A DNA stretch of 34,565 nt from a virus. The position numbers and the translations under genes are program-made. Under the pieces are notes generated by a model that was given only the letters and a program-made list of their open reading frames with translations, was not told where the DNA came from and ran no database searches. The DNA lies in the IMG/VR virus record IMGVR_UViG_3300025410_000623, positions 1 through 34,565 of that record; one strand, given 5' to 3'. Shown piece by piece: positions 1-34,565 of the stretch. Each line of letters starts with the position of its first letter. Position 1 is the first letter of the stretch.

Positions 1-1
1 A

Positions 2-2692
2 TCTTTTGCTGATGCAATATTTGCGGAAAGAGAATTAATTGTTAATGCTGTAAATAAAGTTGGGGAAGAAGAAATAAAAGCTGCTGAAACAATAGGAGAA
101 GAAGTTGGATCCGTTGCAGCAGAATCTCAAATTACTGCTATGCAAATTAAAATTAATCAAATGATCCCTTCTTTGGTAAAAACAACATCAAGCAAACTTA
201 CAGCAGAAAGTAGTATGTTTGCACTTCCTGGATTTGAAGCTGGTCAAGTTTATCAATCAAGTATGCAAAAACAAATTGAATCAATGTTCCCAGCCATGAT
301 GCAAAGTGAAGCAGAAATTTTAACAGCAGAAAGCAGCATGTTTGCAATACCTGGAGAAGCAGCAGGAGATTCTTGGCTTTCAGCATTCATGACAAGAGTC
401 AAAGGTGCTGGATCTGCAATAGGTTCTACTGTTTCAAAAGTAGGAGGTATGGGCAAGGGTGGAGCAATGGGTATCGCATTAGGCGGTACCATACTTGGAC
501 AGACACTTGCTGGAAATAAAAATAGTGCAGTAAGCACTGCTGGCACAGCAGTAACAGCTGGTGCAAATGCTGCAATGATAGCTTCATTCTTACCAGAAGC
601 TGGAACACCGTTGCTTGGTGGGGCACTAGCTATGCCAGGTATCGGTGTAATTGTAGGAGGTGTAATTGCTGCGACTGTAGCAATTAAAACACTAAGCAAG
701 ATGATGGCTGATGCCAAGGCACATAATGATGCTATAGCAGCTTCATTTAAGGCAAGTGGTGATGCAATATCTGTTTACGGCGGAACCATGAGAAACACCA
801 CTCAGGCCGTTTATAGTTTTAATATGGGTACAGCAGAAACCCAAAAAGCATTAAGTCAAACAGCACAAGATGTTGAAAATATAACTAAGCTTAAGCCTAC
901 AGATGCGTTACGACAAATTGGAGATTTGTTAAAGGGCGGAACTACAGCAAGTGGAATTATAGGAACAGTAGAACAATTTGCTGCAGCACAAGTTGCCAAT
1001 GGAATGGATCCAAAGGGTGTAAGCCAAATGGTAACTGATTTACTTACCTATGCTGGCAAAACACAATATCTAAGTGCTGCACTTAAAGAAGTTACTGGCA
1101 ATACAAAAGATCTTTCAACCGCCACAGATACATGGCTGCATAAGTTAGTAACAGCAAATGGCTTTATGCCAATAATGACTACTGATTATAGTCAACTTAA
1201 TACACAACAAAAAGCACTTTCTGATGCAATGTTAAGTATTTCAAATACACTTGCAAATAGTCAAACACCAATGTCAACAGTTACAGATTTGTTAAAATCT
1301 ATGGGTACCGCAGCAGCAAACTCTAAAGATGCTGTAGTTGCTTTGCAAGCAGCTTTAATTAATGTTGGTCAAGCAGGTGCTGCAAGTAATGTAGGTACTT
1401 GGTTTGGACAAGGCATGACAATGGCAGATATTCAAATGATGCTAATGCTTGGAACAAAAGGATCTCAATATACTGCAGGCTTGCAAGATTCAAATAAGCA
1501 ACAGCTTATGGCAAGTTTAAAAAATGATGTTACAAAATATTATACAGACCAAGCACAACAATCTGTTGATGCAGCAAAAGCTGGTCTTGCATCTGCTCAA
1601 AGCAATCTTACAAAAGCACAAGCTTCTGCTGCTTTACAAGCAAGTACAACTTCAGGATTAACAAATGCACAAAAGAAGCAATTGCTTCAAGATAATGCAA
1701 GAGTAAAAGCTTTGGATGCACAACTTGCAACAATGAAATTACAAACTCAAGAACTTAAAGCACAGCAGCAATACAATCTTTCTCAAGCAGACCTTGATAA
1801 CCAAATTAGATTAGCACAAGCTTCTGGAGACTTTTTGCAAGCTAATTTGTTAAGACAACAAAAAAATGCAAATACAACAGATTTTAATACAACTAATCAA
1901 CAACAAGACCTTCAAAATCAAAAAGATGCATTGTCTCAAGAGATTGCTGGATTAAATCAAATTGTTGCAGATTTTAAAACAAAAACACAAACAGCAGATA
2001 ATTTGCAAACATACAAAGATGCAATTACATTGGCTGGTAAAGGTGTTGCAGATGCTTTAAAGAATCAAAAGAATTTGCCATCAACACTTGCAGATATATT
2101 TAAGAATCTTGGAATATCAGATACCAATCCATTGGCAGTAAAAGTTGTTGCTGACACTACAGCTGGACCAAATGGTAAAGGTCGTCAATATGGTGCAAAT
2201 GCTTTTGGCACACCGCCAACTGGAGCAAAAGCTGGTCAAACATGGACTGATCCAGTAAGTCATTTGAAATTTACATTTAATCCAGGAATACCTGGCAAGG
2301 GTGGTCCTTTCTGGACAGCACCAGATGGAACCAGATTGGATGTTCCTAATAAAGCACGTGGCGGATTTATATCTGGACCAGGAACTTGGACATCTGATTC
2401 AATTCCAGCAATGTTGTCAAATGGTGAATTTGTAACTAATGCTGCTTCTGTCGCTAAGTATGGAACATCATTTATGAATTCAATTAACAATGGAACATTT
2501 AATCCTAAGTTCCCAACAGTTGGTGCACCAAATGTTCCAACAGCAGGGGGTGCGGGAATTGGCGGAGCAGTGTATAATATAACTGTGAATGCTCAAACAA
2601 GTGCCAATACAGATGAAATAGTCAAGGCAGTTACAGATAGCATCAAGCGTATGGATAGTATGACATCAACCAACAGGAGAATCAGAGTATAA
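2..2692 (+). CDS. tail tape measure protein (5' end outside window)
   Basis: The tape measure protein sets tail length and helps DNA and protein pass through the tail tube. The reading frame is open from base 2 with no stop, so the first in-window ATG at 140 is internal and the true start lies upstream. From that ATG there are 850 codons. About residues 95-190 (counted from ATG 140) are a Gly/Ala-rich hydrophobic stretch like the membrane segments of tape measures. About 475-640 are Ala/Gln-rich and predicted coiled coil. Near the C-terminus the pattern ARGGFISGPGTWTSDSIPAM followed by LSNGEFV is the usual end motif of actinophage and Gram-positive phage tape measures. The stop shares one base with the next gene's ATG. 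Identity is secure; the missing N-terminus prevents estimating tail length. Confidence 0.93.
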   Translation, partial: SFADAIFAERELIVNAVNKVGEEEIKAAETIGEEVGSVAAESQITAMQIKINQMIPSLVKTTSSKLTAESSMFALPGFEAGQVYQSSMQKQIESMFPAMMQSEAEILTAESSMFAIPGEAAGDSWLSAFMTRVKGAGSAIGSTVSKVGGMGKGGAMGIALGGTILGQTLAGNKNSAVSTAGTAVTAGANAAMIASFLPEAGTPLLGGALAMPGIGVIVGGVIAATVAIKTLSKMMADAKAHNDAIAASFKASGDAISVYGGTMRNTTQAVYSFNMGTAETQKALSQTAQDVENITKLKPTDALRQIGDLLKGGTTASGIIGTVEQFAAAQVANGMDPKGVSQMVTDLLTYAGKTQYLSAALKEVTGNTKDLSTATDTWLHKLVTANGFMPIMTTDYSQLNTQQKALSDAMLSISNTLANSQTPMSTVTDLLKSMGTAAANSKDAVVALQAALINVGQAGAASNVGTWFGQGMTMADIQMMLMLGTKGSQYTAGLQDSNKQQLMASLKNDVTKYYTDQAQQSVDAAKAGLASAQSNLTKAQASAALQASTTSGLTNAQKKQLLQDNARVKALDAQLATMKLQTQELKAQQQYNLSQADLDNQIRLAQASGDFLQANLLRQQKNANTTDFNTTNQQQDLQNQKDALSQEIAGLNQIVADFKTKTQTADNLQTYKDAITLAGKGVADALKNQKNLPSTLADIFKNLGISDTNPLAVKVVADTTAGPNGKGRQYGANAFGTPPTGAKAGQTWTDPVSHLKFTFNPGIPGKGGPFWTAPDGTRLDVPNKARGGFISGPGTWTSDSIPAMLSNGEFVTNAASVAKYGTSFMNSINNGTFNPKFPTVGAPNVPTAGGAGIGGAVYNITVNAQTSANTDEIVKAVTDSIKRMDSMTSTNRRIRV
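200..355 (+). repeat. duplicated coding motif in tape measure
   Basis: The codons for TAESSMFALPG (200-232) and TAESSMFAIPG (323-355) are repeated 123 bases (41 codons) apart in the same frame. The DNA differs only at a few, mostly synonymous, positions, which suggests an in-frame duplication of a tape-measure segment. Confidence 0.75.
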
Positions 2693-3234
2693 TGAGTAAT
2701 TATTCTAATACAGGCGTATTCTCAATACCTATTGGTGTACAAGTATCTATAGATTATGATCCAATTGCTCAGACGGGAACTTGGTATAAGCTTTCCGACC
2801 ATAACCGCCAGCCTATTGGCGTATCTTATGAATTAGTTGAACAAGCAGACAGAATGGCAAATGGAACACTTCGCAAGTACGTCATCGCTAGAAAGTTTAA
2901 GATCACCACAGATTGGAGAGATTTTCCAACCCTTGACACCAACTTGGTTGACTATGACTTTTCTAATCCAACAAATACAGCCCACGCTGCAGCATGGATT
3001 AAAGCTTTTTATGAGATCAATGCGTTTCAACCAGTTTATGTAAAGCTTATGTATGCTCAGGAACCATCAAGTTTAAGTTCTATCCCAGCCATACCATCAA
3101 GTGCTTATACAGATTCAATAAATACAACAGGCCAGATATATCACTCATATATGACAACGTTCACATATGACGTAACAAAAAGAAGGCAGGGTTACGATTA
3201 CGTAAATCTTAAAATAGAATTTACGGAGATTTAA
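2692..3234 (+). CDS. putative tail protein, distal-tail position
   Basis: This 180-residue protein has no family I can name with certainty. It starts at the ATG overlapping the tape measure stop by one base and ends directly before the ATG of the giant hub protein. In siphoviruses the gene between tape measure and hub usually encodes the distal tail protein or a small tail-tip component, so that role is inferred from position. The sequence looks beta-rich and globular, with no signal peptide or membrane segment. It is full of aromatic residues (for example DWRDFPTLDTNLVDYDF, around residues 73-90) and has a C-terminal strand pattern ending in VNLKIEFTEI. A head-tail or assembly protein is less likely at this position. 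Confidence 0.6.
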   Translation: MSNYSNTGVFSIPIGVQVSIDYDPIAQTGTWYKLSDHNRQPIGVSYELVEQADRMANGTLRKYVIARKFKITTDWRDFPTLDTNLVDYDFSNPTNTAHAAAWIKAFYEINAFQPVYVKLMYAQEPSSLSSIPAIPSSAYTDSINTTGQIYHSYMTTFTYDVTKRRQGYDYVNLKIEFTEI

Positions 3235-6200
3235 ATGCTCGGTACACAATCAGTACAAAGTTATTTTCAGAACAATACAGCACAAACCCTACCTTTGGTA
3301 TCTGCTGAATGGAATTATAATTTAATTTATAATACATTTGCTACATTTAGCGGTAATGGTCAAGCTATAACTCCAACAATAACAGATACAGCCGTATGGG
3401 TTAAATACGGAAGCAATTTATCTTTGGTGCCAGGGCAAGATGGTTATAGCTCTCCTGCCTTTACAGACCTATCATCTTTGGGAATGTATGTTTCTGTAAC
3501 GGATCCAAACTATACAACAAATAGATCAAATTTTGAAGGTAAGGCAAGCTTTAATGTAATAGCCCCTTCTAAAATTGCGGGTTGCTATAAGATAGTTTTT
3601 TACGCAAGATCTACAAGCTCAGACATAATTAATCTTTCAACCAATGCTTCAAATTCAAATGGAAGTTTAAATTCAACAACATTTACAATTCTTGACAACT
3701 TTAGTTGGCAAAAAGTAACATTAGTAGCAGGAGTAAAACCAACAGATCCTGCCTATCAAGATATTAATTTAACTTTTGATTTTACAAATACAACTTTAAG
3801 TTCTGTGGGAACTTGGGGTATAGAGATATCTCAATTAAGAGTATATCAAATAACTTATTTTGATTATTGCTATGGCAACATGTGGCCTACAGACAGTGTG
3901 TTCACCTACTTTAGACCAGGCGAAAGTTATGTAACATCAGGAAACTCATCTATACCAGAAGTTACCAGAACTATATCCAGTGTCCCGTCGCAATGGACCA
4001 ACGCAGCTCCATGTAGCCCGATTGTTTATTCTCCAAGAACTTTATTTTCTGCTAATTCAAACCCAGCATATAAAAACGGAATACTTTCTCCTATGTCAAA
4101 GTACAAGTATTTTGTTTCAGAAGTCCCCTCTGGATCAACATCAATTGGCGGGGTTTATGATCAACTCTTGTCAGTTAACAAGATAGTTATTAAATTTAAT
4201 ATAAGTCAATCAATACCAGATAACGTATTAGTTTCTTTATATAACCCATCATCAAAAATTGCAGTATCTACAGTTACAATACATTCATCTGACATCAAGT
4301 CTTCAGGCATATGCGTACTTTACTGGAATGGCACTGCATGGACAACAAATAAATGGACATGGGCACCAGACTCATCATCTCAAATGCCAATAATAAATTC
4401 GTCTGGCCAGATATCAAAATCTCAGACTATTAATCAAATTGTTATTACACAGTTGTCGTCAACTGTTATTTCAAATTATAAAACAAGCTCGTATAACGTA
4501 TCTAGTTCTTCAAGTGTTCAATCTGAATTTTCAAGATTACAGGTTATTGAAATATCCCCTAGACTTGAACTTGACCTATCATCATTTGTTGTTGAGCAGG
4601 ATATTCAAAAAACATTAGATGCAAAGAATACGCCATTGCCAATCTCATCTATGTCTGCTAATTCAGCAACGGTACACCTAAGTAATATTCCTATATCTGG
4701 ACCAAATAATACTCCGTATTCAATTTTTTCAACAAATGCTAATGATACTTATACAACTCCGCTAAAAAACTTGATTGTTAAAAATGTAAAGTTTTATATT
4801 AATCACTATATTCCAATATCAAGTGTAGATTCGCAAGCAAACAGAATTATTCCAGGCGGGGTATTTTATACGGACACTTGGGATAACACAGATCTTAAAG
4901 TAGCAAAAGCTAATTGTCTAGATGTAGTTAAGTTCTTACAAACAATATCAGTAAATGACTATGTTGCATATGAACAAAACTTGGTAGACATATTCTCAAA
5001 TCTTATGGATTCCTCTGGCTTTACAGATTACAATCGTGACGAACTTGTATCAGTTTTAACAGACAATAATCAATATCTAACTGCAGGATATTTCTTTGCA
5101 GATTCTGCTAATAAAACAATATACGATGTTCTACATGAAGCTTTTATGGCTTATCAGATAGGATCGTATGTTGATGAGTTCGGAGTACTTAGGTTTATTA
5201 ATCTAAATAAAATTTTAACTACAAATCAAGCTTCTACTTCAATTGCAGATAATAGTATTGTGGTTGATACTTATAATGAAAATATTAAAACAAAAACTGG
5301 TAAAGTAAGAATGCTTTACCGTGCACCGCAAAGAAAGATGTCTGTCACTCCAATTACCGTACAAAATGACAACACAACAATACTTAGCCAAGCACCAGAT
5401 ATTATTTGGAAGCAAGATACAGAAGACCTTGTTCCATTTAACTATTTGCTTGAACCAATTACAACATTTTCTCAAAACTATTATCGGGTTGATCCAAATA
5501 GTTTAAATGAACTTTTTTATACAACAACAACCGATCACGATAACTATGCGATTATTGAAGGCGAAATAATATCAACAGGCGATAAAGAATGGACGTTAAC
5601 AGATAAGAATACCAATATTTCAAGAACTGTATCTGTATCTAATCAAAATGATTTAACAAATGAAGTTGCCAGCTTTTCTAATTATTATTCATCAACAAGT
5701 ATAGCAAAGACGCCAACTGGTAGATTTGTTAATGTTAAAAGAGGTTTGTTTGGAACTAAGGCATCTACACATACACCGATGACTGGCAATTTTTCTTCAA
5801 GATTCCAAGGTTATACATATACATCAAACGGCGGGACAATGAATTATGCACAATCATTTACTATCAATGGCAACGGATTAATTCAATGCCCAGTATTATC
5901 TCCATTCCAAATAGCTATAGCTTTTCCAAACTTTGATTTAGATCAAGGTTATTCAACTTATTCAACAAAGTTTAGATTCCCATCAAAAATTGTTGGTTCC
6001 AAAATGATAGCTGGATTACAAGTTGGAGTTTCTGCATCTTTAAATAACACAGGAGCTTTATTTGCAGAAATTGAGGTAAGTTCTGACAAGCCAAATAAAT
6101 ATTTGTTGAGATATGGAACTTTGGGAACATCATCTCCAACCAAAGACATCACTGGAATTATTAATTCTGATATGTTAAACCAATCAACAACTCCAATATT

Positions 6201-9200
6201 TGCTACAAAAGAAGCGGGCATGATAAGGCTTAAAATAACACGTGCAGATATTTTACAGTCTGATGGAGTTACTGTTTTAAGTCAAGTAGCAATTTATGTT
6301 AATAACCATAGAATCTTAACTGGTTTGCCAGTCAGTTTACTAGGTCAAGCAGGAACAAAATTTGGATTCTACGCACTTGGAGACGGAACAGCTTCTTCAT
6401 CTGTTGAATTTGCAGAACTATATGCTTGTGAAAGAGCACTTGATGAACAAGTTAATTATCATTTCCAATCATTTGCATATCTTGATAATTTAATTGCTGA
6501 TAAAAGATCTGTTGAAAAATTCTATATGGCTCAAGCACAACCACAGATTATCGGCCTTAATATATATGATGTTCAACTAAGTGCCACTCCTTCATCTGGG
6601 GCGGAACCGCTAAAGATTATGTACAATCTTTATTATCAAGATCAGTCAGCAGCTGGATCCCCAACAAACTATATTACTGTAAATGAAAATGCTTTGTCTT
6701 ATTCAACCATAGCAAGTTCAGGATTCCGAGCAAAGTTTGCCATTGCCAATAATTCACCATATGCTGTATGGACTAAAACTGGCACAGAATATAAACAAGC
6801 CGTATCAGCACAGTTTGCTTTGTTTTCAAGAAATATGATAGTTCTTACAGATCAACAAACTCTTGAAAAAGTTCTTAATCCTCAAAATGTAAATGAAGTT
6901 GTAGAATTACAATCGGACTGGGTTCAGTCTAAAAAGTCTGCAGATTCAATACTTAAGGTGCTTGCAAATGCAACAGATTCTTTCAGTAAAGATATAACAT
7001 TGTCTATATTTGGTAACCCATTAATTCAGGTTGGCGATATTATATCTCTTACATATGGAATTAAAAATATTAAAAACTTAAACTTCTTTGTACAAGGAGT
7101 TACGCAAACATTTAAAAATGGTTTGCAAACACAGCTTACACTCAACCAAATAACTTATAGTGGATCTGGTTCTAGTTCAAAGAAATCAAATTTCCCAAAT
7201 GCACAGACTATAGCAAATTCTTCAGGTCAGGTTTCAATTAATCCTTCATACGGATCAACTACTGGAGGAGATATAATAACTGTTTCTGTAAATTCTTTAC
7301 CAGCATCTACACCGTTTACATCTACTAATTTGCCTACTGTAAACTTTGGCAATCAAGGTGGTTATAATGTTACATATTTAAATAAAAATACTGTTACTGT
7401 TGCAACTCCCCCACATGCTGCTTCATCTGTTCCAGTTACGGTTTCATTTAATGGATTTACTTATAACACTGCACAGTACTATGCTTTTACATACAAAACT
7501 GTTCCGCCAACCGTAGGTGCTATAACGGATCTAGCTGTTTATTCTGATGTTTATAATCCTACAACTAAAAAGTATGATGTGGCATTGTCGTGGACTCAAC
7601 CATTAAATAGTAATGCTTATGATTATTCAATAAGCATGCAGTCTAATGTGCAGTCAGATAATAGAAGCGGAAATAATTTAACATATCCATTTGAAGGCGT
7701 AACTGGACTTCCTTACAATATATCATTTGACGATGCAACTTCAACACCAACTCTGGGCGGTGGATTAAAGGGCGGTCAAATATATAGCTTCACAATAACC
7801 CCAAAAAATATAACGGGCGGTACAGTAAACTCAGTTGGACAGTCTATGACAATATCAATTAAGATTGGAACAGATGTAACCCAATCTACTGTTCCAGTAA
7901 CCGTAGTGTCTCCAGTAGTAGGTGAAATAGATGTATCTGGGTTCCAAATAACTGGAGCAGGATCTTATAGCGTTGTTTTGTTAAATCATGATACACAAAC
8001 GGTTATATCAACAAGAAATCTTGAAGGATATACAACAAATCACTTTACTGGTTTAAGTTCAAGTTTAACTTACGATGTTAAAGTTTACGTATACTCTGGA
8101 ACTTATCAAAGCGGACAACTTTTAGGTACTGGCAGTGCAGTAGGTATTAAAGCTGATGGATCTAATATCCCTTCAACAAATACTCACGGAGGTCCACCAG
8201 CAGTACCAACACTTTCATCTGGATACGGAAATGTTGTGCCTCATACATATAATTCGGACGGTACTGTTAAATTTAATCTTGCAATTACTCCAGACACTAC
8301 AAACAATCCGCCACTTGCATATAATGTTAAGGTATCTCCAAATCAATATGGAAATTCATTTATAACTTATCCAGCAATAGCTGTATCAAGTCTTTCAACA
8401 GATAATTCTGGCAACCTTTTGTACACAATACCAGATTCTTTTCCAACAAAAGTTTTATATCAAATAACTATATCTGCAACAAATAATAATGGAACAAGTG
8501 CACAGTCTGACCCGCCGTATACAACTGGAACCGTACCAGCCGTAAGTACGACTGGAAATATAGTTGTAACAAATATTCAAGCATCAGGCAATTTAAATGT
8601 AACTTGGACTGGAGATACAAGTTTTACAAATTATGTAGTTACTTACAGTGCAGGAACAAATATTATTCAATACGCAATAAATCAAAGAAATGGATTTGCA
8701 CCATTAATTAATGGTTCTTATTTGGCGGGACTTTCTTCTGATGGAGTAAGTTTTAGTGATTCTGAAGTTGCACAAAATGTATTTAAAGCTGGAGATTCTG
8801 TTAATATTTCGGTACAGCCATACAGCATTATTAATGGAGTGTCTACTGCAGCACAAAACACTTCAATTAATTATACAATACCAGCTCAAACATCAAGCGG
8901 TGGAGGAGGAACAACATACAATATTCCAATTCCAACTTTCAGTCTTCCAATTGCACAAAATTTTCATGAATATCCCGATGGAACTGTGCATCACGAATCT
9001 GGCGGATCCTGGTATTGGTATGATGCAACGCCAACACCAGATTACACATCGTATTCTTGGGCGTGGGAATTTTATGCGGGTAAAACATCTGCAAGTGGAA
9101 GCCCAACAAGTAGTGGAAATCTTTCTACACCAAATGGCGGATCGGGACTTTATTTTATAGTTCAAACATCAACTACTGGTAAGGTATATCTAAGAATAAG

Positions 9201-9273
9201 ACAGGTTGTTTTGGGCAAAGATGGCAACACTTATTATGGCTCGTGGTATGGCCAAGCAGCCACATTTACCTAA
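3235..9273 (+). CDS. giant tail hub / host-contact minor tail protein
   Basis: This 2012-residue protein starts immediately after the previous stop and is the largest gene in the window. The N-terminal half (about residues 1-850) resembles tail-hub or minor tail proteins of Gram-positive phages; a region near residues 455-700 carries hub-like text such as DLSSFVVEQDIQKTLDAKN. About 855-1065 looks like a concanavalin/LamG-type jelly roll inserted in the hub. About 1325-1420 matches an IPT/TIG immunoglobulin-like fold (NPSYGSTTGGDIITV, then VTYLNKNTVTVATPP). From about 1422 there are several fibronectin-III-like segments. The last 120 residues are Trp/Tyr/Gly-rich and could bind glycan. The likely site is the tail tip, where it would close the tube and reach the host envelope. 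The domain calls rest on pattern recognition; the broad class is secure. Confidence 0.85.
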   Translation: MLGTQSVQSYFQNNTAQTLPLVSAEWNYNLIYNTFATFSGNGQAITPTITDTAVWVKYGSNLSLVPGQDGYSSPAFTDLSSLGMYVSVTDPNYTTNRSNFEGKASFNVIAPSKIAGCYKIVFYARSTSSDIINLSTNASNSNGSLNSTTFTILDNFSWQKVTLVAGVKPTDPAYQDINLTFDFTNTTLSSVGTWGIEISQLRVYQITYFDYCYGNMWPTDSVFTYFRPGESYVTSGNSSIPEVTRTISSVPSQWTNAAPCSPIVYSPRTLFSANSNPAYKNGILSPMSKYKYFVSEVPSGSTSIGGVYDQLLSVNKIVIKFNISQSIPDNVLVSLYNPSSKIAVSTVTIHSSDIKSSGICVLYWNGTAWTTNKWTWAPDSSSQMPIINSSGQISKSQTINQIVITQLSSTVISNYKTSSYNVSSSSSVQSEFSRLQVIEISPRLELDLSSFVVEQDIQKTLDAKNTPLPISSMSANSATVHLSNIPISGPNNTPYSIFSTNANDTYTTPLKNLIVKNVKFYINHYIPISSVDSQANRIIPGGVFYTDTWDNTDLKVAKANCLDVVKFLQTISVNDYVAYEQNLVDIFSNLMDSSGFTDYNRDELVSVLTDNNQYLTAGYFFADSANKTIYDVLHEAFMAYQIGSYVDEFGVLRFINLNKILTTNQASTSIADNSIVVDTYNENIKTKTGKVRMLYRAPQRKMSVTPITVQNDNTTILSQAPDIIWKQDTEDLVPFNYLLEPITTFSQNYYRVDPNSLNELFYTTTTDHDNYAIIEGEIISTGDKEWTLTDKNTNISRTVSVSNQNDLTNEVASFSNYYSSTSIAKTPTGRFVNVKRGLFGTKASTHTPMTGNFSSRFQGYTYTSNGGTMNYAQSFTINGNGLIQCPVLSPFQIAIAFPNFDLDQGYSTYSTKFRFPSKIVGSKMIAGLQVGVSASLNNTGALFAEIEVSSDKPNKYLLRYGTLGTSSPTKDITGIINSDMLNQSTTPIFATKEAGMIRLKITRADILQSDGVTVLSQVAIYVNNHRILTGLPVSLLGQAGTKFGFYALGDGTASSSVEFAELYACERALDEQVNYHFQSFAYLDNLIADKRSVEKFYMAQAQPQIIGLNIYDVQLSATPSSGAEPLKIMYNLYYQDQSAAGSPTNYITVNENALSYSTIASSGFRAKFAIANNSPYAVWTKTGTEYKQAVSAQFALFSRNMIVLTDQQTLEKVLNPQNVNEVVELQSDWVQSKKSADSILKVLANATDSFSKDITLSIFGNPLIQVGDIISLTYGIKNIKNLNFFVQGVTQTFKNGLQTQLTLNQITYSGSGSSSKKSNFPNAQTIANSSGQVSINPSYGSTTGGDIITVSVNSLPASTPFTSTNLPTVNFGNQGGYNVTYLNKNTVTVATPPHAASSVPVTVSFNGFTYNTAQYYAFTYKTVPPTVGAITDLAVYSDVYNPTTKKYDVALSWTQPLNSNAYDYSISMQSNVQSDNRSGNNLTYPFEGVTGLPYNISFDDATSTPTLGGGLKGGQIYSFTITPKNITGGTVNSVGQSMTISIKIGTDVTQSTVPVTVVSPVVGEIDVSGFQITGAGSYSVVLLNHDTQTVISTRNLEGYTTNHFTGLSSSLTYDVKVYVYSGTYQSGQLLGTGSAVGIKADGSNIPSTNTHGGPPAVPTLSSGYGNVVPHTYNSDGTVKFNLAITPDTTNNPPLAYNVKVSPNQYGNSFITYPAIAVSSLSTDNSGNLLYTIPDSFPTKVLYQITISATNNNGTSAQSDPPYTTGTVPAVSTTGNIVVTNIQASGNLNVTWTGDTSFTNYVVTYSAGTNIIQYAINQRNGFAPLINGSYLAGLSSDGVSFSDSEVAQNVFKAGDSVNISVQPYSIINGVSTAAQNTSINYTIPAQTSSGGGGTTYNIPIPTFSLPIAQNFHEYPDGTVHHESGGSWYWYDATPTPDYTSYSWAWEFYAGKTSASGSPTSSGNLSTPNGGSGLYFIVQTSTTGKVYLRIRQVVLGKDGNTYYGSWYGQAATFT

Positions 9274-9286
9274 AATACGCTTAGAA

Positions 9287-9295
9287 TGATATAAT
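9287..9295 (+). promoter_or_regulatory. extended -10 promoter for fibre genes
   Basis: TGATATAAT is a perfect extended -10 (TGn plus TATAAT at 9290-9295) in the 42-base gap between the hub gene and the next fibre gene. No good -35 is present, as expected for extended -10 promoters. Predicted transcription starts near 9302, leaving a leader of about 14 bases with the Shine-Dalgarno AGGAGAA before ATG 9316. The word TGATATAATTGTC recurs exactly at 23221. Confidence 0.6.
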
Positions 9296-9315
9296 TGTCA
9301 TAGTTTAGGAGAATA

Positions 9316-10038
9316 ATGGTAGACGTAACAGATAATAATAAATACATATATCCATTAACCCCGCAATCAAGGGGTAAATTTGTTATTGCTGATACAGATC
9401 CAAACAACACCCCGCTCGGCAGAGCAAAGCTTGAAGCCCTTTATGGGGCGGGAAACGTTGTGGTTGTACCACATAAAGAATTCCTAAGTTATGTAGGCAC
9501 AGACCTAGATCTAATATCTTTATATAGTTCAGAAAACTTTAATCCATTATCAGTATCAACTACAAATACTCCAAGTGTTCAGACTCCATCAATAGTTGGT
9601 GGCAATATAACCCTGACACCTCCAACAAACCTGTCCCTAGGCCAATATCAATTGGTGGCTGGAACTGCTGGAACAAATACAATATCAATCCCAGTTTTAT
9701 TTAACACTGTGGCGGGAGCAGATGGTTATGAAATTACTTACTCAACAGTAACTACATCATCCACAGGTGCAGTTACTAATGTTGTAACAACTGCTTCAAC
9801 AGCTGGCAATATTGTGGTATCATGGAATGCGATTTCAAATGCAACCAATTATGTATTTACTGCTACTAATATAGCAAATAACCAATTTTCAAATGCTTTG
9901 GTAACGCCATCATCGGGAGCAACTACTGTGACAGAATCAATGACTGTCCCAACTGGAGTATATCAAGTTACAATCACTCCTTATAATGCACAAGGTTTGG
10001 CAGGAACGTCATATATTACAGGAAATATTTCGGTATAG
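9316..10038 (+). CDS. fibronectin-III-like minor tail/fibre protein
   Basis: A 240-residue protein with a good ribosome site (TAGGAGAATAATG). About residues 1-75 form a small globular N-terminal domain (PQSRGKFVIADTDPNNTPL) that may attach to the tail. From about residue 110 the chain is Thr/Ser/Val-rich with a fibronectin-III signature: NIVVSWNAISNATNYVFTA, then a strand ending GVYQVTITPYNAQG. Such domains are common in exposed phage tail proteins and may bind host-surface sugars weakly. It sits between the hub and three further fibre candidates and is probably transcribed from the promoter at 9287. The structural role is inferred from domain type and position. Confidence 0.65.
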   Translation: MVDVTDNNKYIYPLTPQSRGKFVIADTDPNNTPLGRAKLEALYGAGNVVVVPHKEFLSYVGTDLDLISLYSSENFNPLSVSTTNTPSVQTPSIVGGNITLTPPTNLSLGQYQLVAGTAGTNTISIPVLFNTVAGADGYEITYSTVTTSSTGAVTNVVTTASTAGNIVVSWNAISNATNYVFTATNIANNQFSNALVTPSSGATTVTESMTVPTGVYQVTITPYNAQGLAGTSYITGNISV

Positions 10039-10046
10039 GGAGAATA

Positions 10047-10955
10047 ATGTTAAAGGGAACTTACGTATTTAAACAAGATGGACAAGAAATAGGAAGATCT
10101 GAAAATGTCATTACTACTAATGGCAAGACTGCAATACTGCAATATTTAAGCGGATCTTTATCTGAATGGGCATCATCAATAGCTGTAGGTGCAATGCCTT
10201 CTGCAATAGCTCCCGCAAATACAGCACCAGCAGTTTCAGATTTAGCCCTTGCATATGAAGTTGCCAGAAGTGCTGTAACCTTAAAGTCTTTTCAAATAGC
10301 AAGTCCTAATCTATTAATAGTAAAAGGAACCCTGGACTCATCTCTTTCTGCTAATATATATGAGGTCGGAGTATTTCCAATAAGTACTACAAATGTATTT
10401 GGAAACAGGGATACATTAATCCTAACTGATTTTTCAACACCAAATGATTGGACGGTAGCAAGCGGAAGTATTACAACGAATGCTTATGCTGCACAAAGCA
10501 CAATATCTCCAAGAGTAGGTTTGTATAGTTTAAATATGGCTGCAAATACTACTATAACAAATAGTAACTTTTTCTTAAACCTATCTTCTTATACACAACT
10601 TGATAGTTTAAATATACTAGCTAATGTTGGGTCAGGAAGTTCTGGAACATTGACTGCAACACTTACAGATGTAAATGGAGCAACAGTTTCCACAACCTAC
10701 AGCTTTAGCGGAACTGGTTATCAAATATTGTCTGCAAGCTTCCCATCAACCATATCTTCTTTATCTACAGTTAAATCAATATCATTAAGTACATCTGGCA
10801 GTTCATCAGCAATTACTGTAGACGCAATAAAAGTTTCAGTATTGGGTGAGATTACAAATACGACGGGAATTGTAAGTAGATCTATTCTAACAACACCTAT
10901 TGCAAAAACATACGGTATACCGTTAGACATAGAATATTACTTGCAATTAAGTTAG
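10047..10955 (+). CDS. putative tail fibre / baseplate-associated protein
   Basis: A 302-residue protein led by GGGAGAATAATG, nearly identical to the ribosome site of the preceding gene. The N-terminus (MLKGTYVFKQDGQEIGRSEN, then VITTNGKTAILQYLSG) resembles the start of phage fibre proteins that begin with a short strand-rich attachment domain. The remainder is Ser/Thr/Ala-rich and beta-rich. A stretch about residues 125-275 has alternating hydrophobic residues like a jelly-roll carbohydrate-binding module (DTLILTDFSTPNDWTVASGS). No catalytic motif is visible. It lies in a run of five tail genes on the same strand. I do not recognise a specific family. Confidence 0.55.
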   Translation: MLKGTYVFKQDGQEIGRSENVITTNGKTAILQYLSGSLSEWASSIAVGAMPSAIAPANTAPAVSDLALAYEVARSAVTLKSFQIASPNLLIVKGTLDSSLSANIYEVGVFPISTTNVFGNRDTLILTDFSTPNDWTVASGSITTNAYAAQSTISPRVGLYSLNMAANTTITNSNFFLNLSSYTQLDSLNILANVGSGSSGTLTATLTDVNGATVSTTYSFSGTGYQILSASFPSTISSLSTVKSISLSTSGSSSAITVDAIKVSVLGEITNTTGIVSRSILTTPIAKTYGIPLDIEYYLQLS

Positions 10956-10963
10956 GATAACAA

Positions 10964-12349
10964 ATGGCAACTAATGCACAATGGACACCTGCATCAACTA
11001 CCCAAACATCGTTAACTCAAACAGGGTTAACTCCAGGTACCTCCTATGTGCTTTTAGTTAGAGCTTATAAAAATAATGCGGATGGAACTAGAACCTATTC
11101 AGATTATGCTTCAATCCCATTTAAAGCTTCAGATGTAGCCCCAAGCGGATTAAATGCCCTTACAGTAAATAATGGAACAGATATACTTTTGAATGGTGGT
11201 TCAATATTTGCACAAAATACAAACAACCCATTCCCAACAAATCTGGGCAAGTTTAATGTAGTTACAGGTACAACAACTGGCACAGGCGTAGTAATGAATA
11301 ATACTGGTATTGCTGCTTTTAAACAGGGCACAAGAGAGTTTTATTTAAATGCAGCAACAGGAGATGCGTATTTTGCAGGAACAATTACTTCTCCAGCAAT
11401 TCAAAGCACAAACTATTCACCATCAACATTGACTGATGGTTCTGCATACTCAACAGCTGGAACATATATTAATTTAAATAATGGTTCAATTACCTCTCAA
11501 AACTTTAGAATTGATTCCTCTGGTAATGCTTTCTTTAAAGGAGATGTTTCTGCTGCAACAATTAATGGACAATCTACAGTTTCTTATATAAACTCAACTG
11601 CAACTACTGTTGCACAAACTGCTGCAAATGGTAAAAATAAAATTTATTATAGTACAGGTACAACACTAACTACAAGCTATGCACCAAATGGAGTACAATA
11701 TACAGTTACTACTGCTTCAGGAAGCAGTTCTCAATCCTCTACATTTCCTTCATCAATACCAGTTGGAGGAGTTACTTCTGGGGTTACTTTAGGATTAGCT
11801 GGAGATACTTGGTTTTCATATAATAGTGCACATATTGTTATTGCACAATATATATGCAATGGCGGTACCTCTTGGACACAAGTCCAAGTTAGTGGATTAA
11901 CCATAGCAAATATTGATGCTGGAGCCATCACTGGTGGCACAATTAGTGCTTCAATTTCAATGACTTCTCCATATATTTCTGGTGGAACAATTAGTGGTGC
12001 AGTAATACAAACTCCAGGATATTTGCAAGCAGGCAAGTACGGTTTAGCAATGACCAACACTGGATCAGATTCATTGTTTTTTAGTTATGGAACAACTCAA
12101 GTAGCATCAATATCTGCATTCAGTACAAGTGGAATTTCAATTCAAAATTTAAGTAATGGTGGCACAAATAGCTCTTTGATAGTTGGACCAAGTCCTTCAA
12201 ATGACTATTTTTCTGTTGTAAGCGTAATTAATGGAAATCCTTCATATGGTGGATCATCGGGTCACTTAAGAAATATTTGGGCATCTCCACTATCATTAAA
12301 TGCTTCTCCAACAGGAGGATCTTCTGGAGATATTTGGGTGGGTTGGTAA
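10964..12349 (+). CDS. tail fibre shaft protein
   Basis: A 461-residue protein, start preceded by TTAGGATAACAAATG. Residues 1-60 look like the end of a fibronectin-III domain (TGLTPGTSYVLLVRAYKNNA). From about 120 on there are short repeated turns typical of tail-fibre shafts: EFYLNAATGDAYFAGTITS, later FRIDSSGNAFFKGDVSAATI. This motif also occurs in fibre/central tail proteins of other siphoviruses, where the segments alternate strand and glycine turn. Later text such as ITGGTISASI and ISGGTISGAVI repeats a GGTIS element that suggests a beta-helical or triple-stranded shaft. The C-terminus (GSSGDIWVGW) runs directly into the next ATG. It is probably an oligomeric fibre. Confidence 0.65.
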   Translation: MATNAQWTPASTTQTSLTQTGLTPGTSYVLLVRAYKNNADGTRTYSDYASIPFKASDVAPSGLNALTVNNGTDILLNGGSIFAQNTNNPFPTNLGKFNVVTGTTTGTGVVMNNTGIAAFKQGTREFYLNAATGDAYFAGTITSPAIQSTNYSPSTLTDGSAYSTAGTYINLNNGSITSQNFRIDSSGNAFFKGDVSAATINGQSTVSYINSTATTVAQTAANGKNKIYYSTGTTLTTSYAPNGVQYTVTTASGSSSQSSTFPSSIPVGGVTSGVTLGLAGDTWFSYNSAHIVIAQYICNGGTSWTQVQVSGLTIANIDAGAITGGTISASISMTSPYISGGTISGAVIQTPGYLQAGKYGLAMTNTGSDSLFFSYGTTQVASISAFSTSGISIQNLSNGGTNSSLIVGPSPSNDYFSVVSVINGNPSYGGSSGHLRNIWASPLSLNASPTGGSSGDIWVGW

Positions 12350-13957
12350 ATGCCTGCTAACATAAATGCTGGTGGAACATGGCAAAAAATATCTAAAATT
12401 TGGGCAAACGCTGGTGGAACTTGGCAGCAAATTCAAAAAGGTTGGGTAAATGCTGGTGGAACCTGGGAATTATTTTATTCGGGTAGTGGTTTACAACCAC
12501 CTGCTTCAATTTATGCATATCCTTTAGGTGGCAATGAAGTAGAGGTTACTTGGGGCAATGCCACTGCAGATTCTGGTTATACATTAACATATGATCTTTA
12601 TAGAAATACAACGGGGTCCACTCCCTCCTCTGGATCAACACCTTTTTCATCTGGAATTTCTTATACTTCTTATGTTGATACAAATGTAACTGTAGGATTA
12701 ACTTATTATTATTGGGTAAGATCAGTAGAAACAAGTGGTTCAACGATAAATAAATCTATTTGGGTTGGCCCAGCATCTGCAACAGTTATTTCAGAATCTT
12801 CATTATCATTTTCATCAATTACATTTTCTAATTATACCAGCATTGGATACACAGCTTCTTGGACATATACAAATCCAACCAGTTCAAATTTTTCTTATGT
12901 TGCTTTTGATAATGCAAGCTCTTACACTACTGCAAGCAACCCGCTAGGCTCTTTTACCGCAAATGCAAATTCCTCTGGAGTTGCAGCAAGCATAACTGTA
13001 TCATCATTGCCAACATCATGGTCATCAGATACTCTTTATTTACAATCTTCTGATGGAACTGTAACTCAAACAGGACAAGCAGTAAATCCAAATCCAAATG
13101 GTTATGCTGCCTATGTTGATTGTACTGGAACAAGCGGAAATTATTTTGGTACATATGGAACTCCACCAAATCCTCCTACAACAGGTCACAGCTATAAAGT
13201 AGGAACAGTGCCCAGTACTGGTTTAAGTTCAAATGAAATTATTAGTTATTTGGGTGTACCAGCTGCTTGTTCAGGATTTCCAACGCCAACCCCAACATCA
13301 ACGTCTACTTCAACTCCTACATCTACCACAACGCCTACACCAACTTCAACGCCTGCACCATGTCCACCGTCAACTGGCGGTCCATATACAGCAACAAGAG
13401 CAACTGATGCCACTTGTGCAGATTTAGGTTTAATTTATGTTTGTACATCATATAATCAAATTATTCAATATTGCTTATCAGCAACTCCAACTCCTACATC
13501 AACATCTACTACAACACCAACGCCTACATCTACTACAACACCAACGCCTACATCTACTACAACACCAACGCCTACATCTACTACAACATCTACATCAACA
13601 CCAGCACCAACTTTACCAGCTTGCCCAGGACAGGTAACAAATCCAACAAGCTATACATGTGCAGATTTAGGATTGCCTTATCTTGGAAATTATACACAAT
13701 ACAATATCCCTTATACATGGCAATGTTGTGGATCAGCAACACCAGCTCCAACTTCAACAAGTACTTCAACTTCAACAAGTACTTCAACTTCAACGCCAGC
13801 TCCAACTTCAACAAGTACTTCAACTTCAACAAGTACTTCAACTTCAACGCCAGCTCCAACTTCAACCTGTTCGCCAAACCAAGGTCAATCTTGTGGTCAT
13901 TATGGCAATGGATTTTACAACTGTGCGGGACTTTGTGCTGGAGACCATTGCTGCTAA
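12350..13957 (+). CDS. mucin-like, cysteine-rich tail fibre protein
   Basis: A 535-residue protein starting directly after the previous stop. Residues 6-39 hold three copies of NAGGTW with an exact 14-residue period, like the GGxW repeats of other phage minor tail proteins. About 50-140 is a fibronectin-III-like domain, and a second beta domain runs to about 240. After about residue 310 low-complexity Thr/Ser/Pro linkers (TPTPTSTSTSTPTSTTT) alternate with three small cysteine-rich modules. Two modules share a T-C-A-D-L-G-L core; the last ends GLCAGDHCC. The linkers resemble O-glycosylated linkers of extracellular proteins and would make an extended stalk. The DNA under the linkers is a minisatellite. 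It is the last tail gene before the hydroxylase/glycosyltransferase cassette and is the natural candidate substrate. Host-adhesion function is inferred. Confidence 0.7.
   Translation: MPANINAGGTWQKISKIWANAGGTWQQIQKGWVNAGGTWELFYSGSGLQPPASIYAYPLGGNEVEVTWGNATADSGYTLTYDLYRNTTGSTPSSGSTPFSSGISYTSYVDTNVTVGLTYYYWVRSVETSGSTINKSIWVGPASATVISESSLSFSSITFSNYTSIGYTASWTYTNPTSSNFSYVAFDNASSYTTASNPLGSFTANANSSGVAASITVSSLPTSWSSDTLYLQSSDGTVTQTGQAVNPNPNGYAAYVDCTGTSGNYFGTYGTPPNPPTTGHSYKVGTVPSTGLSSNEIISYLGVPAACSGFPTPTPTSTSTSTPTSTTTPTPTSTPAPCPPSTGGPYTATRATDATCADLGLIYVCTSYNQIIQYCLSATPTPTSTSTTTPTPTSTTTPTPTSTTTPTPTSTTTSTSTPAPTLPACPGQVTNPTSYTCADLGLPYLGNYTQYNIPYTWQCCGSATPAPTSTSTSTSTSTSTSTPAPTSTSTSTSTSTSTSTPAPTSTCSPNQGQSCGHYGNGFYNCAGLCAGDHCC
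12365..12466 (+). repeat. 42-base periodic NAGGTW coding repeat
   Basis: Three copies of the codons for NAGGTW begin at 12365, 12407 and 12449, giving an exact 42-base period at the N-terminus of the fibre. Copies differ mainly at third codon positions, so the repeat is selected as protein rather than recently copied. Confidence 0.8.
13511..13582 (+). repeat. 24-base tandem repeat, three perfect copies
   Basis: Three identical 24-base units lie head to tail at 13511-13534, 13535-13558 and 13559-13582, each encoding eight residues of Thr/Pro/Ser linker. The unit core is ACACCAACGCCTACATCTAC. The perfect identity, including synonymous sites, indicates recent slippage or recombination. Confidence 0.9.
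13742..13866 (+). repeat. 54-base tandem repeat, about 2.3 copies
   Basis: A 54-base unit starting CCAGCTCCAACTTCAACAAG begins at 13742, 13796 and 13850; the third copy stops after 17 bases. Within it the 18-base word ACTTCAACAAGTACTTCA recurs. It encodes 18 residues of Pro-Ala-Pro followed by alternating Thr/Ser, in frame, so copy-number change would lengthen or shorten the stalk without a frameshift. Confidence 0.9.
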
Positions 13958-13960
13958 TTA

Positions 13961-13989
13961 TTGACATCATTTACTTACAATGATATAAT
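13961..13989 (+). promoter_or_regulatory. consensus sigma-70-type promoter for modification cassette
   Basis: TTGACA (13961-13966) and TATAAT (13984-13989) are separated by 17 bases, with a TGA extended -10 just before the -10 box. This is a full match to the housekeeping consensus. It begins three bases after the fibre stop codon. Predicted transcription starts near 13996, immediately before the AAAGGAG ribosome site and TTG start at 14009. It would drive the six-gene cassette ending at 17963. Confidence 0.85.
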
Positions 13990-14008
13990 AAATAAAAAAG
14001 GAGTAATT

Positions 14009-14386
14009 TTGAAAAAGTATTATAATTTAATTATAGATAAAGAGATTATCCCCTTTGATTATGTTGAGATAGATCCAATTACGCAAATTCCATCTGATGA
14101 AGTATCTGCTATGTATGAAGTTATGTTTAATTCATCTAATAAATTTATTGATATTTCTTCTTTGCCGTATGATCCAATTGTTGGCAGTGAATGGGATGGA
14201 ACAAATTTTTATGATATTGGGGGAGTGATTTCAATAGATTATAATAAAACTAATTTAACAAGAATAGCTTTTCTAAAAGATTCAACTTATTTAGGAAGAA
14301 TAATGTATAATCAAACTGATAAGGCAAAGATGTTGATTGCAGCATTGTTAAGCCAACCCAAAATAGTATTAGATAGGATAGAGTAA
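14009..14386 (+). CDS. unknown protein, first gene of modification cassette
   Basis: I do not recognise this protein of about 125 residues. An upstream TTG at 13961 is in frame, but that TTG is the first half of the -35 box of a consensus promoter, so it cannot be the start on the main transcript. The TTG at 14009 follows AAAGGAG by five bases and is the best start, giving a protein that begins with KKYYNLIIDKEIIPFDYVEI. The protein is acidic and soluble-looking with no membrane segment or cysteine cluster. Residues about 60-90 have the pattern YDPIVGSEWDGTNFYDIGG. It shares one base with the next gene. As the first gene of the cassette it could be a partner or substrate protein; that is speculation. 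Confidence 0.7.
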   Translation: MKKYYNLIIDKEIIPFDYVEIDPITQIPSDEVSAMYEVMFNSSNKFIDISSLPYDPIVGSEWDGTNFYDIGGVISIDYNKTNLTRIAFLKDSTYLGRIMYNQTDKAKMLIAALLSQPKIVLDRIE

Positions 14387-14664
14387 TGTCTGAAGAAAAA
14401 ACACCTTGGCAGTTATGGAAAGAACAAAATGCAGGAATAGATCCAAAAATCTTACATAAAGAAAATAATAAAAAAGATGTAAAGCCATGGGATATTTTAA
14501 ACCCTAATACACAATGGGATTCTGAAGAAGGCGAAAAAAGATATGAAATATGTAAGGTTTGCCCAGAATTAATTAAATTAACAAAGCAATGTAAAAAATG
14601 TGGTTGTTTTATGAATGTAAAAACAAAAATGAAAGAAGCAACTTGTCCAATAGGAAAATGGTAA
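14386..14664 (+). CDS. small cysteine-rich zinc-ribbon protein
   Basis: This 92-residue protein starts at an ATG overlapping the previous stop. The C-terminal half carries C56-x2-C59, then C69-x2-C72-x-C74 and C87 in the text EICKVCPELIK, QCKKCGCFM and ATCPIGKW. This cysteine pattern occurs in small proteins of many cyanophages and other T4-like phages and probably binds zinc. Its biochemical role is not known. The N-terminal 50 residues are charged and likely flexible (TPWQLWKEQN). In phage genomes such proteins are often found beside 2-oxoglutarate oxygenases, as here, where the next gene is one. Confidence 0.75.
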   Translation: MSEEKTPWQLWKEQNAGIDPKILHKENNKKDVKPWDILNPNTQWDSEEGEKRYEICKVCPELIKLTKQCKKCGCFMNVKTKMKEATCPIGKW

Positions 14665-14668
14665 TTAG

Positions 14669-15268
14669 ATGTTTGAATTTGAAGAACTTGCCACGGGTAT
14701 TGTAAGTTATACCAATGTAATTGAAAATCCAGAAGATTTTATTAATGATCTTGAAGGATTGGTATTAATAAATAATTTAGCTTGGGCGGATGCTGGTCAA
14801 CAAACTGGTTATGAAAATGGTGTGGTTAAAAGCATAAGAGATTGCAAAACAATATCTTTGCCTCCTATTGATAATAATCAACCATTAAGAGAAACTACCC
14901 CTTATGCACAAGTAATGGTTCATGATTTTTTAAATGAATCTTTGTATCCCGCAATTAATCATTATAAAAATTTATATGCAGCATCCCAATGGGCTGATTC
15001 AGAAGGATGGCAAATATTAAAATATGGTAAAAATAATCATTTTATTAATCATTATGATGATGCAAAATCTTATCCACGCACAGTATCTATGAGTTTTTAT
15101 CTAAATGAAGATTATGAGGGCGGGGAAATAGAATTTGGTAGATTTAATTTAAAAATTAAACCAAAAGCAAATCAAATGATTATGTTCCCATCAAATTATA
15201 TTTATAACCACACGGTTCACCCAGTTATATCTGGCACTAGGTATGCAGTAGTGGCATGGTGGAATTAA
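14669..15268 (+). CDS. 2-oxoglutarate/Fe(II) oxygenase, prolyl-4-hydroxylase type
   Basis: A 199-residue dioxygenase that would couple 2-oxoglutarate decarboxylation to hydroxylation of a substrate. The Fe(II) site is visible: H128-Y-D130 in NHFINHYDD, and the distal H181 in NHTVHPV. R191 in SGTRYAVVAWW is placed to bind the 2-oxoglutarate C5 carboxylate. YPRTVSMSFYLNEDYEGGEI is the conserved strand-turn of the P4H family (compare LYLNDdfeGGE). All catalytic residues appear intact and the length fits single-domain phage and bacterial P4H-like enzymes. The start is four bases after the previous stop. Related phage enzymes have mostly unknown targets. Proline in the neighbouring fibre is a plausible substrate given the glycosyltransferase two genes downstream. 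Confidence 0.88.
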   Translation: MFEFEELATGIVSYTNVIENPEDFINDLEGLVLINNLAWADAGQQTGYENGVVKSIRDCKTISLPPIDNNQPLRETTPYAQVMVHDFLNESLYPAINHYKNLYAASQWADSEGWQILKYGKNNHFINHYDDAKSYPRTVSMSFYLNEDYEGGEIEFGRFNLKIKPKANQMIMFPSNYIYNHTVHPVISGTRYAVVAWWN

Positions 15269-15272
15269 TTAA

Positions 15273-16244
15273 ATGTCTCAAATAAAACTAGTGCAGCTAG
15301 ATCCAAATGGTTTATGTAATTCTGGCTGTTGGTTTTGTCCAGTAGCATACTCTCCTAATCCAGAAATTGGTAAAAAGAATATGCCTTTAGATACATTAAT
15401 AGATATTTTAATACAAATAAAAAATGGAATTGGTGACTTTGTTGCTTCGGATTTTACATTTGTTTATACCGCCCATTATAATGAAGTACTTTTGTATAAA
15501 GATTTTGAGGGAATGTTAAAAGTAATGCGTGATTTACAATTTAGAACGATGGTTTTAACAAATGGTATTCCGCTTACTCCAGAAAAAACAGATTTAATAA
15601 ATAATTATAAAGATGTTGTTGATTTAATTAATTTCAATGTACCTTCAGCTGACGCAGACACTTGGGCAAAAATGACTAATCGTAATCCAAGAATACATGA
15701 TAAAATAATTAATAATATTTCTTATGCCACACAAGTTTTGCCTTCTCAGATGTTGTCCATACAAATAAATGGAATTAACGAAAGTTCTTTGCCAGAAAAT
15801 GGTGGTTGGATGCAACCACTTGAAAATGCACCAAAGCTAAATTTATCAAATACCGACGGAGACTTAGCAACAGCATTTAATGATTTTAAAAGAATATTTC
15901 CAAATATAAATGTTTTTACAAATTCTGGACTGGTAGATCGTGCTGGTAATCTAGATGAAAATAGAGTAATGACTAATATGCCAGCTATTGAAAGATACAA
16001 TAAAAAAGGAAGCAAAGTTATAGGATGTAGCAATATGGGAGATAGAACTCAAACTTGGCTACATGTTAACGCAAATGGTGATGTATTTATTTGTTGTAAT
16101 GATTATAATTTTGAAACTGTTTTTGGTAATGTAAATCAATCTTCTATTAAAGAGATATGGGAAAGCGATTTAAGGCAAAAAACAATTAAGCATTCATTTG
16201 AAAATTTGTGTACAACTTGCTCCCATGCAATATGGGGAGATTGA
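15273..16244 (+). CDS. radical SAM enzyme with SPASM-like C-terminus
   Basis: A 323-residue radical S-adenosylmethionine protein. The N-terminus has C15-x3-C19-x2-C22 (NGLCNSGCWFCPVAY), the motif that holds the 4Fe-4S cluster which cleaves SAM. The barrel follows to about residue 240. The C-terminal part has cysteines in KVIGCSNMG, DVFICCNDYNFETVFGNV and ENLCTTCSHAI, with the GNV....I.EIW pattern of SPASM/twitch domains, which bind auxiliary clusters. SPASM proteins often modify peptides or proteins, but others act on small molecules or sugars. Its place between the hydroxylase and the glycosyltransferase suggests work in the same pathway. The substrate cannot be told from sequence. Confidence 0.88.
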   Translation: MSQIKLVQLDPNGLCNSGCWFCPVAYSPNPEIGKKNMPLDTLIDILIQIKNGIGDFVASDFTFVYTAHYNEVLLYKDFEGMLKVMRDLQFRTMVLTNGIPLTPEKTDLINNYKDVVDLINFNVPSADADTWAKMTNRNPRIHDKIINNISYATQVLPSQMLSIQINGINESSLPENGGWMQPLENAPKLNLSNTDGDLATAFNDFKRIFPNINVFTNSGLVDRAGNLDENRVMTNMPAIERYNKKGSKVIGCSNMGDRTQTWLHVNANGDVFICCNDYNFETVFGNVNQSSIKEIWESDLRQKTIKHSFENLCTTCSHAIWGD

Positions 16245-17155
16245 TGAAAAGCATATTTGTTCAAATAAGCTCATATCATGATTTAGAATTAAGTAAAACA
16301 ATCATGAATGCTATTGAAAAATCTTCAGGAATAAATCAAATAAATTTTGGGGTACATTCAATTTATTATGAAAATAATAATATAGAAATACCAGATTTGC
16401 CAAATGTTAAATATGTTATTAGTAAAGCACCAGACAATATAGGTATGGGCCGTGGAAGAGCTATAGCACATCAATTTTATGCTGGTGAAGATTACTATCT
16501 TCAAATTGATTCGCATAGCAGATTTGATAATAATTGGGATTCATATTTAATTAATTTAATTGAATACTATAAATCAGAGGGAATTGATAAACCTTTAATA
16601 ACAAACTATCCTAAACTTTATTGGTATGAAAATGATAAAGAAAAAATTAGAGAAATTGAAGATGTTGTAACACAGTTTTATTGGAAAGATCCAGAAGGCT
16701 TTAAAAATCATAGGATGCTTACCCAAGGAACTTATACTCCAAAAGAAAAAAACTATCATACAATAACGGTATCTGGCGGTTCAATTTTTGTTGAAGGTGA
16801 ATTTTTAAAACCAAATGAACTTATATATGCTAATGGTGAAGAAGTTTTTATTGCTGCAAGAGCTTTTACTAGTGGGTATTATTTAATGGCTCCAACAAAA
16901 CAGTTTATGTATCATTTATATTGGGAAGCTGATAAAGACAACAAAAGAAGAATTGTTTGGCATGATTTCTCAGAATTGTGTGCTTCCTTAAATGAAATTT
17001 CTAGAAATGAAATTTTTAATGTTTTATCAAATGGTTTAAAAGGAGAAGGTAGGCTGGGGGAAGAAAGAACTATTGAACAGTATGGCGAATACTGCGGGCT
17101 AGACTTTAAAAACGGATTGATATTAGATAATGGTGAAGATGTTATACGAAGATAA
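16244..17155 (+). CDS. GlcNAc-transferase-like glycosyltransferase (Skp1 Gnt1-type)
   Basis: A 303-residue GT-A fold enzyme. I chose ATG 16244, which shares one base with the preceding TGA and has GGGGA upstream; an in-frame ATG at 16208 would overlap more of the radical SAM gene. The signature GMGRGRAIAHQFYAGEDYYL followed by QIDSHSRF, with metal-binding D89-x-H91, matches the Pfam GlcNAc family (PF11397, CAZy GT60-like). That family includes the Dictyostelium Skp1 UDP-GlcNAc:hydroxyproline transferase. Later GEEVFIAARAFTSGYYLM and FMYHLY fit the same family. The likely donor is a UDP-sugar, plausibly UDP-GlcNAc, and the acceptor may be hydroxylated proline or Thr/Ser. The family assignment is good; donor and acceptor are inferred. 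Confidence 0.85.
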   Translation: MKSIFVQISSYHDLELSKTIMNAIEKSSGINQINFGVHSIYYENNNIEIPDLPNVKYVISKAPDNIGMGRGRAIAHQFYAGEDYYLQIDSHSRFDNNWDSYLINLIEYYKSEGIDKPLITNYPKLYWYENDKEKIREIEDVVTQFYWKDPEGFKNHRMLTQGTYTPKEKNYHTITVSGGSIFVEGEFLKPNELIYANGEEVFIAARAFTSGYYLMAPTKQFMYHLYWEADKDNKRRIVWHDFSELCASLNEISRNEIFNVLSNGLKGEGRLGEERTIEQYGEYCGLDFKNGLILDNGEDVIRR

Positions 17156-17963
17156 AATATTAGTAACTGGAGGATCTGGCTATATAGGGCAAGCCACAAT
17201 GTCTCTTATACCTAAAGCAATAAACGCTGATTTAAGAGATAATGGTTATCCAGTCAATCTTTTAAATTATAACGATCTGTATTTTTACATGATGTCAAAA
17301 GAAATAAAAGCTGTTCTACACTTAGCTGCCTTTAAAAGCATAAATGATTCTTTAATTAATCCTGTAAAATATTATTATAACAATATGGTATCAAGCTTAA
17401 ATATTTTAAAAGTTTGTAAAGAATTAAATATTCCAATTGTTTTTGCTTCAAGTGCTGCAATATATAACAATAGCAATCCATATTCAAAAACAAAAATGTT
17501 TTTTGAAGAAATAATTAAAGATTCTTTTGTTGACTATATAATTTTAAGATACTTTAATGTAGGTGGACTTATTAAAAATCCAAATGAATATCAGAAAGAA
17601 AATGTTTTTGATATAATTAGAGATTGTTTAAATTTAGATAAACATTTTACTTTAAATAAATATACATCTCCAAGAGATTATTCTCATGTTATGGACATTG
17701 CTGAAATTAATGTTGAAGCTTTAAAAATGGTTATGGGCGGGATTAAAAATAAAACATACGATGTTTACTCAGGTAGCAGCACTTCCTTAGATACAATAAT
17801 AAACATGTATAAAGAAAAAGGTTTTAATATTAAAACAGTAGAAAATAGCAATGTTGTTGAAAAAGAAGTACAAATAAATAAAAATAGATTTCCTCATATA
17901 AACAAGTTTAATATTGAAGACATTATAGATTCAGAAATTAAGTATGGCGTTGACAAAAAATAA
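17130..17963 (+). CDS. NAD-dependent sugar-nucleotide epimerase, GalE-like
   Basis: A 277-residue extended short-chain dehydrogenase/reductase. The Rossmann motif G14-x2-G17-x2-G20 is in LVTGGSGYIG, HLAAFKS follows near residue 65, FASSAAIY near 106-112, and the catalytic Y118-x3-K122 is in NPYSKTK. ILRYFNVGG near 138-146 is typical of UDP-glucose/UDP-GlcNAc 4-epimerases. It is about 60 residues shorter than GalE, so the sugar-binding part is reduced. It probably makes or alters the sugar nucleotide used by the upstream glycosyltransferase. The start is uncertain: ATG 17130 overlaps the previous gene by 26 bases, and ATG 17139, which gives MLYEDKILVTGG, is equally plausible. The end lies inside the next promoter. 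Confidence 0.83.
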   Translation: MVKMLYEDKILVTGGSGYIGQATMSLIPKAINADLRDNGYPVNLLNYNDLYFYMMSKEIKAVLHLAAFKSINDSLINPVKYYYNNMVSSLNILKVCKELNIPIVFASSAAIYNNSNPYSKTKMFFEEIIKDSFVDYIILRYFNVGGLIKNPNEYQKENVFDIIRDCLNLDKHFTLNKYTSPRDYSHVMDIAEINVEALKMVMGGIKNKTYDVYSGSSTSLDTIINMYKEKGFNIKTVENSNVVEKEVQINKNRFPHINKFNIEDIIDSEIKYGVDKK

Positions 17964-17979
17964 GTGCGTGTGCTATACT
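17950..17979 (+). promoter_or_regulatory. sigma-70-type promoter for coiled-coil genes
   Basis: TTGACA (17950-17955) and TATACT (17974-17979) are 18 bases apart, with TGC as an extended -10. The -35 lies inside the end of the epimerase gene. Predicted start near 17986 leaves a 16-base leader containing GGGGAA before ATG 18002. This placement argues against the in-frame GTG at 17990 as start codon. Confidence 0.75.
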
Positions 17980-18001
17980 CTAAAAGACAGTGGGGAACAA
18001 T

Positions 18002-18298
18002 ATGGATAAAAATGAACTAATTATTACTGCATTAAAACAAAGATTAAGTGAAGTGATGGCAGGTTATGAAATGCAGATTGCAAATTTAAGAGCGGATTAT
18101 ACGATCTTAGTTGATTCTAATGATGAAAAAGATAAAACGACAGAAGAAATTTCTAGGTTGCTTAATGAAAAAACACAAATAGAAGAAACTTTGCGTGAAA
18201 GTATTCGTTTGTACGAAGAGGATATAAGGGTTTTAAAATTAAGATATGAAAAATTAGAAAAAACACATAATTCTTATAAAAAGAAAACAGAAAAATAA
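18002..18298 (+). CDS. small coiled-coil protein, paralogue of next gene
   Basis: A 98-residue protein that is almost entirely helical and highly charged, with heptad-like spacing of hydrophobic residues from end to end (ISRLLNEKTQIEETLRESI). The N-terminal half (MDKNELIITALKQRLSEVMA, then GYEMQIANLRADY) aligns with the start of the next gene. Such short coiled-coil proteins occur in phage structural regions as oligomerisation or scaffold-like pieces, but no specific function is known. ATG 18002 is preferred over GTG 17990 because of the GGGGAA ribosome site and the position of the promoter. It is the first gene of a new transcription unit. Confidence 0.75.
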   Translation: MDKNELIITALKQRLSEVMAGYEMQIANLRADYTILVDSNDEKDKTTEEISRLLNEKTQIEETLRESIRLYEEDIRVLKLRYEKLEKTHNSYKKKTEK

Positions 18299-18318
18299 TA
18301 CAACAAAAAAGGATAAAA

Positions 18319-18495
18319 ATGGAAAAAGCAGAGTTAGTTATAACGGCATTACAACAGCGTATTGGAGAAATAGTTTCAAATTATGAAACGCAGATTGCTA
18401 TTCTTCGTGCAGAAATTACACAACTTATGGATAAGGATAATAGCAGTGATGCGTCTGCCCAAGCTATTTCAACAGCACCAGCAAATAATTCCTAA
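18319..18495 (+). CDS. short coiled-coil protein, paralogue of previous gene
   Basis: A 58-residue protein with ribosome site AAAAAAGGATAAAAATG. It begins MEKAELVITALQQRIGEIVS and continues NYETQIAILRAEITQLMDKD, aligning without gaps to the first 40 residues of the preceding protein (E-L-I/V-I-T-A-L-x-Q-R, Y-E-x-Q-I-A-x-L-R-A). The copy is shorter and ends in an Ala/Ser/Asn tail rather than the long second helix. The pair looks like a tandem gene duplication with later shortening. Its last 47 bases overlap the next gene in another frame. Confidence 0.72.
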   Translation: MEKAELVITALQQRIGEIVSNYETQIAILRAEITQLMDKDNSSDASAQAISTAPANNS

Positions 18496-18853
18496 AAACT
18501 ATAACCCTATAGTCCCTAGCGGATTAATTGCTCATACTGAGAAGGGTTATTTTTATATCAAAGGTAATAAAAAGTTTAAATTTGTATCTGAGAGGGCCAT
18601 GCTTTCATGGTCCCTCCCAATTATTAATACAACAGAAAATAAACTAAGTAAACTTATTACCGCTGGTACTTTGGGATTTCGTGATGGAACTTTGATAAAA
18701 GACATCTCTGATGGTAAAATGTATCTAGTAAGCGATTCAAAACGCCGTCATATTATTGACCCAGATGTGCTAGAATGGCTTAACGTAGAAATTATTGGGG
18801 CGGGACAAAAAGAAGTCCTAATACACGAAGAGGGAGAACCAATTGGCAGTTAA
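18449..18853 (+). CDS. unknown virion-associated or surface protein
   Basis: The protein is about 134 residues from ATG 18449; the upstream in-frame ATG at 18383 lies entirely inside the coiled-coil gene and is unlikely. AAGGAT about ten bases upstream is a weak ribosome site. The recognisable part is YFYIKGNKKFKFVSERAML and, later, LGFRDGTLIKDISDGKMYLV followed by SDSKRRHIIDP. The pattern DGTLIK..., (V/M)YLV.(D/N)..(K/R)R.I is seen in repeats of secreted actinobacterial cell-surface proteins and phage structural proteins. That suggests an extracytoplasmic or virion role, but no family is assigned. An internal GC-rich hairpin at 18592-18616 is unusual for this AT-rich genome. Confidence 0.68.
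   Translation: MRLPKLFQQHQQIIPKNYNPIVPSGLIAHTEKGYFYIKGNKKFKFVSERAMLSWSLPIINTTENKLSKLITAGTLGFRDGTLIKDISDGKMYLVSDSKRRHIIDPDVLEWLNVEIIGAGQKEVLIHEEGEPIGS
18592..18616 (+). other. GC-rich hairpin inside a coding region
   Basis: GAGGGCCATG (18592-18601) pairs with CATGG-T-CCCTC (18606-18616), giving ten base pairs with one bulged T and a CTTT loop. No T-run follows, so it is not a simple intrinsic terminator. Confidence 0.5.
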
Positions 18854-19295
18854 TACCACAGTAGATAATGCAGTAATTGATTATACGGCTATCGCAAGCC
18901 TTTTGCAGACTGTTAAAAGCCATGATGATCTTTTTGTACAATTTAGTTCAGGATCACTAGGAAATATTGCTACAGACACATTGTCTGGAGGAACAGTAAC
19001 AACATCTGGCAATCCAATTCCAGCATCTTCATTTTTAATGCAAGGTGCTCAAATTAATGGAACGCTAACAAATGGTAATGCTGTTGTAAAAGTATTGTGG
19101 GGTCAAGCTTTTGGCGGGACTCCAATTGTTACTGCAACACCAGTAATGACTCCTTCTACAGCAAGTCCATCAACTTATATTCAATCAATTGATGGTACTA
19201 CTGGAGCAACCATAGTAATCAACAATAATGATTCTGCAACAAAAACTGCAGCATTTACCTTACAAGTACTTGCATTAGGTGTAAGAGCTTCCTAA
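18843..19295 (+). CDS. putative small virion protein, fibre-tip-like
   Basis: A 150-residue protein starting at TTG 18843, with a strong GAGGGAG ribosome site six bases upstream, overlapping the previous stop by 11 bases. It starts MAVNTTVDNAVIDYTAIASL. A short helical head is followed by a Thr/Ser/Gly-rich beta region: VVKVLWGQAFGGTPIVTATP and then ATIVINNNDSATKTAAFTLQ. This resembles C-terminal knob or receptor-binding domains of phage fibres (H-type-lectin-like texture), but I cannot name a family. The context of small structural candidates before the HNH gene supports a virion role. An assembly or decoration protein is also possible. Confidence 0.6.
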   Translation: MAVNTTVDNAVIDYTAIASLLQTVKSHDDLFVQFSSGSLGNIATDTLSGGTVTTSGNPIPASSFLMQGAQINGTLTNGNAVVKVLWGQAFGGTPIVTATPVMTPSTASPSTYIQSIDGTTGATIVINNNDSATKTAAFTLQVLALGVRAS

Positions 19296-19555
19296 TGTAC
19301 GATCCTATCAAGTTTTGGACAAAACGAGATAGAAAAATCAGCAAAGAAGGATATGTTCTAATAAAAGTACCAGAACATCCTAAAAATTTTAAAGGCTGGT
19401 ACTATGAGCATCGTCTCATGATTGAAAAAGAATTAAATAGAATGATTGAAGATTGGGAAACCATTCATCATATTAATGAAAATAAGACTGATAATAGATT
19501 AATTAATCTATTTCTTTGCTCAAGATTAGAGCATAATAAAGCACACGCTGCTTGA
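19295..19555 (+). CDS. free-standing HNH endonuclease
   Basis: An 86-residue HNH nuclease of the homing-endonuclease type. The text GYVLIKVPEHP (19-29), YYEHRLMIEK (36-45), IHHINENKTDNRLINLFLC (57-75) and SRLEHNKAH (76-84) matches the N-terminal strand, helix and H-H..N..D-N..N-L core of HNH_3 proteins. H58/H59, N67 and H80 are likely catalytic or metal ligands. The ATG overlaps the previous stop by one base. It carries no separate DNA-recognition domain, as is common in phage mobile HNH genes. Its presence between structural and lysis-like genes suggests an insertion, and it is probably a selfish element. A packaging role is less likely. Confidence 0.85.
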   Translation: MYDPIKFWTKRDRKISKEGYVLIKVPEHPKNFKGWYYEHRLMIEKELNRMIEDWETIHHINENKTDNRLINLFLCSRLEHNKAHAA

Positions 19556-19581
19556 CAAAAAACAATACACTACGCTACAAT
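19552..19581 (+). promoter_or_regulatory. sigma-70-type promoter upstream of phosphoesterase
   Basis: TTGACA (19552-19557) and TACAAT (19576-19581) are 18 bases apart. The -35 overlaps the HNH stop codon. Predicted start near 19588 gives a leader of about 19 bases with AAAAAGGA before ATG 19607. Confidence 0.72.
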
Positions 19582-19606
19582 TGACTAAACCTAGAAAAAG
19601 GATTAT

Positions 19607-20368
19607 ATGACTAATGACTTAAAGTGGATGATGGTATCGGATATTCATTTCCCCCGCCATGATCCAAGAAAAGTAGATCTCTTCATGAAAGTTATGAAGT
19701 GGTTTAAGCCAGATGCAGTTGATTTGCTTGGCGATATTGATGATGCAGATTCAACTTCACGTTGGGCTGCTGAGTATCCTGCAGAGTTTAGCATACCAGT
19801 ATCAGATGGTGGCGTAACAGGAACAAGAGATTTTTTGGCAGACCTACGTCGTGTGGCGGGACCAGAAGCAGAAATACATTTTCATGATGGTAATCATGGC
19901 TGGACAAGACATGGTGATTACCTAGCAAAAAAAGCTCCAGCATTTTTAGAATTCATTACGCCTGATTCACTCTATGAGTATAAAAAGCATGGCATTAACT
20001 GGCACGAATATAACGAGCCACCTGTTAAACGCTATGGTGATATGTATGGTCATCATGGTGAGTCCATTTCCAAGAACGCAGGGGAATCAGTACGCAATGA
20101 TGTCAACAACTGGGGCGTATCCTTAGTTCGTGGACATTCTCATCGCATGGGATCATATTATCAAACATACAATATCACTGGACAAGAGTTGCGGGGATAT
20201 GAAATTGGTCATCTATGCGATGAAGACAAGATGGATTATTCAATCCAAAAAAATTGGCAGGCAGGATTTGCAGTGGCACACGTTGTCAATGATTATCCAC
20301 ATATGCAGCTAATACAAATTACACGGGATTATACCTGTGTAGTTGACGGTAAAATTTTTACCGCATAA
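19607..20368 (+). CDS. calcineurin-like metallophosphoesterase
   Basis: A 253-residue protein with the metallophosphoesterase motifs in order: D12-I-H14 in VSDIHFPRHD, G-D43 in LLGDIDDAD, G-N96-H97 in FHDGNHGW, the H149/H150 pair, and G-H177-x-H179 in RGHSHRMG. These residues build a two-metal site that hydrolyses phosphomono- or diesters. Many actinophages carry such a gene; the substrate is unknown, and nucleic acid, cyclic nucleotide or phosphoryl-sugar substrates are all possible. It is the first gene behind the promoter at 19552. The coding sequence uses more C/G third positions than the tail genes in places, a mild sign of separate origin. Confidence 0.85.
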   Translation: MTNDLKWMMVSDIHFPRHDPRKVDLFMKVMKWFKPDAVDLLGDIDDADSTSRWAAEYPAEFSIPVSDGGVTGTRDFLADLRRVAGPEAEIHFHDGNHGWTRHGDYLAKKAPAFLEFITPDSLYEYKKHGINWHEYNEPPVKRYGDMYGHHGESISKNAGESVRNDVNNWGVSLVRGHSHRMGSYYQTYNITGQELRGYEIGHLCDEDKMDYSIQKNWQAGFAVAHVVNDYPHMQLIQITRDYTCVVDGKIFTA

Positions 20369-20384
20369 CCTATAAGGAGAAAAA

Positions 20385-20567
20385 ATGAACGCAAAGCGTA
20401 AGGCTCTCGTAGAGCACTATGTATATGCAACTGCTGCAGCAGCAGTGGCAATTTGGCAGGGTGGAAATCACGATGTCAAGAAGGTAGCTTGGGCAGCACT
20501 TGTTGGTGTCCTTGGTCCAGTTCTTAAGGCTACCATTGACCACTTTAATGCACCAGCAGCAAAGTAA
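20385..20567 (+). CDS. holin-like small membrane protein
   Basis: A 60-residue protein with ribosome site AAGGAGAAAAAATG. Residues 13-24 (YATAAAAVAIWQ) and 33-48 (KVAWAALVGVLGPVLK) are hydrophobic, separated by the polar loop GGNHDVK, and the C-terminus is short. A two-segment protein of this length with the A-A-x-A-x-W-x-G-x-H-D layout is often annotated as a holin or a phage membrane protein. A holin would make pores at lysis time. No endolysin is in this window, so the lysis assignment is position-free and tentative. Confidence 0.6.
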   Translation: MNAKRKALVEHYVYATAAAAVAIWQGGNHDVKKVAWAALVGVLGPVLKATIDHFNAPAAK

Positions 20568-20587
20568 GTAGATAATAAAACTTAATA

Positions 20588-20773
20588 ATGATGACTTGCA
20601 AAAAGTGCACAGGACGAGTATTCGTTGATAGAGTTTATTCCCAAAACCTACGGGTGGAATTGTTCTGTGTCATGTGTGGGAAAAGATGGATGGTCAGAAG
20701 AGATAATAGGTTCGCATCATGGATAGCAAAAAGGGAAGAAATACTGCAGCACGGCTACGGTATTTCTATCTAA
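20588..20773 (+). CDS. small zinc-ribbon protein
   Basis: A 61-residue protein with two CxxC knuckles, C4-K-K-C7 and C27-V-M-C30, in TCKKCTGRVFVDR and LFCVMCGKRW. Proteins with the same DRVYSQN...LFC..CGKRW layout occur widely in aquatic phages and have no known role. The second ATG at 20591 could equally be the start, and no good ribosome site is visible before either. It probably binds one zinc ion and may contact nucleic acid. Its end overlaps the next gene by 55 bases. Confidence 0.7.
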   Translation: MMTCKKCTGRVFVDRVYSQNLRVELFCVMCGKRWMVRRDNRFASWIAKREEILQHGYGISI

Positions 20774-21234
20774 ACGGAAAACTTCATAAAGTTATTCGTC
20801 GTTCAAGAGCTGAAGATCTATTAATAGCTTGGGACTATGAAAAGGGTAAGCGTGTTGCTTATAGTTTGACGGATGTCAATAAAAATAAACAATATGCTTA
20901 CCCCATCTCAGAAGTTGTAAAAATTATAGGTAAGCATGAAGATACCATTAAATGGCATCTTTATAGAGGTGATCTTAAATTCCCGCAACAAAGTTATTCT
21001 TTAAATGGTAATAAAACTCCAGGAAAATATTTTTGGAGTGAAGATGATATTCGTCACATGCACGATTTTTTTAAGACAGTTCATAGAGGTAGACCCCGAA
21101 AAGATGGTATGATTACACCAGGGGACATGCCTAGCAGAGCGGAAATAGAAGCAATGATGAAACAAGAAAATATTTTATACGTTAAAAACAATGATGGGGA
21201 GTTTATCCCAGTTTGGAAACAGCCAGAATGGTAG
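20719..21234 (+). CDS. helix-turn-helix DNA-binding protein with AT-hook
   Basis: A 171-residue protein likely to bind DNA. About residues 12-50 form a small beta domain (RYFYLNGKLHKVIRRSRAED). About 60-118 is a MerR/excisionase-like winged helix: YPISEVVKIIGKHEDTIKWH followed by YFWSEDDIRHMHDFF. Residues 123-130 (RGRPRKDG) are an AT-hook that would insert into the minor groove of AT-rich DNA. Homologues of this layout are common in actinophages just upstream of replication genes, and some are presumed regulators. The start overlaps the zinc ribbon by 55 bases, which is long, but the N-terminal text fits the family. It probably regulates early genes or organises the origin; which one is unknown. 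Confidence 0.78.
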   Translation: MDSKKGRNTAARLRYFYLNGKLHKVIRRSRAEDLLIAWDYEKGKRVAYSLTDVNKNKQYAYPISEVVKIIGKHEDTIKWHLYRGDLKFPQQSYSLNGNKTPGKYFWSEDDIRHMHDFFKTVHRGRPRKDGMITPGDMPSRAEIEAMMKQENILYVKNNDGEFIPVWKQPEW

Positions 21235-21464
21235 ATCATAAGTTAAATAAAGAAGCTAAGCATGTGTTAGATCAATCACTAAAGGTTTTAGAATATGCTA
21301 TGGAGATGGCTGTACAAAAGGATGACCTAGATGCTATGATAGGTATATCAGATCGCTTGATGATGTTGTATCAACATCTTGCTGATAAGAATGTTAAAAA
21401 GTTTAAGCCAGGATTTTCATTGATTGAAAAGGAAGAAATACATGACGAATCAGACGAACGTTAA
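21228..21464 (+). CDS. small helical protein of unknown function
   Basis: A 78-residue, mostly helical protein. ATG 21228, seven bases before the end of the previous gene, is preferred over the in-frame TTG at 21213 because it reduces overlap. The text DQSLKVLEYAMEMAVQKDDL and MIGISDRLMMLYQHL gives two amphipathic helices, and the C-terminus is acidic (EKEEIHDESDER). I do not recognise a family. It sits in a run of small genes leading to the helicase and overlaps the next gene by 23 bases. Confidence 0.7.
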   Translation: MVDHKLNKEAKHVLDQSLKVLEYAMEMAVQKDDLDAMIGISDRLMMLYQHLADKNVKKFKPGFSLIEKEEIHDESDER

Positions 21465-21654
21465 GGTTGAGTTACAGTTTACAAAAAACTTGGGTAACTA
21501 TGAAAGCCTTAAGATAGGTATCAGTGTTGAAGACTTTAAACGTCAAGGTGAAACAACTGATGAAGCAACTGATAGAGTCTACAAGTTTGTTGAAGACAAG
21601 CTTTTGGAAAAAGTTCACGAGATTGAAGAAGATTTAAAAAAGGGTAAGAAATGA
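21442..21654 (+). CDS. conserved-type small phage protein of unknown function
   Basis: A 70-residue protein with ATG 21442 after AAGGAAG, which decides the start over the in-frame TTG at 21424. The text KVELQFTKNLGNYESLKIGI reads like a beta sheet, followed by DEATDRVYKFVEDKLLEKVH, a helix. Proteins with the QFTKNLGNYESLK core are frequent next to recombination and replication genes of actinophages, and their function is unknown. It ends in a basic tail (KKGKK) and overlaps the following ATG by four bases. Confidence 0.72.
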   Translation: MTNQTNVKVELQFTKNLGNYESLKIGISVEDFKRQGETTDEATDRVYKFVEDKLLEKVHEIEEDLKKGKK

Positions 21655-21983
21655 CAAAAGATGAAGCAAAGCTGGCCTACGGCCTAGTTGGGCTTTATTG
21701 TGTTTTGTATAAGCAGAATTATAAGAAGACCCCTATCGTTAATAAGTATAGAGAAAAGTGGGCTATGCAGGATGTTATAGATAGCGTGGGTTATGATAGG
21801 GCTAAGGTTCTATTAGAGTATTATTTTAAGATAACAAAGCCAGGCCACCCCCTTAGTTGGTTTTTCTATAACTTTGAAAAGCTAGATATTACATTGCAGC
21901 AGATAGAAGAAGATAAAACTCGTCGGGAATTAATCAGGGCAAAGACTAAAATTATGGTTGAAGAAAGAGATAATGAACACTGA
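21651..21983 (+). CDS. protein upstream of helicase, possible loader or adaptor
   Basis: A 110-residue helical, basic protein starting at an ATGA overlap. The text WAMQDVIDSVGYDRAKVLLE followed by YYFKITKPGHPLSWFFYNFE is distinctive and rich in aromatic residues. No ATPase motif is present, so it is not a DnaC-type AAA+ loader. Its position immediately before the replicative helicase, with an 11-base overlap, makes a helicase adaptor or loader a reasonable guess, but the sequence alone does not prove it. Confidence 0.65.
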   Translation: MTKDEAKLAYGLVGLYCVLYKQNYKKTPIVNKYREKWAMQDVIDSVGYDRAKVLLEYYFKITKPGHPLSWFFYNFEKLDITLQQIEEDKTRRELIRAKTKIMVEERDNEH

Positions 21984-23196
21984 GGCAGCATTAATTACAG
22001 CAGTTTGTGATAACAAAGATATCTCAACAGTTCTTGCTGATAATATTGATGAGGTATTTACCTCACACAGAGATGTGTGGGAAGGCCTAAAGTCTTACTA
22101 TTTAAAGTTTAAAGCTGTCCCAGATATTTCTGTACTTACTGAAAAGTTTAAAGATTTTGAACCAGTCAAGGTTAAAGGCGAGACAGCGTATTATCTTGAT
22201 CAACTTAAGAATGAATATCTTACAAGCAGAGTTCGCAACCTATTGCTTACATCGGGTGCAAGTTTAAAGACAGAAGCATCTGCAAGAGTTATTGCACAAA
22301 TGCAAACAGAACTTACAGCACTTGGTAGACTTACCGCAAATGTTCGTGACGTTGACTTAACAGATTATAAAGAGGCAGAAAGACATTTTGAAGCAGTTCG
22401 CACAAGATCTGATGCAATGGGCGGTAGTCCAGGAATCATGACTGGCTTTAAAGCTATTGACTATGCATATCCCACAGGAATGGCTCCAGGACACCTTATA
22501 GTGATGATTGGTTGGCCAGGTAAGGGTAAGACATGGTTCTCCTCTTATTTGGCTTGTAAGGCTTGGGAACAGGGCTTTAAACCAATGATTATATCCCTTG
22601 AAATGACTCCTGAAAATATGCGTGACCGTATTTACACAATGCTTGGGTCGGGATTGTTTAAGTCTTCAGACTTTGCTAGAGGTAGTATTGATATTCAACA
22701 ATTTGATGATTGGGGTAAGAAAAAGTTCTTAGATAAAAATGGATTTATTCTTGTATCAAACGAAGGTTCTGGACAAGTTACACCTACAACAGTTCAAGCT
22801 AAGATTGATCAACATAAGCCAGATTTAGTTATCTTAGATTATCATCAGTTGTTTGCTGATTCAAATAATTCAAAAGCACCAACAGAACGTAATATGAATA
22901 TTTCTCGTGAGTTTAAAATGCTTGCTATGAGAAACAATATTCCAGTTATTGATATTACTGCTGCAACTGCAGAAGAAACTGGAGATCATGATTCACCACC
23001 AATGCTTAATCAAGTTGCTTGGTCTAAAGCAATTGAATATGATGCTGATATGGCAATTGCAGTTCATAAAAATCCAGACTCAAATATTATGGAGATTGTA
23101 AGTCGCAAAAATCGTCATGGTACTGAATTTGGAATGTATTTGGACTGGGATTTAAACAGAGGTGTTGTGAAGGAAGTATACGATATACCAACGTAG
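21973..23196 (+). CDS. dnaB: replicative DNA helicase, DnaB-like
   Basis: A 407-residue RecA-fold hexameric helicase that would unwind the fork 5' to 3'. ATG 21973 is chosen over the in-frame TTG 21958. About residues 1-120 form the DnaB N-terminal helical domain (NTEAALITAVCDN). The linker leads to PGIMTGFKAIDYA, then Walker A G180-WPGKGK-T187, then ISLEMTPENMRDRI, and Walker B with D289 in PDLVILDYHQLF. Further sensor and loop text (VAWSKAIEYDADMAIAVHK) is normal for DnaB and gp41-like enzymes. It is slightly shorter than bacterial DnaB (about 470). The primase lies two genes downstream, so the two probably form the phage primosome. Confidence 0.92.
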   Translation: MNTEAALITAVCDNKDISTVLADNIDEVFTSHRDVWEGLKSYYLKFKAVPDISVLTEKFKDFEPVKVKGETAYYLDQLKNEYLTSRVRNLLLTSGASLKTEASARVIAQMQTELTALGRLTANVRDVDLTDYKEAERHFEAVRTRSDAMGGSPGIMTGFKAIDYAYPTGMAPGHLIVMIGWPGKGKTWFSSYLACKAWEQGFKPMIISLEMTPENMRDRIYTMLGSGLFKSSDFARGSIDIQQFDDWGKKKFLDKNGFILVSNEGSGQVTPTTVQAKIDQHKPDLVILDYHQLFADSNNSKAPTERNMNISREFKMLAMRNNIPVIDITAATAEETGDHDSPPMLNQVAWSKAIEYDADMAIAVHKNPDSNIMEIVSRKNRHGTEFGMYLDWDLNRGVVKEVYDIPT

Positions 23197-23220
23197 TATT
23201 TATGTAATCAATCTTTAACT

Positions 23221-23229
23221 TGATATAAT
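23221..23229 (+). promoter_or_regulatory. extended -10 promoter in replication region
   Basis: TGATATAAT is a perfect extended -10 (TATAAT at 23224-23229) in the 54-base gap after the helicase. The 13-base word TGATATAATTGTC is identical to that at 9287. Predicted start near 23236 leaves about 15 bases before ATG 23251. No clear -35 is seen. Confidence 0.62.
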
Positions 23230-23250
23230 TGTCTAGAAAGATTGGTGATC

Positions 23251-23532
23251 ATGTACCCACGTAAAATACATGACTTTTGGATCAACGGAGTCATTAAAGA
23301 TGATTCTAAGTTCCAAAGCTCAAGGGAGAATTATGAAAGACTTTTGGTCCAGCAAATGCGAGACAAAGGTTATGTTCCTGTCCTTGACATGCAACCACAA
23401 TTTAATGTAAAATATAACGAGAGCAAGGATCACTATACTTTCAATCTTGTAATGTACGGCATCTACATCGGTAAAGCCAAAGCATTAAAGTACGAAGGGT
23501 TCTCTGGTCAGAGTTTAATACCTAAAGGATAA
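23251..23532 (+). CDS. small protein between helicase and primase
   Basis: A 93-residue protein. ATG 23251 gives MYPRKIHDFWINGVI; an in-frame TTG and GTG just upstream (23242, 23245) are alternatives, but the predicted transcription start leaves little room for them. The text SRENYERLLVQQMRDKGYVP and FNLVMYGIYIGKAKALKYEG occurs in actinophage proteins always found between helicase and primase; the function is unknown. It could be a replication accessory protein. It is moderately basic with no membrane or zinc motif. Confidence 0.7.
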   Translation: MYPRKIHDFWINGVIKDDSKFQSSRENYERLLVQQMRDKGYVPVLDMQPQFNVKYNESKDHYTFNLVMYGIYIGKAKALKYEGFSGQSLIPKG

Positions 23533-23535
23533 AAA

Positions 23536-24501
23536 ATGTTAGATGCATATACTAAAGCGGATCTCCGCTCTATTTTGCGTTCTTGCGGGATTGAAATAGT
23601 TTCGCAGACTGGCACAGATTTTTTATGCCTATGCCCATTCCATCATAATACAGACTCGCCAGCATTTGCAGTTAGTTACTCAAAAGGTTTATATATTTGT
23701 TATAATCAACACTGCAACTCTGCAGGTACAGTACTAGATCTAGTTATGAAGCTTACACAAAGAAATAACTTTGAGGCTATGCGTTTTATATCTTCAAATA
23801 AATTATCTGATGCTGATAAACTTGAAGAAGAGCTTAGAGATTTGCTTGATGAAAAGCCAGAGTTTGATGAATTCCCGCAGGTTGTTCAAGATAAGTTGCA
23901 TGAAAATCTTGTAGTACATGATATCAATGCATCACAGGCTTACTTTAAAATGCGAAAGATTTATGAAGATGCGTGGGAACACTTTGGATTAGGATATTCT
24001 GTTGAACAGGGTATGGTAACCGTTCCATTACATTCACCAGATGGTTTGCTTGTTGGTGTTATTGGTAGATCAATTGAAGGTAAAAGGTTTAAGAATAGCC
24101 CTAACCTCCCCCGCAACAAGACTATGTTTAACTTACATAGAGCAAAGCGTGAGGGTGGCACGATTATAATTGTTGAATCTAGCTTTGATGCAATTCGTTT
24201 ATGGCAGGCGGGATTTCCAAATGCTGTAGCCACATTGGGTGGTAGCATATCAGATATCAATATACAGAATCTAAATAAGTATTCATCTACAGTTATTATA
24301 ATGACAGATAATGACGGGGCTGGAAAAGCTTTGGGAATGACAATCGCTGGCAGATTAAACAGAAAGAATGTTTTGTGGGCTAGATATAACAACGATGTTA
24401 TTTATCCAAGAGGTGCAAAAGATGTGGGCGATCTCACAGACGAAGAAATAAAAACATGTATTAAGAATGCAATTCCGCATTTTGAGTACGCAAATATGTG
24501 A
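23536..24501 (+). CDS. dnaG: DNA primase, DnaG-like
   Basis: A 321-residue primase that would lay RNA primers for DNA synthesis. The N-terminal CHC2-type zinc finger is visible: C31, C33-PF-H36, then C55-x4-C60 in CLCPFHHNTDSPAFAV and YICYNQHCNSAGT. The Toprim part has E214 in IIIVESSFDAI and D258-N-D260-GAG in MTDNDGAGKALG, which hold catalytic Mg2+. It lacks the C-terminal helicase-binding domain of bacterial DnaG (about 580 residues), so it is a compact phage form. It follows the small gene at 23251 by three bases and probably works with the DnaB-like helicase. Confidence 0.9.
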   Translation: MLDAYTKADLRSILRSCGIEIVSQTGTDFLCLCPFHHNTDSPAFAVSYSKGLYICYNQHCNSAGTVLDLVMKLTQRNNFEAMRFISSNKLSDADKLEEELRDLLDEKPEFDEFPQVVQDKLHENLVVHDINASQAYFKMRKIYEDAWEHFGLGYSVEQGMVTVPLHSPDGLLVGVIGRSIEGKRFKNSPNLPRNKTMFNLHRAKREGGTIIIVESSFDAIRLWQAGFPNAVATLGGSISDINIQNLNKYSSTVIIMTDNDGAGKALGMTIAGRLNRKNVLWARYNNDVIYPRGAKDVGDLTDEEIKTCIKNAIPHFEYANM

Positions 24502-24507
24502 TATACT
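24499..24507 (+). promoter_or_regulatory. extended -10 promoter before the SSB-like gene
   Basis: TGATATACT starts in the primase stop codon (TGA 24499-24501) and gives an extended -10 at 24502-24507. A second TATACT lies at 24535-24540, nearer to the gene. The gap to ATG 24555 also has the strong ribosome site AAGGAGAATA. A single-strand-binding protein is needed in quantity, so an own promoter makes sense. Confidence 0.5.
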
Positions 24508-24554
24508 TAAGGCACAGGACAACATAGAGTCCACTATACTAAGGAGAATATACT

Positions 24555-25232
24555 ATGGGAGTTATCAAAGGCTTGAATGCTATGAGCCAACAAATGGACA
24601 AGGACTTTTCTGGCGAAGGTCAAAAGGGAACTTGGCTAAAGATTAATGATGGTCAGTCAGTGAAGATTCGTTTCATGCAAGAGATTGATCCAAATTCAGA
24701 ACACTATAATGAAAAAGCTGGAACTGCGTTTATTGCAGTTGAGCATACAAATCCAGAACACTATCAGCGTAAGGCACTTTGTTCAATTGATGATCAAGGT
24801 CGTTGCTTCGGTTGCGAAATGCACCGTCGTGATCCAAAGGCTAAGTGGGGCGGTAAGAAGCGTTTCTACTCAAACGTAATTGTTGATGATGGCGTTAAAG
24901 AGCCATACGTTGCAATTCTTTCACAAGGTCTTGGACCAAAGGCAATCACAGAAACTGTAATTGCATGGGCTGGGGAGACTGGAAGTATTACAAATACAGT
25001 TTGGAAAGTAAAGCGTACAGGTAGCGGAGCAACAGATACAAGTTATTCTGCAATCCCACTTCCAACAGCAAATGCTGAAGCAATTGATTTTGCTAAGTAC
25101 GAAATGTTTGATCTTGAAAAGACAGCAGTTCGTGATGTACCTTATGCAGAGCAGGAAGCATTCTATTTTGGAACTGTTTCAGAAGCTTCAAGCGAATCAC
25201 TACAATCAACTTCATCCGCCATTGAGTGGTAA
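24555..25232 (+). CDS. putative single-stranded DNA-binding protein
   Basis: A 225-residue protein with the layout of phage ssDNA-binding proteins: LKINDGQSVKIRFMQEID (beta strands of an OB fold), AFIAVEHTNPEHY, then a zinc-finger-like cluster with C76, C84, C87 and H90 in ALCSIDDQGRCFGCEMH. RRDPKAKWGGKKRFYSNVIV follows and would offer positive and aromatic residues to DNA. This resembles T4 gp32-type proteins in actinophages, although the acidic C-terminal tail is weak. It lies between the primase and the polymerase. The family call is moderate; a zinc-bearing replication accessory protein is the alternative. Confidence 0.65.
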   Translation: MGVIKGLNAMSQQMDKDFSGEGQKGTWLKINDGQSVKIRFMQEIDPNSEHYNEKAGTAFIAVEHTNPEHYQRKALCSIDDQGRCFGCEMHRRDPKAKWGGKKRFYSNVIVDDGVKEPYVAILSQGLGPKAITETVIAWAGETGSITNTVWKVKRTGSGATDTSYSAIPLPTANAEAIDFAKYEMFDLEKTAVRDVPYAEQEAFYFGTVSEASSESLQSTSSAIEW

Positions 25233-25254
25233 TTAATAGATAGAGAATATAAAC

Positions 25255-28200
25255 ATGTCTGACTTTGTACATTTACATGTCCATAGCCATTACTCGTTGA
25301 TGGATGGGCTTAATACACCATACGAGTTGCTTGAGGCTGCAAAGAATCAAGGTCAGACTTCTCTAGCCATTACAGATCATGGAACATTGTCATCTCATAG
25401 AGATATGCAAATCGCAGCTAAAGAATTAGGTGTTAAACCTATACTCGGTCTAGAAGCCTATATCTCTGCTACAGACCGTTTTGATAAGAGAGCAGTTGCA
25501 AAAAGAGATGACAATACTTCTTTGTATAACCATATTATTCTTCTTGCAAAGAATGATGAAGGATTAAAGAACTTACAAAAGCTTTCACAAATTGCTTGGA
25601 CAGAAGGTTATTACCACAAGCCACGAATTGATATGGAAGTGCTTTGGGAGTTTGGTGACGGTATAATTGTAGTGTCAGGTTGTATGAATGGTCTTATTTC
25701 AAAAGCTATTGAACGTGGTGAAATGGATAAGGCTGAAGATCTTGTTAAAACATTTAAAGCACGTTTTAAAGAAGATTTTTATATTGAAGTACAGTCTCAC
25801 AATCCACAAGAATTAAATGCCAAGTTGTTTGAATTGGCTGATAAGTTTGGGGTGAAGCCAGTTGCTACGGGAGACTGTCATTTTGCAAAGAAAGAGGAGA
25901 GGGATCTGGAAGAATTACTCCTCATCCTCTCAACAAAGCCAACCGAAAACAAAGAAGCAGACTATACAAGCAGTCGTCAATTTAGCAATATTATTGATCG
26001 CTTTGATCATTTATATCCCAACCGCCCTATCAGTTTCGCTGACATTAACGTTTATATTCAATCCTATGATGAGATTGCGTTGGACTTTGAAAAAGCGGGC
26101 ATCACAAGAAAAGATATCTACGAGTCATCAATAGAAATATCTAATAAAGTTGAGGCATATGACTTTCACGAAAACCTTGACTTGCTACCAGTACCTAAAA
26201 AGAATGCATTAAAAACATTAAAAGATATGTGTGAAAAGTCTCTAGTAGATAAGGGCATAGAAAATGAGACGTATAAAGCAAGACTCCAAGAAGAGCTTCA
26301 AGTCATCGCTGACAAGAATTTTGCTAGTTACTTCCTTGTTGTTGGTGATATGGTTAGTTGGGCAAAGGAAAACCAAATCATGGTTGGCCCAGGACGTGGA
26401 TCAGCAGCGGGGTCGTTAGTATGTTATCTTTTGGGTATTACAGAAGTAGACCCAATTAAGTTTGATCTATTGTTTTTCCGATTTATTAATCCAGAACGTA
26501 ATGACTTTCCTGATATTGATACAGACTTTATGGATAGTCGTCGTGGAGAAGTTAAAGATTATTTAAAGAAGAAGTTTAAGCACGTTGCTTCTATTTCTAC
26601 TTATACAAAGTTTAAAGATAAAGGTGTTATTCGTGACGTTGCTAGAACATTTCTTATCCCACTTGGTGAAGTTAATAAAGCACTTAAGGCTGTTGAGACG
26701 TTTGAAGAGTTTGAATCTTCTTCAAGTACGGAAGAATTCAGAAGAAAATATCCAGAAGTAGTTAAGTTTGCATCACAGTTACGTGGTCGTATCAGATCTA
26801 ATGGTATGCATGCTGCTGGTGTTGTTGTAGCAAAAGATGATATTAGTAAGTATGTTCCTATTGAAACACGTAAAGATCCTGACAACATGGTGTCTGGTCG
26901 TATCCCAGTAGTGGCCTACGATATGGAGCAAACAGCGGACTTAGGTTTAATTAAGCTTGACGTACTTGGACTTAAAACTCTTTCTGTTATTGATGATGCT
27001 GTAAAAACAATTAAGCATATTAAGAAAGAAGATATTGATCTTAAAAAGATTAAGCTTGATGATCCGAAAGTATTTGAAATGCTGTCCAATGGATTTACAA
27101 AGGGCGTGTTCCAAGCAGAAGCAACGCCATACACAAACCTTCTTATGAAGATGGGTGTTAGCACATTTGAAGACCTTGCAGCATCTAACGCATTGGTTCG
27201 TCCAGGTGCTATGAATACGGTTGGAGGATCTTATATTCGCCGTAAAAAGGGTGAAGAGATGGTTACATATGCCCACCCTATTATGCACGATTTTACAGAG
27301 CGTACATATGGTGTTATTATTTATCAGGAACAGGTTATGCAGGCTTGCGTATATTTGGGCGGGATGTCATGGGCTGACGCTGACAAGGTTAGAAAGATTA
27401 TCGGAAAGAAAAAGGATGCGAGTGAATTTGATGCTTACAAAGACCAGTTTGTTCAAGGTGCGAGTAAGTATATTACAGGCGAGGATGCACTCAAATTATG
27501 GCATGACTTTGAAGCTCATGCGGGTTATTCCTTTAACCGTTCTCACGCTATTGCTTACTCTATGTTGTCTTATTACACTGCTTGGCTTAAATGTTATTAC
27601 CCTCTTGAGTTTATGTTTGCCGTTCTCAAGAATGAGAAGGACAAAGATGCCAGGACGGATTATCTACTTGAGGCTAAGCGGTTGGGCATTAAAGTTTTAC
27701 TCCCGCATATTAACGAGTCTGAGTTAGACTTTAGCATTAAGGGTAACTCTTTAATCTTTGGTTTGTCAGACATTAAATATATTTCTGATAACATTGGTAG
27801 CAAGATTAAGGCACTACGTCCGTTTGGTTCTTATAAAGATTTTCTTGATAAGGCAACTGTTAAAGGTAGCGGTATCAATTCAAGAGCAGTAGATTCTCTT
27901 AATATGATTGGTGCAGCAGCATTCCCAGATAACCAACGTAAGGGTAATGAAAATGAAAAGCTTTATGAGTATCTTGGTATTCCAAAGTTTGATACAGGAA
28001 AGCTAAGTCCAAAGATCAAATCTCAGGTAAACCCACTTGAAGATTTTTTAGAAGAAGGATGCTTTGTTCTTCTTGCAATGGTTAAATCAATTAAAAAAGG
28101 TCCTACATGGGCACGTGTAGAATTAGTTGATGATACTGGAGCGGTGGGAATTTTCCATGAGGTTAATACAAAGATTGAACCAGGAATGATGTACTTCTTC

Positions 28201-28530
28201 TTAGTTGGAGATAACCGTATTCATAAGTATGTAACAATTGATGAAGTTGTTCAAAAGACTGATGACCCATTTGTTCAATGGCTCTACAAAGATAAACTAA
28301 AGATTGATAGTGGTAAAAGGCTTGTGCTTGATTTTACGCACTATAAAACAAAAGCAAACAAAATGATGGCTCACATTATTTTGTCTGATGCTGATAAAAA
28401 CCTAGAGCGTGTAATTGCCTTCCCCAAATTATACACAAAGGCTTTAGGCAAAATGCAGGCGGGTAAGATTTGCGATCCTGCAATTGCAAGGATGGATGAT
28501 GGAACATTATTTGTAAAGGAGGTGAACTAA
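25255..28530 (+). CDS. dnaE: DNA polymerase III alpha subunit (DnaE-type)
   Basis: A 1091-residue family C polymerase, close to the full length of bacterial DnaE. The N-terminal PHP domain is present with its metal ligands: VHLHVHSHYSLMDG (3-16), LAITDHGTLSS near 37-47 and ATGDCHFAKKEERD near 203-216. The palm has GPGRGSAAGSLVCYLLGITE near 379-398, and the catalytic D420-I-D422 in FPDIDTDFMDSRR. Later text (YQEQVMQACVYLGGMSWADA, then SFNRSHAIAYSMLSYYTAW) fits the thumb and fingers. Residues after about 960 resemble the OB fold. Bacterial-type DnaE is one of several polymerase types found in phages. Intact PHP residues suggest metal binding and possibly proofreading, because no separate exonuclease is seen here. 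Confidence 0.96.
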   Translation: MSDFVHLHVHSHYSLMDGLNTPYELLEAAKNQGQTSLAITDHGTLSSHRDMQIAAKELGVKPILGLEAYISATDRFDKRAVAKRDDNTSLYNHIILLAKNDEGLKNLQKLSQIAWTEGYYHKPRIDMEVLWEFGDGIIVVSGCMNGLISKAIERGEMDKAEDLVKTFKARFKEDFYIEVQSHNPQELNAKLFELADKFGVKPVATGDCHFAKKEERDLEELLLILSTKPTENKEADYTSSRQFSNIIDRFDHLYPNRPISFADINVYIQSYDEIALDFEKAGITRKDIYESSIEISNKVEAYDFHENLDLLPVPKKNALKTLKDMCEKSLVDKGIENETYKARLQEELQVIADKNFASYFLVVGDMVSWAKENQIMVGPGRGSAAGSLVCYLLGITEVDPIKFDLLFFRFINPERNDFPDIDTDFMDSRRGEVKDYLKKKFKHVASISTYTKFKDKGVIRDVARTFLIPLGEVNKALKAVETFEEFESSSSTEEFRRKYPEVVKFASQLRGRIRSNGMHAAGVVVAKDDISKYVPIETRKDPDNMVSGRIPVVAYDMEQTADLGLIKLDVLGLKTLSVIDDAVKTIKHIKKEDIDLKKIKLDDPKVFEMLSNGFTKGVFQAEATPYTNLLMKMGVSTFEDLAASNALVRPGAMNTVGGSYIRRKKGEEMVTYAHPIMHDFTERTYGVIIYQEQVMQACVYLGGMSWADADKVRKIIGKKKDASEFDAYKDQFVQGASKYITGEDALKLWHDFEAHAGYSFNRSHAIAYSMLSYYTAWLKCYYPLEFMFAVLKNEKDKDARTDYLLEAKRLGIKVLLPHINESELDFSIKGNSLIFGLSDIKYISDNIGSKIKALRPFGSYKDFLDKATVKGSGINSRAVDSLNMIGAAAFPDNQRKGNENEKLYEYLGIPKFDTGKLSPKIKSQVNPLEDFLEEGCFVLLAMVKSIKKGPTWARVELVDDTGAVGIFHEVNTKIEPGMMYFFLVGDNRIHKYVTIDEVVQKTDDPFVQWLYKDKLKIDSGKRLVLDFTHYKTKANKMMAHIILSDADKNLERVIAFPKLYTKALGKMQAGKICDPAIARMDDGTLFVKEVN
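28515..28525 (+). promoter_or_regulatory. full-length Shine-Dalgarno for the gene at 28530
   Basis: AAAGGAGGTGA complements the 3' end of bacterial 16S rRNA over its whole core and sits four bases before ATG 28530, inside the end of the polymerase gene. It is the strongest ribosome site I see in the window. Confidence 0.85.
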
Positions 28531-28760
28531 TGACAGAAGAGACAACAGAGGCTACTCCAGATCTTAATAATATTAACATTTCTATTGAACAGATTTGTGC
28601 ATCAATTATTAATAAGTTTGGTAAAGTTGATCTTACAGTTGCTGAGCTTGTACAAGATTTTTCAAGCAAGAGCATCGCTGTAAATCAAGATCCAGAGACT
28701 CAAGTAATTACATTTGAGCTTGCTGATGCACCAGTTTTTGAACCAACAGAGACTGAATAA
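28530..28760 (+). CDS. small acidic protein after polymerase, unknown
   Basis: A 76-residue, strongly acidic protein sharing one base with the polymerase stop and led by the best ribosome site in the window, so it is probably made in large amounts. The N-terminus (MTEETTEATPDLN) and C-terminus (VFEPTETE) are Thr/Glu-rich and unstructured. The middle (ISIEQICASIINKFGKVDLT) is helical, followed by a short beta stretch. I know no family for it. It could be a polymerase partner, an inhibitor or a DNA-mimic protein because of the acidity; none of these is shown. Confidence 0.68.
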   Translation: MTEETTEATPDLNNINISIEQICASIINKFGKVDLTVAELVQDFSSKSIAVNQDPETQVITFELADAPVFEPTETE

Positions 28761-28763
28761 AGA

Positions 28764-28772
28764 TGGTATAAT
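28764..28772 (+). promoter_or_regulatory. extended -10 promoter adjoining start codon
   Basis: TGGTATAAT is a consensus extended -10 (TATAAT at 28767-28772). Predicted transcription begins near 28779, two bases before ATG 28781, so the message would be nearly leaderless. No ribosome site is present before that ATG, in agreement. Confidence 0.6.
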
Positions 28773-28780
28773 ATAAGTAT

Positions 28781-29035
28781 ATGGCTCAGTCCTACATACT
28801 TAAAGGTACGGAGAACGAATATCTTTTGGTCATTAGAGCAGAAGATGAAAAAGCAATCTATAACATTATAGATTTTTTAGTGACCAGCCGTAATGAACAG
28901 ATTAAAGAGTTGGCAATAGAGTTAGAGAAGAGTTTACATGATAACGGAAGAGATTCTAGCAAAGCTGGATCCAAAAACAAGAGCAAGAGTACAACTAGCA
29001 ACCAAAGTAAGCATAGAAAAGCAAAAGACTCCTAG
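28781..29035 (+). CDS. small protein overlapping recA, unknown
   Basis: An 84-residue protein. The first 55 residues (SYILKGTENEYLLVIRAEDE, then KAIYNIIDFLVTSRNEQIKE) fold plausibly as a small alpha/beta unit and end in a helix. Residues 53-84 are Lys/Ser-rich (SKAGSKNKSKSTTSNQSKHR) and are encoded in the same DNA as the start of RecA, in another frame. The 98-base overlap is much longer than elsewhere in the window. The start has no Shine-Dalgarno but lies at the predicted transcription start. A RecA partner is possible by position only. Confidence 0.65.
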   Translation: MAQSYILKGTENEYLLVIRAEDEKAIYNIIDFLVTSRNEQIKELAIELEKSLHDNGRDSSKAGSKNKSKSTTSNQSKHRKAKDS

Positions 29036-29936
29036 CATTGGTTTAACTAACGCATTAAAGGGTGGCCTAGGATTTGGTCGTCAGGTAATGATTTGGGGAA
29101 ACAAGTCTGCTGGAAAATCATCTTTCTGCTTACAAATGATTGGGCTTGCTCAAAAAGAAGGCAAGACATGTGCATGGATTGATGCAGAGGCATCTTATGA
29201 CCCTGTGTGGGCATCAAGATTGGGTGTTGATTCTGAAAAACTAATTTACTCTACTGCTAAATCTATCAATGATATGGTTGACGTTGCACAACAATTGATG
29301 GAGGCGGGAGTAGATATTATTGTTGTAGATTCTATTTCAGCGTTACTCCCCGCAATCTATTTTGAAAAAGATAGTACTGATTTAAAGAAACTTGAAGACA
29401 CCAAACAGATTGGTGCAGAAGCAAAGGATATGACACATGCAGTCAAGATGCTCAATTATGCAAACAAGAATACGCTACTCGTTCTTATTTCTCAACAGAG
29501 AAACCAGTTTGGTAGTATGCATGCATCGCACATTCCCACAGGCGGGATGGCGGTTAAGTTTTTTTCCAGCACGATCATCAAGCTTTGGGCATCGGAAGCT
29601 GATGCAAATGCTATTAAGTCTGGAATCCAAGTTGGTGACAAGATCATTGAACAAAAAGTGGGAAGACCCGTCAACTGGATCGTTGATTACAATAAAACGG
29701 GACCTATGGGATTATCAGGTCAATACGATTTTTACTTTCAAGGGGATAAAGTCGGAGTTGATAGTATAGGTGAGATTGTAGATGTTGCAGAAATGATGGG
29801 CATTATACAAAAAGGCGGTGCTTGGTACACAGTTGGCGAAGAAAGATTTCAGGGACGTGCCAAGGTAGTAGAGTACGTTAGAGAAAACCCTGATGTAGCA
29901 AGTAAATTGCAAGGAGCTATATATGACAAATCTTGA
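28938..29936 (+). CDS. recA: RecA-like recombinase
   Basis: A 332-residue recombinase that pairs homologous DNA strands. Walker A G54-NKSAG-K60-S is in WGNKSAGKSSFCLQMIG, AWIDAEASYDPVW follows, Walker B with D131 is in DIIVVDSISALLP, and LVLISQQRNQFGSMH contains the Gln/Arg sensor region. FSSTIIKLWAS and the C-terminal text VVEYVRENPDVA complete the fold. It is a little shorter than bacterial RecA (about 350) and, like UvsX-type phage proteins, lacks the acidic C-tail. The ATG at 28938 lies inside the preceding gene; the N-terminal helix (ITEEILAKLDPKTRARVQLA) supports this start. It heads a recombination block with PD-(D/E)XK, Cas4-like and RuvC-like nucleases. Confidence 0.93.
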   Translation: MITEEILAKLDPKTRARVQLATKVSIEKQKTPSIGLTNALKGGLGFGRQVMIWGNKSAGKSSFCLQMIGLAQKEGKTCAWIDAEASYDPVWASRLGVDSEKLIYSTAKSINDMVDVAQQLMEAGVDIIVVDSISALLPAIYFEKDSTDLKKLEDTKQIGAEAKDMTHAVKMLNYANKNTLLVLISQQRNQFGSMHASHIPTGGMAVKFFSSTIIKLWASEADANAIKSGIQVGDKIIEQKVGRPVNWIVDYNKTGPMGLSGQYDFYFQGDKVGVDSIGEIVDVAEMMGIIQKGGAWYTVGEERFQGRAKVVEYVRENPDVASKLQGAIYDKS

Positions 29937-30117
29937 AAAGTTTTTAAATAAAAACAAAAGTAATTCAGATATTGTTATTTCAGAACCAGCCAGTGGTTCA
30001 TTTAGATGTCAGCATGATGGTTGTGATGAAGTAGTTTATGATGGCTATGTTGATCGTGTACACAATAAAATTCACTGGGAGTGCAGTCAAGGGCATGATT
30101 CAAGTGTGGTCATATGA
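29923..30117 (+). CDS. small zinc-binding protein
   Basis: A 64-residue protein overlapping the RecA stop by 14 bases, with GCAAGGAGCT as ribosome site. Residues C29, C34, C54 and H58 (FRCQHDGCDEVVYDG and HWECSQGHDSSV) form a probable zinc site. The N-terminal 22 residues are polar and likely disordered. No known family. The next gene starts in an ATGA overlap. Confidence 0.7.
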   Translation: MTNLEKFLNKNKSNSDIVISEPASGSFRCQHDGCDEVVYDGYVDRVHNKIHWECSQGHDSSVVI

Positions 30118-30425
30118 GTGAACGTGGAGAAGCCAAGCGTGACGGAGCAAAGCAACAAAAAAATAGTGGCCGTGGTGACTATCAAAAAGGTGATGCCACT
30201 TGGCATGATTTCGTGGTTGATTATAAGGAGTATGCCAAATCAATATCAATCTCAAAAGAGATATGGGCAAAGATTTGTACTGATACTTTCAAGGTTAGTC
30301 GGGATAAATATCCAGTACTTAAATTAATTTTGGGCGGGGAATCAAGTAAAACTCGTCTTGCAGTAATTGAATGGGCGTTATTTGAACAAATGGTAGAGTG
30401 TTGGGAGGCACATAATGCTGAATGA
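30114..30425 (+). CDS. putative PD-(D/E)XK-type resolvase-like nuclease
   Basis: A 103-residue protein starting at an ATGA overlap. Text: NSGRGDYQKGDATWHDFVVD, then YKEYAKSISISKEIWAKICT, then YPVLKLILGG. The order (charged start, G-D, then V-D-Y-K-E strand, then a W-A-K-I helix, then a beta strand) is that of small Holliday-junction resolvase-like PD-(D/E)XK proteins, with D27 and the D-Y-K motif as metal ligands. This matches proteins annotated as resolvases in actinophages, but the catalytic set is incomplete enough that DNA binding without cleavage is possible. Its position after recA fits recombination. Confidence 0.5.
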   Translation: MSERGEAKRDGAKQQKNSGRGDYQKGDATWHDFVVDYKEYAKSISISKEIWAKICTDTFKVSRDKYPVLKLILGGESSKTRLAVIEWALFEQMVECWEAHNAE

Positions 30426-30597
30426 TGAAAACATAGATGAGTTTAGAATTTGGCTTAACAACGGCATTGAACGTGGCTGGATATCTGATGTGCAATGTGC
30501 TACACATGAAGGCATAGACCCTATATCTAAAGAAGAAGTTAAAGAATGGGAAGAAGGCGGAGACCCATGTCAATTTGTAGTTAGGATTATGGAATGA
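30415..30597 (+). CDS. small acidic protein, unknown
   Basis: A 60-residue acidic protein (NDENIDEFRIWLNNGIERGW, then ISKEEVKEWEEGGDPCQFVV). It overlaps both neighbours by a few bases, which supports it as a real gene in the same operon. The text contains only two cysteines, and I recognise no family. Confidence 0.62.
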   Translation: MLNDENIDEFRIWLNNGIERGWISDVQCATHEGIDPISKEEVKEWEEGGDPCQFVVRIME

Positions 30598-30920
30598 CAG
30601 AGAAGCCAGTTATTGAATTAGTTAGCGAACTTACAGAGTTTAATGATATAAAGCAGTATATGAATGATCCCGATCTTGACTATGCCCTTGATTTGATTAT
30701 TAAGTTAATTGCTAAGCCAGATGTGCCATCTACAAAAGCTCCAGATCTTATTGTTAAGATGCAATCTTTGTCTGCTAAGTTTGCAATGATGTCAAGATAT
30801 TACACCACCTTTGAAAAAGGCGGGGAGAATAGCAAGAAGAAGAACGTGTATTACACAGCAGAAGAAGCAATCAATCGCCTAGTTGATGCTCTTAAATATT
30901 CGGCAAAATATGGAGCATAA
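30594..30920 (+). CDS. helical protein upstream of Cas4-like nuclease
   Basis: A 108-residue, mainly helical protein starting at an ATGA overlap and ending one base into the next ATG. Text: YMNDPDLDYALDLIIKLIAK, then APDLIVKMQSLSAKFAMMSR, then AEEAINRLVDALKYSAKYGA. Conserved-looking phage protein of unknown role; its tight coupling to the Cas4-like gene suggests they act together in recombination or end processing. Confidence 0.68.
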   Translation: MTEKPVIELVSELTEFNDIKQYMNDPDLDYALDLIIKLIAKPDVPSTKAPDLIVKMQSLSAKFAMMSRYYTTFEKGGENSKKKNVYYTAEEAINRLVDALKYSAKYGA

Positions 30921-31708
30921 TGGGAAGAGATTTGATAGCTAATTTAAAGTTTCAAAAGATGGCAGATCCTGATGGATTTGACCCAATTAAATTTGCAAAG
31001 ATGTATGAAGAAGCGGTATTAAGTGGAAAGAGACCAAATGAATTTACCCAAAAAAAGACTTTTAGTCCTAGCTCTGTTGGTTATGGTAATGGTAACTGTC
31101 CTAGATATTGGTTCATTGCTTTTACTGGTGCTGAGTTTGAAAATAAAACCGATGCTATGGGTATCTCTAATATGGATAACGGTACGTATGTGCATGAACG
31201 CATACAGAAAAACATGGCTAAAACGCCAGTATTCAAAGAAAATGAACCAGAAATTACCCACAATGATCCACCAATTAGAGGCTTTGCAGACACTATTATA
31301 AATTGGAATGGAAAAGAAGTAGTAGGAGAAATCAAGTCTGCCAAACAAGAAATATTTGATATAAGACAAGCAGAGATGCAGGGACTTCCATATCACAAGA
31401 TCCAGCTTCTTACTTATATGAAGATTCGTGGAGCACAGCAAGGATTTTTCTTTTATGAAAACAAGAATGACAACAGCTTTTTAGTTATTCCAATTAACAT
31501 GGACGAAAAAAACTCTAAGCTTATTAATGATGTTTGGGATTGGTTGCGTAAAGTTTATGGTGCATATGAAGCGGGAACTTTGCCAGAAAGAACATTTACA
31601 AAGTCACAATGGGCTTGCAAGGGTTGCCCTGTCAAGAACGTTTGTTGGAAAGATATGAAAAATGAAATTGGCGATGTATACATAGAACCGTTGGTGCTTG
31701 AAAAATGA
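30920..31708 (+). CDS. Cas4/RecB-like iron-sulfur exonuclease
   Basis: A 262-residue PD-(D/E)XK nuclease of the Cas4/AddB-like type. The catalytic set is visible: H92 in YVHERIQ, D124 in RGFADTII, E137-I-K139 in VVGEIKSAKQ, and Q162 in KIQLLTYM. Cysteines C60 (GNCPRYW), C233, C236 and C242 (WACKGCPVKNVC) would hold a 4Fe-4S cluster that locks the N- and C-termini together. Related enzymes digest DNA from ends with 5' to 3' polarity and, in phages, serve in recombination or replication. There is no CRISPR array or cas1/cas2 nearby, so this is the free phage form. The C-terminus runs into the next gene by four bases. Confidence 0.85.
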   Translation: MGRDLIANLKFQKMADPDGFDPIKFAKMYEEAVLSGKRPNEFTQKKTFSPSSVGYGNGNCPRYWFIAFTGAEFENKTDAMGISNMDNGTYVHERIQKNMAKTPVFKENEPEITHNDPPIRGFADTIINWNGKEVVGEIKSAKQEIFDIRQAEMQGLPYHKIQLLTYMKIRGAQQGFFFYENKNDNSFLVIPINMDEKNSKLINDVWDWLRKVYGAYEAGTLPERTFTKSQWACKGCPVKNVCWKDMKNEIGDVYIEPLVLEK

Positions 31709-31992
31709 TATGTGCTTATGATCAATGCGATAAAGAGTTTGAGCCAAAAACCCATAATCAAAAGTATTGTTCTGATGAATGCTGCAGGATTGCTACAAAT
31801 GAAAAGCTTAAAGAAGCCTACTATGAAAAGAAAGCAAGGCTTGCGGGGGCCAAAAGAATATGCAAGAGCAAAGGTTGTAATGTTATTTTAAGCAGATATA
31901 ACGAGTCAAACATTTGTGATAAATGCGTAAGTTCTGAGCGGGAAAAAGAAAGAAAAGCCTTAGTAGAAATGATGAAACGTGTCTCTGGCTGA
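31705..31992 (+). CDS. double zinc-finger protein
   Basis: A 95-residue protein with two cysteine clusters: C3-x4-C8 plus C22-x3-C26 (MICAYDQCDKEFEPK, QKYCSDECC), and C53-x4-C58 plus C71-x2-C74 (RICKSKGCNVILS, NICDKCVSSE). The first resembles the FCS-like finger with CDKEFEP...YCSDEC found in many bacterial and phage proteins. The region between is a charged helix. Role unknown; it could bind DNA or act with the neighbouring nucleases. It starts in an ATGA overlap and overlaps the next gene by 14 bases. Confidence 0.72.
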   Translation: MICAYDQCDKEFEPKTHNQKYCSDECCRIATNEKLKEAYYEKKARLAGAKRICKSKGCNVILSRYNESNICDKCVSSEREKERKALVEMMKRVSG

Positions 31993-32536
31993 ACTGGCAA
32001 AACCTAAAGCTCATAAAGTCCTTGGTATAGATGCAAGTACAAATAGCCTTGCCTTCTGCCTTATGAATGAAAAGACACCAGTTAAATGGGGAGAAATTAC
32101 CTTTGATGGTGCTGACGTATATGAAAGAATTCTTGATGCCAAGAACAAGATCAGATCATTTAAGCATGAGTTGGATATGGACTTTGTTGTTATAGAGGCA
32201 GCAATTTCTGTTAAGTCAGTAGCAACTGGAATGAAGATGGCATACGTATTTGGTGCTATAATGGGAGAGTTACTTAGTGAAAATGTAGAGGTTGTTGAAG
32301 TCCATCCAATAACTTGGCAATCATACATTGGAAATAAGAATTATACCAAGGCTGAGAAAGAGGCTATCAAACTTGAATTCCCCGACAGATCCGACAACTG
32401 GATCAAAGCAAAGATTAGGGAACGAAGAAAGCAAAGGACAATTGACTTTGTTAGAGATTTGGGCGTTAAAACTGAGTCCGACAATGTGGCGGATGCTGCA
32501 GGAATTGCTTGGTATGCGGTAAATGAAATCATATAG
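31979..32536 (+). CDS. RuvC-like Holliday junction resolvase
   Basis: A 185-residue RNase H-fold nuclease. The acidic residues expected in RuvC are present in order: D18 in LGIDASTNSLAF, E73 in FVVIEAAIS, and D168/D172 in ESDNVADAAGIAW. The middle text (VEVVEVHPITWQSYIGNKNY) fits the family (compare V...P...W). GTG 31979 is the only suitable start in frame and has a weak ribosome site, so translation is probably coupled to the upstream gene. It would resolve four-way junctions or debranch replicated DNA before packaging. Confidence 0.85.
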   Translation: MSLAELAKPKAHKVLGIDASTNSLAFCLMNEKTPVKWGEITFDGADVYERILDAKNKIRSFKHELDMDFVVIEAAISVKSVATGMKMAYVFGAIMGELLSENVEVVEVHPITWQSYIGNKNYTKAEKEAIKLEFPDRSDNWIKAKIRERRKQRTIDFVRDLGVKTESDNVADAAGIAWYAVNEII

Positions 32537-32544
32537 GGGAAATA

Positions 32545-32751
32545 ATGGGTAAGAACTTTAAGGTTTGGGAAAGTAAAGACTGGGTATATAAAAGATACGT
32601 AGTTGAAAAGAAAAGCGTAAGAGAGATGGCGTTGGAAGCAAAATGCTCACACATGACCATACAAAGAGCTTTAGAAAGATTTGAATTGATTAAGCAACCA
32701 AGAAAGTGGAGTAAGAATGATACCAATTCTCGCAATCCCCGTTCTAAATAG
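32545..32751 (+). CDS. small helix-turn-helix protein
   Basis: A 68-residue basic protein with ribosome site AGGGGAAATAATG. VREMALEAKCSHMTIQRALE (residues about 25-44) is a helix-turn-helix with recognition helix HMTIQRALERF. The C-terminus is charged (KWSKNDTNSRNPRSK) and overlaps the next gene by 35 bases. It probably regulates transcription or recombination locally; there is no evidence for its target. Confidence 0.72.
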   Translation: MGKNFKVWESKDWVYKRYVVEKKSVREMALEAKCSHMTIQRALERFELIKQPRKWSKNDTNSRNPRSK

Positions 32752-33370
32752 GTATGACCTCTTAGATCAAAATTTAAAGACAATTGATTATCCAGTTAAA
32801 GAAATATTAATTATTAACAATGGCAAAGAGGTTTACACTCCTCCTGAAACAGATTTAAATGTAAGAGTTCTTAATCTTCCATCAAACCTTGGAATGTCTG
32901 GTTCTTGGAACCTAGCAATTAAACTATACCCACATGAAGAATATTGGATGTTTTCTTCTGCAGACACACATTGGATTCCAGGATCTCTTGAACAATTGCA
33001 TAATGAAAGCGGTAAGGGAAAGCTTGTTATGACAACAGAAGGCTGGAGTGCATTTTCAATCGGAGAAGACATGATTAGAAATGTTGGTTTGTTTGATGAG
33101 TATTTCTATCCAATTTATTATGAAGACAATGATTATTATGAAAGAGTAATGCGTTCTAATATGAAAGATGGCTATGTTCATGGAACTATTAAAGTAAACG
33201 CACCACATGGTGCTTCACAAACTATTAATAGTGATCAAAAGCTTATGAACAGAAACCATGAAACATTTGTAAAGAATGGTGATTACTTTAACAAAAAGAA
33301 GTCTGAGGATTTTAAGATTACAGGAGTTTGGAACATTGATCGTAGAAGGGATCAAGAGTGGCTGCGATAA
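32717..33370 (+). CDS. GT2-family glycosyltransferase
   Basis: A 217-residue family 2 glycosyltransferase. Text IPVLNRYDLLDQNLKTIDYP begins the nucleotide-binding domain, LNLPSNLGMSGSWNLAIKL is the usual GT2 strand-helix, S81-A-D83-T-H85 is the metal-site region (DxH rather than DxD), and VGLFDEYFYPIYYEDNDYYE with E136/D137/D139 is the acceptor-side motif. It lacks a membrane anchor, so it acts in the cytoplasm. Its neighbour at 33358 is a sugar nucleotidyltransferase that could supply its donor. The acceptor is unknown: phage DNA, a virion protein or a host glycan. Confidence 0.85.
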   Translation: MIPILAIPVLNRYDLLDQNLKTIDYPVKEILIINNGKEVYTPPETDLNVRVLNLPSNLGMSGSWNLAIKLYPHEEYWMFSSADTHWIPGSLEQLHNESGKGKLVMTTEGWSAFSIGEDMIRNVGLFDEYFYPIYYEDNDYYERVMRSNMKDGYVHGTIKVNAPHGASQTINSDQKLMNRNHETFVKNGDYFNKKKSEDFKITGVWNIDRRRDQEWLR

Positions 33371-34020
33371 TTGGTTTACTACCAGCATCGGGTAGTGCTT
33401 CAAGATTGGGCGGGATTCCAAAGTTTTGCTTGCCACTAACTGATACTCAAAATATATTGCAATGGCATGTAGAGCAAATGCTTAAGGTGTGCGATATAGT
33501 AAAGATATCAACTAGAAAATCTTGGCTTCCAATCGTAAATCAAATGGAACTTCCTCCTGAAGCAGTAGTATATGAAATTGAACCATCAACAATGTCAGAC
33601 GCATTACTTAAGATGATGGTTAATCCAAACTCTAAATATATTATTGGTATGCCAGATACATACATGCCAGGATCTGATGGAGAGTTTTACAAACAACTTG
33701 CTGAGTCTAATGCAGATGTAACTTTGGCAGCATTTGATTGTCATGAAGATCTTATGGGTAGAGTTGGACAGATTAAGTTTGATGAGTTTGGCAGAGTTGT
33801 TGATGCTCTTGACAAAACTGTTGGATGTGAGTATCCTTATATGTGGGGTGCAATGGCTGTACAAAATGTCTTCATTGATGAAGAACTTCCCAATCCAGGA
33901 GTCCAAATAATGGACTGGGTTAACCAAGGAAATAATGTAAAAGCGGTGGTTGCAAAGGGCAAGTACCTAGATATTGGAACTGTAAACGGTCTTAAAATGC
34001 TATATAGAGAGGAACTATAA
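33358..34020 (+). CDS. sugar-1-phosphate nucleotidyltransferase
   Basis: A 220-residue nucleotidyltransferase of the glucose-1-phosphate thymidylyl/uridylyl type. The signature LLPASGSASRLGGIPKFCLP (7-26) is the nucleotide loop with R16 and K22. GMPDTYMPG carries D100 that binds Mg2+, and DIGTVNG near the C-terminus is the second acidic site. It would make a nucleotide-activated sugar from a sugar-1-phosphate and NTP. GTG 33358 is the start, with AGAAGGGA upstream, overlapping the glycosyltransferase by 13 bases; translational coupling is likely. Together the two genes make a compact sugar-transfer unit. Confidence 0.82.
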   Translation: MAAIIGLLPASGSASRLGGIPKFCLPLTDTQNILQWHVEQMLKVCDIVKISTRKSWLPIVNQMELPPEAVVYEIEPSTMSDALLKMMVNPNSKYIIGMPDTYMPGSDGEFYKQLAESNADVTLAAFDCHEDLMGRVGQIKFDEFGRVVDALDKTVGCEYPYMWGAMAVQNVFIDEELPNPGVQIMDWVNQGNNVKAVVAKGKYLDIGTVNGLKMLYREEL

Positions 34021-34364
34021 TGGCGGGATACCCAGATAGAGATTCTGGCTACATGCAATGGATTACAGATCTACAATTAATTGCAACTAAAGCACCTTCG
34101 GGCACAAGCATTATTAATGCTGGTTTAGAAATTATAGAAATGCTTATTAAGAAAAATATTTCTTATGGAGATTCTGCTTTAAAGCCAGCCAGAATATTTG
34201 CACAATCAGATAATGTTGAGCAAATTAAAATTCGGATTGATGACAAGATTAATCGTGTCAAGAACAATCAAGGTTTTGCTGGAGATAACGATATTGATGA
34301 TTTGATTGGTTATTTAATCTTACTTAAAATTGCTGTTGACAAGAAGCAGCATAAAGAGGTATAA
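34020..34364 (+). CDS. DUF1599/nucleotide-modification-associated-like protein
   Basis: A 114-residue protein sharing one base with the previous stop. The text ISYGDSALKPARIFAQSDN followed by IRIDDKINRVKNN and DDLIGYLILLKIA has the layout of DUF1599 (PF07659), which is linked to nucleotide modification in phages and islands by gene neighbourhood. Its exact activity is unproven. It follows two sugar genes, so a role with modified bases or nucleotides is thinkable. The family call is from memory of the pattern and should be seen as moderate. Confidence 0.62.
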   Translation: MAGYPDRDSGYMQWITDLQLIATKAPSGTSIINAGLEIIEMLIKKNISYGDSALKPARIFAQSDNVEQIKIRIDDKINRVKNNQGFAGDNDIDDLIGYLILLKIAVDKKQHKEV

Positions 34365-34365
34365 T
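34336..34365 (+). promoter_or_regulatory. consensus promoter giving leaderless transcript
   Basis: TTGACA (34336-34341) and TATAAT (34360-34365) are 18 bases apart, both perfect. Predicted transcription starts at about 34371-34372, that is on or next to ATG 34371. The -35 lies within the end of the DUF1599-like gene. Confidence 0.8.
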
Positions 34366-34370
34366 TAAGT

Positions 34371-34550
34371 ATGCCAACTTATGAATATGCATGCATTGAA
34401 TGTGATGAAAGTCAAGAGGTAGTCAGAGGTTTTAATGATCCTGAAAACGTACCTCCATGTCCAATCTGTGGCTATAGAATGAATAGGGTTTATTCTCCTG
34501 CAGGCATTAAATTTAAAGGATCAGGGTTCTATAAAACAGACAATGGATAA
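34371..34550 (+). CDS. FmdB-like zinc-ribbon protein
   Basis: A 59-residue protein of the FmdB/CxxC regulatory-ribbon family. It starts MPTYEYACIECDESQ and ends YSPAGIKFKGSGFYKTDNG, both hallmarks of the family. Zinc ligands are C8, C11, C30 and C33. In bacteria FmdB-like proteins are small regulators of unclear mechanism. The ATG is at the start point of a perfect promoter with no ribosome site upstream, so translation is probably leaderless. Confidence 0.88.
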   Translation: MPTYEYACIECDESQEVVRGFNDPENVPPCPICGYRMNRVYSPAGIKFKGSGFYKTDNG

Positions 34551-34565
34551 TGAATTAGAAGTTGC
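34543..34565 (+). CDS. possible start of next gene, truncated by window end
   Basis: ATG 34543 overlaps the FmdB-like gene by eight bases and reads MDNELEV to the window edge without a stop. The overlap style matches the rest of the window, but only 23 bases are seen and no clear ribosome site is present. Confidence 0.3.

Follow-up and report, generated by a model that had tools for sequence, protein, structure and literature searches.

The window analyzed here is the whole 34,565-nucleotide stretch of the IMG/VR virus record IMGVR_UViG_3300025410_000623, in which a tail fiber-like gene is followed by a cluster of enzyme genes, all on the plus strand. The fiber gene (positions 12350..13957; 535 aa) lies downstream of tape measure and minor tail genes and was characterized by its open reading frame (ORF) call, composition, and tandem repeats. 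A triple GGTW/NGTW repeat forms its N terminus and mucin-like TPT/STST repeats its C terminus, where residues 301 to 535 hold 34 prolines, 68 threonines, and 35 serines, with TPT as the commonest proline context; by composition, this is the Thr/Ser(-Pro)-rich domain expected of a mucin-type acceptor, and the fiber is the presumed substrate of the enzymes behind it.

The elements described in the first-pass annotation were all confirmed at the positions given there. A perfect extended sigma-70-type promoter (TTGACA-17-TATAAT, 12/12 with an extended −10; 13961..13989), in line with the consensus promoter of the first-pass annotation, would drive the enzyme unit. It is followed by a small ORF (14009..14386; likely start TTG 14009, behind AGGAG), a Cys-rich, zinc-ribbon-like DUF6171/phrog_13558 protein (14386..14664; PF19668, 6e-7; phrog_13558, 4e-15), a prolyl-4-hydroxylase (P4H)-like 2OG-Fe(II) oxygenase with an HxD...H...R signature (14669..15268; PF13640, 5e-17), a radical SAM/SPASM enzyme (15273..16244; PF04055, 8e-12; PF13186, 1.5e-12), a predicted PF11397/GT60-type polypeptide HexNAc-transferase with DxH (16244..17155; PF11397, 4e-31), and a GalE-like nucleotide-sugar 4-epimerase (17130..17963; PF01370, 1.5e-25; GalE TIGR01179, 7e-29, below the TIGR01179 cutoff). 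A second promoter-like site (17950..17979; 11/12, extended) appears to close the cluster and mark the next unit. The transferase more likely starts at ATG 16244 than at GTG 16208, because the upstream stop overlaps ATG 16244. Family profile searches gave no match for the small ORF, and ORFs of similar size stand at the same place in three other viral loci (L005, L346, and L351). Neither the small ORF nor the DUF6171 protein was in the gene list of the first-pass annotation.

In the oxygenase, H128, D130, and H181 were invariant in an alignment with 14 relatives and R191 was R or K; the active site previously described as intact therefore holds, with the iron-binding HxD...H triad and the basic residue that binds 2OG in peptidyl prolyl 4-hydroxylases. 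A profile of the oxygenase matched Bacillus anthracis P4H in the PDB (3itq; 3e-12), and the top PDB matches of its structural model (pLDDT, 88.7) were all prolyl hydroxylases (6t8m, TM score 0.71; PHD2, 0.73; 5c5t; 2jig), so that the modeled fold appears nearest to Dictyostelium PHD (the top match), PHD2, and PBCV-1 P4H. The oxygenase belongs to the broad PHROG phrog_61 (1e-31), and the oxygenases of phage isolates all had less than 60% identity.

In the transferase, D89-x-H91 was invariant in 11 relatives (alignment). A PDB sequence search found no relative, and the structural model (pLDDT, 89.0) gave a GT-A fold with PGANT9 and GalNAc-T2 as top matches (E value, 8e-9). Both enzymes thus proved related to the families first proposed, P4H and PF11397. 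The modeled fold of the transferase is close to polypeptide alpha-HexNAc-transferases and appears nearest to mucin-type polypeptide GalNAc-transferases.

The window was compared with hundreds of other viral contigs, and 34 sheath-selected viral tail loci served as background. A Pro-repeat ORF was defined as a noncollagen ORF with at least 15 P per 60 aa within 5 kb. Such an ORF was present at 33 of 35 unique oxygenase-selected viral loci versus 1/34 background loci (Fisher, 4e-16). Conversely, the oxygenase lay within 5 kb of 48 of the 60 PPFF fibers picked by DNA pattern alone. The repeats beside oxygenases (TPTP, PPFF, PPGFF, TPAV, PPPIIAT, PSPYYAP, and poly-Pro) have only proline in common, and poly-Pro fibers in the sheath-selected sample carry the oxygenase, the 2 × 2 association in that small sample alone being weak (p, 0.01 to 0.08). 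Within the transferase clade that includes the window (n = 28), the oxygenase goes with at least 12 P (17/18 versus 3/10; p, 7e-4), a comparison in which the tree shows just two to three independent pairs among related loci.

The transferase tracked threonine. With a Thr-rich ORF defined as at least 20 T per 60 aa, Thr-rich repeats lay beside 32/57 transferase loci versus 3/34 background loci (p, 5e-6), and 25/57 transferase loci were without one at this threshold. Both associations support the first-pass expectation that the gene pair would co-occur with Pro/Thr-rich fibers, and the association of the oxygenase with proline is separable from that of the transferase with threonine. Carriers with little threonine were also found (L330/L332, PPPIIAT; L335, PSPYYAP; L414/L417, poly-Pro). 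The threonine link was rejected as a general trait of the transferase family, since only 1 of about 30 loci of cellular homologues had Thr-rich repeats, and that one may be viral. Only three laboratory-grown isolates carry the transferase (Stenotrophomonas phages CM1 and RAS14 and Xanthomonas phage XacN1), and no Thr/Pro-rich ORF was found near it in the two inspected. The TP-repeat pattern was a poor finder of the system, 73 of 85 contigs selected by it having neither enzyme within 5 kb. Many contigs in the comparison are fragments.

The window gene order recurred in at least eight further viral contigs, far beyond chance. The order DUF6171-oxygenase-radical SAM-transferase(-epimerase) follows a TP-rich fiber at the equivalent position in L002/L005, L303, and L323 to L331. 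The DUF6171 protein belongs to the modification cassette; it is fused to the transferase in L123 and is therefore probably a transferase partner, and, by the profile used, it lies upstream of the oxygenase in only 3/33 oxygenase-selected loci, so it seems to accompany the transferase side. The radical SAM enzyme has C-X3-C-X2-C and a SPASM cluster domain (PF13186), and its NCBIfam matches to named maturase families were all below cutoff. Its best PDB relative is BtrN (2.7e-8), the substrate of which is an aminocyclitol; candidate substrates of the phage enzyme are a sugar or a fiber side chain. The GalE-like epimerase would likely supply the donor.

We consider it probable that the cluster is a phage-encoded cassette for posttranslational modification of the repeat-rich fiber of the same phage, combining proline hydroxylation with mucin-type O-HexNAc on Thr/Ser. 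The P4H-like oxygenase would hydroxylate prolines in the fiber repeats, and the PF11397 transferase, fed with HexNAc donor by the epimerase, would add HexNAc to the fiber, most probably as mucin-type initiation on Thr/Ser of the TP/TST repeats. A further change would come from the radical SAM enzyme, the DUF6171 protein would probably bring an enzyme to the fiber, and the product would be stiff, hydrated, and glycan coated. The data show the enzyme families with their catalytic residues and folds, the conserved operon, and the separate links of oxygenase to proline and transferase to threonine; we infer the substrates, linkage, order of action, sugar, and benefit.

The first-pass annotation had proposed a stricter sequence, as on Skp1, in which fiber prolines are turned into 4-hydroxyproline by the oxygenase and these hydroxyprolines then receive GlcNAc from the transferase. 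The Skp1 hydroxyproline enzyme falls within GT60 and its relatives (PMC8724618), the window clade has both enzymes in one operon, and the oxygenase has Dictyostelium PHD as its top fold match; in one phage ORF (L372), PF11397 (4e-74) and PF13640 (6e-16) domains are fused, which is a hint in the same direction, and the poly-Pro fiber of L414, where threonine is scarce, comes with both enzymes. Against this, 29 of 31 transferase-only records, searched whole and up to 229 kb long, had no PF13640 or A2 match, although they may be fragments or hold a distant hydroxylase type; the window itself has both enzymes, yet a transferase that acts only after a hydroxylase does not fit these records. In addition, the transferase stands beside nearly Pro-free poly-Thr fibers (L342, L345, L348, and L351), PPFF fibers show threonine runs mainly when it is present (6 to 14 T per 20 aa in 6 fibers versus a median of about 3 without it; Mann-Whitney, 4e-5), and at about 70 loci with Pro repeats and the oxygenase, no transferase lies close by. 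Because the transferase occurs without the oxygenase, beside Pro-poor poly-Thr fibers, and with threonine runs in PPFF fibers, Thr/Ser is the likelier acceptor, with the sugars mainly on threonine, as they are in the mucins of animals and trypanosomes; the Trypanosoma cruzi enzyme has KPPTTTTTTTTKPP as its known acceptor (PMC3769586). The enzyme pair and its link to the fiber survive, and GlcNAc on hydroxyproline as the default is doubtful, roughly a one-in-several prospect; hydroxyproline is a possible acceptor where threonine is scarce (L414, poly-Pro; L335). Proline hydroxylation is likelier to be a mark separate from the Thr/Ser sugar, on the same fiber.

It is less probable still that the enzymes act elsewhere (on host or phage glycans, nucleotides, DNA, or 2-oxoglutarate pools) and adjoin the fiber because tail regions gather accessory genes. 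The aminocyclitol activity of BtrN would suit such a role, and S-SCSM2R has a related oxygenase inside a broad glycan-type cluster. For the 2OG oxygenases of cyanophages, a role in tuning 2OG/nitrogen status has been put forward (PMC3037559), and for pelagimyophage glycosyltransferases, one in altering lipopolysaccharide (PMC7029224). However, background tail regions are without Pro and Thr repeats, repeat composition depends on which enzyme is present, and the oxygenase and transferase folds match peptide-modifying enzymes; on the sheath-selected control, a generic tail-region neighborhood or chance was rejected as the cause of the repeat link. Collagen-type hydroxylation for triple-helix stability, discussed for viral P4H (PMC9301287), is very improbable and was rejected: P4H is known from viruses and collagens from phages, but the repeats next to the oxygenase lack the Gly-X-Y pattern (TPT/STST in the window), and PTGPTG collagen-like ORFs of the sheath sample come without an oxygenase.

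As a fiber-modifying cassette, the cluster shares with the Skp1 pathway of Dictyostelium and Toxoplasma, in which GT60-related Gnt1 acts after a prolyl hydroxylase, both enzyme families, here in one operon and fused in L372; it differs in its repeat-rich viral fiber substrate, in a transferase that is often without the oxygenase and tracks threonine, and in the extra radical SAM, DUF6171, and epimerase genes. Like the mucin-type GT60 pp-alpha-GlcNAc-transferases of T. cruzi and the pp-GalNAc-transferases of animals, the transferase is PF11397/GT60 type, with a predicted GT-A fold near GalNAc-T2 and PGANT9 and a Thr/Pro-rich acceptor encoded alongside; unlike them, it is phage encoded, has no lectin domain, has a tail fiber as predicted substrate, and is in a subset coupled to a prolyl hydroxylase. 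The P4H of PBCV-1 (PDB 5c5t) takes viral Pro-repeat peptides as substrates (Eriksson 1999, as relayed in PMC9301287), so the virus-encoded P4H fold and, by prediction, Pro-repeat substrates of the virus are shared, whereas PBCV-1 is a eukaryotic algal virus and the present system belongs to a bacterial virus, adjoins its fiber, and forms a conserved operon with a transferase. Oxygenases of phrog_61 in cyanophages and other phages, the same broad PHROG, are annotated as auxiliary metabolic or host takeover functions; here there is a concrete Pro-repeat fiber partner. Capsid glycosylation by a phage glycosyltransferase has been proposed for mycobacteriophage Maravista (PMC11256854), likewise a phage enzyme modifying a virion protein (as predicted here), with another substrate and no hydroxylase.

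The viral use of P4H was called "cryptic" in a 2022 survey (PMC9301287), and phage 2OG oxygenases, which are very common, here gain a concrete, testable function. On balance, we lean slightly toward a modular P4H, GT60-type, radical SAM, and DUF6171 system in aquatic phages that writes different marks on low-complexity fiber repeats (hydroxyproline on Pro, a mucin-type sugar on Thr, and the two together on mixed repeats); it would be the bacterial-virus counterpart to the hydroxyproline-rich glycoproteins of plants and the mucins of animals. If true, a system for mucin-like O-glycosylation and prolyl hydroxylation would be described for the first time in bacterial viruses, none having been found in the literature searched, and it would be a source of soluble bacterial-virus enzymes for making hydroxylated, glycosylated repeat proteins; it would also have implications for fiber mechanics and host attachment.

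The window (IMG/VR virus record, 34,565 bases) carries a fibre ORF (12350-13957) downstream of tape-measure and minor tail genes. The fibre begins with a triple GGTW repeat, and its C-terminal part (residues 301-535) contains 34 Pro, 68 Thr and 35 Ser by composition count, with TPT as the commonest Pro context. A perfect extended promoter (13961-13989) immediately follows the fibre stop, and a second strong promoter (17950-17979) lies at the end of the enzyme unit; between them are a small ORF (14009-14386), a DUF6171 protein (14386-14664), a 2OG-Fe(II) oxygenase (14669-15268), a radical SAM/SPASM enzyme (15273-16244), a PF11397 transferase (16244-17155) and a GalE-like epimerase (17130-17963). 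The order DUF6171-oxygenase-radical SAM-transferase(-epimerase) after a TP-rich fibre recurs in comparison loci L002/L005, L303 and L323-L331, and in L003 without a complete fibre, as that contig begins there. The triple GGTW/NGTWR repeat (12364-12466) is also found in fibres of different phages (L005, L006 and L414) and is perhaps an attachment module allowing fibre swaps among phages. A small HNH endonuclease gene (19295-19555) separates tail and replication genes.

The oxygenase retains HxD...H and the basic 2OG residue, and its profile matched Bacillus anthracis prolyl 4-hydroxylase (3e-12). Top structural matches of its predicted structure (pLDDT 88.7) were Dictyostelium PHD, human PHD2, PBCV-1 P4H and Chlamydomonas P4H. 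BtrN, a weak match, was the sole PDB relative of the radical SAM enzyme. D89-x-H91 is kept in the transferase, and the structures nearest to its model (pLDDT 89.0) were polypeptide GalNAc-transferases, the initiators of mucin O-glycans. PF11397 corresponds to GT60. GT60 members include mucin-type Thr transferases of Dictyostelium and Trypanosoma cruzi, to which the Skp1 hydroxyproline transferase is related (PMC8724618); because both kinds occur among GT60 and its relatives, hydroxyproline and Thr acceptors are not separable by family alone. DUF6171 may aid the transferase, since a DUF6171 zinc-ribbon-like domain is fused to the N-terminus of a PF11397 transferase in locus L123 (930-2132). Loci L354-L402 form a second transferase group, whose proteins are about 415 aa long and have an additional C-terminal domain; in large phages without oxygenase these genes often neighbour TP(N/T/S) repeats. 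Among cultured phages, relatives occur in Xanthomonas XacN1 (46%) and in Stenotrophomonas RAS14/CM1 (42%).

Oxygenase loci were picked by oxygenase homology alone and scanned for Pro-rich ORFs (15 or more Pro per 60 residues, within 5 kb, Gly-rich windows left out), with tail-sheath-selected loci lacking oxygenase and transferase as background (n = 34). The oxygenase follows proline: Pro-rich ORFs lay within 5 kb in 33/35 unique oxygenase loci versus 1/34 background loci (Fisher 4e-16), and, in reverse, when fibres were selected solely through a PPFFPPFF DNA pattern, 48 of 60 had an oxygenase within 5 kb. Pro is the only residue common to all repeats near the oxygenase (PPFF, PPGFF, TPTP, TPAV, PPDFTPA, PPPIIAT, PSPYYAP and poly-Pro). 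Where the sheath sample contained collagen-like ORFs (PTGPTG), no oxygenase accompanied them. Viral contigs commonly encode very long tail proteins of the form (PPFFPPFFPFF)n, of which we know no description (L030, L009, L022 and about 60 other viral loci). Many Pro-repeat fibres (L334, L336, L337, L048, L007, L015 and others) terminate with a Hint/intein-like domain that starts with Cys (CVEENTLVDTPSGQIPVKNLQVGDVIWST), which suggests that they process themselves downstream of the repeat.

The transferase follows threonine. Among loci picked by transferase homology alone, 32/57 had a Thr-rich ORF (20 or more Thr per 60 residues), versus 3/34 background loci (5e-6) and one of some 30 loci holding cellular homologues. 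In L348, L351, L345 and L342 the transferase has a poly-Thr fibre beside it that contains little or no Pro, and in 29/31 transferase-only records, searched whole, neither the oxygenase profile nor PF13640 found a match. Thr runs occur in PPFF fibres with a transferase nearby (n = 6; 6-14 Thr per 20 residues), whereas those without mostly have none (median near 3, n = 99; p 4e-5). Within the window's transferase clade (28 rows), oxygenase presence went with Pro-rich fibres (17/18 versus 3/10, p 7e-4), which is suggestive only, because relatedness leaves just 2-3 independent contrasts; it was not tied to Thr.

A viral P4H (that of PBCV-1) is already known, as is glycosylation of phage virions; a description of this putative fibre hydroxylation/glycosylation system was not found in the literature searched. 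Proposals for such genes have been 2OG/nitrogen control (PMC3037559) or LPS change (PMC7029224), or they have been labelled "cryptic" (PMC9301287). At 228-236 kb of its record, cultured Synechococcus phage S-SCSM2R (L485) has a dense cluster in which 2OG oxygenases stand together with several glycosyltransferases, one radical SAM maturase and an amidinotransferase.

The first-pass annotation had proposed a Skp1-like pathway, with sugar on hydroxyproline, and as an alternative reading this has real support. The poly-Pro fibre of L414 has scarce Thr with both enzymes present, and a phage-like contig (L372, 1773-3428) encodes both in one 551-aa ORF (PF11397 transferase at the N-terminus, PF13640 oxygenase at the C-terminus). 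This phage ORF parallels the P4H-Gnt1 fusions of protists and recalls the dual-function P4H/GlcNAc-transferase named in a title cited in PMC8724618. Phage PPPTTTT and TTTTAAP repeats resemble the known acceptor of the T. cruzi transferase, KPPTTTTTTTTKPP (PMC3769586). The simplest account has the fibre carry two separate marks: the oxygenase would hydroxylate fibre Pro and the transferase would place mucin-type HexNAc on fibre Thr/Ser, each enzyme occurring where its putative target residue occurs.
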